A DNA stretch of 64,000 nt, taken from Closterium sp. NIES-65 (Eukaryota > Streptophyta > Zygnematophyceae > Desmidiales > Closteriaceae). The notes under the pieces were generated by a model that did no database searches, had not been told where the DNA came from, and saw only the letters and a program-made list of their open reading frames with translations. The translations under genes and the position numbers were made by a program. The DNA lies in assembly GCA_948144175.1 (NCBI GenBank), contig CANXME010000402.1, forward strand, positions 1-64,000, in the 5' to 3' direction. Below are positions 1 to 64,000 of the stretch, in pieces. Within the stretch, counting starts at the first letter, position 1. Every line of letters starts with the position of its first letter.

Positions 1-3000
1 CAATTTTGCACACGCTAGGCCCTTGTTCTTCCAATTTTGCACACGCTAGTCCCTTGTTCTTCCAATTTTGCACACGCTAGGCCCTTGTTCTTCAATTTTG
101 CACACGCTAGGCACTTGTTCTTCCATTTTGCACACACTAGCCTTTGTTCTTGCAATTTGGCACACGCTAGGCCCTTGTTCTTCCAATTTTGCCACACACT
201 AGGCCCTTGTTCTTGCAATTTTGCACACGCTAGGCCCTTGTTCTTCCAATTTTGCACACGCTAGTCCCTTGTTCTTCCAATTTTGCACACGCTAGGCACT
301 TGTTCTTCCAATTTTGCACACACTAGGCCTTTGTTCTTGCAATTTGGCACACGCTAGGCCCTTGTTCTTCCAATTTTGCACACGCTAGGCACTTGTTCTT
401 CCAATTTTGCACACACGAGGCCTTTGTTCTTGCAATTTGGCACACGCTAGGCCCTTGTTCTTCCAATTTTGCACACGCTAGGCCTTGTTCTTCAATTTTT
501 CACACGCTAGGCACTTGTTCTTCCAATTTTGCACACACTAGGCCTTTGTTCTTGCAATTTGGCACACGCTAGGCCCTTGTTCTTCCAACTTTGCACACAC
601 TAGCCCTTGTTCTTGCAATTTTGCACACGCTAGGCCCTTGTTCTTCCAATTTTGCACACGCTAGGCCCTTGTTCTTGCAATTTTGCACACGCTAGGCCCT
701 TGTTCTTCCAATTTTGCACACGCTAGGCACTTGTTCTTCCAATTTTGCACACACTAGGCCTTTGTTCTTGCAATTTGGCACATGCTAGGCCCTTGTTCTT
801 GCAATTTTGCATGCGCTAGGCCCTTGTTCTTCCAATTTTGCACACACTAGGCCTTTGTTCTTGCTATTTGGCACACGCTAGGCCCTTGTTCTTCCAATTT
901 TGCACACGCTAGGACCTTGTTATTGCTATTTTGCACACGCTAGGCCCTTGTTCTTCCAATTTTGCACACACTAGGCCCTTGTTCTTGAAATTTTGCACAC
1001 GCTAGGCCCTTGTTCTTCCAATTTTTCACACGCTAGGCCCTTGTTCTTCCAATTTTGCACACGCTAGGCCCTTGTTCTTCCAATTTTGCACACGCTAGGC
1101 CCTTGTTCTTCCAATTTTGCACACGCTAGGCCCTTGTTCTTCCAATTTTGCACACGCTAGGTCCTTGTTCTTCCAATTTTGCACACGCTAGGCCCTTGTT
1201 CTTCCAATTTTGCACACGCTAGGCCCTTGTTCTTCCAATTTTGCACACGCTAGGCACTTGTTCTTCCAATTTTGCACACACTAGGCCTTTGTTCTTGCAA
1301 TTTGGCACACGCTAGGCCCTTGTTCTTCCAATTTTGCACACGCTAGGCCCTTGTTCTTCCAATTTTGCACACGCTAGGCCCTTGTTCTTCCAATTTTGCA
1401 CACGCTAGGCCCTTGTTCTTCCAATTTTGCACACGCTAGGCCCTTGTTCTTTCCAATTTTGCACACGCTAGGCACTTGTTCTTCCAATTTTGCACACACT
1501 AGGCCTTTGTTCTTGCAATTTGGCACACGCTAGGCCCTTGTTCTTCCAATTTTGCACACGCTAGGCCCTTGTTCTTCCAATTTTGCACACGCTAGGCCCT
1601 TGTTCTTCCAATTTTGCACACACTAGGCCCTTGTTCTTCCAATTTTGCACACGCTAGGCACTTGTTCTTCCAATTTTGCACACACGAGGCCTTTGTTTCT
1701 TGCAATTTGGCACACGCTAGGCCCTTGTTCTTCCAATTTTGCACACGCTAGGCCTTTGTTCTTCCAATTTTTTCACCCGCTAGGCACTTGTTCTTCCAAT
1801 TTTGCACACACTAGGCCTTTGTTCTTGCAATTTGGCACACGCTAGGCCCTTGTTCTTCCAACTTTGCACACACTAGGCCCTTGTTCTTGCAATTTTGCAC
1901 ACGCTAGGCCTTGTTCTTCCAATTTTGCACACGCTAGTCCCTTGTTCTTCCAATTTTGCACACGCTAGGCCCTTGTTCTTCCAATTTTGCACACGCTAGG
2001 CACTTGTTCTTCCAATTTTGCACACACTAGGCCTTTGTTCTTGCAATTTGGCACACGCTAGGCCCTTGTTCTTCCAATTTTGCACACTAGTAGGCCCTTG
2101 TTCTTGCAATTTTGCACACGCTAGGCCCTTGTTCTTCCAATTTTGCACACGCTAGTCCCTTGTTCTTCCAATTTTGCACACGCTAGGCACTTGTTCTTCC
2201 AATTTTGCACACACTAGGCCCTTGTTCTTGCAATTTGGCACACGCTAGGCCCTTGTTCTTCCAATTTTGCACACGCTAGGCCTTGTTCTTCCAATTTTGC
2301 ACACACGAGGCCTTTGTTCTTGCAATTTGGCACACGCTAGGCCCTTGTTCTTCCATTTTGCACACGCTAGGCCCTTGTTCTTCAATTTTTCACACGCTAG
2401 GCACTTGTTCTTCCAATTTTGCACACACTAGGCCTTTGTTCTTGCAATTTGGCACACGCTAGGCCTTGTTCTTCCAATTTTGCACACACTAGGCCCTTGT
2501 TCTTGCAATTTTGCACACGCTAGGCCCTTGTTCTTCCAATTTTGCACACGCTAGGCCCTTGTTCTTCCAATTTTGCACACGCTAGGCACTTGTTCTTCCA
2601 ATTTTGCACACAGTAGGTTTTTGTTCTTCCAATTTTGCACACGCTACGCCTTTGTTCTTCCAATTTTTGCACACACTAGGCCCTTGTTCTTGCAATTTTG
2701 CACAAGCTAGGCCCTTGTTCTTCCAATTTTGCACACGCTAGGCCCTTGTTCTTCCAATTTTGGACACGCTAGGCCCCTTGTTCTTCCAATTTTGCACATG
2801 CTAGGCCCTTGTTCTTCCAATTTTGCACACGCTAGGCCCTTGTTCTTCCAATTTTGCACACAATAGGCTCTTGTTCTTGCAATTTGGCACACGCTAGGCC
2901 CTTGTTCTTCCAATTTTGCACATACTAGGCCCTTGTTCTTGCAATGTTTCACACGCTAGGCCCTTGTTCTTCCAATTTTGCACACGCTAGGCCCTTGTTC

Positions 3001-6000
3001 TTCCAATTTGCACACGCTAGGCCCTTGTTCTTCCAATTTTGCACACGCTAGGCACTTGTTCTTCCAATTTTGCACACACTAGGTCTTTGTTCTTGCAATT
3101 TGGCACACGCTAGGCCCTTGTTCTTCCAATTTTGCACACGCTAGGCCCTTGTTCTTCCAATTTTGCACACGCTAGGCCCTTGTTCTTCCAATTTTGCACA
3201 CGCTAGGCACTTGTTCTTCCAATTTTGCACACACTAGGCCTTTGTTCTTGCAATTTGGCACACGCTAGGCCCTTGTTCTTCCAATTTTGCACACAATAGG
3301 CTCTTGTTCTTGCAATTTGGCACACGCTAGGCCCTTGTTCTTCCACTTTTGCACATACTAGGCCCTTGTTCTTGCAATTTTGCACACGCTAGGCCCTTGT
3401 TCTTCCAATTTTGCACACGCTAGGCCCTTGTTCTTGCAATTTTGCACACGCTAGGCCCTTGTTCTTCCAATTTTGCACACGCTAGGCACTTGTTCTTCCA
3501 ATTTTGCACACACTAGGCCTTTGTTCTTGCAATTTGGCACATGCTAGGCCCTTGTTCTTGCAATTTTGCATGCGCTAGGCCCTTGTTCTTCCAATTTTGC
3601 ACACACTAGGCCCTTGTTCTTGCAATTTTGCACACGCTAGGCCCTTGTTCTTCCAATTTTGCACACGCTAGGCCCTTGTTCTTCCAATTTTGCACACGCT
3701 AGGCACTTGTTCTTCCAATTTTGCACACAGTAGGTTTTTGTTCTTCCAATTTTGCACACGCTACGCCTTTGTTCTTCCAATTTTGCACACACTAGGCCCT
3801 TGTTCTTCCAATTTTGCACACGCTAGTCCCTTGTTCTTCCAATTTTGCACACGCTAGACCCTTGTTCTTCCAATTTTGCACACGCTAGGCACTTGTTCTT
3901 CCAATTTTGCACACACTAGGCCTTTGTTCTTGCAATTTGGCACATGCTAGGCCCTTGTTCTTGCAATTTTGCATGCGCTAGGCCCTTGTTCTTCCAATTT
4001 TGCACACACTAGGCCTTTGTTCTTGCTATTTGGCACACGCTAGGCCCTTGTTCTTCCAATTTTGCACACGCTAGGACCTTGTTATTGCTATTTTGCACAC
4101 GCTAGGCCCTTGTTCTTCCAATTTTGCACACACTAGGCCCTTGTTCTTGAAATTTTGCACACGCTAGGCCCTTGTTCTTGCAATTTTGCACACGCTAGGC
4201 CCTTGTTCTTCCAATTTTGCACACGCTAGGCCCTTGTTCTTCCAATTTTGCACACGCTAGGCCCTTGTTCTTCCAATTTTGCACACGCTAGGCCCTTGTT
4301 CTTCCAATTTTGCACACGCTAGGTCCTTGTTCTTCCAATTTTGCACACGCTAGGCCCTTGTTCTTCCAATTTTGCACACGCTAGGCCCTTGTTCTTCCAA
4401 TTTTGCACACGCTAGGCACTTGTTCTTCCAATTTTGCACACACTAGGCCTTTGTTCTTGCAATTTGGCACACGCTAGGCCCTTGTCTTCCAATTTTGCAC
4501 ACGCTAGGCCCTTGTTCTTCCAATTTTGCACACGCTAGGCCCTTGTTCTTCCAATTTTGCACACGCTAGGCCCTTGTTCTTCCAATTTTGCACACGCTAG
4601 GCCCTTGTTCTTCCAATTTTGCACACGCTAGGCACTTGTTCTTCCAATTTTGCACACACTAGGCCTTTGTTCTTGCAATTTGGCACACGCTAGGCCCTTG
4701 TTCTTCCAATTTTGCACACACTAGGCCCTTGTTCTTGCAATTTTGCACACGCTAGGCCCTTGTTCTTCCAATTTTGCACACGCTAGGCCCTTGTTCTTCC
4801 AATTTTGCACACGCTAGGGCCCTTGTTCTTCCAATTTTGCACACGCTAGGCACTTCTTCTTCCAATTTTGCACACACCAGGCCTTTGTTCTTGCAATTTG
4901 GCACACGCTAGACCTTTGTTCTTCCAATTTTGCACACACTAGGCCCTTGTTCTTGCAATTTTGCACACGCTAGGCCCTTGTTCTTGCAATTTTGCACACG
5001 CTAGGCCCTTGTTCTTCCAATTTTGCACACGCTAGGCCCTTGTTCTTCCAATTTTGCACACGCTAGGCACTTGTTCTTCCAATTTTGCACACACTAGGCC
5101 TTTGTTCTTGCAATTTGGCACACGCTAGGCCTTTGTTATTCCAATTTTGCACACACTAGGCCCTTGTTCTTGCAATTTTGCACACGCTAGGCCCTTGTTC
5201 TTCCAATTTTGCACACGCTAGGCCCTTGTTCTTCCAATTTTGCACACGCTAGGCCCTTGTTCTTCCAATTTTGCACACACTAGGCCCTTGTTCTTCCAAT
5301 TTTGCACACGCTAGGCACTTGTTCTTCCAATTTTGCACACACGAGGCCTTTGTTCTTGCAATTTGGCACACGCTAGGCCCTTGTTCTTCCAATTTTGCAC
5401 ACGCTAGGCCTTTGTTCTTCCAATTTTTTCACACGCTAGGCACTTGTTCTTCCAATTTTGCACACACTAGGCCTTTGTTCTTGCAATTTGGCACACGCTA
5501 GGCCCTTGTTCTTCCAACTTTGCACACACTAGGCCCTTGTTCTTGCAATTTTGCACACGCTAGGCCCTTGTTCTTCCAATTTTGCACACGCTAGTCCCTT
5601 GTTCTTCCAATTTTGCACACGCTAGGCCCTTGTTCTTCCAATTTTGCACACGCTAGGCACTTGTTCTTCCAATTTTGCACACACTAGGCCTTTGTTCTTG
5701 CAATTTGGCACACGCTAGGCCCTTGTTCTTCCAATTTTGCACACACTAGGCCCTTGTTCTTGCAATTTTGCACACGCTAGGCCCTTGTTCTTCCAATTTT
5801 GCACACGCTAGTCCCTTGTTCTTCCAATTTTGCACACGCTAGGCACTTGTTCTTCCAATTTTGCACACACTAGGCCTTTGTTCTTGCAATTTGGCACACG
5901 CTAGGCCCTTGTTCTTCCAATTTTGCACACGCTAGGACCTTGTTATTGCTATTTTGCACACGCTAGGCCCTTGTTCTTCCAATTTTGCACACACTAGGCC

Positions 6001-9000
6001 CTTGTTCTTGAAATTTTGCACACGCTAGGCCCTTGTTCTTGCAATTTTGCACACGCTAGGCCCTTGTTCTTCCAATTTTGCACACGCTAGGCCCTTGTTC
6101 TTCCAATTTTGCACACGCTAGGCCCTTGTTCTTCCAATTTTGCACACGCTAGGCCCTTGTTCTTCCAATTTTGCACACGCTAGGTCCTTGTTCTTCCAAT
6201 TTTGCACACGCTAGGCCCTTGTTCTTCCAATTTTGCACACGCTAGGCCCTTGTTCTTCCAATTTTGCACACGCTAGGCACTTGTTCTTCCAATTTTGCAC
6301 ACACTAGGCCTTTGTTCTTGCAATTTGGCACACGCTAGGCCCTTGTTCTTCCAATTTTGCACACGCTAGGCCCTTGTTCTTCCAATTTTGCACACGCTAG
6401 GCCCTTGTTCTTCCAATTTTGCACACGCTAGGCCCTTGTTCTTCCAATTTTGCACACGCTAGGCCCTTGTTCTTCCAATTTTGCACACGCTAGGCACTTG
6501 TTCTTCCAATTTTGCACACACTAGGCCTTTGTTCTTGCAATTTGGCACACGCTAGGCCCTTGTTCTTCCAATTTTGCACACACTAGGCCCTTGTTCTTGC
6601 AATTTTGCACACGCTAGGCCCTTGTTCTTCCAATTTTGCACACGCTAGGCCCTTGTTCTTCCAATTTTGCACACGCTAGGCCCTTGTTCTTCCAATTTTG
6701 CACACGCTAGGCACTTCTTCTTCCAATTTTGCACACACCAGGCCTTTGTTCTTGCAATTTGGCACACGCTAGACCTTTGTTCTTCCAATTTTGCACACAC
6801 TAGGCCCTTGTTCTTGCAATTTTGCACACGCTAGGCCCTTGTTCTTGCAATTTTGCACACGCTAGGCCCTTGTTCTTCCAATTTTGCACACGCTAGGCCC
6901 TTGTTCTTCCAATTTTGCACACGCTAGGCACTTGTTCTTCCAATTTTGCACACACTAGGCCTTTGTTCTTGCAATTTGGCACACGCTAGGCCTTTGTTAT
7001 TCCAATTTTGCACACACTAGGCCCTTGTTCTTGCAATTTTGCACACGCTAGGCCCTTGTTCTTCCAATTTTGCACACGCTAGGCCCTTGTTCTTCCAATT
7101 TTGCACACGCTAGGCCCTTGTTCTTCCAATTTTGCACACACTAGGCCCTTGTTCTTCCAATTTTGCACACGCTAGGCACTTGTTCTTCCAATTTTGCACA
7201 CACGAGGCCTTTGTTCTTGCAATTTGGCACACGCTAGGCCCTTGTTCTTCCAATTTTGCACACGCTAGGCCTTTGTTCTTCCAATTTTTTCACACGCTAG
7301 GCACTTGTTCTTCCAATTTTGCACACACTAGGCCTTTGTTCTTGCAATTTGGCACACGCTAGGCCCTTGTTCTTCCAACTTTGCACACACTAGGCCCTTG
7401 TTCTTGCAATTTTGCACACGCTAGGCCCTTGTTCTTCCAATTTTGCACACGCTAGTCCCTTGTTCTTCCAATTTTGCACACGCTAGGCCCTTGTTCTTCC
7501 AATTTTGCACACGCTAGGCACTTGTTCTTCCAATTTTGCACACACTAGGCCTTTGTTCTTGCAATTTGGCACACGCTAGGCCCTTGTTCTTCCAATTTTG
7601 CACACACTAGGCCCTTGTTCTTGCAATTTTGCACACGCTAGGCCCTTGTTCTTCCAATTTTGCACACGCTAGTCCCTTGTTCTTCCAATTTTGCACACGC
7701 TAGGCACTTGTTCTTCCAATTTTGCACACACTAGGCCTTTGTTCTTGCAATTTGGCACACGCTAGGCCCTTGTTCTTCCAATTTTGCACACGCTAGGCAC
7801 TTGTTCTTCCAATTTTGCACACACGAGGCCTTTGTTCTTGCAATTTGGCACACGCTAGGCCCTTGTTCTTCCAATTTTGCACACGCTAGGCCTTTGTTCT
7901 TCCAATTTTTTCACACGCTAGGCACTTGTTCTTCCAATTTTGCACACACTAGGCCTTTGTTCTTGCAATTTGGCACACGCTAGGCCCTTGTTCTTCCAAC
8001 TTTGCACACACTAGGCCCTTGTTCTTGCAATTTTGCACACGCTAGGCCCTTGTTCTTCCAATTTTGCACACGCTAGGCCCTTGTTCTTGCAATTTTGCAC
8101 ACGCTAGGCCCTTGTTCTTCCAATTTTGCACACGCTAGGCACTTGTTCTTCCAATTTTGCACACACTAGGCCTTTGTTCTTGCAATTTGGCACATGCTAG
8201 GCCCTTGTTCTTGCAATTTTGCATGCGCTAGGCCCTTGTTCTTCCAATTTTGCACACACTAGGCCTTTGTTCTTGCTATTTGGCACACGCTAGGCCCTTG
8301 TTCTTCCAATTTTGCACACGCTAGGACCTTGTTATTGCTATTTTGCACACGCTAGGCCCTTGTTCTTCCAATTTTGCACACACTAGGCCCTTGTTCTTGA
8401 AATTTTGCACACGCTAGGCCCTTGTTCTTCCAATTTTTCACACGCTAGGCCCTTGTTCTTCCAATTTTGCACACGCTAGGCCCTTGTTCTTCCAATTTTG
8501 CACACGCTAGGCCCTTGTTCTTCCAATTTTGCACACGCTAGGCCCTTGTTCTTCCAATTTTGCACACGCTAGGTCCTTGTTCTTCCAATTTTGCACACGC
8601 TAGGCCCTTGTTCTTCCAATTTTGCACACGCTAGGCCCTTGTTCTTCCAATTTTGCACACGCTAGGCACTTGTTCTTCCAATTTTGCACACACTAGGCCT
8701 TTGTTCTTGCAATTTGGCACACGCTAGGCCCTTGTTCTTCCAATTTTGCACACGCTAGGCCCTTGTTCTTCCAATTTTGCACACGCTAGGCCCTTGTTCT
8801 TCCAATTTTGCACACGCTAGGCCCTTGTTCTTCCAATTTTGCACACGCTAGGCCCTTGTTCTTCCAATTTTGCACACGCTAGGCACTTGTTCTTCCAATT
8901 TTGCACACACTAGGCCTTTGTTCTTGCAATTTGGCACACGCTAGGCCCTTGTTCTTCCAATTTTGCACACGCTAGGCCCTTGTTCTTCCAATTTTGCACA

Positions 9001-12000
9001 CGCTAGGCCCTTGTTCTTCCAATTTTGCACACACTAGGCCCTTGTTCTTCCAATTTTGCACACGCTAGGCACTTGTTCTTCCAATTTTGCACACACGAGG
9101 CCTTTGTTCTTGCAATTTGGCACACGCTAGGCCCTTGTTCTTCCAATTTTGCACACGCTAGGCCTTTGTTCTTCCAATTTTTTCACCCGCTAGGCACTTG
9201 TTCTTCCAATTTTGCACACACTAGGCCTTTGTTCTTGCAATTTGGCACACGCTAGGCCCTTGTTCTTCCAACTTTGCACACACTAGGCCCTTGTTCTTGC
9301 AATTTTGCACACGCTAGGCCCTTGTTCTTCCAATTTTGCACACGCTAGTCCCTTGTTCTTCCAATTTTGCACACGCTAGGCCCTTGTTCTTCCAATTTTG
9401 CACACGCTAGGCACTTGTTCTTCCAATTTTGCACACACTAGGCCTTTGTTCTTGCAATTTGGCACACGCTAGGCCCTTGTTCTTCCAATTTTGCACACAC
9501 TAGGCCCTTGTTCTTGCAATTTTGCACACGCTAGGCCCTTGTTCTTCCAATTTTGCACACGCTAGTCCCTTGTTCTTCCAATTTTGCACACGCTAGGCAC
9601 TTGTTCTTCCAATTTTGCACACACTAGGCCTTTGTTCTTGCAATTTGGCACACGCTAGGCCCTTGTTCTTCCAATTTTGCACACGCTAGGCACTTGTTCT
9701 TCCAATTTTGCACACACGAGGCCTTTGTTCTTGCAATTTGGCACACGCTAGGCCCTTGTTCTTCCAATTTTGCACACGCTAGGCCCTTGTTCTTCCAATT
9801 TTTTCACACGCTAGGCACTTGTTCTTCCAATTTTGCACACACTAGGCCTTTGTTCTTGCAATTTGGCACACGCTAGGCCCTTGTTCTTCCAATTTTGCAC
9901 ACACTAGGCCCTTGTTCTTGCAATTTTGCACACGCTAGGCCCTTGTTCTTCCAATTTTGCACACGCTAGGCCCTTGTTCTTCCAATTTTGCACACGCTAG
10001 GCACTTGTTCTTCCAATTTTGCACACAGTAGGTTTTTGTTCTTCCAATTTTGCACACGCTACGCCTTTGTTCTTCCAATTTTGCACACACTAGGCCCTTG
10101 TTCTTGCAATTTTGCACAAGCTAGGCCCTTGTTCTTCCAATTTTGCACACGCTAGGCCCTTGTTCTTCCAATTTTGGACACGCTAGGCCCTTGTTCTTCC
10201 AATTTTGCACATGCTAGGCCCTTGTTCTTCCAATTTTGCACACGCTAGGCCCTTGTTCTTCCAATTTTGCACACAATAGGCTCTTGTTCTTGCAATTTGG
10301 CACACGCTAGGCCCTTGTTCTTCCAATTTTGCACATACTAGGCCCTTGTTCTTGCAATGTTTCACACGCTAGGCCCTTGTTCTTCCAATTTTGCACACGC
10401 TAGGCCCTTGTTCTTCCAATTTTGCACACGCTAGGCCCTTGTTCTTCCAATTTTGCACACGCTAGGCACTTGTTCTTCCAATTTTGCACACACTAGGTCT
10501 TTGTTCTTGCAATTTGGCACACGCTAGGCCCTTGTTCTTCCAATTTTGCACACGCTAGGCCCTTGTTCTTCCAATTTTGCACACGCTAGGCCCTTGTTCT
10601 TCCAATTTTGCACACGCTAGGCACTTGTTCTTCCAATTTTGCACACACTAGGCCTTTGTTCTTGCAATTTGGCACACGCTAGGCCCTTGTTCTTCCAATT
10701 TTGCACACAATAGGCTCTTGTTCTTGCAATTTGGCACACGCTAGGCCCTTGTTCTTCCACTTTTGCACATACTAGGCCCTTGTTCTTGCAATTTTGCACA
10801 CGCTAGGCCCTTGTTCTTCCAATTTTGCACACGCTAGGCCCTTGTTCTTGCAATTTTGCACACGCTAGGCCCTTGTTCTTCCAATTTTGCACACGCTAGG
10901 CACTTGTTCTTCCAATTTTGCACACACTAGGCCTTTGTTCTTGCAATTTGGCACATGCTAGGCCCTTGTTCTTGCAATTTTGCATGCGCTAGGCCCTTGT
11001 TCTTCCAATTTTGCACACACTAGGCCTTTGTTCTTGCAATTTGGCACACGCTAGGCCCTTGTTCTTCCAATTTTGCACACGCTAGGCCCTTGTTCTTCCA
11101 ATTTTTTCACACGCTAGGCACTTGTTCTTCCAATTTTGCACACACTAGGCCTTTGTTCTTGCAATTTGGCACACGCTAGGCCCTTGTTCTTCCAACTTTG
11201 CACACACTAGGCCCTTGTTCTTGCAATTTTGCACACGCTAGGCCCTTGTTCTTCCAATTTTGCACACGCTAGTCCCTTGTTCTTCCAATTTTGCACACGC
11301 TAGGCCCTTGTTCTTCCAATTTTGCACACGCTAGGCTCTTGTTCTTCCAATTTTGCACACACTAGGCCTTTGTTCTTGCAATTTGGCACACGCTAGGCCC
11401 TTGTTCTTCCAATTTTGCACACACTAGGCCCTTGTTCTTGCAATTTTGCACACGCTAGGCCCTTGTTCTTCCAATTTTGCACACGCTAGGCCCTTGTTCT
11501 TCCAATTTTGCACACGCTAGGCACTTGTTCTTCCAATTTTGCACACAGTAGGTTTTTGTTCTTCCAATTTTGCACACGCTACGCCTTTGTTCTTCCAATT
11601 TTGCACACACTAGGCCCTTGTTCTTGCAATTTTGCACAAGCTAGGCCCTTGTTCTTCCAATTTTGCACACGCTAGGCCCTTGTTCTTCCAATTTTGGACA
11701 CGCTAGGCCCTTGTTCTTCCAATTTTGCACATGCTAGGCCCTTGTTCTTCCAATTTTGCACACGCTAGGCCCTTGTTCTTCCAATTTTGCACACAATAGG
11801 CTCTTGTTCTTGCAATTTGGCACACGCTAGGCCCTTGTTCTTCCAATTTTGCACATACTAGGCCCTTGTTCTTGCAATGTTTCACACGCTAGGCCCTTGT
11901 TCTTCCAATTTTGCACACGCTAGGCCCTTGTTCTTCCAATTTTGCACACGCTAGGCCCTTGTTCTTCCAATTTTGCACACGCTAGGCACTTGTTCTTCCA

Positions 12001-15000
12001 ATTTTGCACACACTAGGTCTTTGTTCTTGCAATTTGGCACACGCTAGGCCCTTGTTCTTCCAATTTTGCACACGCTAGGCCCTTGTTCTTCCAATTTTGC
12101 ACACGCTAGGCCCTTGTTCTTCCAATTTTGCACACGCTAGGCACTTGTTCTTCCAATTTTGCACACACTAGGCCTTTGTTCTTGCAATTTGGCACACGCT
12201 AGGCCCTTGTTCTTCCAATTTTGCACACAATAGGCTCTTGTTCTTGCAATTTGGCACACGCTAGGCCCTTGTTCTTCCACTTTTGCACATACTAGGCCCT
12301 TGTTCTTGCAATTTTGCACACGCTAGGCCCTTGTTCTTCCAATTTTGCACACGCTAGGCCCTTGTTCTTGCAATTTTGCACACGCTAGGCCCTTGTTCTT
12401 CCAATTTTGCACACGCTAGGCACTTGTTCTTCCAATTTTGCACACACTAGGCCTTTGTTCTTGCAATTTGGCACATGCTAGGCCCTTGTTCTTGCAATTT
12501 TGCATGCGCTAGGCCCTTGTTCTTCCAATTTTGCACACACTAGGCCTTTGTTCTTGCTATTTGGCACACGCTAGGCCCTTGTTCTTCCAATTTCGCACAC
12601 GCTAGGACCTTGTTCTTGCTATTTTGCACACGCTAGGCCCTTGTTCTTCCAATTTTGCACACACTAGGCCCTTGTTCTTGAAATTTTGCACACGCTAGGC
12701 CCTTGTTCTTCCAATTTTGCCCACGCTAGGCCCTTGTTCTTCCAATTTTGCACACGCTAGGCCCTTGTTCTTCCAATTTTGCACACGCTAGGCCCTTGTT
12801 CTTCCAATTTTGCACACGCTAGGTCCTTGTTCTTCCAATTTTGCACACGCTAGGCCCTTGTTCTTCCAATTTTGCACACGCTAGGCCCTTGTTCTTCCAA
12901 TTTTGCACACGCTAGGCACTTGTTCTTCCAATTTTGCACACACTAGGCCTTTGTTCTTGCAATTTGGCACACGCTAGGCCCTTGTTCTTCCAATTTTGCA
13001 CACGCTAGGCCCTTGTTCTTCCAATTTTGCACACGCTAGGCCCTTGTTCTTCCAATTTTGCACACGCTAGGCTCTTGTTCTTGCAATTTTGCACACGCTA
13101 GGCCCTTGTTCTTCCAATTTTGCACACACTAGGCCTTTTTTCTTGCAATTTTGCACACGCTAGGCCCTTGTTCTTCCAATTTTGCACACGCTAGGCCCTT
13201 GTTCTTCCAATTTTGCACACGCTAGGCCCTTGTTCTTCCAATTTTGCACACGCTAGGCCCTTGTTCTTCCAATTTTGCACACGCTATGCCCTGGTTCTTC
13301 CAATTTTGCACACGCTAGGCCCTTGTTCTTCCAATTTTGCACATACTAGGCGCTTGTTCTTCCAATTTTGCACACGCTAGGCACTTGTTCTTCATATTTT
13401 GCACACACTAGGCCTTTGTTCTTGCAATTTGGCACACGCTAGGCCCTTGTTCTTCCAATTTTGCACACACTAGGTCCTTGTTCTTGCAATTTTGCACACG
13501 CTAGGCCCTTGTTCTTGCAATTTTGCACACGCTAGGCCCTTGTTCTTCCAATTTTGCACACGCTAGGCACTTGTTCTTCCAATTTTGCACACGCTAGGCA
13601 CTTGTTCTTCCAATTTTGCACACACTAGGCCTTTGTTCTTGCAATTTGGCACACGCTAGGCCTTTGTTCTTCCAATTTTGCATACACTAGGCCCTTGTTC
13701 TTGCAATTTTGCACACGCTAGGCCCTTGTTCTTCCAATTTTGCACACGCTAGGCCCTTGTTCTTCCAATTTTGCACACGCTAGGCCCTTGTTCTTCCAAT
13801 TTTGCACACGCTAGGCCCTTGTTCTTCCAATTTTGCACACGCGAGGCCCTTGTTCTTCTAGTTTTGCACACGCTAGGCCCTTGTTCTTCCAATTTTGCAC
13901 ACGCTAGGCACTTGTTCTTCCAATTTTGCACACACTAGGCCTTTGTTCTTGCAATTTGGCACACGCTAGGCCTTTGTTCTTCCAATTTTGCACACACTAG
14001 GCCCTTGTTCTTGCAATTTTGCACACGCTAGGCCCTTGTTCTTCCAATTTTGCACACGCTAGGCCCTTGTTCTTCCAATTTTGCACACGCTAGGCCCTTG
14101 TTCTTCCAGTTTTGCACACGCTAGGCCCTTGTTCTTCCAATTTTTCACACGCTAGGCACTTGTTCTTCCAATTTTGCACACACTAGGCCTTTGTTCTTGC
14201 AATTTGGCACACGCTAGGCCTTTGTTCTTCTAATTTTGCACACACTAGGCCCTTGTTCTTGCAATTTTGCACACGCTAGGCCCTTGTTCTTCCAATTTTG
14301 CACACGCTAGGCCCTTGTTCTTCCAATTTTGCACACGCTAGGCACTTGTTCTTCCAATTTTGCACACACTAGGCCTTTGTTCTTGCAATTTGGCACACGC
14401 TAGGCCCTTGTTCTTGCAATTTTGCATGCGCTAGGCCTTTGTTCTTCCAATTTTGCACACACTAGGCCCTTGTTCTTGCTATTTGGCACATGCTAGGCCC
14501 TTGTTCTTCCAATTTTGCACACGCTAGGACCTTGTTCTTGCTATTTTGCACACGCTAGGCCCTTGTTCTTCCAATTTTGCACACACTAGGCCCTTGTTCT
14601 TGAAATTTTGCACACGCTAGGCCCTTGTTCTTCCAATTTTGCACACGCTAGGCCCTTGTTCTTCCAATTTTGCACACGCTAGGCCCTTGTTCTTCCAATT
14701 TTGCACACACTAGGCACTTGTTCTTCATATTTCTCACACACTAGGCCTTTGTTCTTGCAATTTGGCACACGCTAGGCCCTTGTTCTTCCAATTTTGCACA
14801 CACTAGGTCCTTGTTCTTGCAATTTTGCACACGCTAGGCCCTTGTTCTTGCAATTTTGCACACGCTAGGCCCTTGTTCTTCCAATTTTGCACACGCTAGG
14901 CACTTGTTCTTCCAATTTTGCACACGCTAGGCACTTGTTCTTCCAATTTTGCACACACTAGGCCTTTGTTCTTGCAATTTGGCACACGCTAGGCCTTTGT

Positions 15001-18000
15001 TCTTCCAATTTTGCACACACTAGGCCCTTGTTCTTGCAATTTTGCACACGCTAGGCCCTTGTTCTTCCAATTTTGCACACGCTAGGCCCTTGTTCTTCCA
15101 ATTTTGCACACGCTAGGCCCTTGTTCTTCCAATTTTGCACACGCTAGGCCCTTGTTCTTCCAATTTTGCACACGCTAGGCCCTTGTTCTTCCAGTTTTGC
15201 ACACAATAGGCCCTTGTTCTTCCAATTTTGCACACGCTAGGCACTTGTTCTTCCAATTTTGCACACACTAGGCCTTTGTTCTTGCAATTTGGCACACGCT
15301 AGGCCTTTGTTCTTCCAATTTTGCACACACTAGGCCCTTGTTCTTGCAATTTTGCACACGCTAGGCCCTTGTTCTTCCAATTTTGCACACGCTAGGCCCT
15401 TGTTCTTCCAATTTTGCACACGCTAGGCCCTTGTTCTTCCAATTTTGCACACGCTAGGCCCTTGTTCTTCCAATTTTGCACACGCTAGGCCCTTGTTCTT
15501 CCAGTTTTGCACACGCTAGGCCCTTGTTCTTCCAATTTTGCACACGCTAGGCCCTTGTTCTTCCAATTTTGCACACGCTAGGCACTTGTTCTTCCAATTT
15601 TGCACACACTAGGCCTTTGTTCTTGCAATTTGGCACACGCTAGGCCCTTGTTCTTCCAATTTTGCACACGCTAGGCCCTTGTTCTTCCAATTTTGCACAC
15701 GCTAGGCACTTGTTCTTCCAATTTTGCACACATTAGGCCTTTGTTCTTGCAATTTGGCACACGCTAGGCCCTTGTTCTTCCAATTTTGCACACACTATGC
15801 CCTTGTTCTTGCAATTTTGCACACGCTAGGCCCTTGTTTTTCCAATTTTGCACACGCTAGTCCCTTGTTCTTCCAATTTTGCACACGCTAGGCCCTTGTT
15901 CTTCCAATTTTGCACACGCTAGGCCCTTGTTCTTCCAATTTTGCACACGCTAGGCCCTTGTTCTTCCAATTTTGCACACACTAGGCAGTTGTTCTTCCAA
16001 TTTTGCACACGCTAGGCCCTTGTTCTTCCAATTTTGCACACGCTAGGCACTTGTTCTTCCAATTTTGCACACACTAGGCCTTTGTTCTTGCAATTTGGCA
16101 CACGCTAGGCCCTTGTTCTTCCAATTTTGCACACACTAGGCCCTTGTTCTTGCAATTTTGCACCCGCTAGGCCCTTGTTCTTCCAATTTTGCACACGCTA
16201 GGCCCTTGTTCTTCCAATTTTGCACACGCTAGGCCCTTGTTGTTCCAATTTTGCACACACTAGGCCTTTGTTCTTGCAATTTGGCACACGATAGGACCTT
16301 GTTCTTCCAATTTTGCACACACTAGGCCCTTGTTCTTGCTATTTTGCACAAGCTAGGCCCTTGTTCTTTCAATTTTGCACACACTAGGCCCTTGTTCTTC
16401 CAATTTTGCACATACTAGGCCCTTGTTCTTGCAATTTTGCACACGCTAGGCACTTGTTCTTCCAATTTTGCACACAATAGGCTCTTGTTCTTGCAATTTG
16501 GCACACGCTAGGCCCTTGTTCTTCTAATTTTGCACATACTAGGCCCTTGTTCTTGCAATTTTGCACACGCTCGGCCCTTGTTCTTCCAATTTTGCACACG
16601 CTAGGCCCTTGTTCTTCCAATTTTGCACACGCTATGCCCTTGTTCTTCCAATTTTGCACACGCTAGGCACTTGTTCCTCCAATTTTGCACACACTAGGCC
16701 TTTGTTCTTGCAATTTGGCACACGCTAGGCCCTTGTTCTTGCAATTTTGCACGCGCTAGGCCCTTGTTCTTCCAATTTTGCACATGCTAGGACCTTGTTC
16801 TTGCTATTTTGCACACGCTAGGCCCTTGTTCCTCCAATTTTGCACACGCTAGGCCCTTGTTCTTCCAATTTTGCACACGGTAGGCCCTTGTTCTTCCAAT
16901 TTTGCACACGCTAGGTTCTTGTTTTGGCAATTTTGCACACGCTAGGCCATTGTTCTTGGAATTTTGCAATCGCAAGGCCCTTGTTCTAGCAATTTTGCAC
17001 ACGCAAGGCCCTCGTTCTTGAAATTTTGCACTCTCAAGGCCCTAGTTCTTGCTATTTTGCACACACTAGGCATTTGTTCTTGCAATTTTGAACACACTAG
17101 GCCCTTGTTCTTCCAATTTTTCACAAGCTAGGCCGTTGTTCTTGAAATTTTACACACGCTAGGCCCTTGTTCTTCCAATTTTGCACACGCTAGGCCCTTG
17201 TTCTTCCAATTTTGCACATACTAGGCCCTTGTTCTTGCAATTTTGCACACGCTAGGCCCTTGTTCTTCCAATTTTGCACACAATAGGCTCTTGTTCTTCC
17301 AATTTTGCACACGCTAGGCCCTTGTTCTTGCAATTTGGCACACGCTAGGCCCTTGTTCTTGCAATTTTGCACGCGCTAGGCCCTTGTTCTTGCTATTTTG
17401 CACACGCTAGGCCCTTGTTCTCCAATTTTGCACACGCTAGGCCCTTGTTCTTCCAATTTTGCACACAATAGGCTCTTGTTCTTCCAATATTGCACAAGCT
17501 AGGCCCTTGTTCTTGCAATTTTGCAATCGCAATGCCCTTGTTCTGGCAATTTTGCACACGCTAGGCCCTGGTTCTTGAAATTTTGCACTCTCAAGGCCCT
17601 TGTTCTTGCTATTTTGCACACGTTAGGCATTTGTTCTTGCAATTTTGCACACGCTAGGCCCTTGTTCTTCCAGTTTTGCACACGCTAGTCCCTTGTTCTT
17701 CCAATTTTGCACACGCTAGGCCCTTGTTCTTCCAATTTTGCACACGCTAGGCCCTTGTTCTTCCAATTTTGCACACGCTAGGCCCTTGTTCTTCCAATTT
17801 TGCACACACTAGGCAGTTGTTCTTCCAATTTTGCACACGCTAGGCCCTTGTTCTTCCAATTTTGCACACGCTAGGCACTTGTTCTTTCAATTTTGCACAC
17901 ACTAGGCCTTTGTTCTTGCAATTTGGCACACGCTAGGCCCTTGTTCTTCCAATTTTGCACACACTAGGCCCTTGTTCTTGCAATTTGGCACACGCTAGGC

Positions 18001-21000
18001 CCTTGTTCTTGCAATTTTGCATGCGCTAGGCCCTTGTTCTTCCAATTTTGCACACACTAGGCCCTTGTTCTTGCTATTTGGCACACGCTAGGCCCTTGTT
18101 CTTCCAATTTTGCACACGCTAGGACCTTGTTCTTGCTATTTTGCACACGCTAGGCCCTTGTTCTTCCAATTTTGCACACACTAGGCCCTTGTTCTTGAAA
18201 TTTTGCACACGCTAGGCCCTTGTTCTTCCAATTTTGCACACACTAGGCCCTTGTTCTTGCAATTTTGCACACGCTAGGCCCTTGTTCTTCCAATTTTGCA
18301 CACGCTAGGCTCTTGTTCTTCCAATTTTGCACACGCTAGGCCCTTGTTCTTCCAATTTTGCACACGCTAGGCCCTTGTTCTTCCAATTTTGCACACGCTA
18401 GGCCCTTGTTCTTCCAGTTTTTCACACGCTAGGCCCTTGTTCTTCCAATTTTGCACAAGCTAGGCACTTGTTCTTCCAATTTTGCACACACTAGGCCTTT
18501 GTTCTTGCAATTTGGCACACGCTAGGCCTTTGTTCTTCCAATTTTGCACACACTAGGCCCTTGTTCTTGCAATTTTGCACACGCTAGGCCCTTGTTCTTC
18601 CAATTTTGCACACGCTAGGCCCTTGTTCTTCCAATTTTGCACACGCTAGGCCCTTGTTCTTCCAATTTTGCACACGCTAGGCCCTTGTTCTTCCAATTTT
18701 GCACACGCTAGGCCCTTGTTCTTCCAGTTTTGCACACGCTAGGCCCTTGTTCTTCCAATTTTGCACACGCTAGGCCCTTGTTCTTCCAATTTTGCACACG
18801 CTAGGCACTTGTTCTTCCAATTTTGCACACACTAGGCCTTTGTTCTTGCATTTTGGCACACGCTAGGCCCTTGTTCTTCCAATTTTGCACACGCTAGGCC
18901 CTTGCTCTTCCAATTTTGCACACGCTAGGCACTTGTTCTTCCAATTTTGCACACACTAGGCCTTTGTTCTTGCAATTTGGCACACGCTAGGCCCTTATTC
19001 TTCCAATTTTGCACACACTATGCCCTTGTTCTTGCAATTTTGCACACGCTAGGCCCTTGTTCTTCCAATTTTGCACACGCTAGGCCCTTGTTCTTCCAAT
19101 TTTGCACACACTAGGCACTTGTTCTTCATATTTTGCACACACTAGGCCTTTGTTCTTGCAATTTGGCACACGCTAGGCCCTTGTTCTTCCAATTTTGCAC
19201 ACACTAGGTCCTTGTTCTTGCAATTTTGCACACGCTAGGCTCTTGTTCTTGCAATTTTGCACACGCTAGGCCCTTGTTCTTCCAATTTTGCACACGCTAG
19301 GCACTTGTTCTTCCAATTTTGCACACGCTAGGCACTTGTTCTTCCAATTTTGCACACAGTAGGCCTTTGTTCTTGCAATTTGGCACACGCTAGGCCTTTG
19401 TTTTTCCAATTTTGCACACACTAGGCCCTTGTTCTTGCAATTTTGCACACGCTAGGCCCTTGTTCTTCCAATTTTGCACACGCTAGGCCCTTGTTCTTCC
19501 AATTTTGCACACGCTAGGCCCTTGTTCTTCCAATTTTGCACACGCTAGGCCCTTGTTCTTCCAATTTTGCACACGCTAGGCCCTTGTTCTTCGAGTTTTG
19601 CACACGCTAGGCCCTTGTTCTTCCAATTTTGCACACGCTAGGCACTTGTTCTTCCAATTTTGCACACACTAGGCCTTTGTTCTTGCAATTTGGCACACGC
19701 TAGGCCTTTGTTCTTCCAATTTTGCACACACTAGGCCCTTGTTCTTGCAATTTTGCACACGCTAGGCCCTTGTTCTTCCAATTTTGCACACGCTAGGCCC
19801 TTGTTCTTCCAATTTAGCACACGCTAGGCCCTTGTTCTTCCAATTTTGCACACGCTAGGCCCTTGTTCTTCCAATTTTGCACACGCTAGGCCCTTGTTCT
19901 TCCAGTTTTGCACACGCTAGGCCCTTGTTCTTCCAATTTTGCACACGCTAGGCCCTTGTTCTTCCAATTTTGCACACGCTAGGCACTTGTTCTTCCAATT
20001 TTGCACACACTAGGCCTTTCTTCTTGCAATTTGGCACACGCTAGGCCCTTGTTCTTCCAATTTTGCACACGCTAGGCCCTTGTTCTTCCAATTTTGCACA
20101 CGCTAGGCACTTGTTCTTCCAATTTTGCACACACTAGGCCTTTGTTCTTGCAATTTGGCACACGCTAGGCCCTTGTTCTTCCAATTTTGCACACACTATG
20201 CCCTTGTTCTTGCAATTTTGCACACGCTAGGCCCTTGTTCTTCCAATTTTGCACACGCTAGTCCCTTGTTCTTCCAATTTTGCACACGCTAGGCCCTTGT
20301 TCTTCCAATTTTGCACACGCTAGGCCCTTGTTCTTCCAATTTTGCACACGCTAGGCCCTTGTTCTTCCAATTTTGCACACACTAGGCAGTTGTTCTTCCA
20401 ATTTTGCACACGCTAGGCCCTTGTTCTTCCAATTTTGCACACGCTAGGCACTTGTTCTTCCAATTTTGCACACACTAAGCCTTTGTTCTTGCAATTTGGC
20501 ACACGCTAGGCCCTTGTTCTTCCAATTTTGCACACACTAGGCCCTTGTTCTTGCAATTTGGCACACGCTAGGCCCTTGTTCTTGCAATTTTGCATGCGCT
20601 AGGCCCTTGTTCTTCCAATTTTGCAAACACTAGGCCCTTGTTCTTGCTATTTGGCACACGCTAGGCCCTTGTTCTTCCAATTTTGCACACGCTAGGACCT
20701 TGTTCTTGCTATTCTGCACACGCTAGGCCCTTGTTCTTCCAATTTTGCACACACTAGGCCCTTGTTCTTGAAATTTTGCACACGCTAGGCCCTTGTTCTT
20801 CCAATTTTGCACACGCTAGGCCCTTGTTCTTCCAATTTTGCACACACTAGGCACTTGTTCTTCATATTTTGCACACAGTAGGCCTTTATTCTTGCAATTT
20901 GGCACACGCTAGGCCCTTGTTCTTCCAATTTTGCACACACTAGGTCCTTGTTCTTGCAATTTTGCACACGCTAGGCCCTTGTTCTTGCAATTTTGCACAC

Positions 21001-24000
21001 GCTAGGCCCTTGTTCTTCCAATTTTGCACACGGTAGGCACTTGTTCTTCCAATTTTGCACACGCTAGGCACTTGTTCTTCCATATTTGCACACACTAGGC
21101 CTTTGTTCTTGCAATTTGGCACACGCTAGGCCTTTGTTTTTCAAATTTTGCACACACTAGGCCCTTGTTCTTGCAATTTTGCACACGCTAGGCCCTTGTT
21201 CTTCCAATTTTGCACACGCTAGGCCCTTGTTCTTCCAATTTTGCACACGCTAGGCCCTTGTTCTTCCAATTTTGCACACGCTAGGCCCTTGTTCTTCCAA
21301 TTTTGCACACGCTAGGCCCTTATTCTTCCAGTTTTGCACACGCTAGGCCCTTGTTCTTCCAATTTTGCACACGCTAGGCCCTTGTTCTTCCAATTTTGCA
21401 CACGCTAGGCACTTGTTCTTCCAATTTTGCACACACTAGGCCTTTGTTCTTGCAATTTGGCACACGCTAGGCCCTTGTTCTTCCAATTTTGCACACGCTA
21501 GGCCCTTGTTCTTCCAATTTTGCACACGCTAGGCACTTGTTCTTCCAATTTTGCACACACTAGGCCTTTGTTCTTGCAATTTGGCACACGCTAGGCCCTT
21601 GTTCTTCCAATTTTGCACACACTATGCCCTTGTTCTTGCAATTTTGCACACGCTAGGCCCTTGTTCTTCCAATTTTGCACACGCTAGTCCCTTGTTCTTC
21701 CAATTTTGCACACGCTAGGCCCTTGTTCTTCCAATTTTGCACACGCTAGGCCCTTGTTCTTCCAATTTTGCGCACGCTAGGCCCTTGTTCTTCCAATTTT
21801 GCACACACTAGGCAGTTGTTCTTCCAATTTTGCACACGCTAGGCCCTTGTTCTTCCAATTCTGCACACGCTAGGCACTTGTTCTTCCAATTTTGCACACA
21901 CTAGGCCTTTGTTCTTGCAATTTGGCACACGCTAGGCCCTTGTTCTTCCAATTTTGCACACACTAGGCCCTTGTTCTTGCAATTTTGCACACGCTAGGCC
22001 CTTGTTCTTCCAATTTTGCACACGCTAGGCCCTTGTTCTTCCAATTTTGCACACGCTAGGCCCTTGTTCTTCCAATTTTGCACACACTAGGCCTTTGTTC
22101 TTGCAATTTGGCACACGATAGGACCTTGTTCTTCCAATTTTGCACACACTAGGCCCTTGTTCTTGCTATTTTGCACAAGCTAGGCCCTTGTTCTTCCAAT
22201 TTTGCACACGCTAGGCCCTTGTCCTTCCAATTTTGCACATACTAGGCCCTTGTTCTTGCAATTTTGCACACGCTAGGCACTTTTTCTTCCAATTTTGCAC
22301 ACAATAGGCTCTTGTTCTTGCAATTTGGCACATGCTAGGCCCTTGTTCTTCTAATTTTGCACATACTAGGCCCTTGTTCTTGCAATTTTGCACACGCTTG
22401 GCCCTTGTTCTTCCAATTTTGCACATGCTAGGCCCTTGTTCTTCCAATTTTGCACACGCTATGCCCTTGTTCTTCCAATTTTGCACACGCTAGGCACTTG
22501 TTCTTCCAATTTTTCACACACTAGGCCTTTGTTCTTGCAATTTGGCACACGCTAGGCCCTTGTTCTTGCAATTTTGCACGCGCTAGGCCCTTGTTCTTCC
22601 AATTTTGCACATGCTAGGACATTGTTCTTGCTATTTTGCACACGCTAGGCCCTTGTTCCTCCAATTTTGCACACGCTAGGCCCTTGTTCTTCCAATTTTG
22701 CACACGGTAGGCCCTTGTTCTTCCAATTTTGCACACGCTAGGTCCTTGTTCTGGCAATTTTGCACACGCTAGGCCATTGTTCTTGGAACTTTGCAATCGC
22801 AAGGCCCTTGTTCTAGCAATTTTGCACACGCAAGGCCCTTGTTCTTGAAATTTTGCACTCTCAAGGCCCTAGTTCTTGCTATTTTACACACACTAGGCAT
22901 TTGTTCTTGCAATTTTGAACACACTAGGCCCTTGTTCTTCCAATTTTTCACAAGCTAGGCCCTTGTTCTTGAAATTTTACACACGCTAGGCCCTTATTCT
23001 TCCAATTTTGCACACGCTAGGCCCTTGTTCTTCCAATTTTGCACATACTAGGCCCTTGTTCTTGCAATTTTGCACACGCTAGGCCCTTGTTCTTCCAATT
23101 TTGCACACAATAGGCTCTTGTTCTTCCAATTTTGCACACGCTAGGCCCTTGTTCTTGCAATTTGGCACACGCTAGGCCCTTGTTCTTGCAATTTTGCACG
23201 CGCTAGGCCCTTTTTCTTCCAATTTTGCACATGCTAGGCCCTTGTTCTTGCTATTTTGCACACGCTAGGACCTTGTTCTCCAATTTTGCACACGCTAGGC
23301 CCTTGTTCTTCCAATTTTGCACACAATAGGCTCTTGTTCTTCCAATTTTGCACACGCTAGGTCCTTTTTCTTGCTATTTTGCACACACTAGGCCCTTGTT
23401 CTTCCAATTTTGCACACGCTAGGCTCTTGTTCTTGAAATTTTGCACAGGCTAGGCCCTTGTTCTTGCTATTTTGCACATGCTAGGCCCTTCTTCTTGCAA
23501 TTTTGCACACGCTATGCCCTTGTTCTTGCTATTTTGCACACGGTAGGCCCTTCTCCTTGAACGTTTGCACACGCTAGGCCCTTGTTCTTGAATTTTTGCA
23601 CACGCTAGGACCTTGTTCTTGCAATTTTGCATACGCTAGGCCCTTGTTCTTGAAATTTTGCACACGCTAGGCCCCTGTTCTTGCTATTTTGCACACGCTA
23701 GGCACTTGTTCTTCCAATTTTGCACACGCTAGGCCCTTGTTCTTGAAATTTTGCACACGCTAGGCCCTTGTTCTTGAAAATTTGCACATGCTAGGCCCTT
23801 GTTCTTGCAATTTTGCACACGCTAGACCCTTCTTCTTGCAATTGTGCACACTCTAGGCCCTTGTTCTTGAAATTTTGCACACGCTAGGTCATTGTTCTTG
23901 CTATTTTGCACATGTAGGCCCTTGTTCTTGCAATTTTGCACACGCTAGGCCCTTGTTGTTGCTATTTTGCACACGCTAGGCCCTTGTTCTTCGAATTCTG

Positions 24001-25192
24001 CACACGCTAGGCCCTTGTTCTTCCAATTTTGCACATACTAGGCCCTTGTTCTTGCTATTTTGCACACGCTAGGCCCTTGTTCTACCAATTTTGCACACGC
24101 TAGGCTCTCGTACTTCCAATTTTGCACACGCTAGGCCCTTGTTCTTGAAATTTTGTACACGCTAGGCCCTTGTTCTTGCTATTTTGCACACGCTATGTCC
24201 TTGTTATTCCAATTTTGCACACGCTAGGCCCTTGTTCTTGCTTTTTTGCACACGCTATGTCCTTGTTATTCCAGTTTTGAACATGCTAGGCCCTTTTTCT
24301 TCCAATTTTGCACACGCTAGGTCCTTGCTCTTCAAATTTTGCACACGCTAGGCCCTTGTTCTTGCTATTTTGCACACGCTATGTCCTTGTTATTCCAATT
24401 TTGCACACGCTAGGCCCTTGTTCTTGTTTTTTTGCACACGCTAGGCCCTTGTTCTCTTTCAAATTTGCACACGCTAGGCCCTTGTTCTTCCAATTTTGCA
24501 CACGCTAGGCCCTTGTTCTTGCTATTTTGCACACGCTAGGCCCTTGTTCTTCCAATTTTGCACACGCTAGGCCCTTGTTCTTGCTATTTTCCACACGCTA
24601 GGCCCTTGTTCTTCCAAATTTGCACACGCTAGGCCCTTGTTCTTCCAACTTTCCACACAGTAGGCCCTTGTTCTTCCAATTTTGCATACGCTAGGCCCTT
24701 GTTCTTCCAATTTTGCACACGGTAGGCCCTTGTTCTTCCAATTTTGCACACGCTAGGTCCTTGTTCTGGCAATTTTGCACACGCAAGGCCCTGGTTCTTG
24801 AAATTTTGCACTCTCAAGGCCCTAGTTCTTGCTATTTTGCACACGCTAGGCATTTGTTCTTGCAATTTTGAACACGCTAGGCCCTTGTTCTTCCAATTTT
24901 GCACAAGCTAGGCCCTTGTTCTTGAAATTTTGCACACGCTAGGCCTTTGTTCTTGCTATTTTGCACACGCTAGGCCCTTGTTCTTCCAATTTTGCACACG
25001 CTAGGCCCTTGTTCTTGCTATTTTGCACACGCTAGGCCGTTGTTCTTCCAATTTTGCACACGCTAGGCCCTTGTTCTTCCAATTTTGCACACAATAGGCT
25101 CTTGTTCTTCCAATTCTGCACACGCTAGGCCCTTGTTCTTGCAATTTGGCACACGCTAGGCCCTTGTTCTTGCAATATTGCACGCGCTAGGC
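1..25192 (+). repeat. 31-bp satellite array with higher-order repeats
   Basis: About 810 head-to-tail copies of a 31-bp unit whose core reads CACACGCTAGGCCCTTGTTC, followed by TTCCAATTTTG. Units fall into recurring variants: GGCACTTG, CACACTAGGCCTTTG followed by TTGC, AATTTGGCACACG, GCATGCGC and TTGAAATTTTG types. These occur in a fixed order, for example GGCACTTG, then ACTAGGCCTTTG, then AATTTGGC, which is higher-order structure. Near-identical blocks recur at spacings of 1861 bp (5271 and 7132), 1893 bp (7132 and 9025), 1520 bp (9935 and 11455; 10617 and 12137) and 5827 bp (16384 and 22211; 17190 and 23017), all close to multiples of 31. Units near 16.9-17.7 kb and after 22.7 kb are more diverged. 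Because 31 is not divisible by 3, open frames of 60-90 codons appear by chance on both strands; I see no gene. Confidence 0.98.
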
Positions 25193-25871
25193 ATGTGTCC
25201 GGGGGCAGGCATGTGTCCGGACACAAGCATGCGACCGGGCGCAAGCATGCGTCCGGACACAAGCATGTGACCGGGTGCAAGCATGCGACCGGACACGAGC
25301 ATGCGTCCGGAAACAAGCATGCGACCGGGCGCAAGCATGCGTCCGGACACAAGCATGCATCCAGACACAAGCATGCGTCCGGACAGAAGCATGCGTCCGG
25401 GCGCGAGCATGCGTCCGGGCGTAAGCATGCGTCAGGACACAAGCATGCGTCCGGACACAAGCATGCGTCAGGACACAAGCATGCGTCCGGACACAAGCAT
25501 GCGACCACGCGCAAGCATGCGTCCGGACAAAAGCATCCGACCGCCCGCAAGCATGCGTCCAGACACAAGCATTCGTTCGGACACACGCATGCGTCCAGAC
25601 ACAAGCATGCGACCGGGCGCAAGCATGCGTCCGGACACAAGCATGCGTCCGGACACAAGCATGCGTCCGGACACAAGTATGTGTCCGGACCCAAGCATGC
25701 GAGCGATGCCTCCGGACACAAGCATGTGTCCGGACACACGCATGCGTCCAGACACAAGCATGCGACCGGGCGCAAGCATGCGTCTGGACACAAGCATGCA
25801 TCCGGACACAAGCATGCGCCCAAAAAAAAGCATGCGTCTGAACACAAGCATGCGTCCGGGCGCAAGCATGA
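25193..25871 (+). repeat. 18-bp minisatellite, left part
   Basis: About 38 copies of an 18-bp unit AAGCATGCGTCCGGACAC with variants in which GTCCGGACAC becomes GACCGGGCGC. Each unit carries two 6-bp palindromes, GCATGC and TCCGGA. It abuts the last 31-bp satellite unit with no spacer and is interrupted at 25872 by a TRIM element. Long open frames on both strands (up to about 265 codons) come from the 18-bp period being divisible by 3 and are not taken as genes. Confidence 0.95.
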
Positions 25872-25981
25872 TGTCAGTATATCTGCACTGTGGATGCCCG
25901 ATTGATCCTGGAGAGGGTTACACGCGCGTTCGTCTGGGGGGTAATGGGCGCACTGACCCGCTACTGAAACAAGCCCTTTTA

Positions 25982-26050
25982 TCCCAATGGTCTAGTGGTT
26001 GGGATTCTGACATGGTATCAGAGCGGTCACGGGTTAGATTCCCGGTGTAT
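25982..26050 (+). other. tRNA-Glu-like sequence across LTR/PBS junction
   Basis: TCCCAATGGTCTAGTGG resembles the 5' end and A box of eukaryotic tRNA-Glu (A box 25988-25998), and GGTTAGATTCC (26032-26042) is a near-consensus B box. The two boxes are 44 bp apart, the usual tRNA spacing. Between them TCTGA and TCAGA could pair as a five-base-pair stem around a 7-base loop, in the place of an anticodon arm. The T-arm (CGGGTTAGATTCCCG) pairs well. No acceptor stem closes the structure, so this is a tRNA-like relic or a Pol III promoter rather than a functional tRNA. Confidence 0.55.
26013..26024 (+). other. Primer-binding site for initiator tRNA-Met
   Basis: TGGTATCAGAGC lies directly after the left LTR of the TRIM. 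It is the exact complement of the 3' end (GCTCTGAT-A-CCA) of the initiator tRNA-Met encoded at 59830-59901 in this window. Confidence 0.88.
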
Positions 26051-26246
26051 GCACATGTAGGCCGGTGCCGCTGTGCTTAGTCCTGGGCCTCCCAGTGTTG
26101 GGGGGTGTCAATAGATATGCACTGTGGATGCCCGATTGATCCTGGAGAGGGTTACAGGCGCGTTCGCCTGGGGGGTTATGGGCGCACTGACCCGCTACTG
26201 AAACAAGCCCTTTTATCCCAATGGTCTAGTGGTTGGGATTCTGACA

Positions 26247-26745
26247 CATGAGTCCGGACACAAGCATGCGTTCGGACACAAGCATGCGTCCGGACAAAAG
26301 CATGCGACCGAGCACAAGCATGCGTCCGGGCACAAGCATGCGACGGGCGCAAGCATGCGTGCGGACACAAACATGCGTGCGGACACAAGCATGTGACCGG
26401 GAGCAAGCATGCGTCCGGACACAAGCATGCGTCCGGACCCAAGCATGCGACCGATGCCTCCGAACACAAGCATGCGACTGGGCGCAAGCATGGGTCCGGA
26501 CACAAGCATGCGACTGGGCGCAAGCATGCATCCGAACACAAGCATGCGTCTGGACACAAGCATGCGACCGGACACAAGCATGCGACCGATGCGTCCGGAC
26601 AAAAGCGTGCGTCCGGACACAAGCATGCGACCGGGCCCAAGCATGCGTCCGGACACAAGCATGCGACCGGGCGCAAGCATGTGTCCGGACACAAGCATGC
26701 GACCGGGCGCAAGCATGCGTCCAGGCGCAAGCATGCGTCCGGACC
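26247..26745 (+). repeat. 18-bp minisatellite, right part
   Basis: Continuation of the AAGCATGCGTCCGGACAC array after the TRIM insertion, about 27 copies, with more GACCGGGCGC and GACTGGGCGC variants. It ends where a proline/glycine-codon-rich stretch belonging to a copia gag remnant begins. Confidence 0.93.
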
Positions 26746-26749
26746 CCTC

Positions 26750-27400
26750 AACCACCCCCTCCCCTGCCGCTGCCGTGTCCACCGCCGCCCCCACAACCAC
26801 CCCCGCCCCTGCCACCTCCCCCGCCGCTGCCGCCACCACCCCCACCGCTGCCACTAGCCCCTCCAGCCCCACCACCACCCCCGCCACCGCCTCCCCCGCC
26901 GTCACCTCCGCCTCCCTTGCCCCCTTTGCCCTTGCCGCTGCGGCGCCAGCTCGGAGCAGACGCAGTCCTGACCTTCTCAGCACCAAGGAGGTCGACAGCA
27001 CAAGCAGAGGCTACAGAGGGAAGAAGGGCGGAAGGGGAACACCCCTCGATGAAAGGGGTGCGGGGGTCGCCACGAGAGGCACCTACAGCGACTATGCTAG
27101 CCTCAGCTGCAAGTAGTTCCTTCTCGAGGAGGGCAATGGTGAGCTCAGTGGGGCAGCGAGCTAGGAAGTGGTCCCTGACTGCACGCAGAGAGTCAGGGAG
27201 GCGGGTGACTAGGTGGTAGAGAGTGAGCCAGAGCGGGGGGTGGGTTCGTGGCAAGAAACTCATCAGGCATAGCGGCACGGAAGCGGGCCTCACTAGTACG
27301 GAGGTGCGTGATGAGGTCAGCGACTGTGTGGAAGGAGGCGAGGTCGGGGAACATGTAGGGGAGTGAGAGACGGCCTAGCGCGGCGAAGATAGGCGTGCGG
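26750..27400 (-). mobile_element. Ty1/copia gag remnant
   Basis: On the minus strand, translated segments contain LPYMFPDLASFHTVADLITH and LPDSLRAVRDHFLA, then LLEKELLAAEASIVAVG, followed by a glycine-rich tail. These match in order the copia gag-like (UBN2-type) sequence in the second element at 30.5-31.1 kb. It is a fragment only, broken and without LTRs of its own, and it abuts a plus-strand copia RT remnant head to head near 27400. Confidence 0.8.
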
Positions 27401-28208
27401 TTTGGGGAGGTGAAGAGTTCCGGTTTGGAGCATGTGGAGCTGCCTTTGGAGCTGAGCAGCGGCAGCACAACCACGAGGCAATCCTCCCTTGTGAATGGGG
27501 GAGAGGAGGCCAATGATGCAGAGGAAGAAGAGGAGGAGGTGCAGCAAGTGAGCGAGCGTGCACCGTCACTCCCTTCCCGCACTACAAGTGCTCCACGGAT
27601 TCGAGCCACACCGCAGCAACGCCAAGGTCTTCAAGTCCCTGCAGCTGAGGAGGAAGGAAGGGGGAAGAGGAGAGTTCAACCCCCTAATAGGCTGACCTAT
27701 GATGCGCCAGGAAAGCAGGGCAAGACAGCCCTGGCCGGAGCAGCAATGATGGTCGGAGACGACGAGGAGAGTGACTACGAGGAGTGTGCCTTCGCGTTCT
27801 TCTCTCCGGTGGAGATGCCGGGAGAACCAGCAACTCTCAAGGAGGCTTTGGAGAGTAGTGATGCTGAGGAGTGGAAGAAGGCCATGGAGAGTGAGCTGAA
27901 GAGCATCAAGGAGAACGAAACGTTTGAATTGGTGGAGCTGCCGGAGGGGCGTACGGCGATAACGGCCAAGTGGCTCTTCAAAATCAAGTCGGATGCCGAC
28001 GGCAAGATCGAGCGCTACAAGTCAAGGCTTGTAGCCAAGGGGTACCAGCAGAAGGAGAAGGTGGACTTCAAGGAGTTGTTTGCCCCTGTGGTGAAGGCGA
28101 CGACGCTGCGAACCCTATTCGCGGGAGCCGCCATCAAAGGATGGGTAGTAAAACAAATGGACATCGTAACGGCATTCCTTAACGACATCCTTGAGGAGGA
28201 GATTTTTA
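27400..28208 (+). mobile_element. Ty1/copia reverse transcriptase remnant
   Basis: The plus strand encodes the start of an RVT_2 (copia reverse transcriptase) domain. Visible motifs are EALESSDAEEWKKAMESEL, then AKWLFKIKSDADG, ERYKSRLVAKGYQQKE, and VKQMDIVTAFLNDILEEEIF at the end. The upstream part is the acidic linker that precedes RT in copia polyproteins. Only this piece of the polyprotein is present; the rest of pol is missing and a LTR-like sequence begins at 28209. It is a fossil fragment. Confidence 0.88.
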
Positions 28209-28436
28209 TGTTGAGATACTAAGCATAGGTGGGCTTAGGAGCCATAGTTTAGTTAGTTTCTTACAGATCGAGTGTAGGGTTGAGGAGAGTGTCGAGAAAG
28301 TTGGAAAGGAGAAAGAGGGCTTCACTATAGGTTGGCAACAACATATAGCAAAGGAACAAAGAAGGTGCACCACCAAACAAAGTTTATCATAACTACACTA
28401 ACTACAGCTACAGGCAGTTACAGATATATTCTGACA
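28209..28436 (-). mobile_element. LTR-like sequence, minus orientation
   Basis: Read on the minus strand this 228-bp stretch starts TGTCAGAATATATC and ends TATCTCAACA, the TG...CA ends of an LTR, and it is immediately preceded (28437-28446) by the purine-rich run TTATGGGGGAG typical of a polypurine tract. It therefore looks like the 3' LTR of a minus-strand element that landed in the RT remnant on its left. It differs from the 124-bp LTR-like end at 32189-32312, so two families are probably nested here. I found no second copy or target duplication. Confidence 0.5.
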
Positions 28437-28939
28437 CTCCCCCATAACTGTCTGCAGCAGAAGCTAATGCAGAGACACCCCCTCAAGGGGTACACCAAGC
28501 GCAACAAAAGGAGAGGGCAAGTGAGGAGGAGGAACTATATGAGGAGAAGCTGCTGGCAGGTGAAGCTTCTGGCTCCAAGGCAGCTGCTTCCTGGAACCTT
28601 CCTCAGTCCTCCAACTCCCCTTTCCACACTCCTCGACAACCCTAGCACCTCTCCCCCAGCTCCCCCACACCCTCACACCCACCCCCCCCCCAGCGGCAGC
28701 TGCAGCAGTGGGAGAGAAAGGAGGAGGAGGGGAAGGGGATCACACACACCCATCACCCCCATACCCGCCACCCCCATAGCCTCCGTTCCACGGCTACACG
28801 CGCAGCAAGGAGACAAAGAAGGGGGAGGGGGAAGAGCAGGGGCAGCATAGGCACGGGCAGGGTAGCCGCGCGTGCAGGGCAACAGCGCGGAGCAGTAGCA
28901 GAGCGCACAAGGGCGCAGGCAGACCAGAGCGCACAAGGG
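28437..28939. other. Unassigned stretch between LTR-like end and minisatellite
   Basis: Low-complexity, purine- and cytosine-rich DNA following the polypurine tract. It is probably the 3' internal part of a minus-strand LTR element, but no protein motif is recognisable, and no host gene is supported. Confidence 0.4.
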
Positions 28940-29815
28940 CGCGGGTAGCAGCAGGGCACACGACGGGTAGCACAGGCACGGGCAGCAACGGGCGGCAACG
29001 GGCAGCACAAGCACGGGCAGCAACGGGCGGCAACGGGCAGCACAGGCACGGGCAGCAACTGGCAGCAACAGGCAGCACAGGCACGGGCAGCAACGGGCGG
29101 CAACGGGCAGCACAGGCACGGGCAGCAACGGGCGGCAACAGGTAGCACAGGCACGGGCGGCAACAGGCAGCACATGCACGGGCAGCAACAGGCAGCACAG
29201 GCACGGGCAGCAACGGGCGGCAACAGGCAGCACAGGCACGGGCAGCAACGGGCGGCAACGGGCAGCACAGACACAGGCAGCAACGGGCAGCACAGGCACG
29301 GGCAGCAACAGGCAGCAACGGGCAGCACAGGCACAGGCAGCAACGGGCGGCAACAGGCAGCACAGGCACGGGCAGCAACAGGCAGCACAGGCACGGGCAG
29401 CAACGGGCGGCAACAGGCAGCACAGGCACGGGCAGCAACGGGCGGCAACGGGCAGCACAGGCACGAGCAGCAACGGGCGGCAACGGGCAGCACAGGCACG
29501 GGTAGCAACGGGCGGCAACGGGCAGCACAGGCTCGGGCAGCAGCAGGCAGCAGCGGGCAGCACAGGCACATGCAGCAACGGGCGGCAACAGGCAGCACAG
29601 GCACGGGCAGCGACAGGCAGCACAGGCACGGGCAGCAACAGGCGGCAACAGGCAGCACAGGTACGGGCAGCAACAGGCAGCAACGGGCAGCACAGGCACG
29701 GGAAGCAACAGGCACCAACGGGCAGCATAGGCACGGGCAGCAACAGGCAACAACGGGCAGCACAGGCACGGGCAGCAACAGGCAGCAACGGGCAGTACAG
29801 GCAGGCAGCCGTACC
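28940..29815 (+). repeat. GC-rich minisatellite GGCAGCACAGGCACG type
   Basis: A mosaic of two short blocks, GGCAGCACAGGCACG and GGCAGCAACGGGCGGCAAC, alternates for nearly 900 bp. Period length varies (roughly 34, 49 and 53 bp combinations). It lies within the copia remnant cluster. Large open frames on the minus strand rich in Cys-Pro-Leu-Ala repeats are products of the repeat and are not called as genes. Confidence 0.9.
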
Positions 29816-30480
29816 GAGTCCAGGAGCGGCGGCGCATACAGCTGTAGGGTCGGCGCCGTGGGCTGCTGCTGGGGCGGCTCGCGGGGTCTAGGGGCGGCTG
29901 CTGAGGTCCAGGGGCGGCTGCACGAGGGGCGGCTGCTCCAGGGGCGGCGCTGAGGGCTGCTGCTGGGGCGGCTTGCGGGGTCCAGGGGCGGCTGCTGAGG
30001 TCCAGGGGCGGCTGCTCCAGGGGCGGCGTTGGTGCAAGGTAGGCCCGCGCGCGGCTGCAACGCTGGCGCAAGCGCAGGTGAGGCAGAGGCGGTGGCCAGG
30101 GGTGAGGGCGCCGCGACGAGTAGGAACGGCGCCCAAGGGGTGCCGCTACGAGTAGGGGCGACGCCCCAGGGGCGCCGTGACGAGCAGGAGCGGCGTCCAG
30201 GGGGCGCCACGACGAGCAGTGGCGACGCCCCGTGGATCCCGCAGTGCCGTCGCGACGAGCAAGGCGGCGCCGTGCGGGTCCTGCAAGGGTGTCGCGACGA
30301 GCAGGAGCGGCGGCGCCCGGGTCCTGCAGGTGCGTCGTGACGAGCAGGAGCGGCGCCTCGCAGGGCGCCGCGAAGTGGAGGGTACGGGCGGGCAAAACTG
30401 GCCCGCCCGTGGACGTGAGGCAGGCGCGCAGGCGGCGTGAGGGCAGGCCACCCGCGGGGCAGGAAGACGCCGCGCGCCCA
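29816..30480 (+). repeat. GC-rich degenerate repeats in copia cluster
   Basis: Short degenerate repeats built from GGGGCGGCTGCTGAGGTCCA (29.85-30.03 kb) and from CGACGAGCAGGAGCGGCG (30.1-30.37 kb). They continue directly from the preceding minisatellite towards the gag remnant. No conserved coding region is seen. Confidence 0.7.
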
Positions 30481-30539
30481 GAGCGCAGCAGCACATGCCT
30501 GTGCTGTGGGAGAGAACCCTAAAATCGATCTCTAAGAAC

Positions 30540-32312
30540 CTAACTACAGCGACTATGCTCTTTTCTGCTGCTAGGAGGGCCTTCTCGAGGAGGTCAACGG
30601 TGAGAGTGGTGGGGCACACTGAGAGGAAGTGGTCCCTGACTACGCGAAGAGAGTCAGGGAGCCGGGCGACTATGTAGTAGAGGGTGATGTACATGGGGGG
30701 GGGGGGTTCTTGGCGCAGAACTCAGCAAGAAGCGCATCGCGGTAGCGAATGTCACTAGTGCGGAGGTGCGTAATGAGGTCAGTGACTGTGGGAAAGGCAG
30801 CAAGGTCAGGGAAGAGGTACGGTAGCATGAGGCGGCTCACTGCAGCAGTGGCAGGGGAGGAGTAGCGTGCAACTACAGCGTCGTACAAGGCTAAAGTGCG
30901 CACGCTCAGAGGTAGGCAGGTGGCGACGCACAGCAAGGCGTGCAGCAGCATCACGTGTGGCCCACTGTGGGCGAACAGTGGCGTCAGCATCAGCAGCAGG
31001 GGCATGAGAGGCACCAGAAGTGAGGTCAAAGAGGGAGAGACCGTCTGCCCTATCGCACTGTAGGAAAAGCTGCAGGTCATCTATCCAGACGTCAAAGTCA
31101 ATGGCCCGACCCTCAGCGTCAAAAGCGAGGACACTAGGGGTAGCCATGACAACACTAGACTATCAGCGCGAACAGTAGGGTAAAGGCAGTGCAGTGACAG
31201 AGGCGCTGCTCTTACCGGACAGGGCGGCTCGAGCGGCTCGGCGGTGCGGGCGGCACGGCGGCTCGGCGACTCGGCGGCACTAGCGGCTCGGGCGGCTCGG
31301 CGGTACAGCGGCTCGGCGACTCGGCGGCACTGGCGGCTCGGGCGGCTCGGCGGTACGGCGGCTCGGCAGCTCGCGACCCGGCGGCTCGGGCGGCTCAGGT
31401 AGCACGGCGGCTCGGGTGGCTCGGGCGGCTCGGCAGCAGCTCGGCGGCGCCGGGGGCTCGGTGGTGACGGCGGGGCGGCGTGGGGACGGCGGTGGGGCCG
31501 GGTGGAGCGGCAACGTGGCCACGTGGAGCGGCGGGGCCGGGTGGAGCGGCGGCGGGGCCGGGTGGAGCTGCAACGGGGCCAGCAGAGGCGGCGTCGGGGC
31601 CGGGAAGGGCAGCGCCGGGGCCGCAGGGTAGGCGACGGGGCCAGCAGAGGCGGCGCCGGGGCCGGGAAGGGCGGCGCCGGGGCCGCAGGGGTAGGCGACG
31701 GGGCCAGCAGAGGCGGCGCCGGGGCCGGGAAGGGCGGCGCCGGGGCCGCAGGGGTAGGCGACGGGGCCAGCAGAGGTGGCGCCGGGGCCGGGAAGGGCGG
31801 CGCCGGGGCCGCAGGGGTAGGCGACGGGGCCGCTAGGGCGGCTAGGAGGGGGTCGCGAGGGCGGCTTGAAGAGGCCGCGAGGGCGGCACGAAAGGGCCGC
31901 GAGGGCGGCGCGAAGGGGCCGCGAGGGCGGCGCGACGCGACGGAGCCGCGAGGGCGGCGGATCGGGGCCGCGAGGGCGGCGCGACGCGGCCGATATGGCG
32001 GCGCGACGTGACGGGGCCGCGAGGGCGACGCGATGGGGCCGCAAGCGCGACGCGACGGGGCCGCTAAGGCGGCGCGACAAGGTCGAAAGGGGGGAGCGCG
32101 ACTCGGGCAGAGTAGAGCGCGCTCCGGGCAGGAAAAAAAAGTGGTGGGCTCTAGGAACAGTTCCCACAGGGGAACCTGCTCAATACCATGAGAAATGAAC
32201 GAGAATGAAATGACTAGGTGAAAGTTGGGTACAAGTACAAACCCTAGAAATCTGTACCCCATATGGGCTGCCCCACTAGAGCCTACAGTAGCTATGTCAT
32301 ATAAATCTGACA
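30540..32312 (-). mobile_element. Ty1/copia element, 5' part with LTR, PBS and gag
   Basis: Minus-strand element. A LTR-like end at 32189-32312 (124 bp, TGTCAGATTT...TTCTCA) is followed at 32178-32188 by TGGTATTGAGC, a variant of the initiator-tRNA-Met primer-binding site. A leader of about 1 kb made of GC-rich repeats comes next, and then gag beginning at 31147 with MATPSVLAFDAEGRAIDFDV, WIDDLQLFLQCDRADGLSLF and AARLAVRRHLPTSERAHF. Downstream are LPYLFPDLAAFPTVTDLITH and LPDSLRVVRDHFLSVCPTTL. The coding region is broken in several places, and protease, integrase and RT of this copy are not seen. It borders the inverted 31-bp satellite at 32313. Confidence 0.75.
31200..32090 (+). repeat. GC-rich repeats in copia leader, including 63-bp units
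   Basis: 31200-31430 is built from GGCGGCTCGGGCGGCTCGGC. 31637-31830 holds about three copies of a 63-bp unit containing GGGGCCAGCAGAGGCGGCGC and ending GCAGGGGTAGGCGAC. 31840-32085 is built from GGGCCGCGAGGGCGGCGCGA. All lie between the primer-binding site and gag of the minus-strand copia element. The open frames across them, rich in Gly/Arg or Pro/Ala, are repeat artefacts. Confidence 0.85.
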
Positions 32313-32846
32313 CAAGGGCCTAGCGCGTGCGAAATAGCAAGAACAAGGGCCTAGCGCGTGCAAAATTGCAAGAACAAAGACCTAGCGTGTGCAAAATTGC
32401 AAGAACAAGGGCCTAGCTCGTGCAAAATTGCAAGAACAAGGGCCTAGCGTGTGCAATATTGCAAGAACAAGGGCCTAGCGTGTGCAATATTGCAAGAACA
32501 AAGGCCTAGCATGTGCCAAATCGCAAGAACAAGGGCCTAGCGTGTGAAAAATTGCAAAAACAATGGCCTAGCGTGTGCAAAATTGCAAGAACAAGGGCCT
32601 AGCGTGTGCAAAATAGCAAGAACAAGGGCCTAGCGTGTGCAAAATTGCAATGACAAGGGCCTAGCGTGTGCAAAATTGCAATGACAAGGGCCTAGCGTGT
32701 GCGAAATTTCAAGAACAAGGGCCTAGCGTGTGCAAATTGCAAAAGCAAGGGCCTAGCATGTGCAAAATTGCAAGAACAAGGGCTTAGCGTGTGCAAAATA
32801 GCAAGAACAAGGGCCTAGAGTGTGCAAAATTGCAAGAACAACAACC
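32313..32846 (-). repeat. 31-bp satellite, inverted orientation
   Basis: About 17 copies of the same 31-bp satellite found at 1-25192, but reverse-complemented (visible core AAGGGCCTAGCGTGTGCAAA). Many copies have GCAAGAACAAGG spacing, i.e. the TTGC variant, and a few have TTGCAATGACAAGG. The array begins exactly at the outer end of the copia LTR and fades out at a stretch of unique DNA. Confidence 0.95.
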
Positions 32847-33242
32847 AAGAAACTGAACGAAAAACTGAGAGAAACGGGGAATAAATGAGAGATTCAAAGG
32901 GACCCCTTCTGGTTAGCGCCTCGGGGTCCTCGTCGGGGAGAGACGGGTACCCCCTGTCTGAACCCGAAGAGGAGGGTATCGCGGCACGAAGATGCTGCGC
33001 TGGCAGGGCATTACAGCCCCTTCTCGATGGTTCGGGTGAAATGCAGCTGCCTGCCAACGCATGAAAGTTTGATTGGGCCGCAAGTCAACTTTCACGTCAG
33101 CGCTGGCAGGTGCGCTGCTCTTAGACGGGATTTGTGCGGTCGGGAATCGAAGCGCAGCAGTTTTCGGCGGGTTTACATGCATTATCCCACGCGCACGTTA
33201 CTCAATTGTGTTCGCCTTATTGTGGGCTTCGATTTGGTACCG
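32847..33242. other. Unique DNA, no gene seen
   Basis: Non-repetitive spacer between the inverted satellite and the terminal-inverted-repeat element. Short open frames exist on both strands but show no recognisable motif. Confidence 0.6.
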
Positions 33243-33760
33243 TACCGTCACCCCCCGGATATACCCCCATGGGGGACAATAATAAAACAGGTTTTTTCAA
33301 GGGGGTGGGCTTATAATCGAGTAAATTTATAAGCGCCGGCGTTTATAAAATGACATTCATATTTTTTATATTTTTTAACACCAAACTGTAGGTCTCGTGC
33401 TTGCCCTTTCAATCGAGTCGAATTTACATGGGGTCGTCTGTGAAATTCTCGCGCGCGCTGGGAGACACACCCAATCTGACTCACATCCAGCTCCTGACAG
33501 CTCCTGCTGACTGGACCCGCATCCAGTGCAGGGTCCGAATGTGAAGGGAACCGAATCTGCAACATATCTGCCTGCTAAAGTAAAAATCATTACAACGTTT
33601 TGTACACATTTCAAATTTTAAAGTTTACGTGCGCTTATAATAAAACTAGTTTTTTCAGGGGGTGCGCTTATAATCGAGGAGGGGATATAAGCGCCATATG
33701 CCAATTAGAAGCGCCAGGCGCTTATCCTAGGGTGGCGCTTATATCCGGGGGGTGACGGTA
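33243..33760. mobile_element. Non-autonomous DNA transposon (MITE-like) with perfect TIRs
   Basis: Perfect 21-bp terminal inverted repeats: TACCGTCACCCCCCGG continuing to ATATA at 33243-33263, and its reverse complement at 33740-33760. If the outer TA is the target duplication, the element is CCGTCACC...GGTGACGG with TA on each side, as in Tc1/mariner-type elements. The interior has two direct copies of a block of about 60 bp (33280-33340 and 33635-33695) containing TTTTTTCA, GGGGGTG, GCTTATAATCGAG and ATAAGCGCC. No transposase is encoded. Confidence 0.82.
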
Positions 33761-34224
33761 TGATCGGAAGAACTAGTACCGTAGTTCACCCAGGCCCAAC
33801 TTGAACCCCAAGCTGGGCCCAAAATCGCAAGGACGTGCGTGGGCGATCGCGGTGCTAGAGTTGGGCACCTTCCCAAACAGATGTGCGACGCCTGACGTGC
33901 TGTGTTTCCTTTTTTTGGGTTTGGCGGGAACCAATCAGATTTGTCCGATCTGCAAAAATGCTCCCGATGGAACAGTGCAAACGCGAGAAAAATGTTTCGC
34001 TCAAGCCCCCTTTCAAGTTGGCCCCGGGTTCACTATTTTGCATTTCAGTTGAAACCCATTGTTACACTGCATCACTACATTTAGCAGACTAGGCTTACGG
34101 TAGCTACACAGCCATAAAAGATGCATACTTGGAAGAGAATTTACAGCACAATTTCTAGAACCATAATCTAGATATGGTACCTAATCCAATGTGTACAGTA
34201 TAAGTCGTAGCACAGATGTTTTTT
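33761..34224. other. Intergenic, 3' side of RABB1
   Basis: AT-richer DNA between the transposon and the RABB1 stop codon, probably including the RABB1 3' UTR. No coding motif or repeat of note. Confidence 0.5.
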
Positions 34225-35542
<1,318 letters not shown>

Positions 35543-36149
35543 CCCGACACCGTGATAAGCTGTCTCTCAAATAATCCGCAAAACTCGCACAACCGCCTCG
35601 AAAAAAACACGAGTATGTTCGAACGCAGAACTAGAAAAATCGGAAACCAAGGAGCATACGTGGAAAGATGTGCAAGCGCAGTGCCGTGAGGGTTAGGTTA
35701 CGGTGAAAGGGGATGGCATGGGAGTGGTTGACAGAAAGAGCTCGTTTCAGCCAAGCCCACCCACAAACATGTGAAACTGTGGCACCTTCCCTGTGTTGCC
35801 TCCACTTTTCCCTCTCTCGCGAAGAAAAGCGTAGTGTACTGCTATATTGAATGCTTCATACCTAGCCATCAACAACAATGGATCTCAATTCTTATCTCAA
35901 CCTGATTTTGTCCCAAAAATGCACATGCTAACACAAAATATATGGCGTATGGTGGATGCGCAAATGTGAAATGGGGTGCGGGATGGGGTGTGTTGATGGG
36001 GTGTCCTGACTGGGTGTCCAGTTGATGGGGTGTCCTGACTGGGTGTTCAATTTGGGTTTTTTGATGAGGTTTTTTAAGGGTGTTGCATTTGGCTTGTTTT
36101 TCTGGTGAATGTCTCTCACCAAACGTATGGTGAACTGGTTGGTGCTTTG

Positions 36150-36230
<81 letters not shown>

Positions 36231-36552
36231 GTATAGTGCATCCATATGCACAATTCAAATCCTCATAAGACTAGTTCACAATGCGAAGAGTCTGTATGAG
36301 TATCAAACGTTTACTGCATGTAGTATGCAACCAGAGACAAAGGTTTCATATCAGTATAATCTAACGAGATTTAATATCAGTATATTCTAACTGGGCCCAG
36401 ATTGCTTTTCAACCTTGCAAATCAAATCTTGCCAAGAATTATAGGCTTTATAGGCTGGCTCTAAACGAGTTCTAGGTCGCCTTTTGCGAGCCAGCCTACA
36501 TAGCACCAAGCTAACACAATTAGAGTATTCCTTAGCTTTCTTTACCGTCATC
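35543..36552. other. Intergenic region between divergent RABB1 and GT25 genes
   Basis: About 1 kb that should hold both promoters. It contains two copies of a block around GATGGGGTGTCCTGACTGGG (35990-36050) and a long TA microsatellite. No coding exon is supported; open frames encoding Ile-Tyr repeats are the microsatellite. Confidence 0.6.
36152..36227. repeat. (AT)n microsatellite
   Basis: Uninterrupted alternating AT for 76 bp, 38 dinucleotides, self-complementary and able to form a cruciform. It lies in the presumed shared promoter interval of RABB1 and the GT25 gene. Confidence 0.97.
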
Positions 36553-39500
36553 ATGCCATCCTCCTTCCATTCCCCAAACCTCCCACCAACCCCGTCACAC
36601 CCGCGTCTCTCCCAGCCCAGCCGCATTGCCGCCCTCTTCGCGCTAGTCGCTCTCGCCTCTCTCCTCACCTGCATCTTCCTCTCCCTCCCACCCGCGGCCC
36701 CTCCGCCGCTCCCCCTCGTCCCCCTCACCGCCATCGCCGCTGCCGCCCAACCACATGCCGCCGTGACTGTCGCAGGAGGGAGAGGGGGAACAGGACGGCG
36801 GTTGCAGGGGCTGCGCGCGCCCCGTGACACCAAGCGCAAGTGGAATGGCGGAAGCTTCCTCGAGTTCTCTGCGGACGAGAGTGCGCGCATTAACGGACTG
36901 GGGGGGAGTGGGAGTGCGCGAGATGGGGGGGCGCAAAGGGAGTCGGGGGAAAAGGGAGCGGAAAAGACGAAGAACAGCGGATGGGCAGGCGTAAGCAGGC
37001 GGGTTGGAGGGATGATGTGGCGGGTGCGATGGTGGGGAGGTGGGGGTGGATCAGACGGAAGCAAGTCTGATGCCGTTGGCGCGAGCGACGAGCGCGCACG
37101 CCATGGCGGCGTGGCGGAGAGCGCGAGGGCGCTGGTAGTTACGGCAAGGGGCGGACGCGGCGGGCAGCCGCTGCAGCACAGCGAAGGCGGGGAGAGCCGT
37201 GGGGCGCGGGAGGGCAACGGGGAAGTGCAGGACGCGGTGGCGCCAGGGGGTGTGGCGCAGCAAGTGGAGGGGCGCGGAGAGGGGGGGGAAGGGGTGGTGA
37301 CGGGGATGCGTGCGGTGGGGCGGCTGGCGGACATGGAGGTGCTGCCGCTGGGGCAGGGGATGGGGGGTCGACGAGAGGCAGTGGCAGGGGGAGATGAGGG
37401 GGGGAGTGCGTGTGAGCGGATGGCAGGGAGGACAGTGCAGAGGGTGGGTAGGCGCGGGGCGCTGGTACCTGAGGAGGGCCGCGCGCCCGCCAACGCCACC
37501 TCGCCTGCGCGCAGGGGCGGGGAGAGCAGGGCGCGCGCAGCAGCGGAGGGGCGCGGGCAGTGGCGCGTGCGGCGCGTGGCGCTGCACCCGGCAGTGCGGC
37601 GCTCCACGGGGCTGCCCCTGCGCTGCCACCACTGGCGCAGCGACGCCGTCTTCCTCCTCTCCGCCGCCCTGCCCGCCCACGGCCTCAGCCCCCTCCTGCC
37701 CGTGCGCCCCCCGCCCTCCCCCCTTGCTTCTCCCCTCCCCACCATCTTCCCCTCGAAGCTTTCTCACGTACTCCCCTCGCTGCTGTACATCTATTCCCCT
37801 GCGTTCCCACGTATTCCGCTCTGCTTTCCTACTTACTCCCCTCTGCTTTCCCTCTTAGTCCACCTCTCTTCTACACCACTTGCTTCCCTCTCGGCTTTCT
37901 CACTTCGTCCGCCTTCATTCTTTCTTGCTTCCTCACGTTCTGCTCTCTCGCTTCCTCTGCTCGCTGCTACCCCATGTGCACGCCTCTCTGTGGCGCCATG
38001 CCATGCCGTGCCATGCCGTGCCATGCCATGCCATGCCATGCCATGCCGTGCCATGCCATGCCATGCCGTGCCGTGCCATGCCATGCCATGCCGTGCCGTG
38101 CCATGCCATGCCGTGCCGTGCCATGCCGTGCCATGCCATGCCGTGCCGTGCCATGCCATGCCGTGCCGTGCCATGCCGTGCCATGCCGTGCCATGCCGTG
38201 CCATGCCGTGCCATGGGCAGGAATTGGATGCGCGCCTGCAGTCGGTGGGGCTACAGTACACGCTCGCCCTCGTGCCGCGCAACGTCTCACATGCCCACGC
38301 TCTCAGGTGTGTCGCATGCCCACCCACACTTCACCCACCATCTTTTGCATTTCCCTTTCCCTTGCCCTTCCCACTCAATCTCGTTCCCACCCCGTCCGCT
38401 CTGCTTGTCGCTCCCGTCCTCTCCCCCACCGTACGCCAAAGCTCGTCCTCTCCCCCACCGTACACCAAAGCTCGTCCTCTCCTGTACGTCTACCAAAGCT
38501 CGTCCTCTCCTGTACGTCTACCAAAGCTCGTCCTCTCCTGTACGTCTACCAAAGCTCGTCCTCTCCTGTACGTCTACCAAAGCTCGTCCTCTCCTGTACG
38601 TCTACCAAAGCTCGTCCTCTCCTGTACGTCTACCAAAGCTCGTCCTCTCCTGTACGTCTACCAAAGCTCGTCCTCTCCTGTACGTCTACCAAAGCTCGTC
38701 CTCTCCTGTACGTCTACCAAAGCTCGTCCTCTCCTGTACGTCTACCAAAGCTCGTCCTCTCCTGTACGTCTACCAAAGGTCGTCCTCTCCTGTACGTCTA
38801 CCAAAGCTCGTCCTCTCCTGTACGTCTACCAAAGCTCGTCCTCTCCTGTACGTCTACCAAAGCTCGTCCTCTCCTGTACGTCTACCAAAGCTCGTCCCGT
38901 AATCACCCCCTCCCTGTCTGCCACCCCCAGGTACGCCCCTCTGTACCGCGCAGCACCGCAGGGTGGGGTGCGAGCAGGGGCAGGGAGGCAGGACGTGCGG
39001 TACAGTGCAGCGCATGCGGAGGTGTGGGCGCGCGTGGTGGCGGCGCGGCTGCCGTTCGCCCTGGTGCTGGAGGAGGACGCCCTCAACCGCAGCGAGGGCG
39101 TTGCCGCCTGGCAGGCGCGCTTCGAAATGGTGACCTGCCAACGGGGGACGGGAAGGGGCGCAGTGGGCCACTCCACGTAATACGCTTCCTGCTGCCTTGC
39201 TTATCCTGCTGCATTGCTTATCCTGCTGCAGTGCTTATCCTGCTGCCTGTGTTGCCTTTTCCCCTTCCACTCCCACGGCGTACGTGCTCAATCCTGCCCT
39301 CACGCCCACATGCCTGCACCTCCCCTCCTCCCCTGCTTCCCCCCTCCCCCTCGCCCCCCCAGCTGCTGTGGGAGCTGAATCTGCTGATGCTGCAGCGCGC
39401 CGACCGTTTCTTCTTTGACGTGCTGCTGCTGGCGCGCCACGGCCTCGCGCCCTACGCGGAGCAGCAGCTGGCTCCGGGCATCGTGAGCGCGCAGCCCAGC

Positions 39501-41008
39501 CAGGCCATGCACGCCTACCTGCTCTCCTACGCCGGCGCCAAGCGCCTGCTCGCCCTCTCCCGCTTCCACTCGTACTCCCACCGCCCCTGCTCCAGCCCCT
39601 CTCTCTCTCCCCCACTCCATGCTGCCCGGACTTTGCTTTTGCCAGCAGCCAGCGCGCATGCATGTGCCTCTTCAATTTAATCCGTGCATCACCTCCCTCT
39701 GTCTTCCTCCTCTCTCTCACCCCCTGCTGTCCCCTGCCCCTGCACATGCCCCCCTGTCGACCGTGCAGGCCACTGGCCGAGAGCACGGGAGGCATCCCCG
39801 GCTTGACCGTACTGGCAGCGGAGCCGCCTCTCTTCGCCACCACCATCTTTGCCTGCTCGCCCAAACCCTGCCGCACACCGCCCCCTGCGCTCTCCCTGCC
39901 CGCCTCCACGCGCCTCACCCCCGCCTGCCGCTCCACCATCCTGCTCGCCCTCCCCGCCCACCCCTCCATGCCCGGCGCTGCCCTGCACGCCCCCTGGCGC
40001 ATGCGCGACCCTGCCCCCGCCGGCCCACGCTCCTCCATCCCCTCCTCCTCGCCCGCCTTCTGCCCACACCTCTCCCCCGCGCAGTGCCTGCTCGCACACC
40101 ACCTGCAGCACCTGCTGCCCAATGTGCACGCCCCTCCCCCGCTCCTCCTCCCCACCACGCTGCCCCCCTCGCTGCCCCTCTGGCCGGCCTACGTGCTGTC
40201 GCTGCGCCGCTCCCCCCAGCGCCTGCAGCGGGTGCTGCCGCTGCTGCAGCAGCAGGGCTTCGGGGACGTGGTGGTGGCGCACGCCGTGGACGGGGGGGGC
40301 ACGGGGCAGAGACAGGGGGGAGGGGCGCAGGGGCGGGGGGAGGAGGCGGAGGTGGAGGCGGAGAGGAACCTGGACGTGTTTGGGGGGCTGGTGGGGGCGG
40401 GGGCGGTGTCGGTGACACGGCGCTCCATCAGGTGGCACAAGCTGGCGGAGCGGCGGCGCGAGCGGCTCACGAGAGGGGAGGTGGCGTGCGCTCTCTCGCA
40501 CTACCTCGTGTGGCTCGAGGTGCTGCGCAGGAAGCTTCCCTACGCCATTGTACTGGAAGATGACGTCACCTTCACTACAAGCACATTCCGGGCCGACTTT
40601 GAACGGAACATCGCCGAGGCCAATGAGCTGTTGACACGTCAGCACAGCCCGGAGTCACCACCCGACATCCTGTTTGTGGGGCACATGGGGGTGCTGGCAG
40701 GCCACTTCATGCCGCTGCTCTCCCCCCACATCGCATGGGACCCCCTCTCCTGGTGCTCCTTTGCCTACATCATCTCCCACCGCGGTGCAGCGCGCCTGGT
40801 GGAGGGCTTTAAGGTCGACGACCCCCTCGACTCCCTGTGGTGGCGCCGCCCCAACCTCGCCTTCTGGGCCTTCCAACCCCCCCTCGCCTTCCACCTCTCC
40901 TCTCCCCGCCTCAACTCCTCCCTACCACTCCCTTCCTCTTCACCTCCCACACCTCCGCCTCCCTCTCATCCACCTCACCCTGCCTCAACTCACCGCACAG
41001 CACACAGC

Positions 41009-41046
<38 letters not shown>

Positions 41047-41170
41047 CAAAGACAGGGCGAGCAGCAGCGGGGCGGAGGTGGCAGGCAGCAGCAGGGCAGG
41101 GGAGGACATGCCTCTGCCGGTGCCCTTGTACCCCAGCGAGGTGCAGCAGGGCGGTGGCCAGTGGATGTGA
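36553..41170 (+). CDS. GT25-type glycosyltransferase with two catalytic-like halves
   Basis: Probable Golgi type II glycosyltransferase of family GT25 (LPS-type/procollagen galactosyltransferase fold). Proposed exons are 36553-37701, 38221-38306, 38931-39129, 39361-39572 and 39769-41170, all phase-consistent. The ATG at 36553 is followed by a membrane anchor (IAALFALVALASLLTCIFLS), then a low-complexity stem. The N-terminal half carries VFLLSAALPAHG, YTLALVPRNVSHAHALR, AEVWARVVAARLP and FALVLEEDALN. The C-terminal half carries the clearer GT25 signature: PAYVLSLRRSPQRLQRVLP, RGEVACALSHYLVWLEVLRR, LPYAIVLEDDVTF and DSLWWRRPNLAFWAFQPPL. The parallel LPFALVLEEDA and LPYAIVLEDDV motifs suggest an internal duplication. 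The tail has poly-Ser encoded by a CAG/AGC run (41011-41043). Introns 1 and 2 are filled with minisatellites. The acceptor substrate cannot be inferred; the first exon border is the least certain. Confidence 0.85.
37996..38215 (+). repeat. 5-bp CCATG/CCGTG microsatellite in GT25 intron 1
   Basis: 44 copies of CC(A/G)TG in an irregular A/G order, immediately upstream of the exon 2 acceptor GGGCAG. Open frames of CHAMPCRA or HGTAWHGM type across it are artefacts. Confidence 0.95.
38465..38884 (+). repeat. 28-bp minisatellite in GT25 intron 2
   Basis: Fifteen 28-bp copies beginning CCAAAGCTCGTCCTCTCCTG and ending TACGTCTA, nearly identical (one has AAAGGTCG). Two diverged copies ending CCCCCACCGTAC lie upstream. 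The array fills intron 2 of the GT25 gene. Confidence 0.95.
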
Positions 41171-41521
41171 ACCACCTGCACTCTCCCATCTGACTTGCCA
41201 CCCGTTGCCACTGCCAATCTCAATGCCTGCTGTACGCCATCATCTACAAGTCCACTGCAACTCAAGGGCGTGTTCCTACACCTCCTGTCAGCACCACCTC
41301 GTGTCACACACTCATTGTACAGAGCGTTTCACACGTTTGGTCTGGTTCAGTTCGGTGCAGGGCGAGTCTGGCTCTAGCAGGGTGCTGTAGGAGCATGCCC
41401 TTCAACACTGCTGTGTGTTTGAGTGAATTGCAAGATTTCAAAATTAACGTTAATGTTTTGAAATTATTAAGACAAAGAATAATTTTATTAATTCGTTGAG
41501 CAATGCCATTTATAGAGTCAT
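41171..41521. other. Convergent intergenic region
   Basis: Space between the stop codons of the GT25 gene (+) and the fucosyltransferase (-). It presumably holds both 3' UTRs. A/T-rich part at 41420-41520; no repeat or gene seen. Confidence 0.5.
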
Positions 41522-44500
41522 TCAAATCACAGTTGTGACCGAGTTCATGGCATCTCCATCACCCCCAGCAGCAGCAGCATCCTCTTCAGCAGAGCGAGGT
41601 TGCGAGGTGTGTGCGCGCCCCCCCATGGTGCTGATGCGATGGCACAGGCGGCACGGCAGAGTGTCAAACCCCATCCTCAGCGCTCGCTGCAGCCCCCCCA
41701 GCACTCCGCACCTGGGGGGTGAGGGGGATGATGGTGGCGGGCGGGAGGAGTTCGGGGGCGAAGGTGGTTCGGGGTGGCACTGGGCAAGGAGTGGCAAGCA
41801 GGTGAGTGCGCGTGCAGGGGCACACACATAAAGAGCGCAGAGCAGTGCGGTGCAGCATGGGCTCACCGGCGCCAGGCGTGCAGGGAGAGGTATGCCGTGG
41901 CGTTGCTGCGCATGGCGTGCACGCGCCGCACTATGCTCTCCTGGCTCTCCGCCCCGCCCTCCATGAACGACTCCGGTGGGGCAAACTCTCCCACGTCTGG
42001 CGCCCCGTAGTAGATCGGCACACTGCCTGCTATGAGAGTGTGGGGGATGAGGTAGCATGGTGCGGCATGCTTGACGCTTTTGACTTCCGAGACTCTCTCA
42101 CGAGCTATCGCCTCCCGAAGAGGTGGGGATGGTGTGACGTGTGCATGTGAGCAGGAGGACATTCTGTGCTACACGTGTAGCCTGTTAAGGGGCGCATGGT
42201 GTGTGGGTGGGGACTGGTGCGAAGAGGGGTGGGAGGGCACCTGCGAGGAGGGGCAGGAAGAACTTCTCGGTGACGTAGGCGGGGCGGTGGTGGCGCTCGA
42301 TGGCGAGGGAGAAGAGGAAGTGCGACTGTGCACACGCCAGCTCCCCCCACCACCCTGCATACGGCCCCCCGCGCGCCCCACCTCCCAAGCCACCCCCAAC
42401 TACCTCGTCCACGCCCGCCATCTCCCGCTCCCTCGCCGTCCATCCTGCCCCCTCCTCCGCCCCCCCTGCACTCCCCTCTCCCTCCTTCTTCTCCCCCTGT
42501 CCCTCCTTCCCCCCTACCTCCCCTTGCACCACTGAACCCCCACTTCCGCTGCGCCCCACAGCTGATGTGCCCCGTGCAACGGCCCCACCCTGCAATCCTA
42601 CACCAGGGGGCCCCGTCCCCCCTTGCCCGTGCACCTGCGCCTGCCCCCGCGCCCCTGCGCCCTGCGCCCCTGCCCCCTTGGGTGCGTGCGAGTACTGGCA
42701 GCGGGGGAAGGCGCGGCGCAGGGAGCGGCGCAGTGGGAGGGGCGTCTGCAGGCCGAAGCGGTGTGTGAGGGGGTGCGCCAGTAGCAGCGGCGCTGCTGCT
42801 GCTCGCCAGGGCGAGTAGCGTGATGAGGCATGGAAGATGGTAAGCGCCTGAGGGGGGGATTGCGTGTGGTGGGGAGAGCGGGACAGAGGGGATGGACGAA
42901 CGAGATAGTGGGGATGCGTGCTCAAACATGCACTGTGTCTCGTTCCCCATGCACTGTGTCTCGTTCCCCATGCACTGTGTCTCGTTCCCCATGCACTGTG
43001 TCTCGTTCCCCATGCACTGTGTCTCGTTCCCCATGCACTGTGTCTCGTTCCCCATGCACTGTGTCTCGTTCCCCATGCACTGTGTCTCGTTCCCCATGCA
43101 CTGTGTCTCGTTCCCCATGCTACAACAGTGCAACACGGCAAGGACGGAGCACGAAGAGGAGCAGCGCAGGAGCAGGCAGCAGGCAGCAGGCAGCAGGGTG
43201 GCAGGGCACGCACGGGGGACTTGGAGGCAGCGATGAGGGGGTTGTGGTCGGCGAGCAGCAGGTTGCTGGCATACGTGCACTGCACGTCCGCACCCGGGCC
43301 ATACCCCACCGTCACATCCACCCCACTGCCCGCCTGCGCGCCCCCTTCCCCCTCTCCCCCCTCCCCCTCCGCCTCCATGGCCACGTGCACGAGCAGCGGG
43401 TCGCCCTTGACTCTCACCCCCCTGGGCGCGCCCCCCTCGTACAGCATGGCGTCTGGGCGCGCCGCCAGCACCTCACTGCGCGACAGCGTGCAGGTGAGGC
43501 CGCAGGGGCATGTGAAGAAACCCTCCAGCCACGCGGGCAGGGATGAGGACGCCATGACCTGCACCGCGTGGTTGCCAAGGGCAGCGGGATGGGAATGCCA
43601 CCGGACGATCGCGGTTGGGGAACTTGCCAAGAGCAGAAGGAGGAATTAGAAGTAGCAAGCTTGCGAGAGTGAAGGGGTATGTGCTGGTGGGTGGGGCATG
43701 TGGAGGGTGGAGCGCGCACCTGCACGGTGACATGGGGCAGCTTCAGCACCGAGCAGTCACTCGCCTCCTCGCCCTGGAAGCTGCTGCCGCCACCACCGCT
43801 GCTGCTGCTGTGGCCTGCACATGCAGCACAGGGGAGTCAGAGACTGCACGTGCCAAACCACCCCTCTCACCCCTTCCAACACCCCCTGCCACCTACCGGA
43901 CCTGCGTGTTTGGCTCGGAATCGCTCGCAACCTTCGACTCGGTCCCACTCCCTCCACGCCTCCTCCACCCGCCACGCTTCACCCTCCGCGCGCCCCTCCT
44001 CCCACGGCCGCCTGCCCCAACTCGCCCCTTCCGCTGCTCCTGCCAAGCTCTCTGGGGCAGCCGTCCCGCCACCACGCCCGCCCATCCCCGCATTCTGCCC
44101 CGCCCGCCCGCCCGCCTCCCCTGCCTCGCCCGCTGCCCCCTGCTCTGCGCCCCCCCCTCCCGCCTTCCCCCTTATCCCCCCCACAGGCCCCTTGTCCTGC
44201 GCCTGCTCCCCCTCGTCTTCTCTCCCCCGTCGGCTGCTGCCCTCACCTCCCTCGTCCTCCTCCTCATCGAACTCGCCACTCAGATCGCGCCACGTATCCC
44301 TCTCCCATCCCTCGCCTGCCGCCCACCCCACCACAGGCGACGGGGCGAGGGATTGCGAGGGGGGATCAGGCGCGGGCAATCGGGTCAGGCGACGACGAGC
44401 GGGAGCGGGCGACAGCTGCGATGGCGAGGAGCGAACGGGCGACGAGAGGCCTGCGCCGGGAAGAAGGCGGACGAGGCAGACAAGGCATAGCACGCACAGG

Positions 44501-44643
44501 AGAGGCGTGCGGATAGGTGCGCGACGACTCCGCGGGGCGGGCATGTGGCGCGGGTGGGGGAACGCGGCGACGTGCGGAGTGGTCATGCGGGTGACATCAG
44601 CGCCGCAGACGTGCGCAGGTGCGCGATGCGTGACGGCGGGCAA
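41522..44643 (-). CDS. Alpha-1,3-fucosyltransferase, GT10 family
   Basis: Golgi GT10 enzyme that transfers fucose from GDP-fucose, most likely to N-glycan core GlcNAc as in plant FUT11/FUT12. Proposed exons are 44643-43902, 43814-43720, 43558-43214, 42847-42241, 42026-41867 and 41711-41522, all in phase. An upstream ATG (44643) and one at 44544 are possible; the latter gives a short basic tail before the anchor PLLCVLCLVCLVRLLPGAG. The catalytic region shows ELACAQSHFLFSLAIERHH, RPAYVTEKFFLPLLAG (the GT10 VTEKF nucleotide-sugar motif) and GSVPIYYGAPDVGEFAPPES, with a cysteine-rich end LPCRLCHR like plant FUTs. The middle of exon 4 contains a Gly/Glu-rich insert. Intron 3 carries a minisatellite. 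The family is secure; the acceptor is inferred. Confidence 0.87.
42929..43117 (+). repeat. 21-bp minisatellite in fucosyltransferase intron 3
   Basis: Nine perfect 21-bp copies containing GCACTGTGTCTCGTTCCCCA. All lie within the intron between exons ending 43214 and starting 42847. Confidence 0.96.
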
Positions 44644-45262
44644 CTGTTGTGCATGTGAAGGACCTGGGGGCGACAGGTTATGTTCTTGGAGCAGCCTCTG
44701 GTTGGGCGAGTGTAAGTGTCCTAATTATCTCTCTTGCTTCAGGTATGCTAAATGTATGCACGTTTCCTAGTATATTGCTTTCAACATCATCATTGGATTC
44801 TTTTGAGCTTAGCAGAGGCAACATTCTGTGCATTTGCATTGCCACAAGCATGACATCTGTCAGGCAGCACAATGACTAGCCAGCCTAACACGCACGGCAC
44901 AGCACAGCACACCACTCCACTCCACACCACTCCACTCCACTCCACGCTACAACCCACTGGCAGTGTGGCCCGCTGCCCTCCACTTCCACCGCCCTCTAGT
45001 GCCTGCACGAGGAGACGAGGCACACACAGCACGGTGAGACGGCAGCAGTGCTGGCATTGCAAGGCACCACGGGAAGAGGCAAGAGCGGCAGTGGATTGCA
45101 GAAGAGAACAACATGTGGGCAGGCGAGGAGAGGGCGGGGTGGGAGGGGGGAGGGAGGAGCGGGGGGGCAGGAGGAAGAGCAAGAAGAGATTTATAAGGAG
45201 ACCGCGGGCAGAAGCGGGGGGTAGCTGTGTGGGGTGGGAGGCTCAGCACGGACCAGAGGGTG
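44644..45262. other. Intergenic between fucosyltransferase and uL14
   Basis: Contains the presumed fucosyltransferase promoter (minus strand) and uL14 3' UTR. A short CACACCACTCCACTCCAC repeat at 44905-44945 is the only structure noted. Confidence 0.5.
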
Positions 45263-46620
<1,358 letters not shown>

Positions 46621-46869
46621 TGGCTGCGTGCTAACCACCTACGAAAGAGATCAGAAAGAATGAGAAGCAGCAGCTAAATAGGGCAGAGAGACCTGCTGAG
46701 AGGCGTTCGATCTTCAACCATCGACGAACGTGGACCGTCGATTCTCACGTTTGAGGGTTTGGCTCGTGTGGAGGTTTCGAGAGTTGAAGGTCGCGAAAAC
46801 AAAATTGAAAGGTTTCGAGGTTACAAGCTGTAGTGACATTCTTCATTAATATAACATTTTGAGCTTATG

Positions 46870-49800
46870 CTATTTGGGAAGAATTTCAAGTGCAACTTCC
46901 TTCAAAGATGGCATCTTGTCTTGTTTGTGGATGCATATCAGCTTCCCGTTCGCATCTTCCCTCAATACTTGCCACGGTCCTGGATATGCCCTGCACCAAT
47001 CAAGATACATTGATTCAGAATTACTTTAGCGGGAACCAAGCCAGTACATTGCTCACAATCTTTCTTAACGTACCTGAATAGCTTGCCCCCAAACCGTCCT
47101 TTGAAGTTATGAATGTAATAAGCAGCTTCGAAGAGTGGAAGGAGGACCTTATTGATTTTGGCCAGTTTCGGGTAAAAGAATGACGGGTAGTCTGCCAAAC
47201 GAGGCAAACCAAAGGGAAAAAAAGGCAACGGTCCTTGAAGAAAAATGCATATCACATCCAAAGAACATTGCGACGGTTATGATCAGGCAGCTGGGTTATG
47301 ATGCTAGGGTTGACAAGGTAAGAATAACGACATGTTACATGTTGCTTTCGTTCATGCAACTCACATCCTGATCGGATCCGATCGAGCTCTCCATTGAAGA
47401 CAATGATTGGCTGCCCCTTTTGGCTTGCCACGTCACGGTACAGATCATCAACGGCCAGCATTTCTGCACTCACGGTACGTGGGGGACACGGCAGCAAGGC
47501 ATGAGATCAGCAGCAAGGAGTGATAAGCTTCCAGGTATGAAAGGGGCACAGGGCATGCTGCGAGCTCGCAGTGCAGCACAGCAGAGTGGCCCGTGTGAGC
47601 GGGGCAGCATGCACCGTTGACGTTGAAGTAGGGGTAGGCCGCCACAAAGAGGCGGTCGGTGGCGGCCACGCGGTCAGCGAGGGGCAGCTTGCGCGAGAAG
47701 CCGATGTCCTCCAGCCCCGTGGGCTTGGTCAGGCAGTCCAGGGGGAACGCCGTGCCCTCAAACACCTCCTGCGCTGCCGGCAGCTCGTTGGCGTCCGGGA
47801 AGAACTGTGGCATGCAGTGCAGTGGTGTGGGGGCAAAGGGGGTGAGAGAAGGGGTAGGGGCAGCCGTTAGCATGCAGGGAGAAGGATGGGGTAGGGTCAG
47901 AAGGGAGAGGGGAAGGGTAGGGACAGTCAGGGAGGTGCCTTTTGAGTCGACTCAAAAGTCAAGAAGGGTAGGGACAGTCAGGGAGGTGCGGTGCAGCGGG
48001 AGCGATGGCGCGGTGCAACTCACAAGGCGCACGGAGGAGGGCGGGGGGCCTTTTGAGGCGAACATGAGGCAGTACTGGCGCAGCATTCGCATGCTGTTGG
48101 TCATCTCTATCCCGCCCTCCGCATCGCCTGCCACCCGCCAGCATGGGGCATGGGACAGGTGCCGAGCCAAGACGAGTGGAGCACCGGGCAGAGATTGGCA
48201 GAGCAAGGTGGGCACCAATGAGACGAGCTTTGCACTTGAGGACTCCCAACACACGTTGCCATGTGCGGCAAGTGTGGCACGATGGCATGTGTGGCTTCAG
48301 GTCGTGCATGGAATGTGAGGCATCATGGCGTGTGTGGCATGAGTGGCAGGATGGCATGAGTGGCAGGATGGCATGTGTGGCAGGATGGCATGTGTGGCAG
48401 GATGGCATGTGTGGCAGGATGGCATGTGTGGCAGGATGGCATGTGTGGCAGGATGGCATGTGTGGCAGGATGGCATGAGTGGCAGGATGGCATGTGTGGC
48501 AGGATGGCATGAGTGGCAGGATGGCATGTGTGGCAGGATGGCATGTGTGGCAGGATGGCATGTGTGGCAGGATGGCATGTGTGGCAGGATGGCATGAGTG
48601 GCAGGATGGCATGTGTGGCAGGATGGCATGAGTGGCAGGATGGCATGTGTGGCAGGATGGCATGTGTGGCAGGATGGCATGTGTGGCAGGATGGCATGTG
48701 TGGCAGGATGGCATGTGTGGCAGGATGGCATGAGTGGCAGGATGGCATGTGTGGCAGGATGGCATGAGTGGCAGGATGGCATGAGTGGCAGGATGGCATG
48801 TGTGGCAGGATGGCATGAGTGGCAGGATGGCATGTGTGGCAGGATGGCATGTGTGGCAGGATGGCATGTGTGGCAGGATGGCATGAGTGGCAGGATGGCA
48901 TGTGTGGCAGGATGGCATGTGTGGCAGGATGGCATGAGTGAAATGAGAGCACAGTGAGCCGCACAGCCCACCTGGCACGGAGTCAAGGCTGGCCGTGGGG
49001 AACTCCACCTCCTGGTGGGCGCACGGGCACCATGGCATCATGGCAGGATGGCATCATGGCGGGATGGCATCATGGCGGGATGGCATCATGGCGGGATGGC
49101 ATCAAAGCATAGCATCAGTGCACGACGGACAGCCGCTATTAAATGACAACACAAAAAGAACCAAGACGGGTGTGGGCTGGGCGGGGGGAAGGGGGGGAGG
49201 GGGGGGGCGGGGTTGAGAGATACAGAAGGAGAAGAATGAGGTACCCTTTGTGAGAGGCAATGCGGTGGTGAGTGGCCAATCCGGTACGACGAGGTAATGC
49301 CAGAGGGAATGCGATTAAGAGGGAATGCGATCAAGCGGGAATGCGATTAAGAGGGAATGCGATTAAGAGGGAATGCGATTAAGAGGGAATGCGATTAAGA
49401 GGGAATGCGATGAAGAGGGAATGCGGTGGTACGATGCGGCACCTTCGGGTGCGTCTCACCAGCAGCGTGCGGCCATCGGCGAGAGCTGCTTGAGTGGCTT
49501 GCTGCGCCTGCAGCACGGGGAACACACACGCCATCCACAACACACGCATCAGATTTGCTGAGCTGGCATCACGGACAGCTAGGAGTATCAACCAGGTCGC
49601 CACCATCGTGGAATGCGCGCGCGCATGGGGCGCACATTGCGATGCGCGCACTCCCCCCGCGCTAGCGCCCTCTGCGCGCATTCCTTGCTGCACGCGCTAC
49701 CTGTCGGATGGCCTCGTCGTAGTCGCGCGGGAACGCCGCCAGCTCGCCGCCGCCTGCCGCCGCCACCGCGAGGGTCGCCGCCGCCCTTACCGCGCGCTGG

Positions 49801-50027
49801 CGGCGACCGCGTGGGCCCGACGTGCATCCATGGTCGTGGGGGGAGAGGGCGCTAGCGAGGGCTGTGCGCGCATGCAATGCTGCGCGCAGCGGGAAAAATG
49901 CGGGCAGGCGGCGGTCACTAGCGAGGAGAGCGCAGGACTGAACGCGCGCTGGAGGAGCGGCGCTTGCGGGGGAAGCAGCCGCGGCAGGTACGAGGGGGCG
50001 GGCGACGGAGAGAGCGGAGAGTGGCAT
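46870..50027 (-). CDS. LPA3: LPA3-like chloroplast protein, DUF1995 domain
   Basis: DUF1995 protein resembling LOW PSII ACCUMULATION 3, a chloroplast factor linked to photosystem II assembly (CP43 accumulation) in Arabidopsis. Eight exons in phase: 50027-49701, 49507-49460, 49011-48972, 48127-48024, 47804-47615, 47463-47365, 47191-47074 and 46990-46870, for 348 residues. The first about 90 residues are Ala/Arg/Ser-rich with few acids, like a chloroplast transit peptide. The domain then shows QQATQAALADGRTLL, EVEFPTASLDSVPG, MRMLRQYCLMFASKGPP, FFPDANELPAAQEVFEG, GQPIIVFNGELDRIRSGYYP, SFFYPKLAKINKVLLPLFEA, YYIHNFKGRFGGKLFR, AYPGPWQVLREDANGKLICI and KMPSLKEVALEILPK at the end. Intron 3 holds a long minisatellite. 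Confidence 0.92.
48335..48940 (+). repeat. 17-bp minisatellite in LPA3-like intron 3
   Basis: About 35 copies of AGGATGGCATGTGTGGC; roughly a third carry GAGTGG instead of GTGTGG, arranged in an irregular two-letter pattern with some repeated blocks. It lies between exon 4 (ending 48127) and exon 3 (starting 48972). Confidence 0.95.
49029..49430 (+). repeat. Short tandem repeats in LPA3-like intron 2
   Basis: 49029-49100 has four 16-bp copies of ATCATGGCGGGATGGC type. 49306-49425 has about eight 16-bp copies of GGGAATGCGATTAAGA type. Both are in the intron between exons 2 and 3. Confidence 0.85.
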
Positions 50028-50296
50028 GGTGGCGGGCTGGCTTGGGTTGGGAGTGACGGCAGGCGAGCCTTGAGATTATCAGGGACTGGGATTTCCGATA
50101 TCCGCGATTGTAAGGCGAGCGTCAGAAAGACACATGGTTGGAAGTCAGCCGGTAAAAAATGGAGACTGTACAAGCACGTTCAATATAAAGCTAAGCCTTC
50201 ATCCCCTAGTGCATAGCTAGCAATACTTCAAACAATAACACAGGACCCACCTATCCTCCCTATTCGTATGATCAACCTCTCCCCCCCTTGATCTCA

Positions 50297-52937
50297 TCAT
50301 ATCATATCGAGCACGCGCCGCAGCTGGTCCCTGACAATGGCCATGTCGGGGCGGTTGTCGCGCTCGTACAGGATGGCGGAGCGGATGGTCGCCAGCACGA
50401 TGGCGCTGGCAGCGGGCTGCCACTGCCCCGCCAGCGCCGGGTCCAGCACCTGCGCGGGGTCTGCTTCGCGCGCCACGGCCACGGCCTTGCGCACGGCCTT
50501 GAAGCGCGGGCCCTGCGCTGATGCCCCCGACACGAGCTCGAGCAGGAAGATGCCAAACGCGTACGTGTCTGATAGACGCGTCAACGTGCCTGGCAGGCCG
50601 CGCAGAGCAGTGGGGGGTTGGGTGGGGGGTTAAGAGGGAGGGGTGAAGCCAAGGCGAAACTGCATGGACGGAAAGTGTTGATGAGTGATGAGCTGCTATG
50701 GTGCAATGCTGCTGTGCTCGTGGCATGGTGCAGGGGGGAGGGCATGGGGGAGGGCAGGTGGCGGACCGGAGTCGAAGTAGGCGGGGTCGATGTAGGACAT
50801 GGAGGAGGCGCCCCTCATCTGCACGTGCATCTTCCAATCCGCCACCACCCGCGCCAACCCATAGTCCGCCACCACTGGCGTGCCGTCCTGCCCAGAGCCA
50901 CAGCAGCACCGGTAGGGAGGGTGGTTGAAGGAACAAAGCGAACGTCGTTTATAGACAGAACATGAATGGACTGGCCATGGTGCCACAGTGAGGCCGATAG
51001 ATGGAAGGACGATGAGGAAAAGGAGGTAGCTTGGGCATGGACGCAGGCAACGACGGTGCAAGGCGCAGCAGCAGCTCACAGCGCGCAGCAGCAGCTCACG
51101 GCGCGCAGCAGCAGCTCACGGGTTGCAGCAGCACGTTGGAGGCTTTGAAGTTGCGGTGCACGAGGTTGAGTCGGTGCAGCTGAGCTAACACGTCCGCACA
51201 TGTGAACGCCATCTGCACTCTCTCCCTCCACCCGAACTGCACCTCTCCCCGCGCCACTGCATGGTGCACGGGGGCAGGGGGGGGAGAGGGGAAGAATGGC
51301 ATGGGAGATGCAGGATTGGTATGGCACGGAGGGTGGCATCATGCAGTGGGCTTGCAATGAGCGTGAATGAATGAACTGCTGAGCTACGCACCTCGTGCCA
51401 TGAGTTGCTCCACGCACCTCGTGCCATGAGCTGCTCCACGCACCTCGTGCCATGAGTTGCTCCACGCACCTCGTGCCATGAGCTACTCCACGCACCTCGT
51501 GCCATGAGCTACTCCACGCACCTCGTGCCATGAGCTGCTCCACGCACCTCGTGCCATGAGCTACTCCACGCACCTCGTGCCATGAGCTGCTCCACGCACC
51601 TCGTGCCATGAGTTGCTCCACGCACCTCGTGCCATGAGCTACTCCACGCACCTCGTGCCATGAGCTACTCCACGCACCTCGTGCCATGAGCTGCTCCACG
51701 CACCTCGTGCCATGAGTTGCTCCACGCACCTCGTGCCATGAGCTACTCCACGCACCTCGTGCCATGAGCTACTCCACGCACCTCGTGCCATGAGCTGCTC
51801 CACGCACCTCGTGCCATGAGCTACTCCACGCACCTCGTGCCATGAGCTGCTCCACGCACCTCGTGCCATGAGTTGCTCCACGCACCTCGTGCCATGAGCT
51901 GCTCCACGCACCTCGTGCCATGAGCTGCTCCACGCACCTCGTGCCATGAGTTGCTCCACAGTGCCGCCTTCAATGAAGTCACAGATGATGATGGGCGGCC
52001 GCTGCGCCACATACCCGTGCACGCGCAGCAGGCTGGCGTGCCGCCCCTCCTCCTCCACCAGCGCGCACTCGTGCTGTTCCCATGTCCGTTGCATGGGCCG
52101 TGTGTCACATGCCATGTGCCATGTGCCATGTGCCATGTGCCATGGAGGAAGGGGCACGGAGCAACAGGGGAAGCAAGTGAGCTGGCTGCACAAACGAAGG
52201 TCCGTGCAGACAAGGCAAGGAGGGGGGGATAGGACAGACGACCACTGAGAGCATCCATGCTTGCATCACCTCCCCCTTGCCCCCTCTTCCCCCCACCCCC
52301 TCCTCCCCCCCCTCCCTTCCCCCCCCCCACTGACCGCGAAGGTCGCCAGCCCCCCCACGCCTGTGACGGGGTCGCCGTTCAGCACCTTCACCGCCACCGG
52401 GATCAGCGCGCGCGCGCCCGCGCCCTCTGCGCCCTCCCCCTCTGTGCCGTCCCCCTCCGCGCGCGCGGCGTGCGCCCACATGAAGCCCTTGTACACGAAC
52501 CCGAACGGGCCGCGCCCTGCGAGCGCCTTGAAGCCCTCCGTGGCGTGCAGCGCGTCCTCGAACGCGTACTCGCGCACCCACCCCCGCCCGCGCTCCCCCT
52601 CCCCCGCCGCCCGCACCGTCGGGTACACGGGGTCTGGCGCGCGCGAGGGGGGAAGGAGGAAGAGAAATAGGGGGTTGGGGAGAGAAGGGGGCAATGAGTG
52701 ATTTCGTGAGCGGAGAATAAAATGGATAGCACCAGTTGAGTGGAGTAGCGCGTTGAACCACTCTAGATCGGTTCTTGCGGTGATAGCGCGATTGGTGGTG
52801 GCACTGGAACTGGTGGCGTTTCGGGGAAGAGAGCGGAAAGCGGGCAAAAGAGGTGATAGAGAGCAAAAACGGCGGGCGGGGCAGAGCGTCGTACGCAGTT
52901 CACCGTCGCCCACTGGTCGCGAGAAGAGCCCGCCCAT
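50297..52937 (-). CDS. Receptor-like cytoplasmic kinase, degenerate HRD (HRN)
   Basis: Protein of 339 residues, kinase domain only, no ectodomain or membrane span. Exons 52937-52904, 52633-52335, 52073-51938, 51256-51120, 50887-50767 and 50589-50297 join in phase. The start MGGLFS is a likely N-myristoylation site, suggesting plasma-membrane attachment. Visible motifs: EYAFEDALHATEGF, glycine loop GRGPFGFVYKG (51-61), VAVK lysine 94, VQFGWRERVQMAFTCADVL, then LVHRNFKASNVLL in which the catalytic HRD aspartate is Asn192, VADYGLAR (DFG as DYG, Asp210 kept), YIDPAYF and SDTYAFGIFLLELVSG. The lost HRD aspartate predicts a pseudokinase or very weak kinase. Exon number and phases match the divergent kinase at 54103-56866, so the two are paralogues. 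Its introns 3 and 4 hold donor-derived tandem repeats. Confidence 0.88.
51061..51120 (+). repeat. 20-bp donor-border repeat, kinase intron 4
   Basis: Three 20-bp copies of GTGAGCTGCTGCTGCGCGCC (minus strand) start exactly at the exon 4 border (CAACCC then GTGAGC). Each copy begins with a consensus GTGAGC donor. Confidence 0.85.
51385..51958 (-). repeat. 26-bp minisatellite copying exon 3 donor border
   Basis: About 22 copies of a 26-bp unit that, on the minus strand, reads GCAACTCATGGCACGAGGTG with GCGTGGA linking copies. The unit is the last 17-20 coding bases of exon 3 (residues EQLMAR) plus the first bases of intron 3, so every copy carries CACGAG followed by a GTGCGT donor. Two main variants are GAGCTGCTCC and GAGCTACTCC on the plus strand. 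Since 26 is not a multiple of 3, use of a later donor would shift the frame for most copies. Confidence 0.93.
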
Positions 52938-54102
52938 GACGCTGCGCGGCGCCTGCCGTCGCACGGCGACGGCGACGCTGAGAGCTGGCGACGGGCTGGC
53001 ACTCAGGATAGTCGCCGGCTGGCTCGACGGGCGATGTCTGGTAGTCACGCGCTGGTGAGTCGCGGCGACGGAGAGAACGGACGGCTAAGATGTGGCTATC
53101 TCACGTGGCCTGAACTGGAGTGACGTGAAGTTCGCGAGTTATGCAGTCGATCATGGTTCATCGTGGCGTGACGGCCGCACGCTCAACTCTGCACACTCGA
53201 CTCGCCGCATGACCCCCTGCCTAAAGCGAATCGGCTAACAAGGGAATTGAAGTCGTGAAGTTCACGTGTGTGCGTCGTACTCGCGTAAAGATTCCTAACT
53301 TGGACTCAAGCTGCTGGGAAATACTTGTCACACTGCTTCCTACCTCGAGATTGGCTTTCCAATAAGACCAGCTGTGTCGCAACTGAAGAGCTCATGGCTA
53401 CCGCTCGCTTCAACGCGTCGTGCGCTACTGCCGTTGACCGCACCCAGCTGGATTGGCCGAGTACCCGCCATTCACGAAAGTCAAGTCAGACTCGCGAAAC
53501 AGTCGCGATCGCCAGCGAGATGCAACCAGCGTGCTGCTGCGAAACAGTGGTTTCTGAAACAGTGGTGTTCCCAAGGTTCGGTTCGGTCGGTCGGCAGGAA
53601 AAGTTTGTGTTTCGCGGGCGTCGCATACAATTGCACTTCGTCTCGAATATTTTTCACTCCCAGCACAGCACAGCACAGCACAGCACAGCTCTGCGACCAC
53701 CACGTCCGTTTTGTTGAGGCTTTCACGGACACACCACGAACGTCAGTGGACCGCGGGACGCGGCTTAGGACCGACGAATGGCATCCACGAGGAGTCTTGA
53801 GAGGCCTGAGTGTCCTTTATGTATTGGCTCCGGTGACCGTTAGGTAGTTGACGATCGTCCCGATCCGCAGCGAATAGGAACGAGTGAACCAACGCTCGGC
53901 ATTCCCGAGAACGTGGCCTAGACCGAGCGACTTGCTGACTTGCGCCGGCTACTAACTTATAGCACACGCTCCACGCGCGGTAGACGAGTCGAGAGTACCG
54001 TGCGAGAAGGCCCCAGTCGAGACTCACATCAGGTTGACCCGCCTCTCACTGCCTCCCACTCCACCCGTGCCGCGTGGCGCTCGTTTAGACCGCCACGTGG
54101 CG
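52938..54102. other. Shared divergent promoter region of the two kinases
   Basis: 1165 bp between the two kinase start codons. It contains a short CAGCACAGCACAGCACAG run at 53661-53688 and no supported exon. Both promoters must lie here if transcription starts near the ATGs. Confidence 0.55.
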
Positions 54103-56866
54103 ATGGGGTGCGCAGCGTCGCACGCGAGAGGTTCTGAAACGCCACCGCCACCGCAGCTGGGATCGTCGCGATCAGGTGACGCGTGCTGGAGGCTCGCTGC
54201 CGTAGCAGGTCAGGTGGGGGGCAGTAGGGAATGCGCGCTGCAGCAGAATAGGTACGCTGCAGTACCGATGGCGCGATCGCGATAGCGTCCAGCACCCGCT
54301 CGTACTGCCAACGACGTCACGCCGCCCACCCCCTCAAGTCGTCCCTCTTCCCCCCTTTTGCCCGCCCACCCTCTCTGCCCCGTCCCCCCCACGCCTCTCC
54401 TTTTCGCTCCCCCGAATACCTCCTTCCCCCCCCCCACCCAGACCCGCGGTCGCCGTACCCGGTGCGCAAGTCCGCGGAGGCGGGCGGCGGAGTGTGCGAG
54501 TACAGCTACCAGGAGGTGCACGCCGCCACGGGCGGGTTCCAGCACGAGGTGGGGCGCGGCGGGTTCGGCGTGGTGTACCACGGGTACCTCGCGGAGCCGC
54601 ACGGCGGGCAGGGCGCGGGCGTGTGGGCCGTGGCCGTGAAGCTGATGAGCGGCGAGCACATCGCCAACGGCATCGACAGCTTCATGGTGCGCCACGTGGG
54701 AAGGGGAGGGAGGGGGTGGATGAAGGAGGAGGGGGAAGAATGGTGGAAACGGGTGAGGGTAATCGTGGGGAACAAGGGGGGCTGATTTGACTGTTTACTC
54801 GTGAGCTACCTGCCTGCTAGTCAGCTTTTTCCCGGCCAATCTAATCCCTAGGTGCATGGTGGCATGGTGGCATGGTGGCATGGTGGCATGGGCATGGTGG
54901 CATGGGCATGATGGCATGGCGGCATGGTGGTGGTATGGTGGCATGGGGCCATGGCATGGTGGATGGTGGCATGGCGGCATGGCGGCATTGTGGCATGGGG
55001 ACATGGCATGGTGGCATGGTGGCATGGTGGCATGGTGGCATGGTGGCATGGTGGCATGGCATGGCAGACGGAGGTGGCGGTGATGGCTCGGGTGCACCAC
55101 CCCAACATCCTGCGCCTGGAGGGGTACGTGGTGGGCGCCACGCCCATCCTCATCTACGACTACATCCCCAATGGGGACGCCGCCTCCTACCTCGCCAAAG
55201 GTGCCTCCTACCTCGCCAAAGGTGCCTCCTACCTTGCCAAAGGTGCCTCCTACCTCCTCAAAGGTGCCTCCTACCTCCTCAAAGGTGCCTCCCGCTGCCC
55301 AACCCCTCCCTACCTCCGCCAGAGGTGCCGCCCTGGTCGCTGGCACTCTCTCCCCGCCATGCATCCATGCCACTGCCATGCACTAATCGCTGCCTGGACT
55401 TTGACCATGTCCATCGCTTGCCTTCCACGCTCACATTCCCCGCTCTCCATGCATCCCCTCGCTCTCCATGCATCCCCCCGCTCTCCATGCATCCCCCCGC
55501 TCTCCATGCATCCCCCCGCTCTCCATGCATCCCCCCGCTCTCCATGCATCCCCCCGCTCTCCATGCATCCCCCCGCTCTCCATGCATCCCCCCGCTCTCC
55601 ATGCACCCCCCCGCTCTCCATGCATCCCTTATGTTCTCCCGCTCCCCCCATGCTGCAGCTCGGAGTGGAGAGGTGCAGTTTGGGTGGAGGGACAGGCTGA
55701 AGGTGGCACTGGGGTGTGCGGAGGCGCTGACAGCCATCCACGCCAACGGCTTTGTGCACCGCGACTTCAAGGCGCCCAACGTGCTGCTGCGGGAGGTGAG
55801 CCCCCATGTGCTGCTTGGGAAGGTGGACTGCTGCTAAGAGAGGGGAGGCGGGCCTCATGCATGCAGTGCAGAAGCACATGAGACTCACTCGCATCTAACC
55901 TCTCTCACCCCACTGCCCTGCGCCCGCCCGCCACAGGACCTGACACCAGTGGTGGCAGACTTTGGGTTGGCGCGAGCGGTGGATGACTGGAAGACACACG
56001 TGGAGACACGCGTGATGGGGTCCGTGGGCTACATCGACCCCATCTACTTCGAATCAGGTCAGTGGGCTACATCGACCCCATCTACTTCGAATCAGGTCAG
56101 TGGGCTACATCGACCCCATCTACTTGGAATCAGGTCAGTGGGCTACATCGACCCCATCTACTTGGAATCAGGTCAGTGGGCTACATCGACCCCATCTACT
56201 TGGAATCAGGTCAGTGGGCTACATCGACCCTATCTACTTGGAATCAGGTCAGCTGCCCCCACCTCTCTGCCATGAATCATTGCACGCAGTCCCTTGTACA
56301 TCAGATGACCAGCCAGTTACATCAGATGACCAGCCAGTTACATCAGATGACCAGCCAGTTACATCAGATGACCAGCCAGTTACATCAGATGACCAGCCAG
56401 TTACATCAGATGACCAGCCAGTTACATCAGATGACCAGCCAGTTACATCAGATGACCAGCCAGTTACATCAGATGACCAGCCAGTTACGTAGGCACTCTT
56501 CAAGGTTGCCTTCTGGTATACTTCTCTTGTGCTTCCGCCCCTGCAGGCAACCTGAGCAAGAAGTCGGACACGTATGCGTTTGGGATATTCTTTCTGGAGC
56601 TCATCTCGGGCGTGTCTGCGCTTGACGGCAGCTTCAAGGAGCTGCGGCGCCTCGTGACGGGCAATGACTACCCCGATGCCGCTCTTGTCATGGACCCACA
56701 CCTGGCGGGGCAGTGGCACCTCAAGCACGTGCTCGTGGCCTTCACACTCATCAAGTTTGCAATCTTCTACGACTGGGAAACTAGACCAGGGATGGATGTT
56801 CTCATAAGAAAGCTCAAGGATATTGTGTCTGAAGTTGAAACAACATCTGGCGTTAGAAAGATGTGA
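54103..56866 (+). CDS. Receptor-like cytoplasmic kinase (Ser/Thr)
   Basis: Serine/threonine kinase of 342 residues with no ectodomain. Exons 54103-54175, 54442-54686, 55068-55200, 55659-55795, 55937-56057 and 56547-56866 join in phase. MGCAAS at the start is a classic myristoylation plus palmitoylation signal, implying plasma-membrane attachment. Motifs: CEYSYQEVHAATGGF, glycine loop GRGGFGVVYHG (62-72), VAVK lysine 91, TEVAVMARVHHPNILRLEGY, FVHRDFKAPNVLL (Asp186), VADFGLAR (Asp204), YIDPIYFESG in place of the usual YLDPEY, and SDTYAFGIFFLELISG. All catalytic residues checked are present, unlike the paralogue at 50297-52937, which is arranged head to head. Introns 2, 3 and 5 hold minisatellites; those beginning at the exon 3 and exon 5 donors are copies of the border itself. 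Confidence 0.9.
54852..55066 (+). repeat. ATGGTGGC-type repeat in kinase intron 2
   Basis: Degenerate 8-9 bp tandem repeat (GGCATGGT, GGCATGGGC, GGCATGGC) running up to the exon 3 acceptor (ATGGCAG). Confidence 0.9.
55180..55290 (+). repeat. 21-bp donor-border repeat, kinase exon 3/intron 3
   Basis: Five 21-bp copies of GCCTCCTACCTCGCCAAAGG plus T; the first is the coding end of exon 3 (ASYLAKG) and the rest extend into the intron. Each of the first four ends in AAAG followed by GT. The unit is 7 codons and the frame stays open, so use of a later donor would add the peptide ASYLAKG or ASYLLKG repeatedly. Confidence 0.9.
55440..55626 (+). repeat. 19-bp minisatellite in kinase intron 3
   Basis: About ten copies of CTCTCCATGCATCCCCCCG, upstream of the exon 4 acceptor. 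Confidence 0.95.
56020..56250 (+). repeat. 38-bp donor-border repeat, kinase exon 5/intron 5
   Basis: Six 38-bp copies of the 3' end of exon 5 plus the donor: the unit contains GTGGGCTACATCGACCCCAT and CTACTTCGAATCAGGTCA. The first copy is coding (VGYIDPIYFESG). Later copies change TTCGAA to TTGGAA. Every copy carries the same AATCAG/GTCAGT donor. The unit length is not a multiple of 3. Confidence 0.94.
56298..56487 (+). repeat. 21-bp minisatellite in kinase intron 5
   Basis: Nine near-perfect copies of a 21-bp unit containing CATCAGATGACCAGCCAGTT, in the same intron as the 38-bp donor repeat. Confidence 0.95.
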
Positions 56867-57486
56867 CAAGCTTAATAGGCCAATTCTGTGTTTGTTTTGT
56901 TAAGATAATTAGGAAGCTGCGCATTGGGTATCTTGGTGGATCAGTTTAAAGGGAAGTTGTACCTGAAAGTTTATGATCGGTTCATTGGTCTCCGCACGAT
57001 GTTTCCTTTCGCGTGCGCCTATATCGCGAATCTGGTTCGCGTTTCTGCAATAAATCACCAGTTGGGGATTGACTCATGCCCGCACTCGGCGCCGCCAGTC
57101 TCGCTCATTCATTTTCCTCGCCTGCCGAGATTCTCAATTTCGCTTCCCAACCCACCATCATTGCCCTACAAACCGCATGCAACACCCCCTTGGCTCTCGT
57201 GAACTATTTCCCACCCATCCCCGTTTCTCCAGCCAGTTCTTCCACCCTTCCACCGACCCTTGCTTCGTCCTCCCGTCAGCGCTAGGAGTTGTCCGCACCA
57301 GCCACACGCGCTTCCCAGCTTTGATAGAGTAAATTGCTTTCCGCTGAAACTTCTGTTCGACACAAAGCTGGTTGTAAGACACAGCAGCCCGCTCGCCAGT
57401 GTCCAATTCGGGATTCTGCGGCGCATTACAAATCCGCACACCGTCATCTCGGCGCATCGCATCGCAGCGCATCACATCTCAAACAC
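56867..57486. other. Intergenic, promoter side of PLAC8 gene
   Basis: Unique DNA between the kinase stop and the PLAC8 start. A CGCATCGCATCGCAGCGCAT run sits at 57453-57473, just upstream of the ATG. No gene seen. Confidence 0.5.
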
Positions 57487-58418
57487 ATGGCGTTCGACCA
57501 GCCGTGGGTACCCGAGGGCGCGTGGACCACGTCCGTCTTCGCGTGCTGCAACGACGTCCCCTCCTGTGAGCACGCCGCGATCTCTGCGCACCCATGTGTT
57601 CGCATCACCGCGCGTGCCCAACTCAGCTCACCCTCATTTCGCCCCGTTGCATTGGCCCCCCGTGTGTGTGCGCAGTGTGCTGCTCGGTGTGGTGCCCGTG
57701 CGTCATGGTGGGGCGCAACGCCGAGATCGTCACCGACGGCTTCACAGGTGACTCCACCGCTCCTTAACACACACCATTCTGACGTGTCGCACGCTAACTA
57801 GAGCCACCTCGCACCGCCAGGGCTCCGCCATTTAATCGAGTCGCTCTATTCCTCGCTCGTCGTTCCCCGCGCCCCGCAGACCCGTGCCGCGCGTGCATGG
57901 GGTGGGCGCTCCTCCAGCTCGCCTGCAGCGGCGCCTTCTTCGCTCGAGGTCAGCCTCCCCGCCCTCCACGCCGCCTTTCTCTCCCAGCGCTCTTTTCGCA
58001 GTTCCCTTTCTGTTTCAGCGTGTGATGTCGTCGACTGTCCGTACGACGTGCTTGTTCGTGTGCGCTGCCCCGCGCGCTGCAGATTTCCGCAAACGGCTGC
58101 GCGAGAAGTACATGCTACCGCAGCGGCCGTTCAGCGACTTCTGGATGCACTGCCTGTGCGCGTGCTGCGCCATCGCGCAGGAGCACCGCGAACTGCGCAA
58201 CCGCGGATGGGACCCCGCGCTAGGTGCGTGCGTAGCATCGCATGATGTAACGTAACGAGCACCCAGTGTTTCTGCACTTATGGTCTCCGCACCCACTTGC
58301 ACTCACACTAGATGTTTCTTTCGCTTCCTCTCGTGCCCCCTCAGGCTATGCGGGCAACGTGCGCAAGTTCCAGGCGTGCTCTCCGCCCCCCCAGATGGAA
58401 ATGCTCGCCGACCAGTAG
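57487..58418 (+). CDS. PLAC8/PCR-type cysteine-rich membrane protein
   Basis: PLAC8-domain protein of the plant cadmium resistance (PCR)/FW2.2-like family, which in plants is linked to heavy-metal efflux or tolerance and organ size. Five exons, 57487-57565, 57676-57747, 57880-57948, 58083-58223 and 58345-58418, join in phase to 144 residues. Visible features are WVPEGAWTTSVFACCNDVPS, the signature CCSVWCPCVMVGRNAEIV (close to the CCxxxxCPC motif, with one residue fewer by my reading), the short hydrophobic segment MGWALLQLACSGAFFA, FRKRLREKYMLPQRPFSDFW, then CLCACCAIAQEHRELRNRGW, a hallmark of PLAC8, ending SPPPQMEMLADQ. It is likely a plasma-membrane protein with two short hydrophobic stretches. 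The ion is not predictable from sequence. Confidence 0.93.
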
Positions 58419-58642
58419 CAGATGAACCCTCTACTGCCCCTGTACACTAGCACTGCTCTCTCTCCTCGGTAGCCCAAAGTCCATTAGGTACTAGCCCGTC
58501 TTGCATCATATCTTGCTGTGCATATAGATGTATTTACATCTTTATTTTAAGCTACAACAAATCGCCTGTGCAACACGGAGTCCGATGGTTGCTTCTGAAG
58601 CTACCAGTACTGCCCCGCGCCCAGCATTACCGAGGCAACTTG

Positions 58643-59523
58643 CTACGCTGCTGTCAGCCACCAGTCACCACGCGCACTGCCGTGCATGCTCGCCCACAGG
58701 GTGCCACCGCGCCCGTCAGGAGATCCCGGCGGCACCTCCAGGGGCGGATGAGGCAGCTCCGGCCCTTCCGGCACATGCGGAGTGTCTGGGATCTCCGGGA
58801 TGTCCGGCACCACGTCAGGCGGCGTCGGCACCTCCGGAATCTCGGGGGTTCGCTCCGGAGGCGGGTTGGGAATCTCGGGGATTTCGGGAATAATGTCAGG
58901 CGGGGTTGGGGATGGAACTTCGGGCGGGGGGAAGGGCGGAAGGTTTGGCGGAGGGGTTGGAGTTGGGGCTCCGGGGGGCGGGATGGGGACGGCTTCGGGG
59001 GGTGGCGAGGGCGGGGGGACCTCGGGGGGGGTGAGCGGGGGGACGTTGGGCATGGGGACGGGGGGCGCCCTAGGGACGATCTCGGGGCTCGCGGGCTGCC
59101 CTCCACCGCGACCCGGCACCTCCGTGGGGAGTTCGGGACCTCCGAAGACGTGGAGGCCTGTAATGCCACGCGCGCACTCCGCCGCTGATGGGTCGCGCGA
59201 ATACTGCAACGGCGGGGACTGTAAGAGGGACGCATCCAGTGTGCATGCCCGTTTGCTGTGTGTTGACACGACTTGCACGCCCGCGCTGAGACCTGGGGAG
59301 AAGTTACGCGCGATTGAAGCGATTGATGGGGGGTGCAAGTCCGCCATGTGACAGAGGGGCCTGCCGAAGAAGAAAAGGAAATAAATAAAAAGAATACACA
59401 TGAATAATTCGGCAGGTTTATACTAGAATCCAAAATTAATATCGATTCAAAAGACTTACACACGTACCTCGCCAAGGAAGAGCGGATGCACGTCCGCGCC
59501 ATGGATGAGCAGAAAAGCGCCAT
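58643..59523 (-). CDS. Proline-rich protein, putative organelle targeting
   Basis: I do not recognise this gene. Two exons join in phase, 59523-59468 (donor GAG then GTACGT) and 59360-58643 (acceptor preceded by a pyrimidine tract and CGGCAG), for 257 residues. The N-terminus MALFCSSMARTCIRSSLARP, continuing through IASIARNFSPG, is rich in Arg/Ser/Ala with almost no acids, like a mitochondrial or plastid presequence. A region with FGGPELPTEVPGRGG follows, then about 130 residues of Pro-rich low complexity (PPEVPPPSPPPEA, DIIPEIPEIPNPPPE, DVVPDIPEIPD). The low-complexity half could be non-coding; support comes from the phase-matched splice and the open frame. Its 3' end faces the PLAC8 gene 224 bp away. 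Confidence 0.55.
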
Positions 59524-59829
59524 GGAGTGGTGATGTGGGGCTATGGAACGCAGTGCGAAACGGAGACAGGAGTAAGTTGCTGTGGGTGTGACAATCGACT
59601 AATAGGGCGCTAATTTCTTGATGGGGAGGAATTCCACGAGGGATGCTCAATTCCAGAATTCCAACCAGGGATTGCTCTACTGGTTGTGCATGCCATGCGT
59701 GGGACGGAAATGCGTTGCGGATAAAGTGTACATCACAACCATTTGGCCACTTATTCCAACACGATTTTGTGCTGGAAAGGAAGCTCAAACAGGAGAGCAC
59801 CTTACGCCGTCGTGAAGCCGGCAAAACAA
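59524..59829. other. Intergenic between proline-rich gene and tRNA-iMet
   Basis: Unique DNA without recognisable coding or repeat content, upstream of the proline-rich gene and downstream of the tRNA. Confidence 0.5.
59823..59826 (-). terminator. Pol III T-run after tRNA-iMet
   Basis: TTTT on the minus strand four bases after the tRNA 3' end, the minimal RNA polymerase III terminator. Confidence 0.7.
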
Positions 59830-59901
59830 TATCAGAGCGAGGTTTCGATCCTCGGACCTGTGGGTTATGGGCCCACCACGCTTCCGCTGCGCCACTCTGA
59901 T
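59830..59901 (-). tRNA. Initiator tRNA-Met (CAU)
   Basis: A 72-nt tRNA gene on the minus strand starting ATCAGAGTGGCGCAGCGGAA and ending CGAAACCTCGCTCTGATA. Acceptor ATCAGAG pairs with CTCTGAT, followed by discriminator A. The anticodon stem GTGGG pairs across the loop, with anticodon CAU at 59869-59867. The A-U first acceptor pair and the anticodon-stem G-C run (GGG/CCC) mark the initiator, and the sequence is almost identical to plant initiator tRNA-Met. The B-box region GGATCGAAACC has the initiator-type AUCG loop. A TTTT terminator follows within 4-8 bases (59826-59823). No intron; CCA is not encoded. Confidence 0.96.
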
Positions 59902-59995
59902 ATTTTTCGTAAAAATCAAAACTATACAATTCGAAAACACACATCTCGCGCTAGCCCTTCTCACGTCGTCTTTCACCTTGAAGAGCATTTCAACT

Positions 59996-61519
59996 ATGGC
60001 GGTGCGTGAAGACAATATCCCTTCGTCGCGTCGCACACCATCCCGTCTTCTCTTTCGCCGTCCTCTCTCCATGCTCATTCCGAGCTCGTCGTGTGCCACC
60101 CTTCCCCGCGCAGGCCGCGAAGATCCCGGTGGAGCTGCAGCTGGCGGCGGACGACGCGGCGTGGCTCGCCCAGATGGCCGCCACGCACGGGCTGCCCGAC
60201 GCTGGTGCGTCGCGCCGCGCTGCCATGGGGAATCGAATAATGCATCGCATGGATGGAGGGATGGATGAGAAAGGAGGAAGCAACAGCGAGGGAACGGAAG
60301 GGGCGGGGTTGCCTGTATTGCTGATTCTGGGTGATTGATTGCGCGTTTGCAAACTCAACGACAGTCGCGAGCATGCGTAACCTTTACACCCCATCCTCCT
60401 CACACCCGCCCCTTCCCACACCCCTGACGTGCCGTGGCGCGCAGGCAAGGCGCTGCGCATCGTGCTGACGTACGCCAGGGACGAGAATCTGGGGGCTCTG
60501 GGCGGCAAGGAGGTACGGCCGCGGGGACATGCATAGGAGCCACGCCAAGCGCGCTGAGCCGCGTGGTGGGCTGCGTGCTGCGGGTTGCTCTGGCGGCCAC
60601 TCACACACACCAGTCACTGTACCGGCTGTCCATGCTCCATATCCCATTGCATGTCATTCCATGCCACACCATGCCGTGCCATGCCATGCCATGCCATCTC
60701 GTCTCACTGCGCGCCATTGCAACGCGTGTGGTGGTGTGAGTGCCATGGCAGGCCATCCAGTCGCCCTCCGCATCGCTCGCCACCCACTCATTCGCCATCG
60801 AGTCTTTCGTGAGTCTCACCTGCCCTGCCCCCCTCCTGCCATGCCTGCCCCCCTCCTGCTGCACCTGCCGTGCCTGTCCACTCCCCTCGTGCTGCAGAGT
60901 CCTGTGCTCACATCAACTGTGTCTGTACTCGCTTGCACTGCCATCGTCTGTTCCATGCGCCCATGCCAAAGTACCTTTGCCTGTCCTCTTGTGTACAAGT
61001 CATGCCACCTTGCCATTGCCATCGCCCCCCGACGTTGCCATTCGCGAGCATCAGCATGAGGACGTTTTGAAGAGGATACAAGAAACTAACAACTGCGACA
61101 GCGTTAGTGAGGTATGCTGCCACGTGTCATGATGTGCTGCCTCGTGCTACTCTGTAACTGCCACGTGTCATGATGTGCTCGCACATGCCATGGTCAGCAC
61201 TGACATGCTGTTGTGCGCCATCAGATGCCACAGCAGCCTGCACGGCACACTGTTGTGTCACTCCCTATCACCCACTCATCTCCACCCCCTCTCCACCACA
61301 CCACCCCCACCACGCCTCTCTGTTCGCCCTGTGCCCGTGCTCTCTCTCGTGCAGGCGGTGCGGCTGTTGCTGCACCACGTGCAGGCAGCGGTGTCAGAGG
61401 CGATCCTCTTTGGCCTCGTGCGCTGCAAGCGCCCCCTCAACTGCACCTCCTGCCCCGCCCACGCCGCCGCCGCTGCTGCCAAGGTTGCACCCTCTGCTGC
61501 GCCTGCCGCTGCTGAGTAG
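59996..61519 (+). CDS. Small soluble protein of unknown function
   Basis: I do not recognise the family with certainty. Six exons, 59996-60001, 60114-60204, 60445-60512, 60752-60808, 61055-61111 and 61355-61519, join in phase to 147 residues. The first coding exon is only ATG GCG before a GTGCGT donor. The protein reads KIPVELQLAADDAAWLAQMA, THGLPDAGKALRIVLTYARD, a Ser-rich AIQSPSASLATHSFAIESF segment, HEDVLKRIQETNNCDSVSE, LLLHHVQAAVSEAILFGLVR, CKRPLNCTSCPAH, and an Ala-rich end. There is no signal peptide or membrane span. The CKRPLNCTSC cluster could bind metal. The two short Ser/Thr exons are the least certain. The ATG lies 94 bp from the 5' end of the divergent tRNA gene. Confidence 0.65.
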
Positions 61520-62220
61520 GTGCCACCAGCAGGCGGGTTCAGGGCGTTTATTGCTTATTGCTGTAGGTCCAATGATATGCCTGCGAGCTGCTCTCTGTAG
61601 GCTTGCAGATGTGGCTTTCAGTGCTGGAGAAATGTAGCTTTCAGTGTTTAACTCTGTGTTTCAAAGAATGCAGAATTGGGTTGCTCATTTTACCGTAAGT
61701 CATCTGTGGTTGTGAGGCATGAGTGCAGGCATTAGTGCGCACAGCAGGGCAGGCAGGCAGCAGCATGGATGTGAAGCAGGAAGGCAATGCTGGTGCTCTA
61801 GAGAGAGGCAACATGGTGATGCTGTGAAGGCAGTAAAACCATGTATGGCGATTGTGGCAGTGGACTGTGCTAGTTCAGCGCTAGCGCAACCCTCACAGTG
61901 CTGTGTACACAAGGGGACACAGAAGTAACAATGGAATGGAATGCCCGTGCTACCCACAGTATCTGCATGCCTCAACCTGCTCCTCACCTCCCATTCGCAG
62001 CACATCTCCCACATCCCAATGTGATGCTTTGCAAGCAACTGGAATGTATCGCTGTGAAAAACCGCACAACAGTGCTTCGTATTGAGCTCCAGGCTCAAGC
62101 AACTGTACTACTGTAGTAAAGTTGGTTCTACCGTAAATGTTCTCCAGCTGTCTCCTGAATCCATATGAACGGTTTGCTATTGTAGCATTCCCGCTCCCAC
62201 CACCCACCCCCCATCAGCCA
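61520..62220. other. Convergent intergenic region
   Basis: Unique DNA between the stop of the 147-residue gene (+) and the presumed stop of the partial gene (-). It holds 3' UTRs at most; nothing else recognised. Confidence 0.5.
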
Positions 62221-64000
62221 TCATCCCTCGCGCCCCACAGCAGGGCGCTCCCACTCGCCCTCTGCCTCGCCCCCTCGCTGCACTGCAGTGCCGCCCGCAA
62301 GCGGCAGGTCTTGTCTGAAAGAATCAAATCCCAAGCCGCCCAGCACCGGCACCCCTCCGCTCCTCCCCGCTGCAAACCGCTGCCTCTTCTCTTCCATACT
62401 CACAACGCTCCCTCCCTCATCCCCACAATTACTCCCACCCTCTGTGCCTGTGCCTGTAATAGTGCTGTCACCTGACTCTGCACCACTGCCGCCCCTTCTC
62501 TCCCCACCCTCCCCTCCTTCAAAACGTCCCACTGCCCCCACTGCTTCACCATCAGCCACACCAGCAGCACCACCCACCACCTCAGATCGCTCGCCCTTTT
62601 CCGGCAGTGAGGAGTGGCCGGCGGTGCTGTTGGGCGGCGGGAACTGGGCGGCAACACCACAAAGCTGTGCGAGGTGGCGGACGGCGGAGAGGATTGAGGG
62701 GTGGCAGGGGAGGGTTGTGGGCGGCAGGGGTGGGTGGCAGTGGGGATGGAAGGCTGGGCGGGCGGCGTAGGAGACATGCAGTGAGAGCACTGCACGTGCA
62801 AAGATGAACCTGAGAGCGGGAGCGTGATGGGGAGGAGAGATGGGATAGAGAGAAGGAAAAAGGGTTAGAAAGGGAGTGAGTGGGGGAGGGACAGGTTGGA
62901 GCAGTGAGGCTGATGCGATGGCACGCATGTGAAAGTAGGGTGTGATGGCAGAGCATGGCGGGGTGAGGGCATGGCAGGGGGGAGTGGCAGGGACCTGAGG
63001 AGGAAGAGGCGCAGGAAGGGGTCAAGCAGCAGGCGCGCCCAGGCCAGGGGCAGCGTGGGGCAGGCAGCGAGCGATGTGCCCCACTGCGACAGCAGCATTG
63101 CTAGTTGCCTCTCCCACCCCATGTACTGCTCCTGATGGGGTGGCGTGGTGAAGGGATGCACATGGGGACAGGAACAACGGGAAACAGGGAGGGGGATGAG
63201 ACAAGGGGGGTTGGTTGGAAGTTGAAGTGGGCACACGCAGTGGCTTGGGAATACCAGCAGCAGTACCTCGGAATTACCGGCAGCAGCAGTACCTTGGGAA
63301 TGTCGGGCAGGGGCACGGCAGTGAGGCGGCAGAAGGCCTGCAGAGGGGCGGTGAGGAAGAGCGTGAAGAGATTGCCGCCCGCCAGGTGCGTGGCCGTGGC
63401 GAGGGAGGCGGCGGGCGCTGCAGCGGAGGTGGGGGAGGAGGAGGGGAGTTCAGACGTGGGGGCAGCAGACGGTGCAGTGGAGGGGATAGAAGCAGTGGCA
63501 GTATTGACAGCAGCCGGAGGCTCTGCTGCCGTGTCAGCAACAGCCGAGGCGGATTGAGAGGAGGGAGGGACGGTGCCACCAGCATTGGTTGCGGCAGGAG
63601 TGGTGGCAGTGGTGGAGGAAGGTTGAGAGGGGCGGGGAGCGGTGCTGATGTCGGGCTGCAGGCGGGGCGAGAGCAGCATGGCGCACGGCTCTCCTCGCTC
63701 CCTGCCACCCAGCCACTGGCAGTTCCGAGGACAGAGCGCACGGGGACGGGGAGTGGAGATGCGGGGGGGGTAGTAGTAAGGACGGGTGCACACGCAGGGA
63801 GCAGTGCGGCGATGCAGGCATGGAGGCACTGGGTCAAGCATGGCTCTCACATCAGGCAGTGGGGCAGAATGGAGTGAGTCAAGCAGGCACGCGCGGTACA
63901 CAGCACAGCGTGTGGATGAATGAGTGTCCGTCACCTGCAGGATTGTCACACCCACCTGGAAGGCAGTGCTATTGTCACACCCACCTGGAAGGCAGCGCTA
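62221..64000 (-). CDS. Unknown protein, 3' part only (runs off window)
   Basis: A partial gene I cannot name. Phase-consistent exons are 63715-63293 (WLGGRERGEPCAMLLSPRLQ, a long Ala/Ser/Thr/Pro-rich stretch, then HLAGGNLFTLFLTAPLQAFC and RLTAVPLPDIPK), 63131-62995 (EQYMGWERQLAMLLSQWGTS and LPLAWARLLLDPFLRLFLLR) and 62809-62221 (FIFARAVLSLHVSYAARPAF, later SAVRHLAQLCGVAAQFP, then Gly/Glu-rich low complexity to a stop). A short further exon ending in TGTGACAATCCTGCAG at 63935 is likely, and the gene continues past 64000. Leu/Trp-rich helices suggest an all-helical fold. The last exon may contain an unrecognised intron. Confidence 0.5.
63935..64000 (-). repeat. Start of a donor-like tandem repeat at window end
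   Basis: Two copies (about 28-29 bp) of GCCTTCCAGGTGGGTGTGAC type on the minus strand, each carrying CAG followed by a GTGGGT donor-like site. The array is cut by the window edge, so its full length is unknown. Confidence 0.6.

Follow-up and report, generated by a model that had tools for sequence, protein, structure and literature searches.

We analysed a 64,000-nucleotide stretch of DNA from the alga Closterium sp. NIES-65 (contig CANXME010000402.1, positions 1 to 64,000; hereafter the window), in which two receptor-like cytoplasmic kinase (RLCK) genes lie as head-to-head neighbours. The window is high in GC, also holds PLAC8, GT10, GT25 and RPL23 genes and, as far as 64 kb shows, looks very rich in minisatellites. 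A 31-bp satellite of roughly 813 copies occupies positions 1–25192 and resembles the margin of a large satellite block; 17 reverse-complement copies of it lie 7 kb beyond, past other array blocks, at 32312–32841, and no relatives of it were found in viral contigs. Beside the satellite block, positions 28963–32078 hold dense G+C-rich tandem arrays (roughly 8 to 95 bp), perhaps repetitive coding sequence. Intron 1 of the RPL23 gene (46605–46378, minus strand) has an apparent GC donor, CGAG/GCAAGG (here and below, a slash marks the exon–intron border).

The plus-strand kinase gene is complete (54103–56866) and encodes 342 amino acids in six exons (54103–54175, 54442–54686, 55068–55200, 55659–55795, 55937–56057 and 56547–56866), with intron phases 1,0,1,0,1 in the spliced model. 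The protein keeps both the HRD and the DFG motif and matches the Pfam family PK_Tyr_Ser-Thr (2.7e-37), and its nearest PDB sequence is the RLCK-VII kinase PBL2 (E = 5.6e-43). The minus-strand paralogue, likewise complete (50297–52937), encodes 339 amino acids in six exons with the same phases. Both models were built by hand from GT–AG borders, reading frame and mutual homology, and both pass the PF07714 cut-off (128.9 and 89.6 bits). In the paralogue, HRN stands where the plus-strand kinase has HRD with its catalytic aspartate, and DYG in place of DFG; on account of the altered catalytic loop, the gene may encode a pseudokinase. The pair resembles RLCK-VII kinases such as PBL2 and BIK1 in kinase domain sequence and also begins with MGC or MGG, a family placement by sequence similarity from which the HRN of the paralogue departs. 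No relatives of the kinase were found in viral contigs or prokaryote genomes.

Two exon ends of the plus-strand kinase are tandemly reiterated together with their splice donors. At exon 3, Tandem Repeats Finder reports a 21-bp array at 55182–55292 (5.3 copies, 95% match, score 187), which begins 19 bp before the exon end at 55200 and otherwise lies beyond the first donor. It presents five identical donors, AAG/GTGCCT, after positions 55200, 55221, 55242, 55263 and 55284. A sequence-only reading of this DNA had described five in-frame copies encoding ASYLAKG; the five copies are there, three of them reading ASYLAKG and two ASYLLKG. At exon 5, a 38-bp array at 56019–56252 (6.2 copies, 98% match, score 440) begins 39 bp before the exon end at 56057 and again extends past the first donor. 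The donor CAG/GTCAG occurs six times in it, as CAG/GTCAGTGG after 56057, 56095, 56133, 56171 and 56209 and as CAG/GTCAGCTG after 56247, which bears out the six copies of exon end and donor described earlier. Across 40 dinucleotide-preserving shuffles of 55068–56250 the best repeat score was 46, against the real 187 and 440, which excludes chance as the source of these two arrays.

The minus-strand paralogue shows the same arrangement. At the homologous exon 3 border, a 26-bp array (51386–51959, minus strand) comprises 22 copies with 22 donors GAG/GTGCGT, and variants among its copies recur in blocks. That this border is amplified with another unit sequence and length, 26 rather than 21 bp, had also been recognized from the letters. 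Three further features came to light beyond that reading. The exon 4 border of the paralogue carries a 20-bp array (51063–51133, minus strand; 3.5 copies) with the donor GTGAGC three times. Across the exon 4 donor of the plus-strand kinase lies a diverged two-copy, 27-bp duplication (55781–55834, plus strand), possibly old and not significant alone, which we did not count since about 6% of non-array positions score at least as high. The third lies in the SCAI gene, which is unrelated to the kinases: a 26-bp unit in about 2.1 copies (63255–63310, minus strand) spans the exon end ATTCCCAAG/GTACTG, and splicing there yields one unbroken Pfam SCAI match over the junction (86.9 bits spliced versus 28.9 and 19.8 in pieces). 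At the window edge (63942–64000, minus strand), a 29-bp unit with CCTTCCAG/GTGGGT is repeated near an exon start of the SCAI gene and may likewise span a splice border, at an acceptor or at a donor. The donor-spanning arrays are thus minisatellites whose unit holds the 5′ splice site and recurs in several slightly varying tandem copies, 14 to 39 bp of each array being exonic.

Splicing at the first donor throughout gives intact kinases that are colinear with each other, exon 4 measuring 137 bp and exon 5 measuring 121 bp in both. Later donors fare differently. None of the 38-, 26- and 20-bp units is divisible by three, and only the 21-bp array holds the frame at every donor choice. At exon 5 of the plus-strand kinase, donors 2, 3, 5 and 6 lead to an early stop, copy 4 being exempt; at exon 3 of the paralogue, only donors 4, 7 and 10 among the later ones preserve the frame as far as the normal stop, and every donor from 13 on meets an early stop owing to TAG variants. 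Since most downstream donors break the frame, the extra copies are better regarded as intron than as protein. The drift of later copies, in which FES becomes LES in four of the six 38-bp copies and LAK becomes LLK in two of the five 21-bp copies, likewise fits intron better than exon.

The repeated donors could instead be functional, tuning kinase splicing or isoforms through several U1 sites or through in-frame seven-residue units after helix αD. The five identical, frame-holding donors of the 21-bp array speak for such a role, as does human ABCA7, where repeat length tracks skipping of the next exon (PMC5954066). Set against this, the other three kinase arrays break the frame, the 26-bp array has accumulated TAG variants and conserved residues are lost in downstream copies, and we consider a function very unlikely. 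Frames and stops led us to reject protein lengthening as a general explanation, and the proposal that extra exon 3 copies lengthen the protein finds no support, the first donor being sufficient for colinear kinases. Nor does the suggested position, just after the hinge of the N-lobe, fit: judged by alignment to PBL2 and general knowledge of the kinase fold, insertions from the 21-bp array would fall in the loop between helices αD and αE, in the C-lobe.

Tandem duplication of an AGGT-bearing exon segment can also give birth to an intron (the Rogers model), a process reported in fission yeast and vertebrates. AGGT stands at the border in four of the five donor-spanning units (the intron 4 unit of the paralogue has CCCGT), and introns built from 24-nt tandem repeats that carry AGGC have been described in fission yeast (PMC3629103). 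In the kinases, however, the two paralogues agree in the position and phase of all five introns, intron 5 is present in the minus-strand gene without an array across its donor, and the acceptors lie outside the arrays. For the kinases this contradicts intron gain by the Rogers model, under which the intron should be missing from a homologue without the duplication; introns common to both paralogues indicate that the arrays expanded introns already there, and an origin by intron birth is extremely improbable. We give no more credence to an assembly artefact: tandem arrays are prone to wrong copy number, but the copies here carry distinct substitutions and the 21- and 38-bp arrays are only 111 and 234 bp long.

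For a wider view of array placement, 35 introns were modelled in nine genes (34499–63292), every intron being supported by the frame and most genes by Pfam. Arrays occupy 37.7% of intron bases versus 2.9% of exon bases. The final 60 nt of these introns are poor in AG, at 1.4% versus 3.7% of dinucleotides outside arrays. Because long arrays fill at least a quarter of the positions, a base-level border test is uninformative; each array was therefore reduced to a single unit whose position was randomized, wholly exonic placements being left out, and the 29-bp array at 63942–64000, where the exon border is unclear, was excluded from the counts. Over the 35 introns, donor-spanning arrays number 5 of 22 against 1.92 expected (P = 0.036), acceptor-spanning arrays 0 of 22 against 1.92 expected (P = 0.13), and the donor-minus-acceptor difference has P = 0.011 under random unit placement.

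These counts bear on the suggestion, made in the sequence-only reading, that minisatellites of the Closterium genome tend to be born at splice-donor borders, which would act as mutational hot spots. The overall excess favours it, as do the kinases, where 4 of 10 arrays span a donor against 0.86 expected (P = 0.008), a comparison chosen after the fact. The breakpoints at intron 5 of the plus-strand kinase, where exonic GGTCCG pairs with donor GGTCAG, point the same way. The kinases prompted the finding, however, so that the count without them is the fair test, and there one donor-spanning array is seen against 1.08 expected (P = 0.68): in this small sample, no general hot spot emerges. A donor-only excess would, moreover, also be left behind by selection on splicing. 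The same structural intron is indeed hit in both paralogues, as had been remarked, but it carries little weight as evidence for hot spots: two kinases with two of five introns hit in each would share at least one with a chance of 1 − 3/10 = 0.70. At intron 3 the breakpoints of the two genes lie about one codon apart upstream and 2 bp apart downstream; the arrays may descend from a common one that was later replaced, although the differing unit lengths (21 and 26 bp) and sequences make separate origins simpler than one ancestral array. Taken together, we regard hot spots at donors as unlikely, and hold as little confidence in a cause such as G- and T-rich donor motifs giving matching short repeats, or RNA–DNA hybrids at intron starts.

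The explanation we favour, with a probability of about 0.78, is that these are ordinary intron minisatellites lying across donors, with the first donor used and the extra copies spliced out as intron. The arrays would have been born as short tandem duplications in which the unit by chance took in the 5′ splice site along with the end of the exon. With the donor duplicated, the exon and the first donor would stay whole, each further copy becoming intron; being nearly harmless, such an array would persist and could lengthen through slippage or through unequal exchange. In keeping with slippage, the unit and the downstream flank share short matches of 2 to 11 bp, and the recurring blocks of copy variants in the 26-bp array are expected from unequal exchange. 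The spliceosome would most likely pick the first (5′-most) donor, sometimes straying to a later copy, and remove the rest; colinearity with the paralogue supports use of the first donor indirectly, and we infer that the extra copies are neutral. Three points weigh against this explanation. Where identical donors compete closely, the spliceosome sometimes prefers the one closer to the acceptor, and the last donor copy would then have the advantage. The first donor of the 38-bp array pairs better with U1 than the last (−9.1 versus −6.9 kcal/mol), a difference that could be selected. Finally, four of the five donor-spanning arrays sit in the two kinases, above random placement.

In the choice of a 3′ splice site, an upstream AG copy would be encountered before the true AG. 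A duplication over an acceptor would thus be removed by splicing, the upstream copy being used first. If acceptor duplications are lost in this way, donor-spanning arrays, an absence of acceptor-spanning ones and AG-free arrays beside acceptors are predicted. None of the five arrays ending within 30 bp of an acceptor contains AG, with a chance of about 0.10 given the low AG content of the introns; the five include an 8-bp array in intron 2 of the plus-strand kinase (54854–55059, plus strand; 26.8 copies), which stops 8 bp short of the acceptor, and a second array in its intron 3 (55438–55628, plus strand; 19 bp, 10.1 copies), which stops 30 bp short of the acceptor there. We infer, with modest support, a splicing filter against acceptor duplications. 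Of the two alternatives raised earlier, that repeated donors are tolerated or that they are selected, the first is accordingly the better, no array spanning an acceptor.

A broader generalization is that, in this minisatellite-rich genome, splicing sifts newly born repeats: donor duplications survive and grow, acceptor duplications are lost, arrays close to acceptors have to be free of AG and reiterated donors occur commonly. We hold this to be doubtful at present; if true, repeats at intron ends would bear a readable imprint of splice-site choice. Should donor-spanning arrays turn out to be common across the genome and acceptor-spanning ones to be rare, arrays of 3 to 22 near-identical donors would provide natural tests of how the spliceosome selects among equal sites. 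The kinase pair meanwhile offers a clear case of intron repeats growing out of an exon border with the gene undisturbed.

Known systems resemble the Closterium arrays in part. Among fission yeast genes, SPOG_01682 and SOCG_00815 have introns built of exon-derived 24-nt tandem repeats (PMC3629103). As in Closterium, the units are short and exon-derived, carry proto-splice sites and recur in non-identical copies, and orthologues are hit at different positions; there, however, the repeats created new introns, whereas the Closterium introns are older than their arrays. The potato RdRp gene gained an intron through duplication across an intron–exon boundary (PMC4974935), again a tandem duplication over a splice border, but a single one, over the acceptor, that produced a new intron, in contrast to the reiterations over donors described here, which produced none. 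The closest parallel is the variable-number tandem repeat in intron 18 of human ABCA7, which directly follows the exon and whose 25-bp unit contains the donor of exon 18; the canonical donor is the first, the transcript that keeps one repeat unit is minor and longer alleles show more skipping of exon 19 (PMC5954066). Both systems thus have the donor GT within the unit, many slightly varied copies and a unit that is generally not a multiple of three, and in ABCA7 a later copy serves as a minor donor. They differ in that the ABCA7 repeat, found in a human gene, is described as starting at the GT, whereas 14 to 39 bp are exonic in Closterium, where the units in two paralogues and in a third gene are unrelated. 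Donor-spanning repeats were therefore already known through ABCA7, and the point of interest here is the occurrence of several cases within 64 kb together with the asymmetry between donors and acceptors.
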